This document shows positions 1 to 43,403 of a stretch of DNA of 43,403 bases, one piece after another; the stretch's first letter is position 1; each line of letters begins with the position of its first letter. This stretch comes from Gemmatimonadota bacterium (GTDB taxonomy: Bacteria; Latescibacterota; UBA2968; UBA8231). Under the pieces are notes generated by a model that was not told the origin of the DNA, did not search any database, and saw nothing but the letters and a program-made list of their open reading frames with translations. Where the stretch lies: NCBI GenBank assembly GCA_002724215.1, contig PBOD01000170.1:1-43403 (forward strand), written 5' to 3'. The position numbers and the translations under genes are program-made.

Positions 1-49
1 GGGCGAATTTGAGGTCTTCGTCGGTGTCGCCGGACATGGCCAGTCGCAT
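1..49 (-). CDS. UxuA-like (mannonate dehydratase family) protein, N-terminal fragment
   Basis: Only the first 16 codons are inside the window; the gene runs off the left edge. The peptide begins MRLAMSGDTDEDLKFA, which resembles the start of UxuA-like TIM-barrel proteins, where an early strand is followed by a DEDLKFA-type helix. A strong ribosome-binding site (GGAGGAG) lies about 6 bases before the ATG at 47-49, so the start is well supported. The family call rests on very few residues and on the two clear UxuA-like genes at 6511-7485 and 7490-8560. It is divergent from the PhyH gene at 317. Confidence 0.5.
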   Translation of the reverse strand, partial: MRLAMSGDTDEDLKFA

Positions 50-231
50 GGTTTTCTCCTCCAGGGCTGCGGGTGATATTGCGCGCGCCGGCCGCGGTGG
101 GATTTTACCGCCGCAAAGGTCGGACTCGCTCGGCATGCCTCCTAGCTGGCGCTTTGCCTCGCAAGGCCGAGGCGCGGCACGGGCATGATTAAGAGCATTC
201 CCGGCGGGTCGGTCAATACGGGACGACGGGA

Positions 232-260
232 TTGACAATGCCGTTGATCGGATCTTGATT
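232..260 (+). promoter_or_regulatory. possible promoter of the PhyH-lactonase pair
   Basis: A perfect -35 box TTGACA (232-237) is followed after 17 bases by TTGATT (255-260), a poor -10 box with 3 of 6 matches. It lies in the 267-base divergent gap between the UxuA-like fragment and PhyH, about 55 bases before the PhyH start. The rest of this gap holds a short GCCTCG/CGAGGC hairpin (156-173) and nothing else I recognise. Confidence 0.25.
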
Positions 261-316
261 GGGCTGAGCCAGCGCCGTCCCCATGCAGTGTATCGATACC
301 GAGAAAGCAGGTCGAA

Positions 317-1471
317 ATGAGCAGCCCGCCAGCCTACCGCGCCCCTGCGTTTGCCGATTTCAAGCCGGAGCACGCCGCGCCCGGACCGACGCGCGAGCGG
401 CTGGCGCATCTCGAGGAGCACGGGTTCGTGATCATCGACGACTTTGCCGGCAGCCCCTGGATCGCCAGGCTGCGTGAAGCCGGGCGTCGCCTGACCGCGG
501 CCTGTGCCCCGGAAGTCGGCTACGATCGCATCGACACCTCCAAAGGTTACGTCCACCGCACGGGCGACGACGAGCCGTGGGCGATCCGCGGGATTATCCA
601 TCCAGCGTTCGAGGAGCCGGTTTTTGCGGAGTTTGGCGGATCGGACGAATTCTTCGGGTTTTGCTCGGCCTGGTGCAAGGGCCTGCGGCGCGAAGACGTG
701 GTCCTGAGCCACTGGCTGCTCTGGTGTAACCCCCGCCGGCAAGACCACGCGCTGGGCTGGCACCGCGACCTGTCCTGGTGGGGGACGGGTGAGCGCAAGC
801 CGTCGCAGCGGGACGACCGGGCGACGCGCGTTGAAGAGTATACTGAGGAAGTGGAGCGCAAGCGCTGGGAAGGGGTCCGAGCGGACAATAAAAAGCAAAT
901 AGAAGAGCGCAATGGTGTGAGCATGTTCCTGGCGCTTACCGACGACGAATGCCACGAGCTGATTCCGGGCACGCACAATCGCTGGCGTTCGCCGCTCGAG
1001 CACGACGTGCTGCTGCCGCGGAAGATGAAAGACGCGGGGATCCCCCATACGCCGAGCTGGAACGGCGAAGACCCCCTGCCCGGCCAGACGGCGATACGCC
1101 TGCGGGCGGGCCAGGCCCTGATCCGCAATGGCGCGACGATCCACACCGGTCATACCGTGCCGGGGCGGGAGCGAACGACCCTGGCCATCGGGTGGTCGAA
1201 GTGGGGCGGGCCGCCGGAAGGAGAGCCGAAGGTGGAGGATGCGCGCCTGGCCTGGATGCTGGATCCGGCGGTGCGCGATGCGCTGCCGCACGAGTGGATG
1301 CAGGCGGCGTGGGATCGCTATGCCGAGACGCGGATCCTCGGCGATACCCTCGAGGACCGCTATACGCCGTGGGATATCGAGCAGATCAAAGCCGGGCAGG
1401 TGCTCGGATGGCGAGGCGAATTGGAACGGCAAGCGGCCGCGGCGGGAGCGGACGGGGAGAAACGACGGTGA
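317..1471 (+). CDS. phytanoyl-CoA dioxygenase (PhyH) family protein
   Basis: A 384-residue Fe(II)/2-oxoglutarate-dependent oxygenase of the PhyH family, predicted cytoplasmic with no signal peptide. The iron-binding H-x-D is visible as HRD at residues 149-151 in GWHRDLSWW. The distal His is 276 or 279 (IHTGHTVPGRERTT), followed by Arg residues suited to binding 2-oxoglutarate. It is longer than the other PhyH proteins here because of a charged insert at about residues 155-200. The lactonase-like gene starts 37 bases downstream on the same strand, so the two are probably co-transcribed. The substrate cannot be predicted: PhyH proteins hydroxylate lipids, sugars, amino acids and secondary metabolites. 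The start is ATG 317 with a weak AGG upstream; a long overlapping ORF in another frame is a shadow. Confidence 0.85.
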   Translation: MSSPPAYRAPAFADFKPEHAAPGPTRERLAHLEEHGFVIIDDFAGSPWIARLREAGRRLTAACAPEVGYDRIDTSKGYVHRTGDDEPWAIRGIIHPAFEEPVFAEFGGSDEFFGFCSAWCKGLRREDVVLSHWLLWCNPRRQDHALGWHRDLSWWGTGERKPSQRDDRATRVEEYTEEVERKRWEGVRADNKKQIEERNGVSMFLALTDDECHELIPGTHNRWRSPLEHDVLLPRKMKDAGIPHTPSWNGEDPLPGQTAIRLRAGQALIRNGATIHTGHTVPGRERTTLAIGWSKWGGPPEGEPKVEDARLAWMLDPAVRDALPHEWMQAAWDRYAETRILGDTLEDRYTPWDIEQIKAGQVLGWRGELERQAAAAGADGEKRR

Positions 1472-1508
1472 CGTGAGCCGTCGCCTGTATACCATAAGGG
1501 AGCCTGCA

Positions 1509-2573
1509 ATGGCAGAACAGACAGTGTACATCGGGACCTATACCGAAAAACTGCCCTTTGTCGACGGCAAGGCCGCAGGCATTTACGCCTACCGCCTCGA
1601 TGCGGACAGCGGCGAACTGCACCACCTCAGCACGACTGTCGGGCCCCGCAATCCGTCCTATCTGGCGATCGATCCGCAGCGGCGCTTTCTGTATTCCGTA
1701 CAGGAAACCGAAGTCGGCGACGACCCCCGGGTCCACGCCTTCGCCGTGGCTGGCGACGGACTGCGCCCGCTCAATAGCCAACCGGCGCACGGCGGTTTGC
1801 CCTGCCATATCGCCGTCGATGCCACCGGCCGCTGCGTGGTGAGCGCCAACTACGAAACCGGCAGCGTTGCGGCCTATCCGATCGGCGAGGACGGCGCCCT
1901 CGCCGCTGCCGCCGCCGTCGTTCAGCACCAGGGCGCGGGCAGCGACCATCCGCGCCAGGTCGGCCCGCATGCTCACGGCGTGGTATTGAATGCCGCCAAC
2001 GACCGCCTGCTGGTGCCCGACCTCGGTCTCGATCAGGTGCTGGCTTACCGTTTTGATCCCGTCGGCAGCCTCGCGCCCGCCGATCCCCCGCACCTCAAAG
2101 TCCACACCGGCGCCGGGCCGCGGCACTTCATCTTCGATCCGCGGCAAGAGTACGGCTTTGTCCTGGGTGAAATGGATGCGACGATTACGGTCTGCGCCTA
2201 TCGCGATGGGATGCTAAACCCGGTTCAGCGCATCTCGACCCTGCCGGCCGACAGCACCGCGGACCCCTCGTGCGCCGAGATCGCCATGAGCGCGGACGGC
2301 CGTTTCGTCTACGCCTCCAATCGCGGCCACGATTCGATCGCCCGTTTCGCCTTTGCCGCTGGCGCGCTCACCGCCCTCGGGCACACCAGCACCCAGGGTC
2401 GGATCCCGCGCGACTTCGCGATTGACAGCACGGGTGATTTCCTGATCGTCGGCAACCAGGACAGCGATACGGTGGTCAGCTTCCGCATCGATCGCGAGAC
2501 GGGCGACCTGCAGCCGACGGGACACGTCGCCAGCGTGCCGAATCCCGTATGTATTTTGCCTGTGCAATTCTAG
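1509..2573 (+). CDS. lactonase family protein (YbhE/6-phosphogluconolactonase-type seven-bladed propeller)
   Basis: A 354-residue protein beginning MAEQTVYIGTYTEK, the usual opening of the Pgl (YbhE) lactonase family. Repeated blade signatures follow: NPSYLAIDPQRRFLYSVQE, LPCHIAVDATGRCVVSANYE, GPRHFIFDPRQEYGFVLGE, FVYASNRGHDSIARF and a closing DSDTVVSFRID. In this family the reaction is hydrolysis of 6-phosphogluconolactone or similar sugar lactones in the cytoplasm; many members have untested activity. The start is ATG 1509, preceded by AAGGGAG about 7 bases upstream; a longer ORF reading in from 1128 is not real because it overlaps PhyH in another frame. It lies downstream of PhyH and converges on the sulfatase across a 103-base gap. 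Confidence 0.85.
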   Translation: MAEQTVYIGTYTEKLPFVDGKAAGIYAYRLDADSGELHHLSTTVGPRNPSYLAIDPQRRFLYSVQETEVGDDPRVHAFAVAGDGLRPLNSQPAHGGLPCHIAVDATGRCVVSANYETGSVAAYPIGEDGALAAAAAVVQHQGAGSDHPRQVGPHAHGVVLNAANDRLLVPDLGLDQVLAYRFDPVGSLAPADPPHLKVHTGAGPRHFIFDPRQEYGFVLGEMDATITVCAYRDGMLNPVQRISTLPADSTADPSCAEIAMSADGRFVYASNRGHDSIARFAFAAGALTALGHTSTQGRIPRDFAIDSTGDFLIVGNQDSDTVVSFRIDRETGDLQPTGHVASVPNPVCILPVQF

Positions 2574-2676
2574 GCGGTCTGGCAGGACTATCCGCTCGGC
2601 GCAAAGGCCGCTATTGGGCACAAGGGGCGACACGGGGTATGAGAAGCGCTAAAATAAACCGCAGCCTGCCACCGAT

Positions 2677-4059
2677 TTAAAGTTTGATCGGCATCCCCGC
2701 CGGCGCCTTGCGGCCGCCGAAGAAGCGCTCGCGTAGGCGTCCGCGCATTTCCTCGCGCACCGCAGGCATTTCGTCTGCGATATTGTTCCGTTCTCCAGGG
2801 TCTTGTCGCAGGTCGTACAATTCGCAAATGTCGTTGTAGTTTTCGATGAACTTGTAGTCGCGATTGCGGATACAGCGAAAATTGTCGAGGAGGCTCGCCG
2901 TCTCGGTGCGGTGCTCAGTCGCTTCGCCGCACAATACTGGCGCGAAGGATTGGGCGTCGATATGCTCCTGCGCCCTCATCCCGGCCAGTTCGCAGATCGT
3001 CGCGTTGATGTCGATCAATTCGACCAGCGCGTCGGATACCTGGCCTGGTTCGATGCCCGGTCCGGCGACCAGCAGCGGGACGCGCAGCGCGGCCTCGCAC
3101 GGCACGTATTTGGCATACATGCCAAAATCGCCGAGCATTTCGCCGTGGTCGCTGGAAAAAACGATATAGGTGTTGTCGAGCATGCCCCGATGCTCCAGGG
3201 CGTCGAGCATGGTGCCGACCTGGTCGTCGATGGCTTCGATCGCCGCGCAGTACTGGCGCTGCGCCTCGGTGACAGCCTGGGGCGACAAACCCAGGTCGCG
3301 GTCTAATATCCACTGCGGCTTGCCGTTTTCGATCCTGGGAATTGCCTTCGGCATTTCCCGGTCGCGGTATTTGTCGGCGTATTCTCTTGGCGGATCGAAG
3401 GGGCTGTGCGGCCCGACGAAATTGACGACCATAAACCACGGATTCACGTCGGGTACGTCGGCGATCCACTCGGTGGCATAGCGCCCGATAAAGGCGTCTG
3501 CGAAAGCCTCTGTCGGCAAGACCGAGTCCCAGTTGGCGTGGCCCCAACCGACCTCGATGCGTTTCTGATAGTCGTCGATAAAATCGTCCAGCAGGCCCAG
3601 TTCCTGCAAATAATGGGAATACGGTCCGTTTGCCTTGCGTTGGTAGCCGGCCGCCATCTTGCCTTCGCAATCGTGTGGATGGGTAAAACCCAGGCGATAG
3701 GCGCCCGGGGGCTGGCCGTGCGGTCCCGCTGCGCCGAGTGGTCCCAGATGCAGTTTGCCGGTGCTCGCCACCCAGTAGCCGTGGTCGCGCAGACGCTGGT
3801 AGAAGGTCGGCGTGTCGTGCGCCGCTTTGCCAAAGCCGTTCATCAGTACCCCGGCGCGGATCGGCGAAAGCCCGGTCGCCAGGGCCATGCGCGACGCCGC
3901 GCAGACCGGGGCGTTGACCGCACACTGGGTAAAGCGCATGCCGCGCGCGGCGATGCGGTCGAGATTCGGGGTGTCGATCCACGCCGCGCCTGCCGCGCCC
4001 AGATAGTCGTAGCGGTGCTGGTCGTCGAAGACAAATAGGAAATTCGGTCGCTCGGCCAT
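2677..4059 (-). CDS. type I sulfatase (formylglycine-dependent)
   Basis: A 460-residue sulfatase of the alkaline phosphatase superfamily, which hydrolyses sulfate esters on glycans or small molecules. The metal-binding DD is at residues 12-13 (FVFDDQH), and the nucleophile motif starts at Cys53 in CAASRMALATG. The motif is C-x-A-S-R rather than the commoner C-x-P-S-R; the Cys must become formylglycine, and the maturase is not in this window. The second half has the SSDHGEMLGD metal motif. There is no signal peptide, so it is predicted cytoplasmic, acting on imported fragments. The ATG at 4059 has a GGAG about 10 bases upstream. It is divergent from the DUF6807 gene across 104 bases, suggesting a shared control region. 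Confidence 0.9.
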   Translation of the reverse strand: MAERPNFLFVFDDQHRYDYLGAAGAAWIDTPNLDRIAARGMRFTQCAVNAPVCAASRMALATGLSPIRAGVLMNGFGKAAHDTPTFYQRLRDHGYWVASTGKLHLGPLGAAGPHGQPPGAYRLGFTHPHDCEGKMAAGYQRKANGPYSHYLQELGLLDDFIDDYQKRIEVGWGHANWDSVLPTEAFADAFIGRYATEWIADVPDVNPWFMVVNFVGPHSPFDPPREYADKYRDREMPKAIPRIENGKPQWILDRDLGLSPQAVTEAQRQYCAAIEAIDDQVGTMLDALEHRGMLDNTYIVFSSDHGEMLGDFGMYAKYVPCEAALRVPLLVAGPGIEPGQVSDALVELIDINATICELAGMRAQEHIDAQSFAPVLCGEATEHRTETASLLDNFRCIRNRDYKFIENYNDICELYDLRQDPGERNNIADEMPAVREEMRGRLRERFFGGRKAPAGMPIKL

Positions 4060-4163
4060 GGACGGTAATCTCCGAGAAAATCGGCGAACTTGCCGTGGGC
4101 GGTGTGGGCTGGTTTATTTCGGGGTTGGCGGATCTGTGACTGAATATCTACCCAGGAGACTCG

Positions 4164-5078
4164 ATGGAAACTAACGCATTCCGCGCTGAGCACAAAGACT
4201 CGCAAATAGACGTACTGCGCGAGGGATCGTCCGACCCAATTGTCACCCAGGTGGCCGGGTCGGACCACCGGCCCTACCTCCACCCGATCGCGGCGCCGGA
4301 CGGCGTCGGCGAGTTGACCGAATACAGCCCTGGCCACCATCCGCACCAGACCGGCCTCTACTGGGGCTTTACGCGGGTCAACGGCACTGCGAATACCGAT
4401 CCCGACCTGCTCAAGGAGTGGTTTTATAACAAGGATAAACCTGCGGCGATCCAGCGCCAGACCGGCCGCGATTTTTTTCACAACCCCGGCGCGGGCTTCT
4501 GGCAGCGGGCCGCAGCGGAGGTGCTGGTGGCGGCGGGCGCCGGGGTCGAATGGCGAACCGTATACCATATGCTGGATGACGCGGGAAATGCGATCCTGGT
4601 CGAAACCCAGACCTGGTCGCTGGGCGCAAGGGCCGGGTGTCTCGTTCTCGATCTGGTATGGCGGGGCGCGGCGCAGGTCGATATCAGGATTGGCGAGTTC
4701 GCCTATGGCGGGATGTTTTTGCGCATGCCCTATCGGCCGGAGAACGGCGGGCGGATTTTAAATAGCGAGGGCGCGGACCAGCCGGGCGCGGAAGGGCAGC
4801 GGGCGCGCTGGGTCGGCGTCGAGATGCCGATTCCCGGTCGCGAAAGGGCGGCTGCGCCGCAGTGCTGGATCGCGATTATGGACCATCCCTCCAACCCCGA
4901 ACACCCGACTCCGTGGCGGGCCGACGGCCAGCTCGGCGTCGGCCCGTGCCGCGCGCTGGCGGGGGATTGGGAAATTCCAGCGGGTGCGGCCGCGATATTT
5001 CGCCACCGTCTGCTGGTCGCTTGCGGAGCGTTGGATCGCGAGGGTATCGAGCGGGAGTGGGAAGCGTTCAGCACCTGA
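4164..5078 (+). CDS. DUF6807 (PmoA-like) family protein
   Basis: A 304-residue protein of the family PF14100, once called methane oxygenase PmoA and now DUF6807. The signature is HHPHQTGLYWGFTRVNG at about residues 57-73, followed by a beta-rich fold with regular W/R-rich strands. Despite the old name, there is no reason to link it to methane oxidation: members are soluble and often sit next to sulfatases, dehydrogenases and glycoside hydrolases in glycan-degrading bacteria. Here it is divergent from a sulfatase, in keeping with a sugar-related role. The reaction is unknown. The ATG at 4164 has AGGAG about 6 bases upstream (CCAGGAGACTCG). Confidence 0.8.
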   Translation: METNAFRAEHKDSQIDVLREGSSDPIVTQVAGSDHRPYLHPIAAPDGVGELTEYSPGHHPHQTGLYWGFTRVNGTANTDPDLLKEWFYNKDKPAAIQRQTGRDFFHNPGAGFWQRAAAEVLVAAGAGVEWRTVYHMLDDAGNAILVETQTWSLGARAGCLVLDLVWRGAAQVDIRIGEFAYGGMFLRMPYRPENGGRILNSEGADQPGAEGQRARWVGVEMPIPGRERAAAPQCWIAIMDHPSNPEHPTPWRADGQLGVGPCRALAGDWEIPAGAAAIFRHRLLVACGALDREGIEREWEAFST

Positions 5079-5180
5079 GCGCGGTGCGGCGGTCGGGCGC
5101 TGCGCAGTCTCCCACCTCTGGCCACAGGTGCAGCTCGAGAATGCGTAGCCCCAGCTGGGCGGCGAGTTGTTGTATAGTAG

Positions 5181-5318
5181 CCATGGCGGAAAATACCGAC
5201 ATGGGCAATGCAGTGGACGCTGGGCGGCAACAATCTGCTCAACTACAACTACACCCAACTCGAGCGAAATCGGGGCGAGATCCGCAATGGGGTCGTGGCC
5301 GTCAACGGCTCGTTCTGA
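5181..5318 (+). pseudogene. possible remnant of an outer-membrane receptor C-terminus
   Basis: Between the DUF6807 gene and the metallophosphoesterase, one plus-strand frame is open from just after a TAG at 5178-5180 to a TGA at 5316-5318. Its last 36 residues, starting at Met 5208, include TLGGNNLLNYNYTQLE and end GVVAVNGSF. The NLLN..Y motif about 25 residues before a terminal Phe resembles the end of TonB-dependent receptors and other outer-membrane barrels. No upstream part of such a gene is visible. It overlaps the 3' end of the minus-strand gene by 17 bases. It may be a decayed fragment or chance. Confidence 0.25.
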
Positions 5319-6273
5319 TCCCGGCTTTGATTTGGCCCAAGGGGGCTTCCACCACCGGCGTGCCTATGTCGTCGCGGAGTTCCAGATCGAAAGACCCCTG
5401 AGAAAGGGTATCCTCCTCGAAGATATCCTTGATCGGTGAGTAGGTGTAGTAGTCGACCTTGTCTTCGAGCGGTCTAAACACATAATATCGGAGCAGCATG
5501 ATCTCCTGTTTGTCGCACTGATAATCGACGACGAAGTTTTGCGCCACCCCGCCCTCCGGGCCAAAGGTCACAAAACGCGTCTCCCGCGCGCAACTGTGTC
5601 CCGCGTTGGACATGACGATATTGTCGTGCTGGGTCAGAATATCCCGTTTGATCGTACTCGTTTCCAGGGTGTCGTGGGTGCCCAGCAATACTTTGTGGTC
5701 GGGGTGGGCGGCGATGACTTGACTGGCCCACTGGCGTGCGCCGGGATTGTCGGTACCCCAGGGGTCGTGCGACTGGATATTTATGAATAGAAAATCCTCG
5801 CCGTAGAAATTGAATAGCTGGTAGGAGTTGTGGATCCCCTCGTAACTCCCGCCCCACCAGGGCTCGCCTTCGAAATTGGCTACCGGGAAGTATTTGTTGA
5901 TTGAGCTGATACTGTCGTGGTTGCCCTGGTTTACCGCAAAGGGGATCTCGCCGTAGAGCTTGTTCCAGGCGGCGCTGGCCCGATCCCATTCGGCAAAGAA
6001 ACTGCCGCTCTCCACAATATCACCCAGTCCCTGCACGAACTTTATATTGAGTTGGTTGCGCGTTGCCACCAGCCAGTCGAAGGCGTCGTGCATATAGGCG
6101 ATGGGCGCATTGCCCCTGTTTTGCGAATAGTGCTGGGTATCGGGGATGACGACAAGCGTCCATTCGCCCTTATTGCGATCGGCGACCAGACGGTTATCAA
6201 CCGCCTCGCCGGCAGATGCAAAAGCCGCCATGTGGACGGCAATAAAGAGGGCGCAACAACGGGTCGTGGTCAA
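5302..6273 (-). CDS. secreted metallophosphoesterase (calcineurin-like)
   Basis: A 323-residue calcineurin-like phosphoesterase with dinuclear metal motifs: PDTQ (a known variant of D-x-H), GLGDIVE (GD), QGNHDS (GNHD), GTHDT and AGHSC. I place the start at the TTG at 6271-6273, which gives a clean signal peptide (MTTTRCCALFIAVHM, then AAFASAGEA), so the protein would be exported. The open frame runs on to a GTG at 6402, but that would put about 45 polar residues before the hydrophobic stretch and has no visible ribosome-binding site. The substrate is unknown. It is divergent from the UxuA-like gene at 6511 across 237 bases. Confidence 0.8.
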   Translation of the reverse strand: MTTTRCCALFIAVHMAAFASAGEAVDNRLVADRNKGEWTLVVIPDTQHYSQNRGNAPIAYMHDAFDWLVATRNQLNIKFVQGLGDIVESGSFFAEWDRASAAWNKLYGEIPFAVNQGNHDSISSINKYFPVANFEGEPWWGGSYEGIHNSYQLFNFYGEDFLFINIQSHDPWGTDNPGARQWASQVIAAHPDHKVLLGTHDTLETSTIKRDILTQHDNIVMSNAGHSCARETRFVTFGPEGGVAQNFVVDYQCDKQEIMLLRYYVFRPLEDKVDYYTYSPIKDIFEEDTLSQGSFDLELRDDIGTPVVEAPLGQIKAGIRTSR

Positions 6274-6465
6274 TTTACACGTCTTTTCTTTTATATGGTG
6301 GACCGCTTTGCGTTTAAGATAATCAAAGAAAACACGCCCGATAGCAACGGGTCGGGTAGTCGCTACCGGTGGCGGGCATGGAGGATATTTCCATTTGTGC
6401 ACTTGTACGAATGAGCTACGTACTTCCCGTTGTATGTAGTTGATGCTTTGCTCGGGATTGTGTTA

Positions 6466-6494
6466 ATTGGCGGCCCAACCCCTCCTACGCCAAT
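6466..6494. promoter_or_regulatory. inverted repeat ATTGGCG-N15-CGCCAAT, possible operator
   Basis: Perfect 7-base arms (6466-6472 and 6488-6494) separated by 15 bases end 4 bases before the GGAG ribosome-binding site of the UxuA-like gene at 6511. A repressor bound here could block transcription or translation of that gene. Chance occurrence is possible. Confidence 0.3.
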
Positions 6495-6510
6495 AGATGG
6501 AGCGACTGCC

Positions 6511-7485
6511 GTGATAAAAATCGCCATATGTCTCCCGCCCGAGCCCAGCCTGTCGATGACCATGATGCGCCAGTGCGGCGTCGAGTACGCCGTATGCCAC
6601 GGCGGCCTCGAGACCATACCTGGCGCCGCGGCTGAAGACCAGCCCTGGAGCCTGTCTTCGCTGCGCAGCGTGAAAGAGACGTACGAAGCGCTAGGCTTGG
6701 AACTGGCCGTGTGGGAGGGGCGCCCGAATATGGAGAAGATCAAACTGGGCTTGCCCGGCCGCGACGAGGAAATCGAGGTCGTGTGCCAGATGCTGCGCAA
6801 TATGGGCGAACTGGGCATACCGGTGTGGTGCAGCATGTGGATGCCGATACTGGGCGTGATGCGAACCTCGTTTGAGATCCCGACGCGCGCCGGCGCTCGC
6901 GTGAGCGGCTTCGACCACGCTGCGTTGGCGGGCGAGCCGCTGACCGAGCACGGCGTCATCAGCGAGGATGAGCAGTGGGAAAACCTGCGTTATTTTCTGG
7001 AGCGCACGGTTCCGGCCGCCGAAAGGGCGGGCGTCAAAATGGCCATGCATCCCGACGACCCGCCGCTATCGCCTATTCGCGGGGTGGCCCGCATTATGAG
7101 TAATCTCGACAACTATCAGCGCTTGGTCGATCTGGTCCCCAGCGAGATGAACGGCATCGGCCTGTGCCAGGGCAACTTCGCGCTGATGACCGACGACCTG
7201 CCCGCCGCCATTCGTCACTTCGGCGGCCAGGGCAAGATCCACTTCGTGCACTTCCGCGACGTGCGCGGTACTCCGGATAATTTCACCGAGGCCTTCCACG
7301 ACGACGGCCAGACCGACCTCGTCGAGTGCATGCGTGCCTATCGCGACATCGGCTACGAGGGCGTGCTGCGCCCCGACCACTACCCCAAGATGGGCGACGA
7401 CGACTACGCCGACGAGCATTGCATGGCGCGCCTCTTCGCCGTCGGCTATCTCAAGGGCATCCGCGAATCCGTCTACACGGAATAG
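6511..7485 (+). CDS. mannonate dehydratase (UxuA-like) family protein
   Basis: A 324-residue TIM-barrel protein of the UxuA family. UxuA dehydrates D-mannonate to 2-keto-3-deoxygluconate in uronate breakdown. Diagnostic motifs are AMHPDDPP (His180), LCQGNF (Cys219), VHFRDVRG (His247) followed by FTEAFHDDGQTDL, and LRPDHYP (Asp289-His290); these match the metal and catalytic positions of UxuA. The start is GTG 6511 with GGAG 8 bases upstream; an in-frame ATG at 6430 would add 27 unlikely residues. It may be a true mannonate dehydratase or act on a related sugar acid. It converges on a paralogue that ends only 4 bases away. Confidence 0.8.
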   Translation: MIKIAICLPPEPSLSMTMMRQCGVEYAVCHGGLETIPGAAAEDQPWSLSSLRSVKETYEALGLELAVWEGRPNMEKIKLGLPGRDEEIEVVCQMLRNMGELGIPVWCSMWMPILGVMRTSFEIPTRAGARVSGFDHAALAGEPLTEHGVISEDEQWENLRYFLERTVPAAERAGVKMAMHPDDPPLSPIRGVARIMSNLDNYQRLVDLVPSEMNGIGLCQGNFALMTDDLPAAIRHFGGQGKIHFVHFRDVRGTPDNFTEAFHDDGQTDLVECMRAYRDIGYEGVLRPDHYPKMGDDDYADEHCMARLFAVGYLKGIRESVYTE

Positions 7486-7489
7486 GCGC

Positions 7490-8560
7490 TCAGGCGTAGA
7501 CCGCCTGGATCATGGCGTTGATATAGCCGAAGCAATACGCGTAGGCCTGGTAGGATCTATTGGGGTCGTCGTCGGTCCACGGCACGTGGTCGGGGTCGAT
7601 GCCGTAGCAGTAGTCCACGTCCTTGAGCGCCTTCAATACCTTGAAGAAATCCATATCGCCCTCGTCGGGCAGAGCTTCGCGGAAGCTGTAGCGTTTGCCC
7701 ATGAGGTTGCGGTAGTGCACCAGGAAGATGGTATCGCGGCTGCCGAAGTACTCGATGAAGGGAAAGATCTCCGTCGCCGAATCCTGGCACATTTCGGCGA
7801 TCGAGCCGACGCAGAAGTTCCAGCCGTGGTAGGGGCTGCGCTGGATCTCGATAAAGCGCTGCATGCCCTCGTAGTCGTTGAGCACCTTATCGACACCCTT
7901 GTAGCCGGGGGGCGTCGGCGGGTCTTCCTGCGAATTGCCGAGGCGGACCTTGTACTCCTCCGCTACGGGTACTATCCGCTCCAGCAGATACTCGATGCGT
8001 TCCCAGTGCATCTCGGCGGTGACGCGCCCGGCGTCGGTCAAGGTTTCCTGCTCCTCTTTGGGGATCTTGTCGAGGCGGAAGGCGGTGTGCATATAGCCGC
8101 CGCGGCCCTCTTCGGGCTCGGTGCGGTCAATGGGCAAGACGCAGGTGTTGTAGCGCAGCGAGTCGATACCGGCCCGGGACGCGGTGCGGATCATGTCGCA
8201 AACGATGTCGATATCGCGGTCGCGGTCGGGGCTCTTGCCGTAGAAGATGATGCTGGGCAGTTGCTCGTAGATCGGGATCGAGCTCATGTCGGGGGAAATC
8301 CCGAAGGCCTCGTGGCGCTCCCGCACCTGCTCCAGCTCGTCCTGTTTCCAGCCGATGCCAGGGTGGAAGGGGAAGATGACACCCTTGTGGTGCACGCCAT
8401 TGCGCTGCAAAAAGCGCAACTCCTCGTCGGACGAGCCGAAGCTCTGGGTGCGGACGTACATGCGCTCGCCCTTGGCCGGTGTAGACGCTGCAGTTCCGGC
8501 GGCGGACGCGGCGGCTTCACCGGCGGCGAGGCCTTTTTCGTAGGGGTCGGTTGTCGCCAT
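7490..8560 (-). CDS. UxuA-like family protein with altered metal-site motif
   Basis: A 356-residue relative of UxuA. Aligned motifs are NFCVGS (Cys250), VHYRNLMG (His282) with FREALPDEGDMDFF, and IDPDHVPW (Asp324-His325). The HPDDPP motif of UxuA is SQEDPP here (residues 210-215), so its conserved His is replaced by Ser. The N-terminus carries an Ala-rich, probably disordered stretch (residues 10-30). I start at ATG 8560, with GGAGC about 8 bases upstream, not at the in-frame codon at 8617. The altered site suggests a different substrate or a related isomerase/epimerase chemistry. It lies 63 bases downstream of the RND exporter gene on the same strand, with a hairpin between them. Confidence 0.75.
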   Translation of the reverse strand: MATTDPYEKGLAAGEAAASAAGTAASTPAKGERMYVRTQSFGSSDEELRFLQRNGVHHKGVIFPFHPGIGWKQDELEQVRERHEAFGISPDMSSIPIYEQLPSIIFYGKSPDRDRDIDIVCDMIRTASRAGIDSLRYNTCVLPIDRTEPEEGRGGYMHTAFRLDKIPKEEQETLTDAGRVTAEMHWERIEYLLERIVPVAEEYKVRLGNSQEDPPTPPGYKGVDKVLNDYEGMQRFIEIQRSPYHGWNFCVGSIAEMCQDSATEIFPFIEYFGSRDTIFLVHYRNLMGKRYSFREALPDEGDMDFFKVLKALKDVDYCYGIDPDHVPWTDDDPNRSYQAYAYCFGYINAMIQAVYA

Positions 8561-8587
8561 GGTTTGTGCTCCGTGTTTGAGGGTTGA

Positions 8588-8611
8588 TGGGCTATTCGGC
8601 GGCGTAGCCCA
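8588..8611 (-). other. intergenic hairpin between RND and UxuA-like genes
   Basis: TGGGCTA (8588-8594) and TAGCCCA (8605-8611) form a 7-base-pair stem with a 10-base loop, 12 bases after the RND stop. There is no T-tract, so it is a weak candidate for an intrinsic terminator; it could be an mRNA-stabilising or processing hairpin. Confidence 0.3.
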
Positions 8612-8623
8612 GCCCAATTTAGC

Positions 8624-11600
8624 TCATTTTGCCCGGTTGCCAAAGGCCGAGGCCATGATCCGCTGGACCGCGTTACGGAAATCGTCGAAGAAGGTATAGA
8701 ACAACGGCACCAGCACGAGGGTGAGGACCATCGAAGCCAATAATCCCCCCATCATGGTCCGGCCCAGAGGTGCGTAGCCGATGCCTGCCATCATCTTGGA
8801 GTTGCCCGCCGCCATCGGGATCAGCCCGAAGGCGGTGGTGAAGGTGGTCATGAGAATGGGCCGGAAGCGGTGGGTGCCCGCCTCGACCAGCGCGTCGTAA
8901 CGCGACTTGCCCTCCGCCCGCAGGCGATTGGCCAGGTCGATCAGCACGATCGCGTTGTTGACCACCACCCCGATCAGGATCACCGAGCCGATCATCGACA
9001 TGATCTCGAACGGCGTGTCGGTCAGATAGAGGAACCAGTACACGCCCAGAAAGGAGAACGGAATCGACACGATCACCGACAGCGGCAGCACGAACGATTC
9101 GAACAACACGCCCATCAACAAGAAGACGAAGATCACCGACATGATGACCGCGAACATCTGCGACTGGTCTTGCTCCTCCAGCCTGACGAAGCGCGCGCCC
9201 TTGTCCCAGCGGTAGCCGCGCGGCATTTCGAAGCCCTGCATCGCGTCGTCCACCCGTGCGAAGAGATCCTGCACCATCTCGGTGGTAGCGAGGGCGCTGA
9301 CGTTGAGCATGGTCTGGCGGTTTTCGCGGCGGATGTTGCCCAGCGTGCGCTGGACGTAGATGTCGGCCAGCGATTCGAGCGGGATCTCGCGGTCCTCGGC
9401 GGTGGCGAAGGTCATGTTGCGTAAATCCTGCATATTGACATCGTCATAACTGGCCAGTTGCACGCGGATATCGACTTCGCGGCCGTCGTCGGTGTGGAAT
9501 TTGCTAGCATTGGTGCCGCGCAGGGCGGTTGAGATGGTGCTGGAGATCAGCCAGGGATCGACTCCGTAGCGCTGGACCTGGTCGCGGTCGAGGCGTACCT
9601 GCAGCTCGGTGCCGCCGCGGTCCATGTCGGTGCTGACCGAGAGTAGGCCGGGGATGGTCTCCAGGCGCCGTTCGACCTCCTCGGCCAGCCGGATCAGGAC
9701 CTGGGTGTCTTCGCCGTAGAGGCCGACGTCGATTTTGGCTTCAGCGGACGTGTTCTCCCAGTTGACTCGCAGGTTGACCCCCGGCGGCAGATAGAGCCGC
9801 TGGCGCAGGTCTTTTTCCACCGCGTCGTAGTCGAGGTAGTCGCGTGTGCGCAACCCGAGCGCGGTCGCCAGGTCGTCCCACGCCACCTGGTACCATTCCA
9901 CGCGCTCGTCTGCGGCGAAAAACAACATCAACTCGCCGCGGTTGCGGCTGAAGTAGGTGCGTATCCACTCGACGTTGTATTCGGCTTTGTGCGCGATCAC
10001 CGTGTCCTCGACGGTGGTCATATAGCGCTCGGCCTGCTCCAGCGATTGACCCGAGGGCATCTCGAAGACCAGGGTCATCTGTCCATCGCCGCGCTCCTGC
10101 ATGTCGGTGCGCTGCATGCCGTTGAGGGGGATCTGGATACTGCCGCCGATCGCCAGCGCGATGAGCAAGGCGTCGAGGCGGTTGCGCAGCACCCAGCCCA
10201 GTGCGCGCACATAGTACTTGCGCGGCCATGCGATCATCGCGGGCTCGCTTTTCGTCTCAACCGTCAACAGCTTGAGCGCTGCCAGCGGGATGAAGATCAG
10301 CGCGATGAGCAGCGAGGCCACCAGCCCCACGATCACCGGCAGTCCGATCCGCATCATCCAGAACGAAAACAGGTCTTCGTCGCTCATCAGGATTAGCGGC
10401 AGGAAGACCACCACGGTCGTCAGCGTCGCCATCGTCACCGCCAGCCCGACCTCGCCGGCTCCTTCGATCGAGGCTTGGCGCGCGGCGACGCCGGCCTGGC
10501 GCTTGCGGTAGATGTTTTCGACGATCACGATCGCATTGTCGACCACCAGCCCCAGGCTCAGCAACAGCCCCATCATCGTCGCCACATTGAGCGACCAGCC
10601 CGTGAAGTAGAGCGCGGCGATCGTCGCCAAGATCGACAGTGGGATCGCCAGCGTGATGATCAGGGTGATGCGCACCGCGCGCAGGAAAAACAGCAGCACC
10701 AATGCCGCGAAGAGCCCACCCCATAAACCGGATTTTTTCAGGTTGTCGGTCGAATTGATGACCTGTTCGCCCTGATCGAAGAATACCTTGAAATCCAGCC
10801 CCTCGAGCTTGGGGTGATCTTGCAACTCCTCCATCGCGCTCTGCACGCCCTGCGAGACGGCGACTACATTAGCTCCAGAGGCTTTGATCACGCCTAAGGC
10901 CAGCGATTCCTTGCGGTCGATGCGGTTGACCGATTCGCGGTCGGGACGGCGGTAGGCGACATCGGCGATATCGTCTATCTGCAGATGGTATTCGGCATCG
11001 ACCACCGCGTCGGCGATCTCGTCGAGCGCCTGGAAGCGCCCCATTGAGCGCACGTAGATCTTTTTGCCGCCCTCGATCACCCAGCCGCCGGGCATGGTGA
11101 GGTTTTGCTCGCGCAAGGCGGTTACCGCTTCGTAGGCATTGACGCCGTGGCCGCGCGCCCTTCCCTGGTCTAGTTCAACCAATACCTGCCGGTTGGTGGA
11201 ACCCCAGACCTGGATATTGCCGACGCCCTTGACGCGGCGCAGTGCCGGGTCGATGTGGTTTTCGATCAGCAGGGCCGGATCGTCGGGCTGCCCCGCGAAT
11301 ACCAGTGCGCCCTGAACGACCGGAATATCGTCTTGGTTCCAGCGCCGAACATCGACCCGCTCTATTTCCTCGGGCAGATCGGGCATCGCCCGGTCGAGGC
11401 GATCCTTGAGTTCGGCAAAGGCCGATTGCAGATCCGTGCCCCGTTGGAATTCGATACGGATGAGACAGCCGCTACCCGAGGCATTGGAACGAAGCGTCTT
11501 GACCCGCGAAACCTGGGCGATGGCCTCTTCGAGGCGGTGTACTACCTTTTCCTCGACCTCGACCGCACCGGCATTGGGATAGGCGGCCCAGACGAAGAGC

Positions 11601-11749
11601 TGGGGGAAGTCGAGGCCTTCGGGAATGAGCATCAGCGGGATGCGCGTATAGGCGATATAGCCTACCACCAGCAGCGAGACCAGCGCCATCGTCACCGTTA
11701 CCGGCCGGTTGACCGAAAAGCGCGGCAGGGGGTATTTGTCTTTCGGCAT
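8624..11749 (-). CDS. RND-family efflux transporter permease (AcrB/HAE1-like)
   Basis: A 1041-residue inner-membrane proton-driven exporter. The N-terminus has one membrane segment (about residues 17-34), then a large periplasmic loop, a block of six membrane segments (about 335-540), a second periplasmic loop and a final block (about 860-1025). The TM4 motif reads VVDNAIVIVENI, where AcrB has VDDA, so the second Asp is Asn. The matching late motif is VVVNNAIVLID, where AcrB has Lys940. Such variants are common in CzcA/HAE1-like families outside the AcrB group. No membrane-fusion protein or outer-membrane channel gene is adjacent. Its own promoter appears at 11797-11824. The substrate is not predictable. 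Confidence 0.9.
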   Translation of the reverse strand: MPKDKYPLPRFSVNRPVTVTMALVSLLVVGYIAYTRIPLMLIPEGLDFPQLFVWAAYPNAGAVEVEEKVVHRLEEAIAQVSRVKTLRSNASGSGCLIRIEFQRGTDLQSAFAELKDRLDRAMPDLPEEIERVDVRRWNQDDIPVVQGALVFAGQPDDPALLIENHIDPALRRVKGVGNIQVWGSTNRQVLVELDQGRARGHGVNAYEAVTALREQNLTMPGGWVIEGGKKIYVRSMGRFQALDEIADAVVDAEYHLQIDDIADVAYRRPDRESVNRIDRKESLALGVIKASGANVVAVSQGVQSAMEELQDHPKLEGLDFKVFFDQGEQVINSTDNLKKSGLWGGLFAALVLLFFLRAVRITLIITLAIPLSILATIAALYFTGWSLNVATMMGLLLSLGLVVDNAIVIVENIYRKRQAGVAARQASIEGAGEVGLAVTMATLTTVVVFLPLILMSDEDLFSFWMMRIGLPVIVGLVASLLIALIFIPLAALKLLTVETKSEPAMIAWPRKYYVRALGWVLRNRLDALLIALAIGGSIQIPLNGMQRTDMQERGDGQMTLVFEMPSGQSLEQAERYMTTVEDTVIAHKAEYNVEWIRTYFSRNRGELMLFFAADERVEWYQVAWDDLATALGLRTRDYLDYDAVEKDLRQRLYLPPGVNLRVNWENTSAEAKIDVGLYGEDTQVLIRLAEEVERRLETIPGLLSVSTDMDRGGTELQVRLDRDQVQRYGVDPWLISSTISTALRGTNASKFHTDDGREVDIRVQLASYDDVNMQDLRNMTFATAEDREIPLESLADIYVQRTLGNIRRENRQTMLNVSALATTEMVQDLFARVDDAMQGFEMPRGYRWDKGARFVRLEEQDQSQMFAVIMSVIFVFLLMGVLFESFVLPLSVIVSIPFSFLGVYWFLYLTDTPFEIMSMIGSVILIGVVVNNAIVLIDLANRLRAEGKSRYDALVEAGTHRFRPILMTTFTTAFGLIPMAAGNSKMMAGIGYAPLGRTMMGGLLASMVLTLVLVPLFYTFFDDFRNAVQRIMASAFGNRAK

Positions 11750-11796
11750 ACGCGTTGCTCTCAGCGGATCGCGTTTATCCGGGGCACGATGTGGGG

Positions 11797-11824
11797 AATA
11801 TACTCTTCTTGAAGCCAGTGTAAA
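11797..11824 (-). promoter_or_regulatory. sigma70-type promoter of the RND gene
   Basis: On the minus strand, TTTACA (11819-11824) and TATATT (11797-11802) are separated by 16 bases; each box matches the consensus at 5 of 6 positions. The predicted transcript start is about 40 bases before the RND start codon, in the 105-base gap after the YHS-TlpA gene. This suggests the exporter is transcribed separately from the upstream operon. Confidence 0.5.
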
Positions 11825-11854
11825 TAGAAGCGAAGAGGCTTTGTTTGCAGTGTC

Positions 11855-12538
11855 TTACGGACCTTCGGCTTCGGCTCTGGGCTCCAACCGTCGCAAGACG
11901 GCTTGTTCCACTTGCTCGTAATCTATCTTTCCCGTCCACTGCGCGACGATCTGGCCTTCCCGGTCGAGGAGAAACATCGCGGGAATCGCCTTGACCTTGA
12001 ACTGGTGCCAGGCGGGCGTCTGTTTCGCATCGACAAAAATCGGATAGGAAATAGCCAATTTCTCAGCCATCGGCCCTATTTTTTTGATCCGATTGTCGTC
12101 CTCGTCTATAGACACGCCCAAAACTTCAAAGCCCCTTGCGGCATAAGCGCTGTGGAGTTTTTGCAACCGGGGCATGGTTTCGCGGCAGGGCTTGCACCAC
12201 GTCGCCCAGAAATCCACGAGTACTATCTTGCCCCGAAAATCGGCCAACGACCGGTCCCCGCCCTCGAGCATTTCGATGAAAAAGGCGGGGGCGGGCCGCG
12301 GAAAGACCGGCGGCAAGTACGCCACGGGATCGGCGTCGAATTCTACTTTGCACTCTTCGGAGCAGAAATAGTAGGCCTTGCCCTGGTGCTGCGAATGGGC
12401 TCTGACTTTCTCCAGCTCCGTCTCGCCGCCCTTCAGTGCGCATACGCTGCAAAGCGCCTTGGCGGGCATTTTCGCGTTGGCTGCCAGTGCTGCTGTGCTC
12501 ATCAGGATAAGTGTGAACAACGAGGTCAAATAGCGCAT
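11855..12538 (-). CDS. secreted YHS domain-TlpA-like thioredoxin fusion
   Basis: A 227-residue exported protein. Residues 1-20 form a signal peptide (MRYLTSLFTLILMSTAALAA). Residues 25-77 are a YHS-type metal-binding domain with C30-x-x-C33 and GKAYYFCSEECKVEF (Cys59, Cys63). Residues 80-220 are a TlpA/ResA-like thioredoxin with WCKPC (Cys115/Cys118) and the cis-Pro segment KAIPAMFL. Such thioredoxins reduce or exchange disulfides in the periplasm, and YHS domains are linked to metal (often copper) binding. The fusion suggests redox or metal handling of an envelope protein. It starts 12 bases after the barrel gene with GGAGGAG upstream, as the last gene of the lyase operon. Confidence 0.85.
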   Translation of the reverse strand: MRYLTSLFTLILMSTAALAANAKMPAKALCSVCALKGGETELEKVRAHSQHQGKAYYFCSEECKVEFDADPVAYLPPVFPRPAPAFFIEMLEGGDRSLADFRGKIVLVDFWATWCKPCRETMPRLQKLHSAYAARGFEVLGVSIDEDDNRIKKIGPMAEKLAISYPIFVDAKQTPAWHQFKVKAIPAMFLLDREGQIVAQWTGKIDYEQVEQAVLRRLEPRAEAEGP

Positions 12539-12550
12539 CGCTCCTCCGCG

Positions 12551-13213
12551 TTAAAATCCGGCAGAAAATGATATGCCCGGGGTGTCGAGCCATACGCACA
12601 TCAAGCTGACGCCGTAGCGCTCGGTAAAGTAATTCAGCATCGCGTGTCCACGGTTGCCATCGTACATCGGCCGCAGCGAAAAGCCCTTGCCCAACTCGAT
12701 GCCAACGCCCAGCGGGAAGTTGAAGCTCCCGTCCCATTCAGAATAATTCAGGCTGCCGTAAAAAGACGTGCGCAATCGGGGCACGTATTTGCTTACGGTC
12801 GCGAAATAAGATTGCTCGCCGGCCGGGGAACCGATGCGATCGGAACTGGTGCCGAAAAAGAGCGCGGGCCGCGCCTCTGTTTCCGTCAGCAGAAACAGCG
12901 TCACCAGCGGTCCGATCTCTGCGGCCCTGGGGTTGACTTCGACCCCGACTTGCAACTGTCGATGCAGGCTGTAATTGGCGGTGAAACGCCATTGCGGGCG
13001 GGCGAGTGACGTGTCCACGTAGCGCCCTGAAAAAGTGAACCTGCTGTGAATGCCGCTCCCCCGGAGCGGTGCGCCTTCGCCCGGTCAGCCCACTCAGGTG
13101 GGCGTCATGGCAAACACGGGGCGTTCGACCTGTGTGGAATCCGCCGGCGCTTCCCGTGCGAAAAGGGGGGCTGCGCCTAGGTAGAGCGGTAAGATCAATA
13201 GTAGAAGTTTCAT
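12551..13213 (-). CDS. small outer-membrane beta-barrel-like protein, interrupted by two in-frame TGA codons
   Basis: The ATG at 13213 lies 3 bases after the heparinase stop and gives a textbook signal peptide (MKLLLLILPLYLGAAPLFA, then REAPADSTQ). The same frame then meets TGA at 13094-13096, GTG GGC, and TGA at 13085-13087, and stays open to 12551. The downstream part shows alternating strands (SRFTFSGRYVDT, WRFTANYSL, LRTSFYGSLNYSEWDG, ISFSAGF) and ends in Phe, as outer-membrane barrels do. Without the TGA codons it would be about 220 residues. An annotator would probably start the body at GTG 13018 (155 residues), losing the signal peptide. Possible explanations are a pseudogene, sequence error or UGA recoding. 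No function is recognised; it sits between the lyase and YHS-TlpA genes. Confidence 0.6.
13053..13096 (-). other. paired in-frame TGA codons with downstream SECIS-like hairpin
   Basis: On the minus strand, TGA GTG GGC TGA (13096 to 13085) is followed by a hairpin CCGCTCC-GGG-GGAGCGG (13069 to 13053), with a perfect 7-base-pair stem and a 3-base G-containing loop. The loop begins 22 bases after the second TGA and 31 after the first, within the spacing known for bacterial selenocysteine insertion elements. If decoded, it would read U-V-G-U, a U-x-x-U motif. GC-rich DNA forms such hairpins by chance, so this is only a candidate. Confidence 0.3.
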
Positions 13214-13216
13214 CTT

Positions 13217-15556
13217 TCACTGCTCCGCTATGCCGTCGTCGTCAACGTCGTAAATCACCCTGTTTATCGACAGCCGAATAAGAGCTGCGGACGCGTGCTC
13301 TCGATAATCAATGCCCTTGCCCTGGTTGACCAGAACCAGATCGTCACCCACGGCGGCGACCTCGGTCTCGCCCGCCAATCGCGCATCGACCACGGGTGCC
13401 TGCAAGTACTCGTGCTCCAAACACAACACCACCCCCAAATTGCGTTGTGCAACCTCGATACCCGTAGGCGTAAACCGCAAGTGATATTGCTGTCGCCACT
13501 GGGCGCTGTCCTTACCGCGCATCGGGGGCGGGTCCCATCCTTTGCTCAGAGAAAAGAAACCCGTTTTGTGGCACATCACGTGTCCGCGCAGCAGGCTCGT
13601 ACCCCGTCTGGCCCAGAACATCCGCTGTTCATCGGTTTCGAATTTGGCCCACGAGTGGATATTCCATTGCAGGGCGGAGGCGATGTCCGGCTTGGCGACG
13701 AATTCATCGACGATAACAAAGTACTGTAGCTGTTTGGCGAAAACCACATGCCGGCGGTAGCGTGCGGCTCGGTCGGTGTAGCTGGCGTCGGCCGTGCCCT
13801 TGAGATAGACCAATCGGTCGTCTTCAAACGCGTTTTCGATGGCGCCGGTCGATTCGGGGGACCGCATTAATTGGGACGCGTCGGATAAGGTCGCACAGTT
13901 GTGCGATTTGGTATGCCAGACCCAGTGCGCGTGGTGGTCGGACCCGTAGCCTGCGTAATAGCCGCTCGGCATCGCCATCACCTGCCCCCCGACGTGCAGG
14001 ATAAAGTCATTATTGTTGGCGTGGGAATGGCTGATCGACCCGAAGGGCGAAGACCTGAAAATAAAGGCGATGTCCCTCCTGGCATCTGCCATGTCGGTGC
14101 GAATGGCGGCCCAGCCGACAGCGGCGAAAGTCCGCAACACCTGCCCGTCGTCGTTAATTGCCCGAGCGTTTTCGGCAGCAGGTTGCGGCGCGGTGAGCAA
14201 TTCAGAGGAAATCCCCGGCATTGCGCGCTCCGCAGGCGTCGTCATATCCTGCGCTTCCTCGCGCAGCGCTGCGGCATATGCGGAAAACTCCGAGGTCCCC
14301 GTCTCCCGTCCGATCAGATCGACCAGGTCCGCGCCCCGGGTCCAGGCGTCGCGCCACCGCTCCGAGTGGTCGCCGAAGCCCATCCACTGGGCATAAGGCG
14401 GTAAGATGTACTGACGCCAGCGGGCGTGATTGCGCCAAAACGGTCGCTGGTAGAGATCGACGCCCGCCCCCCGTTTTAAAACCGAAGCAAACATGGCCAT
14501 AATCTGGACATAAGCATTGGCATAGGACGGCCCCTGGGCCCAGCCCCCATCATCACCGGCCCAACTCGGCCACAGCCCGCACAACACCGGGCGCAGCCAC
14601 GCCAGCCACTCCACGGCTGCGGGGATATGCTCGTGGAAGGTGAGGGCGATATGAGCCAAAAACACGATCTCCCGCCCCGCATGCGAATCAAAGCGCGTAA
14701 TTCCGTATGTCCCGCGATCGTGCATGTGCTCATAGGTGAGTTCGCCGCGGCGTCTGAACTGCTCGACCACCAGCGCTCGTTCGGCGTCGGTAAACTGGTC
14801 CCAGACAAAATCACACGCGTGACACCCATGCCAGATCACCGACATATGGGCTTCGTCGTTATGCCCCAGATAACTCGAGCCTTCGGGGTCCCAGCGGGCG
14901 ATAGACGCCATGCGCTGGCAGGCTGCTCGCGCATAGGCGACATGCCCGGAGGCCAACCAGGCCATCCCCAACGTTTCAGCTCCCTTTACAAATCGGCGCG
15001 ATCCCCACATGGTGGGGTACCACACCTGCCAGAATGCTTCGTAGTCCACCGTCCGGTCCGCCAGAAAGGCGGGTTCTTCGATGGTGTGGGGTTCGGCCAA
15101 TACCGAGTCGGCGACGGCGCGCAGCCGCCGGTCGATCGGCTCATCCGCCGCTGCTCTTTCCGCGCGGAATGCGGCGAGATTTTCGGGGCGCAGCAACAAG
15201 CGCGGATGTCCAGCGGAAAAGCGCCGGAGCCATTCCTCGACCAGGGGGACTTCCAAAACAACCGATGTCGCGCTTATCTCGAATTGGAAGATCTCAGATG
15301 TAGCATCGCCCTGCGACCAGCGCCAGAAATATATCCCTATGTCGAATGACTCTGCGGGCAAAAACACGGAGTCGCTCAAATCCCGGATGTCGAGGCAGAT
15401 GTCGCTGAACACCGAATCGCGGGCGATCTCCAGGCGGCACGTCGGCCCGGATTGAACCGGCTTCCACGCAAATACGGGGGGATTGGTCCCGGGGCGGGTG
15501 CGATCGCGCGGTTGGCGCGGGTCGATATGTGGGTGCGGGTGCCGGTTGCCTTTCAT
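13217..15556 (-). CDS. heparinase II/III-like polysaccharide lyase with DUF4962 N-terminus
   Basis: A 779-residue protein of the heparinase II/III superfamily, whose members cleave uronic-acid glycans (heparin/heparan sulfate, alginate oligomers and related) by beta-elimination. Residues 20-110 resemble the beta-rich N-terminus of DUF4962 (PPVFAWKP, FYFWRWSQGD type). An alpha/alpha toroid follows (about 115-440), with LLRPENLAAFRAER and GDDGGWAQGPSY. The beta-sheet domain (about 470-770) contains FGSISHSHANNNDFILHVGG and WHTKSHNCATLSD, typical of the family. No clear signal peptide is seen, so it may act on imported oligomers. It starts 3 bases after the GH-A gene and ends 3 bases before the barrel gene, so translation is probably coupled. 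Confidence 0.85.
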   Translation of the reverse strand: MKGNRHPHPHIDPRQPRDRTRPGTNPPVFAWKPVQSGPTCRLEIARDSVFSDICLDIRDLSDSVFLPAESFDIGIYFWRWSQGDATSEIFQFEISATSVVLEVPLVEEWLRRFSAGHPRLLLRPENLAAFRAERAAADEPIDRRLRAVADSVLAEPHTIEEPAFLADRTVDYEAFWQVWYPTMWGSRRFVKGAETLGMAWLASGHVAYARAACQRMASIARWDPEGSSYLGHNDEAHMSVIWHGCHACDFVWDQFTDAERALVVEQFRRRGELTYEHMHDRGTYGITRFDSHAGREIVFLAHIALTFHEHIPAAVEWLAWLRPVLCGLWPSWAGDDGGWAQGPSYANAYVQIMAMFASVLKRGAGVDLYQRPFWRNHARWRQYILPPYAQWMGFGDHSERWRDAWTRGADLVDLIGRETGTSEFSAYAAALREEAQDMTTPAERAMPGISSELLTAPQPAAENARAINDDGQVLRTFAAVGWAAIRTDMADARRDIAFIFRSSPFGSISHSHANNNDFILHVGGQVMAMPSGYYAGYGSDHHAHWVWHTKSHNCATLSDASQLMRSPESTGAIENAFEDDRLVYLKGTADASYTDRAARYRRHVVFAKQLQYFVIVDEFVAKPDIASALQWNIHSWAKFETDEQRMFWARRGTSLLRGHVMCHKTGFFSLSKGWDPPPMRGKDSAQWRQQYHLRFTPTGIEVAQRNLGVVLCLEHEYLQAPVVDARLAGETEVAAVGDDLVLVNQGKGIDYREHASAALIRLSINRVIYDVDDDGIAEQ

Positions 15557-15559
15557 GCC

Positions 15560-16819
15560 CTAGTTTGCCGTGTGCTCCAGCATCTCGCCGCTGGCCAGGT
15601 GGATCACCGCTTTCCATTTTTCGCTGTCATTGCCAATATCGACGCCTCCATAGCGCCAGTTGCTCTGAAAGTTTATCGAGAAGGGCTCGTCGTAGGATGT
15701 GTAGAACAGCTCTCCGTCGCGATAGAAGTCCACAAAGCTGATCGTCTCGGGATAGAGGCTGGCCAGGCGGATCCAGCGTTGCCCTCGGTAGGACCAATTC
15801 GGCTCCAGTCCCTGCAGGTAATACTGGTCCTTGAGCGGGAGCGCGGGGACTGTGATGCCGAGTCCCGCTGCCATCCGGTGCGCGAAAAAGGCATCTTCGC
15901 CCCGGGTGATGCCCCAATCAGCGGGCGGCTCCTGCTTGGTCATATTGTTGTAGTAGCCCCAGGATGTTCCGGTTTTGTAGGCTACGCCCAGATTGCCGAG
16001 TGCCTGCGAATCCTCGTTGCAGACGATCGGTTTGTGCAGATTCCAGCTTTGGACCTCGCGGACCATCGCATAGTACTTCTGCCGCGTCTGGCCGTTGCCG
16101 TGAATCAGGATATAATCGCTGGCCTCTGCGATCTCGCGATTGCGATAGCCACCGCCGCCGCTGCAGCCGACCGCGAGCCCGCCCGAGGCGTCTCGCGCCA
16201 GGTCGATCAGCGACGCCATGCCCTCCGGCTCCCGAATAATCGGGTGGTGCGAGAAGTCGCCGATATTCATTTCATTGGCGACCTCGACCAGGACATTGCT
16301 ATAGCCGCCTTCTTTGAGGAAGCGGGAGGCCGTGGTTACGGCATTGCGCACCGCGCGCCCATCTCTGAGTCGCCGGGCCTGGGCACCGTAGAAATAGCTG
16401 ACGATGACGGCCATGCCCTGCGCGTCGGCGCCCTTTAACAGCGCGTCCATGCGCTCTGCGTAGGCCGGGTCGAGTCGGGTGCCGTCCTCGCCGAAGGGGT
16501 TGTTGTCGATGGTGTGATTGGGGGCTGTGAAACAGGGTCCGCCGCCCTGAAAGCCCGTGGTGAAGGCGCGCAGACCGCAGTCGTACCATTCGGGCAGCGC
16601 GTCGATGAGTGCCTGTGTATTGGCGGTCGGATCCCAGTGATCGTGTCCCCAGCGGGCGAAGCGCCCCGGGTCGGCCTTGTCGTCGAATATGCCCTGGATA
16701 AAGCGGGCGTTCATCAGTAGCCCGCGGGTTTCCCGTTTGCCCGCATCGATCTCCGAATAGGTCGGTTTGCCGTCGATGAGAAAGGATTCGTCTTCTATCG
16801 CAATAGCCGTTTTGCCCAT
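15560..16819 (-). CDS. glycoside hydrolase-like TIM barrel (clan GH-A type)
   Basis: A 419-residue protein with a cellulase-like (beta/alpha)8 barrel. The acid/base Glu is likely E183 in VLVEVANEMN, the NE motif after strand 4. The nucleophile is likely E269 in PIVCNEDSQ, after strand 7. The last 80 residues look like a small beta-rich C-terminal domain. I cannot assign a GH family; unclassified GH-A proteins of this kind are common beside heparinase-like lyases. There is no signal peptide. ATG 16819 has AAAGGG upstream; the open frame to 16945 is not needed. It follows the isomerase gene by 44 bases and precedes the lyase by 3. Confidence 0.75.
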   Translation of the reverse strand: MGKTAIAIEDESFLIDGKPTYSEIDAGKRETRGLLMNARFIQGIFDDKADPGRFARWGHDHWDPTANTQALIDALPEWYDCGLRAFTTGFQGGGPCFTAPNHTIDNNPFGEDGTRLDPAYAERMDALLKGADAQGMAVIVSYFYGAQARRLRDGRAVRNAVTTASRFLKEGGYSNVLVEVANEMNIGDFSHHPIIREPEGMASLIDLARDASGGLAVGCSGGGGYRNREIAEASDYILIHGNGQTRQKYYAMVREVQSWNLHKPIVCNEDSQALGNLGVAYKTGTSWGYYNNMTKQEPPADWGITRGEDAFFAHRMAAGLGITVPALPLKDQYYLQGLEPNWSYRGQRWIRLASLYPETISFVDFYRDGELFYTSYDEPFSINFQSNWRYGGVDIGNDSEKWKAVIHLASGEMLEHTAN

Positions 16820-16863
16820 GGAAGCCCTTTCGCTCTGGTTCCCCAATAGTCCTTGCGAGCTGA

Positions 16864-17658
16864 CTACGGGATCAGGGCGGCGATATAGGCGTGGGTCCGT
16901 TTGAGATCCGCATCGACCTCGTCCGGTTCGGTCGATCCGACGCATTCGACGTACATCGGTCCCCTAAACCCGCCCGCGCGCAGCGTGCCGATCGCGAACG
17001 AGAAGTCGACGAGTCCATCGCCTGCGGTCACCATCACGTCGGCTTTATCGCCGTCGAGCGTACAATCCTTGATGATCAGCGTGGAGGTGCGCGACGCAAT
17101 CTGCTCGACCTCGTCCTCCGGGCGCACCGCGCCCTTGGTGTAGTAGATGATATTGCCCGGATCGTAGGAGATGCGGAAGGCAGGATGGTCGATCTGGTCG
17201 TGCAGGTCGATCAGCTCCCGAGCGGTCAGGCTGATGCCGCCATGTGGCTTGAGCGAGATCCCGATACCTGCGGTCTGCGCGTGGTCGGCGACGGCGGACA
17301 TCAGCCTGGGATAGTCGCCGTAGTGCTCTTCCTTGCCCGTGCCTAGTTCGAGGATCCAGCGGCATCCGAGCGCCGCGGCGTTGTCGATCAGTCGCTTGTA
17401 GTCGTCGGTGGCGGCCTCGAGGCCGAGTTCGAGGTGGGTTCGTCCCAATAGCATCGAGGGGTCGAGGCCGCTGTCTGCGGCGGCCTGTCGAGTTGCGGCG
17501 ACCTCGTCAGCCGAACTGCCCGAATCGACGGGCATCTCCCGGTTGTGAGCGAAGACCGCGACATCCGAGTAGCCGGCGGCGGCGATGCGCTGGCAGGCCT
17601 CGGCAAAGGTCAATTGGTTGTAGGGGCGGGTGGTGCTGCCCAGGGCGTGGTCAGACAA
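16864..17658 (-). CDS. sugar phosphate isomerase/epimerase family protein
   Basis: A 264-residue xylose-isomerase-like TIM barrel. The N-terminal segment TFAEACQRIAAAGYSDVAVF, the strand LGCRWILELGTG, LKPHGG, FRISYDPGN and FSFAIGTLRAGGFRGPMYVECVG are typical of this family (AP endonuclease 2 fold). Metal ligands probably include the Glu of LELGTG, the Asp of SYDPGN and a late Glu of YVECVG. The likely reaction is isomerisation or epimerisation of a sugar; the substrate is unknown. The start is a TTG at 17656-17658 with a strong GAGGAGG 6 bases upstream; no in-frame ATG fits. It is the probable first gene of the operon continuing to the GH-A, lyase, barrel and YHS-TlpA genes. Confidence 0.75.
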   Translation of the reverse strand: MSDHALGSTTRPYNQLTFAEACQRIAAAGYSDVAVFAHNREMPVDSGSSADEVAATRQAAADSGLDPSMLLGRTHLELGLEAATDDYKRLIDNAAALGCRWILELGTGKEEHYGDYPRLMSAVADHAQTAGIGISLKPHGGISLTARELIDLHDQIDHPAFRISYDPGNIIYYTKGAVRPEDEVEQIASRTSTLIIKDCTLDGDKADVMVTAGDGLVDFSFAIGTLRAGGFRGPMYVECVGSTEPDEVDADLKRTHAYIAALIP

Positions 17659-17931
17659 ACGGTCCTCCTCACTTGTAGGTCGCACGCAAGTGCCGTGCGG
17701 CGAGTAATGTTGCGAAGTGCTCTGCGGCCGGGTGCGATCTCCTCTACGGCTATTTTCACCTTTGCAGTGGGGAGAATGCACGACTTGTAGGGCGCAAAAA
17801 AATGCTCGTTGCGCAGGCGCTCTTGGCTGACCTGCAGGTCCAGCTAGTCGTCGCCCCAATCCGCTCCTTTTTGCTGCTAGTTACCGCTGAGGTCTAAGCG
17901 CTTCATCGCCTGCTGTCGTGTTTTCTGGCCA

Positions 17932-18543
17932 TCACAGGATCTCCCGACCAAGATCGGCGTAGGTCCCTGCATTGACCAACTCTACGGGCTGTTGTACCCC
18001 ATCCAGTTCCGCCGCAATCTCGGCTAGAGCCGAAAAATCGGGTAGGGTCCACACCGCCAACCCGCCTGGCTCCGGCGCCAGTTTGCCGATGCGGTGCAGC
18101 AGCAGATTGAGCACGCACTGCGGATGCCCTTGCGCCCGCTCGGCGTAGAAGGCGCCGATGGTGTCCAGATCGGCGGTGGCGCGGAAGAACTCGCCATAAT
18201 AGGTGCCGTGCCGGGCCTGCACGGGTTCGAGAAGGGGCTGGTAGCAACCGGCCACGTCGATCCGCGCCACCTGGAAGAAGGGCTGTTCGCTACTCTCGGC
18301 ATCGCCGCTGCGGAAGATGCGATCCCAAGCGTCGATCCGCTCAAAACCCGCGTCGGGCGTGTGCCATACCGCCATATACTCGGGTTCTGGCCCCAGGCGC
18401 CACGTCCGTCCTGCGCTCAAGATCAGCCGATCTTCGCCATAGTCATCGTGCCAACCCTCCTGCCCGGCGGTTGCGCCCGCGTGAAAGCTTGCTAGGTCCA
18501 CTCCGGCACGCCGACTGATGTACTCAATATAGACCAGTCCCAT
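17932..18543 (-). CDS. conserved-looking hypothetical protein, possible tandem dimeric alpha-beta barrel
   Basis: A 203-residue soluble protein that I do not recognise. It opens MGLVYIEYISRRAGVDLASF, and a similar strand-helix pattern recurs later (ARHGTYYGEFFRATADLDTIGAFY). The two-fold pattern resembles NIPSNAP-like or other ferredoxin-fold (dimeric alpha-beta barrel) proteins, but no catalytic motif stands out. ATG 18543 has GAGGAGCG about 6 bases upstream; the longer open frame to 18672 is not needed. A 273-base gap separates it from the isomerase gene downstream on the same strand; that gap holds only two copies of a short motif (see 17672 and 17784). Confidence 0.6.
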   Translation of the reverse strand: MGLVYIEYISRRAGVDLASFHAGATAGQEGWHDDYGEDRLILSAGRTWRLGPEPEYMAVWHTPDAGFERIDAWDRIFRSGDAESSEQPFFQVARIDVAGCYQPLLEPVQARHGTYYGEFFRATADLDTIGAFYAERAQGHPQCVLNLLLHRIGKLAPEPGGLAVWTLPDFSALAEIAAELDGVQQPVELVNAGTYADLGREIL

Positions 18544-18664
18544 GCTCGCTCCTCGCCATTCAATAGGGTCGCGACTCCTTCGCGGCCCTGCTCGGTCGAC
18601 GCGTAGAGTGCGTCGACCAGAACCTGAATCCGCAAAATCTCGGCTCCATTGTCCGGCACCTCCA

Positions 18665-18692
18665 TTGATCATTGCAACGCAGAAATTATAAA
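18665..18692 (+). promoter_or_regulatory. possible promoter of the TAXI-TRAP operon
   Basis: TTGATC (18665-18670) and TATAAA (18687-18692) are separated by 16 bases; the -10 box matches 5 of 6 and the -35 box 4 of 6. The transcript would start about 115 bases before the binding-protein gene. It lies in the 274-base divergent gap between the hypothetical gene at 18543 and the TRAP genes. Confidence 0.35.
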
Positions 18693-18817
18693 GGGTCTTT
18701 TCGCAGCATTGGTCAAATGAGGGATGAGCACAGCTACTGGATACAGGTTGCGGAGTATCACCGCTTGGCGTTCATTTTCAAAGCACATCAGCCATGGACG
18801 AATACCGGGAGACGGGA

Positions 18818-19798
18818 ATGATGTTCACTGCAGTCGATATGCGCAAGATCTTCATCGGCATCGCCGCGGCGGCTCTACTCGGCTGCTCGGGCGGATCGGA
18901 CGGCGGTCCAAAATTTCTCAGCGTCGGCACCGCACCGCCGGGCGGCGCCTTCTTCGTCGTCGGCGGGGCCATCGCCCAGGTAGTGGACCAAAACACCCGC
19001 ACCACGGGTTGGCAAGTCTCCTCCGAGGCGACTAAGGGCACGCAGGAAAACATCCGCCGGCTGGCCAGGAACGAGCTGGATTTTGCGCTGGCCAATGCGG
19101 CGATTTCGTATTTCGCGGTGCGCGGGGAAGGCAAGTGGGAAGCAAAGCAAGAGATCCGCACGGTAATGACGCTGGCACCCAACATCGCGTTGTTTATCAC
19201 GCCCAGCGGCTCGGGTGTGAACACGATGGCCGATCTCCGGGGCAAGCGCGTGGTCGTCGGCCCGGCGGGCGCGGGTTTCGACCACTTTCTGCAGCCGATC
19301 CTCCAGGCGCACGGCATTACCTACGACGACTTCACGCCGCTGCACAATACCCAGGCGGGCGCGGTCGATATGCTGGCCGACGGCTCGGCCGCGGCCGCGT
19401 TTTTAGGCGGTGCGGTGCCGACTGCCTCGATTACCCAGGCGTCCGCGTCGCAGGACATCCACTTTATTCCATTCGACGCGGCGGCCCGGGACGCATTGTT
19501 CGAGCGCTATCCCTTCTTTGCGCCCGCGAAGATCCCCGCCGACACCTATCGCGATCAGCGCGAGGAATACGCCGGTATGAATGTGGGCAATATGCACCTC
19601 ATCACCCGGGCCAGCCTGGAAGAGGATACGGCCTACGCGTTCACCAAAGCACTCTACGAGAATCGGGCGGAGGTCGTCAAGAAGCATCCAGCCGGCCGCG
19701 CTATCAACCCCAAGAATATCGTGCGCGACACGGGTACACCGTTCCACCCGGGCGCGATCCGCTACTTCAAAGAGATCGGCATCTGGCCGGACGCGTAA
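18818..19798 (+). CDS. TAXI-family TRAP transporter solute-binding lipoprotein
   Basis: A 326-residue substrate-binding subunit of a TAXI-type tripartite ATP-independent periplasmic transporter. The N-terminus has a lipoprotein signal (MRKIFIGIAAAALLGCSGG; lipobox LLGC), so it is probably anchored at the membrane. Family hallmarks are VGTAPPGGAFFVVGGAIAQ, SSEATKGTQENIRRL, LANAAISYFA and LRGKRVVVGPAGAG. I start at ATG 18818, preceded by GGGAG; ATG 18839 would begin directly at MRKIFIG, and ATG 18794 is also in frame. The ligand is not predictable; TAXI systems often take organic acids or amino acids. The permease gene starts 3 bases downstream. Confidence 0.9.
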   Translation: MMFTAVDMRKIFIGIAAAALLGCSGGSDGGPKFLSVGTAPPGGAFFVVGGAIAQVVDQNTRTTGWQVSSEATKGTQENIRRLARNELDFALANAAISYFAVRGEGKWEAKQEIRTVMTLAPNIALFITPSGSGVNTMADLRGKRVVVGPAGAGFDHFLQPILQAHGITYDDFTPLHNTQAGAVDMLADGSAAAAFLGGAVPTASITQASASQDIHFIPFDAAARDALFERYPFFAPAKIPADTYRDQREEYAGMNVGNMHLITRASLEEDTAYAFTKALYENRAEVVKKHPAGRAINPKNIVRDTGTPFHPGAIRYFKEIGIWPDA

Positions 19799-19801
19799 GC
19801 T

Positions 19802-21694
19802 TTGACTATATCATCCGAAGGCACGAACGCGCCGGTCGCGGTTGCGTCCGTGCTGCTGTCGGTCTTCGTCCTGGCCGAAGTCAACTACCCCTTTCTCACG
19901 CCGCAGTCGCAACTAGCGGTATTCGGCGGCCTCGGTCTGGTGCTTATTTTTCTCCAGATGGGCGCGGCAGTCTACCTCCGGCGCTTGGCCGCGCTGGCCG
20001 CCGGCCTGGCCTTTGGCTTCATCGCAGTACAGAACGAATCACTTTTCAGCGGGCTATGGCTCGATAGCCGATCGCTCGGCGAACGCGCGGGCCAGGAAGC
20101 GAATGCCGACTACCTGATCGGGCTCGCGATCCTGCTGCTGGTGCTGGAAGCAACGCGGCGGACCATTGGCAACACCCTGCCGATCCTGGCGCTACTTTTT
20201 ATCGCCTATGCCGCGCTTGGACCCTATGTCCCGGACTGGCTTTTCCCGCACCGGGGCTATGGCTGGGACCGCATCGTCAGCCAGACCGTGCTGCATTCGC
20301 AGGGCGTTTTCGGCATTGCGTTGCGGGTGATGCTCACCTATGTGTTCCTGTTCGTATTGTTTGGGGCGGTGCTCGAAAGGACCGGGGCGACCGACTTTAT
20401 CATTGCCCTGTCGACGCGGCTGTTTCGTGCCAGGCGCGGTGCCCCGGCCAAAGTGGCGGTGATCAGCAGCGGTCTGATGGGCTCGCTGTCGGGCAGCGCT
20501 GTCGCCAATACCGCGACCACCGGCACGTTTACGATCCCGCTGATGCGCTCGGCGGGCTTTAAGCGCGAGCACGCGGCCGGGGTCGAGGCGGCGGCCAGCT
20601 CTGGCGGCGCGCTGGTACCGCCGATTATGGGCGCGGGCGCCTATATGATGCTGGAGATCGTCGATCCGCCCGTGACGTATCTGCAGATCATCGCCGCGGC
20701 CGTGGTGCCGGCGGTCCTCTACTACGCCTCGCTGCTGCTGATCGTCCATCTGCAGAGTGTGGAACAGACCGCGGGAGCAGCGGCGTCGGACGACCTGCCG
20801 CTGGCAAAGCCAGCCGGACTGCTGTTCGCCACGGCGTTCGCAATTTTGATCCTGTTCCTCATTCTCGGTTTCACGCCCTTCCGCGCCGTGTCTTTGAGCC
20901 TGCTGGCTGTGCTGATCCAGGCCGCTCTGCATCCGGATACGCGCATCCGCGCGGGGGATCTCGTCGCCATCGCCCAGCGCGCGGCGTCGGCCGGCGTTTC
21001 GCTCATCGCCGCCGCCGCCTGCGTTGGGATTGTCATCGGCGTCGTCACTCTGACCGGCATCGGGTCGCGTCTGCCGGGCGTGCTGATCCCGCTGGCGCAG
21101 AGCAATCTGGCCCTGGCGCTGATTCTGCTGATGGTCTCGACCATTATCCTCGGGATGGGGCTGCCGTCGGCGGTCTGCTACCTGCTGATGGCGACGCTCG
21201 TCGGGCCGGTTCTCGACGACCTCGGCCTCGTGCCGCTGGCGGCGCATATGTTCATCTTTTACTTCGGGATGATGTCGATGGTCACGCCGCCAGTGGCGCT
21301 GGCGGCCTATACCGCCAGCGCCATCGCCCGGTCGGGCGTGATGCAATCGGGATTGGCGGCGTTTCGCTTCGCGCTGATTGGCTTCGCGTTGCCGTATTGC
21401 TTTGTGCTGAATCCCGAGTTGCTGTTGCTGGCCGAGGACGGCGGCGCGCCCGCCCTGTCCGCCATATTCGCTGCGGTCGCCTGTACGCTACTGGGTATCG
21501 TGCCACTGGCGGGCGGAGTGACCGGTCAATTGCGGGGCAATCTGCATCCGCTGTTGCGACTGCTCCTGCTCGCGGCCAGTGGGCTGTTGCTCTTTGCGCG
21601 CAATACGCCGAGCGCATGGGTCGCCGTCGCCGTCGGGTTGGTGCTGACAGTTATCATAGCCTGCGCGCCCGCGCCGTGGCGCAAGGGCGATTGA
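19802..21694 (+). CDS. fused TRAP transporter permease (4TM-12TM)
   Basis: A 630-residue integral membrane protein joining the small (DctQ-like) and large (DctM-like) TRAP permease subunits, as is usual for TAXI systems. About 16-18 hydrophobic segments are visible. The DctM part has GSLSGSAVANTATTGTFTIP, SSGGALVPPIMGAGAYMM and GMGLPSAVCYLLMATLVGP, which are diagnostic. It uses an ion gradient to import the ligand delivered by the upstream lipoprotein. The start is apparently a TTG at 19802, 3 bases after the upstream stop and without a good ribosome-binding site, so translation is likely coupled. The gene converges on the kelch gene, 7 bases away. Confidence 0.9.
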   Translation: MTISSEGTNAPVAVASVLLSVFVLAEVNYPFLTPQSQLAVFGGLGLVLIFLQMGAAVYLRRLAALAAGLAFGFIAVQNESLFSGLWLDSRSLGERAGQEANADYLIGLAILLLVLEATRRTIGNTLPILALLFIAYAALGPYVPDWLFPHRGYGWDRIVSQTVLHSQGVFGIALRVMLTYVFLFVLFGAVLERTGATDFIIALSTRLFRARRGAPAKVAVISSGLMGSLSGSAVANTATTGTFTIPLMRSAGFKREHAAGVEAAASSGGALVPPIMGAGAYMMLEIVDPPVTYLQIIAAAVVPAVLYYASLLLIVHLQSVEQTAGAAASDDLPLAKPAGLLFATAFAILILFLILGFTPFRAVSLSLLAVLIQAALHPDTRIRAGDLVAIAQRAASAGVSLIAAAACVGIVIGVVTLTGIGSRLPGVLIPLAQSNLALALILLMVSTIILGMGLPSAVCYLLMATLVGPVLDDLGLVPLAAHMFIFYFGMMSMVTPPVALAAYTASAIARSGVMQSGLAAFRFALIGFALPYCFVLNPELLLLAEDGGAPALSAIFAAVACTLLGIVPLAGGVTGQLRGNLHPLLRLLLLAASGLLLFARNTPSAWVAVAVGLVLTVIIACAPAPWRKGD

Positions 21695-21701
21695 GTGCGG
21701 C

Positions 21702-22649
21702 TTATGCGAACTGCTCGGTGGCGATGCGTTCCATGTGGGTCATCTCCGGCCAGCCCCCGCGAAAGGCGCAGCCGGAGCAGGTGTATATGTAGTTGTCGAA
21801 TATAAAAGCCCCCGAGCCGTGGCGCCCGATCTGCATCGGCGACAGAGCGCGCCAGTTTTCGTTGATGGTATCGAAGGCCTCTACCTCGTCGTGGGCTCGT
21901 ACGTGCACGATGCTCTCGCCGCCAAGGACGATCACGTCGCGCCGGTGGGCCATCGCGAAACAGCCGGCCCGAGGCGTCGGGAGCGGCTCTTTGGCGACCG
22001 ACCAGCTTTGCGTCGCCCGGTCGAAGATGTCCATCTCGGGTACCACCAGTTCAAAGTATTGCCCGGTCTCGCCCGAAGTATGGCGGCCTCCCACTGCGTA
22101 GATCTTGCCGTCGAGCGCGACCGCCTGGAAATGGTCGCGCTGGTGCGGCGCGTCGGGTAAGACCCTCCACTCGCCCGTCACCGGGTCGTATTCGTCCATC
22201 CAGTTGACATAGCCACCGACGTGACCGTTGACGATGCCGCCGACGACGTAGATCTTGCCGTTGTCCGCCAGTACCGCCCCTGCGCCCCCGCGCCGGCGTT
22301 CCTCTGGGATGGCATGGCCCCAGGTCCAGCGGTCGGTTTGCGGATAGTACTCCAATACGCGATCGACGGCGGTCTCGTTGGGGAAAGGGCCCGTCATTAC
22401 CCCCACCATGACGATGCGATCCCCGTAGATGACGGGCTGGAAGTGGTGGATCTCTACAGGTGGCACCGATCCGTTTTTCCAGGCATTGGTCACGGGATCG
22501 TAGACGCTGACCGGATTCATCCGTCGCCCACCGAGCAAGTAGAATTTGCCGCCCATTTCGACAAACGCCGCCTCATGGCGGGCTATCGGTTGACCAATGG
22601 GTTCCATGAGTTCCCAGGCGCTGATGCTGGCAGGTGCTGTGTGGTCCAT
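21702..22649 (-). CDS. kelch-repeat beta-propeller protein
   Basis: A 315-residue protein made of about six kelch blades, each with a hydrophobic strand and a GG pair: GGKFYLLGGRRMNPVSVYDP, NGKIYVVGGIVNG, LDGKIYAVGGRHTSG, RRDVIVLGGES and FIFDNYIYTCSG. Blades are followed by W-containing strands (TNAWKNGS, TDRWTWG, TGEWRVL, TQSWSVAK, NENWRAL). No signal peptide is seen, so it is predicted cytoplasmic. Relatives include N-acetylneuraminate epimerase and galactose oxidase-like propellers, but no catalytic residues are clear here. It lies 69 bases downstream of a PhyH gene on the same strand, as the last gene of the leftward operon. Confidence 0.85.
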   Translation of the reverse strand: MDHTAPASISAWELMEPIGQPIARHEAAFVEMGGKFYLLGGRRMNPVSVYDPVTNAWKNGSVPPVEIHHFQPVIYGDRIVMVGVMTGPFPNETAVDRVLEYYPQTDRWTWGHAIPEERRRGGAGAVLADNGKIYVVGGIVNGHVGGYVNWMDEYDPVTGEWRVLPDAPHQRDHFQAVALDGKIYAVGGRHTSGETGQYFELVVPEMDIFDRATQSWSVAKEPLPTPRAGCFAMAHRRDVIVLGGESIVHVRAHDEVEAFDTINENWRALSPMQIGRHGSGAFIFDNYIYTCSGCAFRGGWPEMTHMERIATEQFA

Positions 22650-22718
22650 CGCTTTACTTTCGATTTTGGTCTAATGCGTGAATGAGATATTTGCCTTACC
22701 GTCCATAGCCTGCTGCCT

Positions 22719-23567
22719 CTATGCGGGGTCTGTGGGTGCCGCAAGATCTCTGGCCCGGCGCTGCCAGTTGAACTTGGCTTCGCCGCTGAGCAGGGCGCGG
22801 TGCTCGTCGGACAGGGTGGTGAGAAAGTCGGGATCGGGATCGTAGTGGTTCCAGGCCTGGAACATGACCGGCAAATAGCCGCTGAGAATGAGCGGCCGTT
22901 CTTTGCCAGAGCGGATGATGCCCGCTGCGTGCATCAGCGACTCGAAAAAGAGCAGGGTGGAGCCGGCGGGCGCTTCGACCTGGTGGATCATCGCGGGGTC
23001 ATCGTAGGCCGCGGCGATGATGGCTTCTCTGGGTACTTCGTCGGGAATCTTGTGGGTGCCGGCGATAACGGTGGTGCCGCCGTCGTCTGGGCCGAGGTCG
23101 GTGAGATTAGTGAGGGCCTTGATAAAGGTGAAGTGGTAAAGGCCTTTTTCAATGTGATGGTAGGTCGGGCCCATGGTGCGGTGGAAGCCGTATGTTTGCG
23201 GAATCTCGTCCAGCGGGCGGCGGATATGGGCGTCGGACTGTTGTAGTCTGACGTTGCCGCCGACGATCTCCTGCGCCATGCCGACGATGCGGGGGTGGGT
23301 GACGTAGTCGAAGAAGCAGGGGGCCAGGTGGGGCAGGTTGTCGATGCGGAAAAACTCTTCGGTCGTACTGGTGTTGAAGCAGCTGGGGCCGGGCAATTCG
23401 CCGGTGCGGCGAAAATCGTCCTCGATGCCATAGAGCGCGTCGGTAATGGTGCCGATTTCGCTCGGATCGAGCAGATTCTCAATGATGACATAGCCGTAAA
23501 TTTCGATGTGCAGGCGCTGGGCAGGAGTCAGGGCGGGGAAAGGGATGGATGCGGTCGCGTCGCTCAT
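22719..23567 (-). CDS. PhyH-family protein lacking the iron-binding carboxylate
   Basis: A 282-residue PhyH-fold protein. The region that normally reads WHRD is FHRT at residues 128-131, so the Asp/Glu of the 2-His-1-carboxylate iron site is Thr131. The rest is well conserved: LYHFTFIKALTNLTDLGPDDGGTTVIAGTHK, the distal His213 (FFESLMHAAG) and Arg224 (KERPLILSG). Loss of the carboxylate is known in Fe/2-oxoglutarate halogenases such as SyrB2, where Ala or Gly makes room for chloride; Thr is unusual. It may be a non-classical oxygenase, another chemistry or an inactive partner. It follows another PhyH gene by 35 bases in the same operon. ATG 23567 has AGAGGACC upstream. Confidence 0.8.
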   Translation of the reverse strand: MSDATASIPFPALTPAQRLHIEIYGYVIIENLLDPSEIGTITDALYGIEDDFRRTGELPGPSCFNTSTTEEFFRIDNLPHLAPCFFDYVTHPRIVGMAQEIVGGNVRLQQSDAHIRRPLDEIPQTYGFHRTMGPTYHHIEKGLYHFTFIKALTNLTDLGPDDGGTTVIAGTHKIPDEVPREAIIAAAYDDPAMIHQVEAPAGSTLLFFESLMHAAGIIRSGKERPLILSGYLPVMFQAWNHYDPDPDFLTTLSDEHRALLSGEAKFNWQRRARDLAAPTDPA

Positions 23568-23602
23568 GGTAAGTCGGTCCTCTGTTTGGATGGTTCGTCG
23601 TG

Positions 23603-24385
23603 CTATTCTGCTGGCACAAGGGGATTGTCGGCGTCGCCCAGGCGCTTGCGCTCGCTGCCCCAGTTGCCTGCGTTGCCGTTCCAGTAGCGGGTGTCGGAGG
23701 GGGCGTAGGAAAAAAGATACGACCAGCGCGGTTTATCAGTACTGTTGGGCGGGCCGCCGTGTACCGTGTAGCCGTGGTGGACGGTGCAGTCGCCCGGCTG
23801 GTAGTGGAAGGGCGGCGAAAGTTCCAGCACCGACGTCAGGTTGGGGAACTGTTCGAGCAGGTTGCCCTGGTCGTCGTTGAAGACCGAACCGAGTGGGCCC
23901 TCGCGGTGCGAGCGGCTGACAAAGCGCATGGCGCCCATCTCCGCGCTTACTTCTGCCAATGCCAGCCAGAATTGAAGCTCGCCGACCCGGTCCGACCCGT
24001 GTTCCGCCGAGTCCTGGTGGTAGGTGGACCCGGCGGCCCCGGGGGGTTTGAGCATCAGGATATCGACGCGGTAGCGCAGCGGGACATCGACGCCCTTGAG
24101 CCGCTTTCTATTGACCAGCCGCGTCGCGTTTGCGGCCATGCGCTTGCTAAACATGAACGACCGGTACGGCTCGGTGTCCTCCTGCTTCGCCAGGCCAGCA
24201 GCCGGGCTCTCGGCGCTCTTGCGTTCCCGCCATGCCTGGCCGACGCGCAACAGCTCCGATGCGAAATCCGGGTCCACCAATTGCTTCATCATCACCCATC
24301 CATATTCCTGGTAGAAGGCCACTTCCTCGTCGGTGACTTCCCGGACGACGGCTTCGATTTCGCGCTCTGTCATTGCTTGGTTCAC
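23603..24385 (-). CDS. phytanoyl-CoA dioxygenase (PhyH) family protein
   Basis: A 260-residue Fe(II)/2-oxoglutarate oxygenase with an intact iron site: H123-Q-D125 in STYHQDSAEHG and distal His209 (VHHGYTVHGG), with Arg220 placed to bind 2-oxoglutarate. The start is most likely the GTG at 24385, preceded by GGGAG 8 bases upstream. The alternatives are ATG 24373 (no ribosome-binding site) and ATG 24418. It is the first gene of the leftward operon (PhyH, PhyH, kelch), and its promoter shares a 9-base dyad with the rightward PhyH gene at 24575. The substrate is unknown. Confidence 0.85.
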   Translation of the reverse strand: MNQAMTEREIEAVVREVTDEEVAFYQEYGWVMMKQLVDPDFASELLRVGQAWRERKSAESPAAGLAKQEDTEPYRSFMFSKRMAANATRLVNRKRLKGVDVPLRYRVDILMLKPPGAAGSTYHQDSAEHGSDRVGELQFWLALAEVSAEMGAMRFVSRSHREGPLGSVFNDDQGNLLEQFPNLTSVLELSPPFHYQPGDCTVHHGYTVHGGPPNSTDKPRWSYLFSYAPSDTRYWNGNAGNWGSERKRLGDADNPLVPAE

Positions 24386-24438
24386 AACTCGTGCTCCCTC
24401 GGCGCGCTGGCGCCGCATTTGAGATCTGCTGTACTCAA

Positions 24439-24468
24439 GTTATAAGCCGTATCGGGGTATCTGGTCAA
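24439..24468 (-). promoter_or_regulatory. leftward promoter of the PhyH-PhyH-kelch operon
   Basis: On the minus strand, TTGACC (24468 to 24463) and TATAAC (24444 to 24439) are 18 bases apart, each with 5 of 6 consensus matches. The predicted transcript starts about 45 bases before the GTG at 24385. The -35 box is inside the left arm of the dyad at 24463-24489. Confidence 0.5.
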
Positions 24469-24489
24469 GCGGTGCGACCTCGCTTGACC
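24463..24489. promoter_or_regulatory. 9-base inverted repeat between divergent promoters, probable operator
   Basis: GGTCAAGCG (24463-24471) and CGCTTGACC (24481-24489) are perfect inverted copies separated by 9 bases. Each arm contains the outward-facing -35 box TTGACC of one of the two divergent promoters. A dimeric regulator bound here would control both operons at once. Confidence 0.5.
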
Positions 24490-24513
24490 CGCCGGATTGC
24501 TGCGGTCTATCTT
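24484..24513 (+). promoter_or_regulatory. rightward promoter of the PhyH-M20-deacetylase/GH78 operon
   Basis: TTGACC (24484-24489) is followed after 18 bases by TATCTT (24508-24513), a -10 box with 4 of 6 matches. The predicted transcript starts about 55 bases before ATG 24575. Its -35 box lies in the right arm of the dyad at 24463-24489, mirroring the leftward promoter. Confidence 0.4.
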
Positions 24514-24574
24514 GTAGGCCGCACCAGCGCGCGGAAATCCTCGACACCGAGCCCAACGAGAAAGGCGGCTGGAC

Positions 24575-25495
24575 ATGGCTTTGAGCGCAGCGGAGAAAAC
24601 CCGCTTTTTCGCAGACGGTTATATTGTCGTCAAAAACTTGATTTCTCAGGACGAACTGCAGACCTTGCGCCGGCACTACGAGGATCTCGCGCTGGGCCGC
24701 GTGGCGGACTTTCCCCAGGAATACATCTCCGTCCGCGACGTGGAGGGTCGCGCCGATTTTGGCCTGGCGCGCACAGAGGGCGAACTGGAAGCGCCTATGC
24801 CGCAGGGCTCCGCACACGAACGGCGCGGTACCCAGGTTTATCCCAGGGGTGAAGAAGCCTTCGCCGCACAGCGCAGCGAGCCGGTTCCAGACCCGCTCGA
24901 CGCCGTGATGAAGATGAATGTGCCAAGCCGCTGCCATCCGGTCTTCGACGCCTTCGTCCGCGATCCGAAGATCGTCGATGTCGTCGAAGACCTGATGGGG
25001 CCGGACATCAAGCTCTACTTCGACCAGGTTTTCGCCAAGCCGCCCTATGCCCGCGCCAACCGCTACCACCAGGATTCGGTGTTCTGGGGTTTTTTCGCAT
25101 CGAATTTCCAGCTCACCTGCCAGATCATGCTCGATGACGCGACGCGGGAGAACGGCTGCGTGCGCTTTATTCCCGGCAGCCAGGACTTCGGTCTCGTCGA
25201 TTGGGAGCACTTGCCCTATATGCTGACGGAGGACGTGCTGGCGCGTGAAGTCGATGTGCCGCTGCAAGCGGGCGACGCGACTTTCCACCACAGTATGACC
25301 CTGCACTGCAGTGGTCCCAATACCACGCCCCACCGCCGCCGCGGCTGGTCGCTGCACTATGTCTCGGCGGACACGCGCTATATTGGCACGCCCGAGGAGA
25401 CCGAGCGCATCAAAAACATCGGCTGTCTCGTCGGACCCGAGCCGACCAATGGCTGGCCGTTGATTCGCGGACGGGAGTTTCCCGGCTGCGTCTAG
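24575..25495 (+). CDS. phytanoyl-CoA dioxygenase (PhyH) family protein
   Basis: A 306-residue Fe(II)/2-oxoglutarate oxygenase. The iron site is H165-Q-D167 in NRYHQDSVFWGF with distal His244 (HHSMTLHCSGPN); the Arg cluster 254-256 is placed to bind 2-oxoglutarate. The double-stranded beta-helix core includes CQIMLDDATRENGCVRFIPGS and GWSLHYVSADTRY. It carries an insert at about residues 50-105 with a Glu/Arg-rich loop. It is the first gene of the rightward operon; the M20 peptidase follows after 15 bases. The substrate is unknown, but the neighbours (peptidase, deacetylase/rhamnosidase) suggest an amino- or acyl-substituted compound. Confidence 0.88.
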   Translation: MALSAAEKTRFFADGYIVVKNLISQDELQTLRRHYEDLALGRVADFPQEYISVRDVEGRADFGLARTEGELEAPMPQGSAHERRGTQVYPRGEEAFAAQRSEPVPDPLDAVMKMNVPSRCHPVFDAFVRDPKIVDVVEDLMGPDIKLYFDQVFAKPPYARANRYHQDSVFWGFFASNFQLTCQIMLDDATRENGCVRFIPGSQDFGLVDWEHLPYMLTEDVLAREVDVPLQAGDATFHHSMTLHCSGPNTTPHRRRGWSLHYVSADTRYIGTPEETERIKNIGCLVGPEPTNGWPLIRGREFPGCV

Positions 25496-25510
25496 CGCTG
25501 GGGAAAGGTC

Positions 25511-26758
25511 ATGGAACAACAAGCGCTAAAGGCGTGCCTCTTCGCGGAGATCGACCGCAGGCTACCGGAGTTTAAAGACCTCCTGCGCGACATTATCCGC
25601 ATACCTACCGACAATCCGCCCGGCGACACGGTACAGTGCGTGGCCCATATCGCCGAATACCTGCGGAGCAAGGGGCTACCGGCAGATATCTACGAGCCTC
25701 GGCCGACGATCCAAAGCCTGGTCTCCTATGTCCAGGGCGACCGGCCGGGGCGCAACCTGGTGCTCAACGGCCACCTCGACCAGTTTCCGGCGGGCGACCC
25801 GCAGGCGTGGTCTTTCGATCCCTACAGCGGTGAGTGCCGCGACGGCAAGATCCTGGGGCGCGGCGTCGGCGATATGAAAGCCGGCACCGTCGCCTCGCTC
25901 CTGTGCCTGGTGCTGGTCCACGAGTTGGAGATTCCCATCGCCGGTCAGCTTACCGCCGCGCTGGTGGCGGACGAGGAGACGGGTGGCACCTGGGGCGCCC
26001 AGTGGCTGTTGCAGAATGTGCCGATGGCGCGCGGGGACGCCCATCTCAACAGCGAGCCCACCGAAATGGACCAGGTGCTAATCGGGCACAAGGGCAAGTA
26101 CTGGCTCAATGTCGATACCCGCCACCCCGGCGGCCTCGCCGCGATCCCGGTCGCCGACGACGCCATCGCCCGCGCCGTACAGGTAGCTGAAGCACTGAAG
26201 ACGCTGCAAGGATGGAAGCTGGCGACGCCCCCCGACGTGGCCGGCGCCGTCGCCCGCGCCAAAGCGCGCGGCGGGGACACAGGCTGGGTGGTGGACGCGA
26301 CGACGGTCAATGTCGGCGTCATCCAGGGCGGGGTCCAGAGCAATACCATTCCCGTCCACTGCCACATGGAGGTGGACATCCGCACGCCGATCGGCGTCAG
26401 CACCCGGGACCTGCAAGCGAAGGTGGAGCAAGTGCTCGCTGCGACCGGCCTCGACCGCCGCGAAATCGACCTGGAGTGGGTGGTCTGCCTCGAGGCGACC
26501 TACTCGGCGCCGACGGAGGAGATCGTAGCGTTGGTGGCGCGCAACGCGCGGGAGATCACCGGGCGGCCGATCGAGGTCAACACCAGCTTCGGCTCCACCG
26601 ACGCCCGGTTCTGGTGGCTGGAGGGCATACCGGCCGCCATCTACGGCACCGGGCTGGAGAATATCGCCGTTCCCGACGAGTACATTCTCGAATCCGAATT
26701 CGGGCAGGTATTGAAAGTGCACGCGGCCACCTGCATCGATTATCTGTACGCCGGATGA
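25511..26758 (+). CDS. M20 family metallopeptidase (ArgE/DapE/carboxypeptidase-like)
   Basis: A 415-residue zinc-dependent amidohydrolase of the M20 family, which removes acyl groups from amino acids or cleaves small peptides in the cytoplasm. Metal and catalytic residues are visible: H88-x-D90 (NGHLDQFP), D121 (GRGVGDMKAG), E155-E156 (VADEETGGTWG), the EPTE segment near 188 and a late ligand region near 380. The dimerisation (lid) domain occupies about residues 195-310. Sequence alone does not separate ArgE, DapE and peptidase activities. ATG 25511 has GGGGAAAGG upstream. It sits between PhyH and the deacetylase/GH78 fusion, with gaps of 15 and 20 bases, in a clear operon. Confidence 0.88.
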   Translation: MEQQALKACLFAEIDRRLPEFKDLLRDIIRIPTDNPPGDTVQCVAHIAEYLRSKGLPADIYEPRPTIQSLVSYVQGDRPGRNLVLNGHLDQFPAGDPQAWSFDPYSGECRDGKILGRGVGDMKAGTVASLLCLVLVHELEIPIAGQLTAALVADEETGGTWGAQWLLQNVPMARGDAHLNSEPTEMDQVLIGHKGKYWLNVDTRHPGGLAAIPVADDAIARAVQVAEALKTLQGWKLATPPDVAGAVARAKARGGDTGWVVDATTVNVGVIQGGVQSNTIPVHCHMEVDIRTPIGVSTRDLQAKVEQVLAATGLDRREIDLEWVVCLEATYSAPTEEIVALVARNAREITGRPIEVNTSFGSTDARFWWLEGIPAAIYGTGLENIAVPDEYILESEFGQVLKVHAATCIDYLYAG

Positions 26759-26778
26759 CCGCAGCCGGAGTATAGACG

Positions 26779-29700
26779 ATGCCGCTGAGACCCATACCCG
26801 ACGGCCTGGTGGTCCTGACCTTTGACGATGGCAGCAGGTCGGATCTCGAGTTTGTCGCCCCGTTGTTGCGGGAGCACCAGTTCTCGGCGACGTTTTTCGT
26901 CAATCGCAGCGGCGGTGCCCCGGAGCGCCCGCGCGACTATCTGAACTGGGCGGAAATCGCCCAACTGCATGCACTCGGTTTTGAGATCGGCAACCACACC
27001 TGCAGCCATCCGAATATGGCGCAGTTGTCGCCGCAAGAGATTCGCGCCGAGATCGCCGGGGTCGAAGCGCAGTGCGCGGCACACGGCCTGCCGCGTCCGG
27101 TGACTTTCGGTTATCCGGGCGGGCACCACAACCGCACCGTCTTGCAGGTATTAGATGAGATGGACTATCGCTTCGCTCGGCGCAGCGCCTACCCGGAGTT
27201 TCCGATCGTCGAGACCGGCGAGCGGGGTCGGGCCTACGATCCGGCGCAAGATCACCCGTTGCTGGTTCCGTCGAGCTATGTATCGGGGCCTGCCAATGGC
27301 TTGACCGACGTGCAACGGGTCCTGGACCAGGCCCGCGATGGCAAAATCGCGGTATTGACGCTGCACGGCGTCCCCGATATCCACCCGCACTGCAGCACCG
27401 ATCCCGACCTCTTCGCGCAAATCGTCGCCTGCCTCGCCGAACGCGGTTGCACGGTTGTCGCCCTGCGCGATCTGGCGCGCTATGTCGATGTGGCGCTAAA
27501 GCCCGATGATCCGTATGCGCCGATTGTAAAGCGCTGCGGGGTCCGGCCGGTCGCTCTGCGCTGCGACTTCGCCGTCGATCCGCTGGGCATCGACAACCGG
27601 CGGCCGCGGTTTAGCTGGAGGCTCGAGGCGGATCGCCGCGATCAGTCGCAGGCGGCATACCAGATTCTGGTGGCTGGCAGCGCGGCGGCGCTGGCTCGGG
27701 GCGAGGGGGATCTGTGGGACAGCGGCAGGGTGGACAGCGCCGACTCGGTCGGCATCGCCTATGGGGGAGCGCCGCTGGCCAGCGGTCAACACTACCATTG
27801 GCAGGTGCGCTGCTGGAATAAATCGGGTAATGAAGGCGCATATTCGATCGCAGAATATCTCAATCCCGAAATTGCGCAGGCACTATCGGTAGAGCGCTGC
27901 AGCGACTACAGCGCGCCGGCGCACTTCGAAATGGGTTTGCTGGATCCGGGTGATTGGCGCGGCCGCTGGGTGGCGTCGCCCGACGCCGGAGTCTCGGCAC
28001 CGCTGCTGCGGCGGGAGTTTTCCATTGCTGCGGGAGCCGAGATCGCGCGGGCGCGGGCCTATGTCTCGGGTCTCGGATATTTTGAGCTGACGGTCAATGG
28101 GCGCAAGGTCGGGGAGAATGTCCTCGACCCGGCAACATCCTATTACGACAACGACCAACCCTTTGTGCTCGGCGGTCGGGTGCTCTACGCGGTTCACGAT
28201 ATCACCGGCTTGTTGCGCGGGGGCGCCAACGCCATCGGTCTGATGCTGGGGCACGGTTGGTTCAGCAAGGAAGCGGATGTCCCCGAATCGCCCGGCCACC
28301 GCGACGCCTATGGCGACCGGCCGGTGGCGCTGGTGCAGGTCGTCGTCGAACTCGGCGACGGCACGGTGCTGCGCGTGGCGTCCGACGAGACGTGGCAGAC
28401 CGCGGCGGGACCGATTCTCTACAACGACTACAACCACGGCGAAACCTACGACGCGACCCGCGAACAGGATGGCTGGGATGAGGTCGGTTTTGACGATTCG
28501 GATTGGGCTGCGGCGCTGGTGGTGCGCGGGCCGCAGGGCCGGCTGGCGGCGCAGAGTCTGCCGCCGATCCGCGTCGCCGAAACACTTCCGCCGGTGTCGG
28601 TAAGCCCGCGCGGCGAAGCCGCGGTGTACGACTTCGGGCAGTGCATCACCGGCTGGACGCAGCTGCGGACCAGCGGCGCCGGCGGCGGGCAGATCACCGT
28701 GCGGCACGCGCAGTGCCTCCACGCTGACGGTACTCTCGACCAGCGCGCCAACCTCCTCGAACCCCATCCCGCCCGGCAGCTCGACACTTATATCCCCCGG
28801 GGCACGGGCGAGGAAGTATACGAGCCGCGCTTTACCCTGCACGGATTCCGCTACGCCGAGGTCACGGGTTTGCCCGCCGCGCCGAGCGCGGCCCATTTGC
28901 AGGCGCGTTTTGTGCATTCGGCAGTGGAGCCGAGCGGCTCGTTCGAGTGCGCTAGCGATTTATTCAACCAGATCCACGCCAATGCCTGCCGCACTTTCAG
29001 GGGCAGCCTGCAAGGTATGCCGCAGGACGCCGCCGAGCGCGCCGAGCGGGTGGCTTGGCTCGGCGATCCCGGCTTTGTCGCCGAAGACTATATTCTCAAC
29101 TTCGACACTGCGTCGTTCTGGACCAAATGGCTCGACGATATCGCCGACTCGCAGCGGGAAGACGGGTGCGTTCCGGTCGTCAGCCCCATCCACTGGCGCG
29201 ATCCCCACGACTGCTACGGGCCGGAAACCACAGAGTGGCAGAGCACCTACCCATTGCTGGTCTGGCACCTCTACTGGCACTACGGCGACACGCGCGTGCT
29301 GGAGACGCATTGCGACGGCCTGATGAAACTGGTCGATTATATCTCCGCGCTGGCCGAGGACCACGTGCTGCCCTTTGGCTTCGGCGACCACATGGAGCCG
29401 CAACCCGACGGCACCAGCAGCAGCGGGCCGGTAGCCACGCCGGCGGCGCTGACTAGCAATGCCTATTACTACTTCGATACCTGGATCGTCGCCGAGGTCG
29501 CGGCGATATTGGGCCGGCGCGGCGATGCCGCCCGCTATCGCAAGCATGCCGCGGCGATCAAGGCGGGTTTTAACCGCACCTTTCTCGACGAGGAGACCAA
29601 CCAGTACGGGCGCGGGTCGCAGTGCGCCAACGCAATGGCCCTGTATCTCGACCTGGTACCCGCGGCGCGGCGGGCCGCAGTCGTCGATAATCTGGTGCGC

Positions 29701-30327
29701 GACATTCGCGAAAACCACGACGGCCACCTCTCTACCGGCATCATCGGCACCAATGCGTTAATACATGCCCTGCACCAGTGCGGGCGCGCGGATATGACCC
29801 ATGAAATTGCGAGCCAGACGACCTTCCCCAGCTGGGGCGAGCAGGTGGCCCGGGGCGCGACGACCCTGTGGGAGACGTGGGAAGGCAACCTCGAATACAG
29901 CTTCAATATGAAAATGTTCGGGAGCCTGGAGAAATTCTTCTATTGGGACGTGCTGGGGATTCGCGGCACGGCGCCGGGCTATGGCCGGATTGAGATCGCG
30001 CCGCAGCTGGTGGATCGATTGGAGTGGGCGCGCGGGGGGGTGCAGACGGTGCGCGGATATATCGGGGTGGACTGGTGCCAGCGGGACGACGGTGTGGAGA
30101 TGGCGGTGGACATTCCCGCCAATTGTCGCGCTGAGGTCAGCGTGCCCGGTAGCGCCGCGGGTAGCATATGCGTCGATGGCGCTGTGGTATGGGAAAAGGG
30201 CGGCTATGTGCCGGGTATGGCCGGATTGGCGGGCGCCGTCGAGCGAGAGGGCGCGGTCGCGCTCGACGCCGGGCCGGGCTTTTACAGGATCTGCAGCAGC
30301 GGGCATCCTCGCGATGTGCTCGGATAG
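26779..30327 (+). CDS. polysaccharide deacetylase (NodB)-alpha-L-rhamnosidase (GH78) fusion
   Basis: A 1182-residue two-part enzyme. Residues 1-240 are a NodB-type deacetylase: TFDDG (14-18, Asp17 metal ligand), H73-T-C-S-H77, FGYPGG and LTLHGV. Residues about 253-1175 are a GH78 rhamnosidase, with an N-terminal beta-domain (RPRFSWRLEADRRDQSQAAY), the sugar-binding domain (ARAYVSGLGYFELTVNGRKV), the alpha/alpha barrel with ERAERVAWLGD (about 753-763) in place of the usual RDERLGWTGD, and GATTLWETWEG near 1027-1037 with the likely second catalytic Glu. It would remove an acyl group and a terminal rhamnose from the same glycan. There is no signal peptide. The frame is continuous, with no sign of a misjoined stop. 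Confidence 0.85.
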   Translation: MPLRPIPDGLVVLTFDDGSRSDLEFVAPLLREHQFSATFFVNRSGGAPERPRDYLNWAEIAQLHALGFEIGNHTCSHPNMAQLSPQEIRAEIAGVEAQCAAHGLPRPVTFGYPGGHHNRTVLQVLDEMDYRFARRSAYPEFPIVETGERGRAYDPAQDHPLLVPSSYVSGPANGLTDVQRVLDQARDGKIAVLTLHGVPDIHPHCSTDPDLFAQIVACLAERGCTVVALRDLARYVDVALKPDDPYAPIVKRCGVRPVALRCDFAVDPLGIDNRRPRFSWRLEADRRDQSQAAYQILVAGSAAALARGEGDLWDSGRVDSADSVGIAYGGAPLASGQHYHWQVRCWNKSGNEGAYSIAEYLNPEIAQALSVERCSDYSAPAHFEMGLLDPGDWRGRWVASPDAGVSAPLLRREFSIAAGAEIARARAYVSGLGYFELTVNGRKVGENVLDPATSYYDNDQPFVLGGRVLYAVHDITGLLRGGANAIGLMLGHGWFSKEADVPESPGHRDAYGDRPVALVQVVVELGDGTVLRVASDETWQTAAGPILYNDYNHGETYDATREQDGWDEVGFDDSDWAAALVVRGPQGRLAAQSLPPIRVAETLPPVSVSPRGEAAVYDFGQCITGWTQLRTSGAGGGQITVRHAQCLHADGTLDQRANLLEPHPARQLDTYIPRGTGEEVYEPRFTLHGFRYAEVTGLPAAPSAAHLQARFVHSAVEPSGSFECASDLFNQIHANACRTFRGSLQGMPQDAAERAERVAWLGDPGFVAEDYILNFDTASFWTKWLDDIADSQREDGCVPVVSPIHWRDPHDCYGPETTEWQSTYPLLVWHLYWHYGDTRVLETHCDGLMKLVDYISALAEDHVLPFGFGDHMEPQPDGTSSSGPVATPAALTSNAYYYFDTWIVAEVAAILGRRGDAARYRKHAAAIKAGFNRTFLDEETNQYGRGSQCANAMALYLDLVPAARRAAVVDNLVRDIRENHDGHLSTGIIGTNALIHALHQCGRADMTHEIASQTTFPSWGEQVARGATTLWETWEGNLEYSFNMKMFGSLEKFFYWDVLGIRGTAPGYGRIEIAPQLVDRLEWARGGVQTVRGYIGVDWCQRDDGVEMAVDIPANCRAEVSVPGSAAGSICVDGAVVWEKGGYVPGMAGLAGAVEREGAVALDAGPGFYRICSSGHPRDVLG

Positions 30328-30338
30328 GGAGCGCTGTT

Positions 30339-31202
30339 ATGGACCCCCACTCTATCGCCGCCCTCATGCCCGAGACAGATGGCCATCAGTTTGTCTTTTA
30401 CGGCGACTGTTGCTCGGGGATTCCGGGCGCGCCATTCGCAAGCAACTTTGCCCAGGTCAACGCCGCCCTGCAGCGGTTACAGCCACAGCCAGACTTTATT
30501 CTTTTCCTCGGCGACCATATTATGGGGGCGTACGCGGAGGAGCACGACCTCAAAGGACAGTGGCGTTATTGGTTCGAGCGGGAGATGGCCTGGCTCGACG
30601 CGGATCGGGTGCCGATCTATCACACCACCAGCAACCACAACACGCTGAACGCGGCAGCGGAGGATGTGTGGCGAGAAGTGCTGCCGGATATTCCCGATAA
30701 CGGTCCACCCGGGCAGGAGGGCTTGAGCTACTGGGTCCGGCGCGATGATTTGTTGCTGGCGGTCGTCAACACCAGCTACTCGGGTTTAGGCGGTCCTGGC
30801 CACGTCGAGAGCGATTGGTTGCATTCGGTATTGTCCGCACATCGCGACGCGCGCCACAAGATCGTCGCCGGCCATCATCCCGCCTTGCCGGTCAATGGCT
30901 ACGACGAGCGGCCACAGTGGTGTATTGCGCGAAGCGAGGCGGAGCCTTTCTGGCAGACGTTGGTACAGCATGGGGTTCTGGCCTATTTCTGCTCGCATAT
31001 CATTGCGTTTGACGTCCAGGAACACCAGGGCGTCGTGCAGATCTGCTCCGGCGGCGCGGGCACCAACTACGGCCCTGGAGGTTTCATGGGAGCAGGCGAG
31101 TACCATCATTTCGCGCAAGCCGCCCTGGACGAAAAGGAGCTTCGCCTGCAGACCATTGATGCGGACGGACGTATCCGCGAGCGCTTTTCTCATCCGTCGT
31201 AG
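30339..31202 (+). CDS. metallophosphoesterase-like protein with degenerate metal motifs
   Basis: A 287-residue protein with the calcineurin-like fold. Motif positions are recognisable but altered: D-x-H is DCC (residues 23-25, YGDCCSG), GD-x-x is GDH (58-60), GNHD is SNHN (98-101), and the later motifs are AGHHPA and CSHIIAFD in place of GHxH. It may bind metal differently or have lost phosphoesterase activity. ATG 30339 has TAGGGAG about 8 bases upstream; the frame is open back to 30168 but that overlaps the previous gene. It is the last gene of the rightward operon, 11 bases after the GH78 fusion. Its 3' end overlaps the convergent gene by 13 bases. Confidence 0.75.
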   Translation: MDPHSIAALMPETDGHQFVFYGDCCSGIPGAPFASNFAQVNAALQRLQPQPDFILFLGDHIMGAYAEEHDLKGQWRYWFEREMAWLDADRVPIYHTTSNHNTLNAAAEDVWREVLPDIPDNGPPGQEGLSYWVRRDDLLLAVVNTSYSGLGGPGHVESDWLHSVLSAHRDARHKIVAGHHPALPVNGYDERPQWCIARSEAEPFWQTLVQHGVLAYFCSHIIAFDVQEHQGVVQICSGGAGTNYGPGGFMGAGEYHHFAQAALDEKELRLQTIDADGRIRERFSHPS

Positions 31203-33226
31203 CGCAGCAGTCTGCCGTCCCACGTCGACAGCAGCAAGGCCGTCTCGTCAATGGGTTGTATCGGCGCAGTGATCGGCGCGCCTAGCGCCGCTGCCGCATG
31301 CACTTCGCCACTGGCGGGATCGAGCAGCCTGAGCACCCCGTCGCAGGCGCCGACGATCAGCCAATGGCCCATGCGGACGGGTGAGGCGAGCGAAGAACGG
31401 ACGCCGCGCGCGTACGGGGTCATGTCGAGCAGGTCGTGTCCAGTATCCACTCGCCACTGCTCCCGGCCGGTTTCCGGGTCGAGCGCCTGGATTGCGCCCG
31501 CAGAGGTCGAGACGTAAATGCGCTCGTTATCGACAGACAATGCGCATGGATAGCGGCCGGCGAGGCTTTCCCCGTGCCAGATGATGGCGCCGTCACCCAG
31601 GCGCAGCCGCGCCAGCCGCCGCGCCTCGCTGCCGGTCAGAATGTCGTCGCCCCAGCGCACCGGCGCGGCGTACTGATATTCGACATCTAACTCGGTTTCC
31701 CATGCGATGCGCCCGTCGGTTCGCGACAATGCTACGAGTCCCCGCCGCGATACCAGCAGGACGATGACCTCGGGGGTGATCAGCGGGCTCGCGTAACACG
31801 ACCACGCATCGCTCGCTTCTATCTCCGCGTACCAATCGCACTCACCGGAGTCCACGCGATAGGCTCCGATGCCTGCTTTGCCTCCGGCGTATACGATGCC
31901 GTCGGCGCAGACGGGCATGGTGTAGAGCCAGCGACCTGGGTGCCCCGGCAGATTCGCGCGCCATTCGACGCTGCCGTCTTCCAGCCGCAAGCTGTACAGT
32001 GCTCCGGTCATCGCCAGCGCCAGAACCCGTGCGCCGGCTGGCGTCACTTGGTTGCGGACCGCAGCCTCCAGGTCCGCGGTCCAGAGCAGATGGCCGGTGG
32101 TCGCCGATCGGCACTGCACGGCGCCGGCGTCGTTGCAGCTGCCCCCCAACAGCAGGCGTTCGCCGCTTAGCGCCGGCGCTGCCCGGTGTGCCGGGACCAG
32201 AGGCTGCTCCGCGTCGTCCGCGACATCCTGCGCCCAGGTGAGACGAAACGGCCCCAGGCGCTCGGGATTTGCCGGTTGCAGACGTTTTGCCCCGAGCGCG
32301 ACCGCGCGGGTGGGTGGTGCGATCGACCCCTGCCACTCGACGACGCGATAGCCTCTGGGCGTAGTGTCGATGCCGCCAAAGCAGAGCGGCCCAGTCGCCG
32401 CCACGGTGACTCCGTTGGAGTGGAATGATTTCATCGAATGCCAGTGACCGTGCAGGATCAGCGAGACCCCCAGTCCCGTCATCTCATCAATGAAAGCCCG
32501 CGACGGCGGTGTGTGGATGACGAGAATGGTGTTGCCCCGGTCTGCATTTAAGGAGAGGTCGGCATCGAGCCAGCGCCTCTTGCGCTCGCGGTCGGCACTG
32601 GAAAAGAATGTCTCCTCATTGGGCCACAGGGCGATGTGGCGTCCCGCCCAGTCGAAGCTGTAGTAGGTCGGTCCGAAGCAGGCTTCCCAGTTCAGGGTGA
32701 AGGGCGGCTCATTGCCTGCGCTGCGGCGCTCGGCATTGCCGTCGTGTCCCCCGAACATCAGAAACAGCGGCGTATCGACGGCACTGGTGGCGCTCTGCAG
32801 TTCGGCCAACTCCGCTGGTGTGCCGAGGTTGGTCAGGTCGCCGCTGGCTATGAGCAGATCCGGAGCCGACTCCGATAGCAGCGCGTCTAGCGCGTTGGCC
32901 AAGTCGGGTGCGGCGACCGGTGCACCCGCGCCGACCAAATGGGTATCGCTGAATTGCACCAGTCGCGCCGCGTTGCCCGCTGAGGCCGGCGCAGCGGCGA
33001 GTTCGAACACGACCTCAGAGGCTGGCAGCGGGCAATAGAAATCGCCGACGGGTCGTTTCCCCTCGGGGCATGAGATCCACGCGAAGCGCGCGAGGGGATC
33101 GACCTCGATCGCGCAGGTGCCGTCGGCGCCGGTGGTTGCGATGCCATCACCGGTGGTTACCGCTACGCCGGCGATGCCGCGCTGTGTGCCCTGTTCTACG
33201 ACGATGACGTCAATTCTATCCGGCAT
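31190..33226 (-). CDS. metallophosphoesterase-PQQ-like beta-propeller fusion
   Basis: A 678-residue protein of three parts. Residues 1-80 look like a carboxypeptidase-regulatory/transthyretin-like beta domain (VTTGDGIATTGADGTCAIEV). Residues 85-310 are an intact calcineurin-like phosphoesterase: FSDTH, ASGDLTN, GGHDGN, VIHTPPS and HGHWHS. Residues about 335-678 are a propeller of PQQ/WD-like repeats with recurring W motifs (GHLLWTADL, GSVEWRANL, GRIAWETEL, GREQWRVDT). No signal peptide is seen, unusual for a PQQ-type propeller. The start is ATG 33226, with GAGG 5 bases upstream; a GTG two codons earlier is possible. It lies 48 bases after the PHP gene. Confidence 0.8.
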   Translation of the reverse strand: MPDRIDVIVVEQGTQRGIAGVAVTTGDGIATTGADGTCAIEVDPLARFAWISCPEGKRPVGDFYCPLPASEVVFELAAAPASAGNAARLVQFSDTHLVGAGAPVAAPDLANALDALLSESAPDLLIASGDLTNLGTPAELAELQSATSAVDTPLFLMFGGHDGNAERRSAGNEPPFTLNWEACFGPTYYSFDWAGRHIALWPNEETFFSSADRERKRRWLDADLSLNADRGNTILVIHTPPSRAFIDEMTGLGVSLILHGHWHSMKSFHSNGVTVAATGPLCFGGIDTTPRGYRVVEWQGSIAPPTRAVALGAKRLQPANPERLGPFRLTWAQDVADDAEQPLVPAHRAAPALSGERLLLGGSCNDAGAVQCRSATTGHLLWTADLEAAVRNQVTPAGARVLALAMTGALYSLRLEDGSVEWRANLPGHPGRWLYTMPVCADGIVYAGGKAGIGAYRVDSGECDWYAEIEASDAWSCYASPLITPEVIVLLVSRRGLVALSRTDGRIAWETELDVEYQYAAPVRWGDDILTGSEARRLARLRLGDGAIIWHGESLAGRYPCALSVDNERIYVSTSAGAIQALDPETGREQWRVDTGHDLLDMTPYARGVRSSLASPVRMGHWLIVGACDGVLRLLDPASGEVHAAAALGAPITAPIQPIDETALLLSTWDGRLLRYDG

Positions 33227-33274
33227 TGGCACCTCAACGTAGCAAATGTACTCGACAGCGTTGTGCGTGGGGCG

Positions 33275-34168
33275 TCATGTCGGGCTTTTTGGCGCGAATA
33301 GGGGCTGGAGAAACAGGCGCCCGCGCTCGCCCTCCGCCTGGAAGCGGACATAGGCCTCGTCTTTGGCCTGGTAGCTGAAGTGCGTGCCGTCAGCTACGCC
33401 CAACGCCCGGCCCTCCGGCCCGATAAAGCGACCCGTGCAGGGGGCGTCGGTCTCGACCTGGATGAGACCCTGGTTTTCTTGCAGGTTTTTCAGCAGTAGG
33501 CCCGTGGTGGCGTAGCTGCGGCCTCGTTTGACGGCGGCGATGACGGCGGCGGCGCTGCGCTCTTCCACCAGCACCATATTGAAGGCGTTGTCGAAGTCCT
33601 CCGGGTCGTGGAAATCGTCGTTGGCAAAGCCCCAGATGCGGTGCCCAGCGGTGAGCAGCTGATCCCAGAACTCATCGTACAGCGGCCAGCGCCCGGCGGC
33701 GCGGGCGCTGGCGTGGCCATAGTGGCCATTATACACCTCCAAGCCGTCGGGTAGGGTGCCCAGGGTTTCGATCTTTTCCAGGGTCCAGTAGTCGCGCTTG
33801 CCCTCCACGGGCCACGGGTGGCAGACCATGGTGAAGAGGTCGCCGGCCTGGGCGAGAGCTTGTTCCAGGGGCAACTCGTACAGGGGGCTTATACCCGGAC
33901 CGGCAAAGACGACGTTTTCGCGGCTGCTGTATTCGAAACCCTGCACGAAGGCCACATCGGGATGGCGTGCCTGCAGGGGGGCCAGGTCGGTGATGAAATC
34001 GTGGTCGGTCAAGGTGACGAAACCCGCCCCGACATCTCGGTACCACTTTACGCTCTGCTCCAATGGCACCGATGCACAGGCACTGTGTTCGTCGCAGTGG
34101 CCGTGGAAGCTGCCGCGCACCCATTGGCCGGCCATGTCGCGATAGGGATTATACAGTTTGGCTGCCAT
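33275..34168 (-). CDS. PHP-domain metal-dependent phosphoesterase-like protein
   Basis: A 297-residue PHP-fold protein. Metal-binding motifs are in order: H22-G-H24 (GSFHGHCDEHS), TDHDF (Asp55, His56), GFEYSS (Glu79), VCHPWP (His117), EVYNGHYGH and FANDDFHD (Asp184/185, His187). PHP proteins hydrolyse phosphoesters; the substrate is unknown. The last 70 residues form a beta-rich tail. ATG 34168 has a perfect AGGAGG 5 bases upstream. It is divergent from the enolase-superfamily gene across 221 bases and is probably co-transcribed with the phosphoesterase-propeller gene downstream. Confidence 0.8.
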   Translation of the reverse strand: MAAKLYNPYRDMAGQWVRGSFHGHCDEHSACASVPLEQSVKWYRDVGAGFVTLTDHDFITDLAPLQARHPDVAFVQGFEYSSRENVVFAGPGISPLYELPLEQALAQAGDLFTMVCHPWPVEGKRDYWTLEKIETLGTLPDGLEVYNGHYGHASARAAGRWPLYDEFWDQLLTAGHRIWGFANDDFHDPEDFDNAFNMVLVEERSAAAVIAAVKRGRSYATTGLLLKNLQENQGLIQVETDAPCTGRFIGPEGRALGVADGTHFSYQAKDEAYVRFQAEGERGRLFLQPLFAPKSPT

Positions 34169-34204
34169 GGACCTCCTATGTGCCGCTCTACCTTACACGG
34201 CACT

Positions 34205-34233
34205 GTTACAAACGCTGTGTGCTGGTATATACT
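34205..34233 (+). promoter_or_regulatory. possible promoter of the enolase-superfamily gene
   Basis: GTTACA (34205-34210) and TATACT (34228-34233) are 17 bases apart, with 4 and 5 of 6 matches. The transcript would start about 150 bases before ATG 34390, leaving a long leader that holds only a weak CGCAA/TTGCG repeat. It lies in the divergent gap with the PHP gene. Confidence 0.35.
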
Positions 34234-34389
34234 CGACGCAAGCGGAGAATAAGGGCCTTTTTGCGGGCTCCGTTCGAGCGACGTGGATCGCCTCTGTCTG
34301 CGTTGGCCTACACCCCAATCTGTTCGCAAATACGTATCAAGTTTCTTTAATTATCGGCATCACCGCAACGCTATTGCGAAAGGCGCGAC

Positions 34390-35448
34390 ATGAAAATCAC
34401 GCACATCGACATCATTAGAGACTTCGACGACGGCATCCTCGGACATGCCGCCTCAGCCCTGGTGCGGGTGGGAACGGATTCTGGAATCGAAGGGTGTGCG
34501 TTCAGCCGCAACGATCCGCGGACTTTCATCGACTCGGCGCAGCAAGCGTTGATCGGCAAAGATCCCCACGCCATTGAAGCGCACATTGGCAACGGACTGC
34601 TCCACTGGGCCAGTATAGAGCACGCCCTATGGGACATCATCGGCAAAGAAGCCGGTCTGCCGATCCACAAGCTCCTCGGCGGCTTCCGCGAGCGGCTGCC
34701 TGTCTACCTGACCTGCGTCTGGCCGGGCGACGCCGATCAGTCCCACATTCCTCCCCAAGTCGTGGCCGAACAGGCGGTGGCCTATCTGGAGCAGGGGTTC
34801 AGGGCTATGAAGATTCGGTCCTGGCGGCCCGATCCCATGGACGACGTGGCTGTCGTCAAGGCGGTAAAGGACGCCGTGGGCGACCGCATGGACATTATGG
34901 TCGATCGGACGGCCGACGGTCCGGGTTGGATCTGGGACTTCGGCACGGCTTATCGCGTCGCCCGGGCGCTAGAGGATGTCGGCGCCGGATGGGTGGAAGA
35001 GCCGTTTGGGCGCGGCGAAGTGCACGAATCGGCGCGATTGAATGAGGTGGTCGATATCCCCATCACCGGCGGCGAGGGTGATTACGAGCTGGAAATGTTC
35101 AGGGAGTACCTGAAGTACGGTAGCTTCGAAATCCTCCAGCCCGATGCGTTCACTGGAGGCGGTATTCTCAATATCAAGAAAATCGCCGCGCTGGCCGAAG
35201 CTCACGGCAAACGCTGCATTTTGCACGGCTCCAATGGCTTTGGCCTGGCTGCCGGCCTCCAGATCTCCGCGGCCCTACCCAATTGCGACCGGATGGAAAT
35301 CTGTGTCGTTACACCGCCCCTGACACCACAGGAACACTGGGAACCAGCCAACCAGATTATCGCCAATCCCCCTCTTTACACTATTTGCGATGGCTGTATC
35401 GAGATACCCCAGTCACCGGGTCTTGGTTTCGATTTGCTGCCCGGATGA
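34390..35448 (+). CDS. enolase-superfamily (mandelate racemase/muconate lactonising) sugar-acid dehydratase-like protein
   Basis: A 352-residue member of the mandelate racemase group, which dehydrates or racemises carboxylates such as sugar acids after Mg-assisted proton abstraction. The N-terminal capping domain spans about 1-120 and the barrel 125-345. Metal ligands are probably D172 (VDRTADG), E203 or E204 (WVEEPF) and E229 (GGEGDYE). The general base dyad is D252 (QPDAFTGG) with H279 (LHGSNGF). The strand-2 motif is K141-I-R143 (KxR) rather than KxK. The substrate is probably an aldonate or related sugar acid. The start has GAAAGG about 8 bases upstream. It converges on the FlgD-Ig gene with only 2 bases between stops. 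Confidence 0.85.
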   Translation: MKITHIDIIRDFDDGILGHAASALVRVGTDSGIEGCAFSRNDPRTFIDSAQQALIGKDPHAIEAHIGNGLLHWASIEHALWDIIGKEAGLPIHKLLGGFRERLPVYLTCVWPGDADQSHIPPQVVAEQAVAYLEQGFRAMKIRSWRPDPMDDVAVVKAVKDAVGDRMDIMVDRTADGPGWIWDFGTAYRVARALEDVGAGWVEEPFGRGEVHESARLNEVVDIPITGGEGDYELEMFREYLKYGSFEILQPDAFTGGGILNIKKIAALAEAHGKRCILHGSNGFGLAAGLQISAALPNCDRMEICVVTPPLTPQEHWEPANQIIANPPLYTICDGCIEIPQSPGLGFDLLPG

Positions 35449-35450
35449 AC

Positions 35451-37742
35451 CTAATACACTACATTGACGATTCGCGATACGCCCTCGACATCGGTCTGCG
35501 CCTTGACGTCTATTCGCACCACGTAAATCCCCGGCGGAACCGTCCGCCCCAAGGCGTCATCGCCACTCCAGGTATAGACCAGAAAACCGTCGTTGCCGCG
35601 ACCGCCTGCGAGCGAGCGCACCAACCGTCCGTCGAGTGAATAAATATCGACATCCACCGGCGCATCGGTCTTCAGGACCGCAAAGCGGACCTCGGTCCGA
35701 TCCCCGATCCCGTCGCCATTGGGCGTGAGCACCGCGGGCGAAATTGCGATTTTATCGATTAGCTTCAAGGCCGCGGGTACTTCGGGCAGGAAGACCGTAG
35801 TGGCGCTCCGACCCATGGGATCGACCTGCTGCCAGAACCCCATATCATCGGTATGGCCAACGAAGGCGTTGAAGGCGTAGGGGTTTTCGAACACATTGAC
35901 ACGCAAGTCGATCTGGACGGCTTGGCGCCGAACAACTTGCGGGAGTGCGACTACGACCGAGTCTGGCGTCAGTTCCACCGCTAGAGGTTCGATCTCCGTT
36001 GCGCCGATGCGAATGGTTAGGCTCCCAAGCGCGGTCTGCGACGGCGTGTCGAGACGGAGGCGGTTGAATCCCCGGTCTCCATCGGCAAAATCGGGCTGCA
36101 GCCGATAGGTGAAATCCTCCGCTTCACCTGCGCGCGCTTCTTTGGGGGTGACCTCGCCGAACGCCCCATTGAGGAACGAGTCAGTGTAAAGAATACGCAA
36201 CATTCTCAGGGTTGGAGCCGCGGTTGGGGTATCCGATTTGAGCGAGATCCTGAACTGGACATAACGCCTCGGGTTCGGCGAGAGGAATTCCTGGCCGGAA
36301 AAAAGATAGTCGTTGCTCCAGTCGCTCCAATCCGCACTCGGCCGAATGTAGGGGACGATATCGCCCTTCCAGCGTTTTTTTAGCGCGTTGTATTCATCTT
36401 CGGTGACTTCGTGGCCTTTGCGGTGGTAATACGTATTGCCTTCGTCGAGGCCGCTGCCCGAACGCGTCTGGGCTCGGATCTGCGTCCCCGGCGGCAAGTC
36501 GGCGTCCCACTCCAGGGTGCGGAAAACCTTCGGGCGCTCACCGATTTTTATGAAATCGGAGCGCATCTCCACCTCGGCCACGTAGCCCGTGGGGACTGCG
36601 ACAATTTCGGCTATCGCGCCGCTGCTACTGCCGCCAAAGACCATCCCCAGGTGGCGCAAAGGCCGGGACGGTCGCAGCAAGTAGGTAATCGGCTGGGGGT
36701 TGTGCCAGCCTGCGGGATCCGGGAAATCGAATAGCACGTCGAAGTCGGTTTCGCCGGAGGGCTTCAGTGACCCGTCCGAGCCCAGCAGCCGGTGGCGGAG
36801 GATCCGCGGGCGACTAAAGGTGGTGGATTCCTGGAACGCCACGAAGATAACCCGGTTGATCCAGTAGACGGCACCTAGGTCCCATTGCCACTGGGCGATG
36901 AACTGACCCGCCTCGAACCAGTTGAGTTCCTCCCAGAAAGTATTGACGTCGCCGTCGATCATCGCCGACGCGCGCCCTTTGCCCTGATCGTCTATCAGGC
37001 CGCCCCGGGCCATCGTTTCTCCCGCGATATTCTGGCCAAATGACATGACCTCGACTTCGGCGAGCGCCGCTTGGTCGCTTTTGGCGTCTGCGACGATACG
37101 GATATACTGGAGCGGGGCGAAGGCCGTATTCGCAGCGGTGGTGCCATCGGACTGGCCCAGCCGAATTACTCTTTTCGTGGCCTCTCCGAAAGCCACGGGA
37201 AACGCCACCAGGGTCTCCTCGTTGCGTTTGGTCGTGCCCCCGATGAGATTGAAGGTGAAGACATCGTCGGCGATCGACTGGAACTTGCCGTCGGAACCAA
37301 AGACCCTGAAAGTCCGCAAGGGGCGGGCCCCGGCCTCGTCGGGGAAGTGCAGGCGCACTTCTCCGACGGCCACCATGCGGCCCAGATCTATCTCGATCCA
37401 CCACTGGTCCGCCCCGTCAGCCGGGTTGGGCTGCCAGTAGGTGCTCGTATCGCCATCGATGATAAGGCTGGCAGCGGCTAAATTAGATCCGGCCTTCCAC
37501 ACTCCGCCGCGCTGGGCACCGGCCCTCAACTCGTGCGTGAAGAGAGGGGAGTCGGGCGCGGCGTTAAAAGGCTGATCGAACCGGACCGGCGTTATCGAAC
37601 CATCAACTTCTATATTCAGGGTTCCTAGCGGGAAATTCCACGTCTCCCACTGCGCCTTGGTATCGACTACAAAAGAATCCTGGGCGTGGACGATTTCCAC
37701 CAGAAGAACCAGGATTGACAAGCAATGCGATAGTCGATTCAT
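35451..37742 (-). CDS. secreted multidomain protein with F5/8C-like domains and C-terminal FlgD-Ig-type domain
   Basis: A 763-residue exported protein. ATG 37742 begins a signal peptide (MNRLSHCLSILVLLVEIVHAQ). Two discoidin (F5/8 type C)-like carbohydrate-binding segments are at about 80-170 (SLIIDGDTSTYWQPN, WWIEIDLGRMVAVGEVRLHF) and 240-330 (AMIDGDVNTFWEELNW, WQWDLGAVYWINRVIF). A beta-rich domain follows (about 380-500: LEWDADLPPGTQIRAQTRSG, YVQFRISLKS). The C-terminus (about 670-763) has LTPNGDGIGDRTEVRF and GRTVPPGIYVVRI, the FlgD-Ig/CHU_C-like module common in Latescibacteria and other FCB-group surface proteins. A role in surface attachment or glycan binding is likely. The open frame runs to 37841, where an ATG overlaps the upstream stop, but the signal peptide favours 37742. 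Confidence 0.8.
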   Translation of the reverse strand: MNRLSHCLSILVLLVEIVHAQDSFVVDTKAQWETWNFPLGTLNIEVDGSITPVRFDQPFNAAPDSPLFTHELRAGAQRGGVWKAGSNLAAASLIIDGDTSTYWQPNPADGADQWWIEIDLGRMVAVGEVRLHFPDEAGARPLRTFRVFGSDGKFQSIADDVFTFNLIGGTTKRNEETLVAFPVAFGEATKRVIRLGQSDGTTAANTAFAPLQYIRIVADAKSDQAALAEVEVMSFGQNIAGETMARGGLIDDQGKGRASAMIDGDVNTFWEELNWFEAGQFIAQWQWDLGAVYWINRVIFVAFQESTTFSRPRILRHRLLGSDGSLKPSGETDFDVLFDFPDPAGWHNPQPITYLLRPSRPLRHLGMVFGGSSSGAIAEIVAVPTGYVAEVEMRSDFIKIGERPKVFRTLEWDADLPPGTQIRAQTRSGSGLDEGNTYYHRKGHEVTEDEYNALKKRWKGDIVPYIRPSADWSDWSNDYLFSGQEFLSPNPRRYVQFRISLKSDTPTAAPTLRMLRILYTDSFLNGAFGEVTPKEARAGEAEDFTYRLQPDFADGDRGFNRLRLDTPSQTALGSLTIRIGATEIEPLAVELTPDSVVVALPQVVRRQAVQIDLRVNVFENPYAFNAFVGHTDDMGFWQQVDPMGRSATTVFLPEVPAALKLIDKIAISPAVLTPNGDGIGDRTEVRFAVLKTDAPVDVDIYSLDGRLVRSLAGGRGNDGFLVYTWSGDDALGRTVPPGIYVVRIDVKAQTDVEGVSRIVNVVY

Positions 37743-37833
37743 CGGGAGTAGGGTATGGTCGAGATTTCCGCGCCTTTCTAAGCCCGCAAAATCCAAGAAG
37801 AGTTGCCGTTTGTCGGGGGAACTCTCGAATGAC

Positions 37834-39045
37834 CTAACCATTGGAGAGCGCCCATTTCGCCATCTTGTCCTCGTCCAACGCTACACCGAGGCCGGGGCCC
37901 GCAAATGGTCTCAGTGCGCCGTCCTGGTATGCGAACGGATGCGCACACACATCGTCGACCAGTAAGCCAGGGGCGACCAGATCGGAAGACACGGTCACAT
38001 TCTGCGCCGCCACGCCGAGGTGGACGAAGGCCGCCGTTCCCGGCCCCATCTCGACCGTGCTGCCCAAGAGCGCTGCCATACCCGCGGTCTGAGCGGTGTG
38101 GATCAGGCGCAGGCCCCGCATCAGCCCACCACCTTGCGAGGGGATCACATTGACCACGTCCACAGCCCTGTGGCGCACCAGCGCCGCCGAGAAGGCGTCG
38201 CCGAGGTCCGCGACGTGTTCGATGATGTCGATGGGCACCGCCGCCCGCACCCGCGCCAGCGACAGGGCCGCCTCGTCGGCCCGTGCGTTTATCTGCTCGG
38301 GATTGTCGTTGGCCACCTGGCGGCTTATCGCGACGACCGGGGTCTCGCAGGCGTTGATGCCCGCCCGTGCCATTTGCCCGATTTTGTCGATCGCCTCCAG
38401 CTCCTGCCAGGAGCCGCTGGCATCGACCCTGAGGTAGAGATCTGGGCCGGCGATCTGGCGGAACAATTCGATGCGCGCCAGATCGCGCGGGTGGTCTTCC
38501 CCCACCTTGAGCTTGAATGCCCGCATGCCCTGGGCCACCTTCGCGGCAATCTCTGCCTCGAAGGCCGCCAATTCCTCCACCATGGGGATCTCGCCGCGCA
38601 GAAAGCCGACCCAGCACACCTCGACGCCGTCGCGGCAGCGCCCGCCCAACAATTCGTAGAGCGGCGCGTCAAAGCGCTTGCCGACCAGGTCGAGCAGGGC
38701 GATTTCAACACCGAAAAGCGTCAGCCCCCGCAATTCGGGGTGATAGGTATCGGGCAGGGCTGCAGCGACCCGCTGGTAGAGGAGCGCCCACTGTGCCACA
38801 TCGCCGCCTGCCAGTTCCCTTTGTAACAAATTCCGCAAATCCGCGGCCGACAGCGGCTGCATCCGATCGTAGATATCCGACACCTCGCCCAGGCCCACGA
38901 TGCCGTCTTCGGTAAACAGTTCGATAATCTGGTAGCGCGAGCGACCGCGTTCATCGGCGCTTTGCAATTTTTGCACATCCGCGGAATAGGTGTCGTATAG
39001 GCGCGGCACCGAAACTTCCCGCACCCGTATATCGGCGATCTTCAT
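37834..39045 (-). CDS. enolase-superfamily (muconate lactonising/mandelate racemase) enzyme
   Basis: A 403-residue enolase-superfamily protein, only distantly similar to the one at 34390. The strand-2 motif is K178-L-K180 (FKLKVGEDHP). Metal ligands are probably D208 (RVDASGSW), E234 (NACETPV) and E276 (IIEHVAD). The late residues DVVNVIPSQGGG and STVEMGPG correspond to the strand 7-8 acids. The KxK motif suggests the MLE or MR group; the reaction (cycloisomerisation, racemisation, dehydration) is not predictable. ATG 39045 has AGGAG 7 bases upstream; the open frame to 39156 is not needed. It follows the MBL gene by 61 bases on the same strand. Confidence 0.82.
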   Translation of the reverse strand: MKIADIRVREVSVPRLYDTYSADVQKLQSADERGRSRYQIIELFTEDGIVGLGEVSDIYDRMQPLSAADLRNLLQRELAGGDVAQWALLYQRVAAALPDTYHPELRGLTLFGVEIALLDLVGKRFDAPLYELLGGRCRDGVEVCWVGFLRGEIPMVEELAAFEAEIAAKVAQGMRAFKLKVGEDHPRDLARIELFRQIAGPDLYLRVDASGSWQELEAIDKIGQMARAGINACETPVVAISRQVANDNPEQINARADEAALSLARVRAAVPIDIIEHVADLGDAFSAALVRHRAVDVVNVIPSQGGGLMRGLRLIHTAQTAGMAALLGSTVEMGPGTAAFVHLGVAAQNVTVSSDLVAPGLLVDDVCAHPFAYQDGALRPFAGPGLGVALDEDKMAKWALSNG

Positions 39046-39106
39046 AACAATCTCCTGCGGCGTTCGAGTGACGGCGGAATTGCCATTTTGGCGGTGCTCC
39101 GTTGCG

Positions 39107-39898
39107 CTACAGCGTTGAAAGGTCGATGCGCATTCCGTCTGCAGCCAGAAACACATCGTCGCCGAAAATGTGCCGTGCTTTGCGCTCCTGGCCTGCGGGA
39201 TCGGCCAGGATCGCGCGGCCGTGGTGCAAAAAGCCGAGGCGCTTGACGGGTTGCTCCCGCGCGTAGGTGCAGAGGTCCTCGACTTTGTGGTGCCCGGTTT
39301 CCACCAGCAGCAGATCGCAGTCTTGCAACAGGGGCTCCAGTTCGGCGACGTCCTTTATATCGCCCGAGAAAACGATCCGCTTGCCGGCGATTTCGATGCC
39401 GAAGGAGTAGGATTTCCACGCCTCGCCCGTCGCCGGGACGCCAAGATGGCGGTTGTGTAGCGCGCGGACCTGAAAATCCCCATCGCCGAAGATCGCGCCG
39501 TCGGCGTAATCGGTCGCCGCCAGGTCGAAGTCGATGGCGAATTGACCCTCGGTGCCATGCAGCACTTGCCGCACGCCCTGCCACACCTGCAAGTCGGGGA
39601 TAAAGAGATCGATGCGCCGGTCGCTGATGCGTCGCGCGGGGTCTTTTTCGCGGCCGTTGAGCTTGCGGATATCCCACAGCAAATTGGCCAGACCGCCGAC
39701 GTGGTCCATGTGGGTGTGCGAGATGAAAATCGCGCGCACGGATAGCAGGTCGATACCGAGCAGATGGGCGGTGTAGGAACAACCCGCCCCGGCGTCGAAC
39801 CAGTAGACCTTGCCGTTGTATTCGATTGCGAATGACGTATGCTTGCGGTCGGGCATCGGCTCGGTGCCGGCGCAGGTGCCGAGAAAGGTCAGGTGCAT
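39107..39898 (-). CDS. MBL-fold metallo-hydrolase
   Basis: A 263-residue metallo-beta-lactamase-fold hydrolase with the motif H61-T-H63-M-D65-H66 (SHTHMDHVGG). The later ligands are in HNRHLGV, FSGDIKD and VETGHHK. It resembles RNase Z-like and phosphodiesterase-type members (FLGTCAGTEP start, FDAGAG). It is probably cytoplasmic; the substrate is unknown, with RNA, cyclic nucleotide and phosphate ester as options. ATG 39898 lies 2 bases after the stop of the FG-GAP gene, so the two are probably translated together; the frame open to 39991 overlaps that gene. Confidence 0.85.
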   Translation of the reverse strand: MHLTFLGTCAGTEPMPDRKHTSFAIEYNGKVYWFDAGAGCSYTAHLLGIDLLSVRAIFISHTHMDHVGGLANLLWDIRKLNGREKDPARRISDRRIDLFIPDLQVWQGVRQVLHGTEGQFAIDFDLAATDYADGAIFGDGDFQVRALHNRHLGVPATGEAWKSYSFGIEIAGKRIVFSGDIKDVAELEPLLQDCDLLLVETGHHKVEDLCTYAREQPVKRLGFLHHGRAILADPAGQERKARHIFGDDVFLAADGMRIDLSTL

Positions 39899-39900
39899 GT

Positions 39901-42600
39901 TTATGCGTCCGCGCACTCGACGTGCACGGCCTCCACTCGCGGCGTACAGCCGCTGTTGAATGCGCCCAGTGCCAGGCGGTACTGAATCCACGGTCCCGCG
40001 ACCCCGCTGAGCTCCTCGCCGGATTCATACCAGCTCTGCGCACTGCCGTCGGGCCCCTGCCACCCGGCAGCGCCCAGCGTCTCCTCTGTGGCGGCCGCGC
40101 GCAGCTGGGCTCTGACCCAGGTGCGGAGAGGTAACTCCGTCTCCCAAGAAATGCGCTGTGCCCGGGTTCGCTCGGGCAGCCGAGACGGCGCTGAGGTGTA
40201 GAATTCCTCGTGCCCGCGGTCGGCGATATTGCCCGGATCGACGCAGAGCATGCCGTGCGGACCCGAACTGGGCAAGCGCGTAGTGCGCTCTTGGCTGAAG
40301 CCGTCGGGGCCGTTGTGCCATACTGCCGACCAGCCGCGGTGGTCGCCCTCGACTTTGTGGTTGGCGATGGCCAGGTCGACCCAGCCGTCGTCGTCGAAGT
40401 CGGCAGCGACGCAGCCCGAGGCCGAGTGGGTGAAAAGCCGGGTGTGGTCGGCGGCGGAGAAGCCGCGGCCCGGCCGGTTCCAATAAATGTAGGAGTCGAG
40501 GTCGCGCGAATTGCCGTCGGAGTACGAGGGTACGAAGAGGTCCAGCAGCCCGTCGTTGTCGAAGTCGGCCACCGCCACCGAGAGCACGGCGTTGGCCGGC
40601 AGCAAGGTGCGATTGTCTTCGCGCAAGCCGTCGGGACCGTTCCAGTAGATATAGACGAAGCAGTCGTGCGGCGTGGCCAGCGTCGGTGGCGCGGCGCCGA
40701 CGATGAGGTCGAGCCAGCCATTGCCGGTGAGATCGGCGGCGCGGGCCGAGACCCCCTTCCACACCGAGAGCAACTGGCAGCGGTCCATGCTGAAGCCGTC
40801 GGGGCCGCCCCACAGGATCAGGCTGCGGTCGGTCTTACTCTGCGGTACGACCAGATCCAGCCAGCCGTCGTTGGTCAAATCGGCCAGATAGATCCACAGC
40901 GGGCTGTCGTAGACTACGCCGTCCCGTTCCATGCGGATGCGCTGGGGATTTTCGGCGTCGAAACCGTCGGGACCGCCGTGGAAGATCAAAATATCCGGGC
41001 TCAAATGCCCTCCGAAGATCAGGTCGAGGTAGCCGTCGCGATCGATGTCGGCGCAGCAGGCTCCGTGCGCCAGATCGGTGCGCAGAATCCAGGTCGGCTG
41101 CGCGGGGAAGCCGTCTGCGCTATTGCGATAGATATAGGAACCGGGATCGCGCGAGGGCGTGTTGTGCGAGGAGTTGACCAGCACTAGGTCGGCGCGGCCA
41201 TCGTCATCGATGTCGCAGCACAGCGCGCTGACCGCGCCCCAGCCGGGCAAATCTTGGCGTCGCTCGCCGTCGAAACCACCTTCGCCGCCCCAGAAAATCG
41301 AGATCGGCACGTCTTCGACCTTGCGGCGGGCCTGGGCATTGGCGAAAACCACGTCGGGAAGACCCTCGCCCCGGGGTCGCGCCATAAAGACTCGTCGCCC
41401 GTCGTGGCTGATCAGGGCCGCGGCTTGGCCGCCGGGTTTTGCACCGCCGCGGTAGAGCAGCGATTCGCGGGTGAAGAGATCGGGCGTGTGTCCCAGGCAA
41501 AAGGCGATGTCGTCGCAGCCGTCACCATCGACATCGCCCAGCGCCACATCGCAGGCGCGATAGGTCGGCAAAGGGCTGCGCCGCTCGTCGCCAAAGCCGT
41601 CGGCTGAGCCCCAGTAGATCCACGAGCACTCGGTCTCGCCATCGGGTTGGCGGCAGGCGAAAACGAGGTCTGCCTGGCCGTCGCCATCGACATCGCCCAG
41701 CGCCACGGCCATAGGTTGGGCGCAGGCAAATACCAAGGGGGCGCCGAACCCGCGTTCTGGCTCCACGGGCACCAGCAGCGCGCTGTGGGTGCGGGCGGCG
41801 AAGACGTGTGGTCTCTCAGCGAGGTGGATCACCTGCACCAGCGGCCGCGCGTCCTGGGTGTATTCGGCCGAGGAGCGGTCGCGCGCGTCTTCTTCTTCGT
41901 CGCTCTGTTCTACCGCTAGCGGCAACGGCGTTCGACGCTCTGGCTCGATGCCGTCGGGCGATCCCCAGTAGATGGCGATTTCCCCCTCCTCCGAGCGCAC
42001 CAGCAATTCGGCGCAGCCGTCGCCATCGAGGTCGCCGGCGCCCAGTTGGTCGCCCTCAATTTCCAGATCGGCGAAGCGCTTGGGTTCGAAACCCAATTCG
42101 GACTGGTAAAAGAGCCGAACTTTGCCATTGCACAGGAAGGCCAGGTCGGGGCGCCCGTCGCCGTTAAAATCGCCAGCGGCCACCGAGGTGCACACCGGGG
42201 CGGGCAGGCGCTGGTGCCGCCGCTCGCTCCAGCCGTCAGCTCCGCCGTAGTAGATCAGGGCATTCATATAGTGGCCGATGCCATTATAGCGATTGCCCAG
42301 CACCAGATCGTCGCAGCCATTGCCGTTGAGGTCGAGTACTGCACCAGAGCGAGCGCCGTCGGCGGGTAGTTCGAGCAGTGTACACTGGCCCAAAGGATGC
42401 CGGTAGACGCCGGCTGGGGGCATTTCCAGATTGCCCTGGCTATTGCACATCACCAGATCGATATGACCTGTCTGTGCGAAATCGTATTGGTGGATGCGCT
42501 GGAGGATGCCGGCGCGGGAGACGTAGAGGTTTTGGCCGCCGTGGCCGCAAGTGCCGGCGCCGAAAGCCTCGAATCCTCGCGTCGTCCAGGTGTAGGTCAT
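39901..42600 (-). CDS. FG-GAP/VCBS-repeat protein without signal peptide
   Basis: An 899-residue beta-propeller-type protein with at least ten FG-GAP/VCBS repeats, each with a calcium-binding loop like DFNGDGRPDLAF, DLDGDGCAELLV, DVDGDGQADLVF, DIDDDGRADLVL, DIDRDGYLDLIF, DLTNDGWLDLVV, DFDNDGLLDLFV and DFDDDGWVDLAI, followed by W-x-G or Y-x-G strands (IYWGSADGF, YIYWNGPDGL). The C-terminal about 110 residues (WETELPLRTWVRAQLRAA, WIQYRLALGAF) resemble a segment of the FlgD-Ig protein at 35451. ATG 42600 has GGGAG 7 bases upstream and leads directly to MTYTWTTRGFE, with no signal peptide. Such repeats are usually on exported proteins, so the location is uncertain. It is the first gene of a four-gene run. 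Confidence 0.82.
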   Translation of the reverse strand: MTYTWTTRGFEAFGAGTCGHGGQNLYVSRAGILQRIHQYDFAQTGHIDLVMCNSQGNLEMPPAGVYRHPLGQCTLLELPADGARSGAVLDLNGNGCDDLVLGNRYNGIGHYMNALIYYGGADGWSERRHQRLPAPVCTSVAAGDFNGDGRPDLAFLCNGKVRLFYQSELGFEPKRFADLEIEGDQLGAGDLDGDGCAELLVRSEEGEIAIYWGSPDGIEPERRTPLPLAVEQSDEEEDARDRSSAEYTQDARPLVQVIHLAERPHVFAARTHSALLVPVEPERGFGAPLVFACAQPMAVALGDVDGDGQADLVFACRQPDGETECSWIYWGSADGFGDERRSPLPTYRACDVALGDVDGDGCDDIAFCLGHTPDLFTRESLLYRGGAKPGGQAAALISHDGRRVFMARPRGEGLPDVVFANAQARRKVEDVPISIFWGGEGGFDGERRQDLPGWGAVSALCCDIDDDGRADLVLVNSSHNTPSRDPGSYIYRNSADGFPAQPTWILRTDLAHGACCADIDRDGYLDLIFGGHLSPDILIFHGGPDGFDAENPQRIRMERDGVVYDSPLWIYLADLTNDGWLDLVVPQSKTDRSLILWGGPDGFSMDRCQLLSVWKGVSARAADLTGNGWLDLIVGAAPPTLATPHDCFVYIYWNGPDGLREDNRTLLPANAVLSVAVADFDNDGLLDLFVPSYSDGNSRDLDSYIYWNRPGRGFSAADHTRLFTHSASGCVAADFDDDGWVDLAIANHKVEGDHRGWSAVWHNGPDGFSQERTTRLPSSGPHGMLCVDPGNIADRGHEEFYTSAPSRLPERTRAQRISWETELPLRTWVRAQLRAAATEETLGAAGWQGPDGSAQSWYESGEELSGVAGPWIQYRLALGAFNSGCTPRVEAVHVECADA

Positions 42601-42693
42601 GGCGGTCTCCCTTTTGGCGCACAACCTATTTTGTGGTCGGGGGGCGGTCAAGCGCGGGCGCTGGGTTATTTGCGGCCAGGCGGTGGGCGGGTG

Positions 42694-42722
42694 TTGGCGT
42701 CGATGGGGTGCCCCTTTATATT
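42694..42722 (+). promoter_or_regulatory. possible promoter of the solute-binding protein gene
   Basis: TTGGCG (42694-42699) and TATATT (42717-42722) are 17 bases apart with 4 and 5 of 6 matches. The transcript would start near 42729, giving a leader of about 190 bases that includes the hairpin at 42786-42803. Confidence 0.35.
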
Positions 42723-42731
42723 GGTGCCGCT

Positions 42732-42854
42732 ATGAACCTCGCGATTGCCCTGTGGAACGACAACCACCACTTTCCCTTCCGCAAAGGCGGCCTCCAGGCC
42801 GCCAAAACTATCCCCGCGATGCACTGTGGGAAAAGTGAATGTCGCACCTGTTGA
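42732..42854 (+). CDS. possible 40-residue leader ORF
   Basis: ATG 42732 to TGA 42854 encodes a 40-residue peptide starting MNLAIALWNDNHHFPF and ending in a Cys-containing tail. Its start is within a few bases of the predicted transcript start near 42729, so it would be nearly leaderless. It has no recognisable domain and no upstream ribosome-binding site, and may be chance. Confidence 0.2.
   Translation: MNLAIALWNDNHHFPFRKGGLQAAKTIPAMHCGKSECRTC
42786..42803 (+). other. hairpin in the leader of the solute-binding protein gene
   Basis: GGCGGCCT and AGGCCGCC form an 8-base perfect inverted repeat with a 2-base centre, followed by AAAACTA. There is no T-tract on the plus strand, so it is more likely an operator or mRNA structure than a terminator. 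Confidence 0.3.
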
Positions 42855-42918
42855 CCGCCTGACCCCATCATCAATGCCGGTCCCCAGCGCCACCCATCGA
42901 CAAAACCCGAGACCATCC

Positions 42919-43403
42919 ATGACACGCAAAAACACCGATCGCCGCACCTTCCTGAAGACAACCACCACCGCCACCGCCGCTGCCACCCTGGCGCCGACAC
43001 TGGCTTTTCCCAACCTGAGGCTAAAACCCTACGCCGGCAAATCGCTCACTATCTACCAGCAGGCTTCGCCCATCTTCGAAGGGGCTTTTGCGCTCTTCCA
43101 GCCCTATTTCGAAGACCTCACCGGCGCCAAAATTAGCTTCGTCTCGATTCCCAACGCCGACCTCGGCCAGCAAATCGCGCTATCGCTGACCGCCGACAAA
43201 GGCGAGATGGATCTCACCTGGTACTACGCCGTATACCCCCTTATTGTGCAGGGCCTGGTCCAACCCATCGACGACTTCATCAAAGATCCCAATCTGACGC
43301 CTCCGGCGTGGAATTTCGCCGACTATCTGCCCGGCCCGCTCGAATCCGGCCGCGTCGGCGGCAAGCTCTACAATCTCTCGGTCACCGCCAATGCCCTGGC
43401 GCT
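42919..43403 (+). CDS. Tat-exported extracellular solute-binding protein (ABC type), N-terminal part
   Basis: The first 161 residues of a gene that runs off the right edge; the frame is open to the end. The peptide starts MTRKNTDRRTFLKTTTTATA with a twin-arginine motif (DRRTFLK) and a hydrophobic segment ending TLAPTLAFP, so the protein should be exported folded by the Tat system. The mature part begins with a strand like LKPYAGKSLTIYQQASPIFE and continues with FQPYFEDLTGAKISFVSIPNADL, MDLTWYYAVYPLIVQGLVQPIDDFI and GGKLYNLSV, typical of family 1 sugar-binding proteins of ABC importers. The partner permeases would lie beyond the window. The ligand is unknown, but carbohydrate is likely. Confidence 0.85.
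   Translation, partial: MTRKNTDRRTFLKTTTTATAAATLAPTLAFPNLRLKPYAGKSLTIYQQASPIFEGAFALFQPYFEDLTGAKISFVSIPNADLGQQIALSLTADKGEMDLTWYYAVYPLIVQGLVQPIDDFIKDPNLTPPAWNFADYLPGPLESGRVGGKLYNLSVTANALA

Follow-up and report, generated by a model that had tools for sequence, protein, structure and literature searches.

The window examined here, a stretch of 43,403 nucleotides, carries on its reverse strand a gene that very probably encodes an intact, exported outer-membrane barrel selenoprotein, whose U-x-x-U centre would be re-reduced by the TlpA-type thioredoxin encoded next to it. No protein or mass-spectrometry data are at hand. The reading frame, the equivalence of selenocysteine (Sec) and Cys, the covariation of the hairpin, the Sec machinery and the partnership by operon and by fusion come from sequence comparison. 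The features referred to below are the following.

12551..13213, reverse strand: UxxU outer-membrane barrel gene, 220 residues with both UGA codons read as Sec, stop codon TAA at 12551-12553
13157..13213, reverse strand: predicted signal peptide MKLLLLILPLYLGAAPLFA, from inspection of the translation only; helix at residues 2-14 in the structure model
13094..13096, reverse strand: UGA codon 1 (Sec40), a TGA or a Cys codon in every homologue reaching the site
13085..13087, reverse strand: UGA codon 2 (Sec43), a TGA or a Cys codon in every homologue reaching the site
13052..13102, reverse strand: motif PTUVGUPGEGAPLRGSG at residues 38-54, which the alignments show to be the family's invariant core
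13053..13069, reverse strand: SECIS-type hairpin CCGCTCC-GGG-GGAGCGG, with a 7-bp stem, a GGG apical loop and -11.5 kcal/mol
12554..13039, reverse strand: 12-stranded beta-barrel domain, residues 59-220, in the AlphaFold2 model; the last residue is aromatic
11855..12538, reverse strand: partner gene, with a signal peptide, a YHS domain and a TlpA/ResA-like thioredoxin domain with WCKPC

Translation from ATG 13213 to TAA 12551 gives a single frame with exactly two internal stops, which are separated by GTG GGC in the in-frame string TGA-GTG-GGC-TGA. A preliminary description of this DNA had placed the signal peptide and the barrel body in one frame split by this string, and the translation agrees. 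The read-through product consists, in this order, of the signal peptide (called by eye, with no prediction program behind the call), the segment ERPVFAMTPT-U-VG-U-PGEGAPLRGSG and the barrel. The tight coupling to the neighbouring genes claimed earlier is also seen in the coordinates: the upstream heparinase-like gene has its stop TGA at 13217, 3 nt ahead of the barrel ATG, and the next gene starts with ATG 12538, 12 nt past the end of the barrel gene. Standard gene calling would cut the barrel short at the first UGA.

Among 60 relatives, nine full-length homologues from the same phylum were found, 53-80% identical and each with exactly two TGA codons, and in their alignment the motif PT-U-x-G-U-PGEGAPLRGSG shows no variation. 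A contig search yielded five loci, four of which were genes already found, the fifth being from a Thermoanaerobaculia MAG. In the phylum of this MAG, the Acidobacteriota, a sweep of 396 genomes gave a match in 28, with two TGA codons at 26 places and mostly with the motif VP[SA]-U-P[LV]-U-PGEG. One Acidobacteriota class (that of G424) has a barrel match in 47 of 162 genomes (29%); both TGAs are present at all 42 places reaching the motif, the other nine places start downstream of it, and each of the 30 loci read has U-P-[LV]-U. A match in G061 (E 9e-4, one TAA) was judged to be due to chance, and no barrel was found on plasmids. The selA-positive genome G036 contains a broken barrel remnant (contig C911, L017), of which approximately 59 residues can still be matched, with loss of the frame at either end; a fragment resembling a thioredoxin lies close to it.

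Eight distant homologues show CPxC at the position of UxxU: L044, L065, L070 and a further five found in the class of G415. Sec-only and Cys-only profiles, kept unmixed, matched with E-values of 4.6e-10 and 9e-16, and CPVC was aligned on UxxU. No Cys form above approximately 20% identity was found, and the Sec/Cys pairing therefore rests on remote homology. Neither a mixed U/C pair nor Trp was seen at the two sites among the homologues, so that the comparison of the two positions proposed earlier returned TGA/TGA or Cys/Cys and no other residues. Two marks of bacterial selenoproteins, an in-frame UGA conserved in diverged homologues and the replacement of Sec by Cys (here in all eight distant homologues), are thereby met.

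The alternative that the gene is a fresh pseudogene with two nonsense mutations, or an assembly error, had been raised together with the selenoprotein reading. Standard gene finders do see stops here, G036 does carry its broken copy, and some partial matches in the class of G424 are probably remnants. However, the same two TGAs recur in dozens of genomes that were assembled independently, so an assembly error is excluded, and the homologues with Cys at both sites speak against a pseudogene. The barrel downstream of the UGAs is under purifying selection: dN/dS after the second UGA is mostly 0.05-0.16 where dS is measurable and 0.195 in the closest pair, i.e., approximately 0.05-0.2, with no further disruption of the frame, and this refutes the two-mutation scenario. 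A pseudogene or an assembly error thus retains practically no credibility.

Published constraints on bacterial SECIS elements include a loop of 3-9 nt, a stem of 4-16 bp, a G in the first two loop positions, a distance of 16-37 nt from UGA to loop and a minimum free energy of at most -7.5 kcal/mol (PMC13188914 Fig. 2A). The hairpin in the window meets this consensus with its 3-nt GGG loop, 7 bp and -11.5 kcal/mol, the apical loop lying 22 nt downstream of UGA 2 and 31 nt downstream of UGA 1. The 7-bp hairpin with a G loop reported earlier is present and its spacing compatible with a bacterial SECIS (PMC13188914), but it is the apical loop, not the hairpin, that lies 22 bases after the second TGA; the hairpin itself starts at the 16th base. 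As a single sequence, the hairpin was set aside as evidence. It carries little weight because 8.5% of all TGAs in the GC-rich window precede a 7-bp hairpin of such geometry and its folding z-score is only -1.15, which is ordinary for GC-rich DNA. Rfam gave no match on the window at the gathering threshold.

Covariation was assessed in a gapless alignment of 36 sequences against 500 shuffles. The stem is paired in 86.5% of the cells, and 39 stem cells are changed on both sides vs. 15.2 in shuffles. The covariation score is 0.376 vs. 0.138, a value reached by none of the 500 shuffles, and slid structures did worse than the hairpin itself. Examples of compensatory and synonymous stem changes are CTC/GGG to CTT/GGA and CCG/AGC to CCA/AGT; preservation of the stem through compensatory change, as expected of a bacterial SECIS, is thus met. 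In 25 sequences a second form, GUC.CGC-CGUGA-GCG.GAC, is found, in which T/C on one side of the stem is matched by A/G on the other in all the sequences listed. That the barrel family has two hairpin shapes counts against the selenoprotein reading; both lie within the published constraints (PMC13188914). Judged from the alignments, the conservation of the TGAs in dozens of diverged homologues together with the covariation of the hairpin lies far beyond chance.

All four components of the Sec machinery, selA (match 5.5e-138), selB (above the cut-off), selC/tRNA-Sec and selD, are present in the source genome, as expected of a bacterial selenoprotein; their absence would have counted against it, as the preliminary description had pointed out. 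The tRNA-Sec has the anticodon TCA and is the sole match over its cut-off. The selD gene of this genome (G000:C67:23980-24903, L033) is itself a selenoprotein gene with one in-frame TGA in the GGU-ASK site and its own hairpin downstream. Across the genomes, selA was found in all 35 with a Sec-type barrel vs. 76 of the 109 others (Fisher p 2.4e-5, not corrected for relatedness; the selA match of G005 is truncated at a contig end), an association weakened by the fact that selA is common in these phyla regardless of the barrel. In the class of the window, selA occurs in nearly all genomes and the barrel in only about one quarter. Among the tested genomes with a Cys-type barrel, selA is absent in G059 and G193 and present in G415.

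These data also bear on the possibility that UGA is read without selenium as Trp, Cys or another residue, through codon reassignment or a suppressor. In its favour, any read-through would leave the frame open. UGA is, however, a normal stop in the window, since 8 of the 17 genes checked end with it; the only tRNA-Sec match over the cut-off is genuine and has the anticodon TCA; the substitute in homologues is always Cys and never Trp; and the hairpin covaries. Such a reading appears highly improbable. The selenoprotein reading, in contrast, is strongly supported over the pseudogene by the sel genes, the Sec/Cys equivalence, the conserved TGAs and the hairpin covariation, with the reservation that it rests on sequences and not on protein or mass-spectrometry data.

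The gene following the barrel was described earlier as thioredoxin-like. Its product has a predicted periplasmic redoxin domain with WCxPC and thus belongs to the TlpA/ResA type; the YHS domain spans approximately residues 49-77, with Cys ligands from residue 30 on. In all 12 comparable loci (L076-L087), this YHS-TlpA gene directly adjoins the barrel. The heparinase and AcrB genes were not found beside the barrel in these loci, and the remaining neighbours tested are unrelated and change between loci. The flanking heparinase and AcrB were rejected as functional partners because neither is conserved beside the barrel. On the evidence of gene order, the thioredoxin neighbour is the key partner and the heparinase neighbour incidental.

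In many Acidobacteriota the thioredoxin, with WATxCxPC, is fused N-terminally to the barrel, and the UGAs sit downstream of a complete TlpA domain and ahead of the barrel. In some fusions UPLU is immediately preceded by a His-rich linker, and CC motifs are seen in L051. The UPGU barrel of G131 (L050/L088) is itself directly fused to a YHS domain, and a YHS-TlpA protein is encoded separately, immediately upstream. In G059 (L044/L089) the Cys-type gene comes after genes for a rhodanese lipoprotein-like product and for a YHS protein, and is followed by one for a small CPLC protein. Many fusions have, ahead of TlpA, an unassigned N-terminal domain with a C-x-x-C-W, GQ[IV]xC pattern; in one of them, L058, residues from approximately 25 to 130 gave no Pfam match, and similar fusions behave alike.

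It could also be argued that the locus consists of two cistrons, a signal-peptide-like leader ending at the UGAs and a barrel restarting downstream, e.g., at GTG 13018. An ORF of 155 aa (12551-13018) does exist, but its product would be without the signal peptide and strand 1, and also without the segment in which conservation across the family is highest. Moreover, the position of the UGAs in the fusions and the continuous ORFs of the Cys homologues speak against a restart, and there is very little left to recommend it.

Outer-membrane proteins usually end in an aromatic residue. The AlphaFold2 model of the barrel has 12 strands (pLDDT 85.3, pTM 0.78) and places U40 and U43 before strand 1, the confidence for the UxxU segment being only moderate (block means of pLDDT 73-81). 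A signal peptide, here recognized by inspection only, and an even-stranded barrel are what is expected of an outer-membrane beta-barrel, and both are met. Foldseek matched the model to FapF, NanC and KdgM, which are likewise 12-stranded outer-membrane barrels, although no sequence kinship to them is detectable; the TM-scores of 0.44-0.51 point to a shared barrel class, not to homology. Among solved structures no sequence kin of the barrel was found above chance. In the model of a TlpA-barrel fusion, UxxU lies in a flexible, poorly predicted linker, where the TlpA domain could, by inference from the model, reach it.

With the selenoprotein reading, both UGAs would be decoded as Sec by SelB and the tRNA-Sec(UCA), with one SECIS hairpin reaching both codons. 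The product would carry Sec40-Val-Gly-Sec43 on a periplasm-side N-terminal segment, just before strand 1. Export of the barrel to the outer membrane is inferred, and so is the diselenide/diselenol chemistry, by which the U-x-x-U pair would act as a dithiol-like centre that forms a diselenide when oxidised. Re-reduction by the TlpA domain of the periplasmic thioredoxin from the next gene is inferred as well; this putative reducing partner additionally bears the metal-binding YHS domain.

What the centre acts on can only be guessed, with no direct evidence. Ions of a soft metal (Cu, Hg or Ag) are suggested by the YHS domains and by the His-rich linkers and CC motifs of fusions; this is a tenable guess without being a probable one. 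A reducible oxidant or chalcogen compound is a guess of the same standing, the two readings being about equally likely. We tentatively propose, as a possibility short of an even chance, an outer-membrane-anchored, thioredoxin-driven diselenide relay, in which the N-terminal U-x-x-U, invariably two Sec in one lineage and two Cys in another, carries electrons or ions of soft metals between YHS-TlpA and the outer membrane's periplasmic face. If true, the relay would amount to an outer-membrane system built on a double-selenium centre of an unlisted type, widespread in Acidobacteriota. The same selenoprotein might instead be a general thiol/peroxide or selenite/tellurite reductase unrelated to metals: redox enzymes constitute most selenoproteins (PMC13188914), the partner is a TlpA/ResA-type reductase, and Geobacter depends on the porin ExtI to reduce selenite and tellurite normally (PMC5877670). 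Against this stand the three settings in which YHS recurs (as a neighbour of the barrel, as a fusion to it and as a neighbour of the Cys form) and the His-rich linkers and CC motifs, which point to metal binding. A non-metal reductase remains a tenable reading, though not a probable one.

In a tree built from 36 barrels, a starred branch among the fused Acidobacteriota forms sets apart the split-gene clade, which has 10 rows on the Latescibacterota side and 4 on the Acidobacteriota side. The tree is midpoint-rooted and its base is open. The patchy presence of the barrel in the phylum of the window suggests, as an inference, that it was acquired there by transfer.

No model in Pfam or NCBIfam (June 2026) matches the barrel, and it is not listed in the 2026 catalogue of 119 selenoprotein families, in which UxxU occurs only in Prx-like, mercuric-reductase-like and FmdB proteins and the only barrels are the MtrB/PioB and TonB types. 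Open-access literature on a PGEG motif with selenocysteine, or on selenoproteins of Acidobacteriota or Latescibacterota, gave nothing matching. On the absence of a Pfam or NCBIfam match and of a catalogue entry, the UxxU barrel is apparently a new, uncatalogued selenoprotein family, as far as the open-access literature goes. The prokaryotic selenoprotein inventory would thereby gain an apparently unlisted family that always has two Sec, with U-x-x-U chemistry located in a barrel of the outer membrane that has a physical link to its likely reductase. The two hairpin forms and the two UGAs 9 nt apart provide a test case for one SECIS decoding neighbouring Sec codons, and the natural Cys/Cys version helps to ask why both positions change together.

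Several known proteins share single traits with this family. The TonB-dependent receptor of the FCYXU type (NF049945) and the MtrB/PioB GSU2204 type (NF041027) are also Sec-bearing outer-membrane barrels, listed with a single Sec and either CxxU or no stated motif (PMC13188914 Table 1). NF041115, a putative mercuric reductase with a metal-binding UxxU, shares the motif and possibly soft-metal binding but is a different protein; the barrel belongs to none of these three models, as no NCBIfam family was matched at E up to 1. ExtI, a porin-like outer-membrane protein of Geobacter encoded beside a proposed selenoprotein gene, is a different and larger protein of 45.2 kDa, approximately twice the size of the barrel (PMC5877670). 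The partner domain, with WCxPC, is in the same superfamily as the TlpA/ResA/DsbE thioredoxins and the WAxxUGC TlpA-like selenoproteins (NF041054), but the Sec residues are here in the barrel and not in the thioredoxin active site; neither the family libraries nor the literature searched contained a UxxU barrel with a TlpA domain fused to it. SelL/Prx-like selenoproteins (PF00578, NCBIfam NF040769) share two Sec in U-x-x-U and the expected diselenide redox chemistry. Membership in that group would require a thioredoxin/peroxiredoxin fold around UxxU, which the barrel does not meet: in SelL the motif lies inside the thioredoxin fold, whereas the outer-membrane barrel described here bears it on its N-terminal segment.
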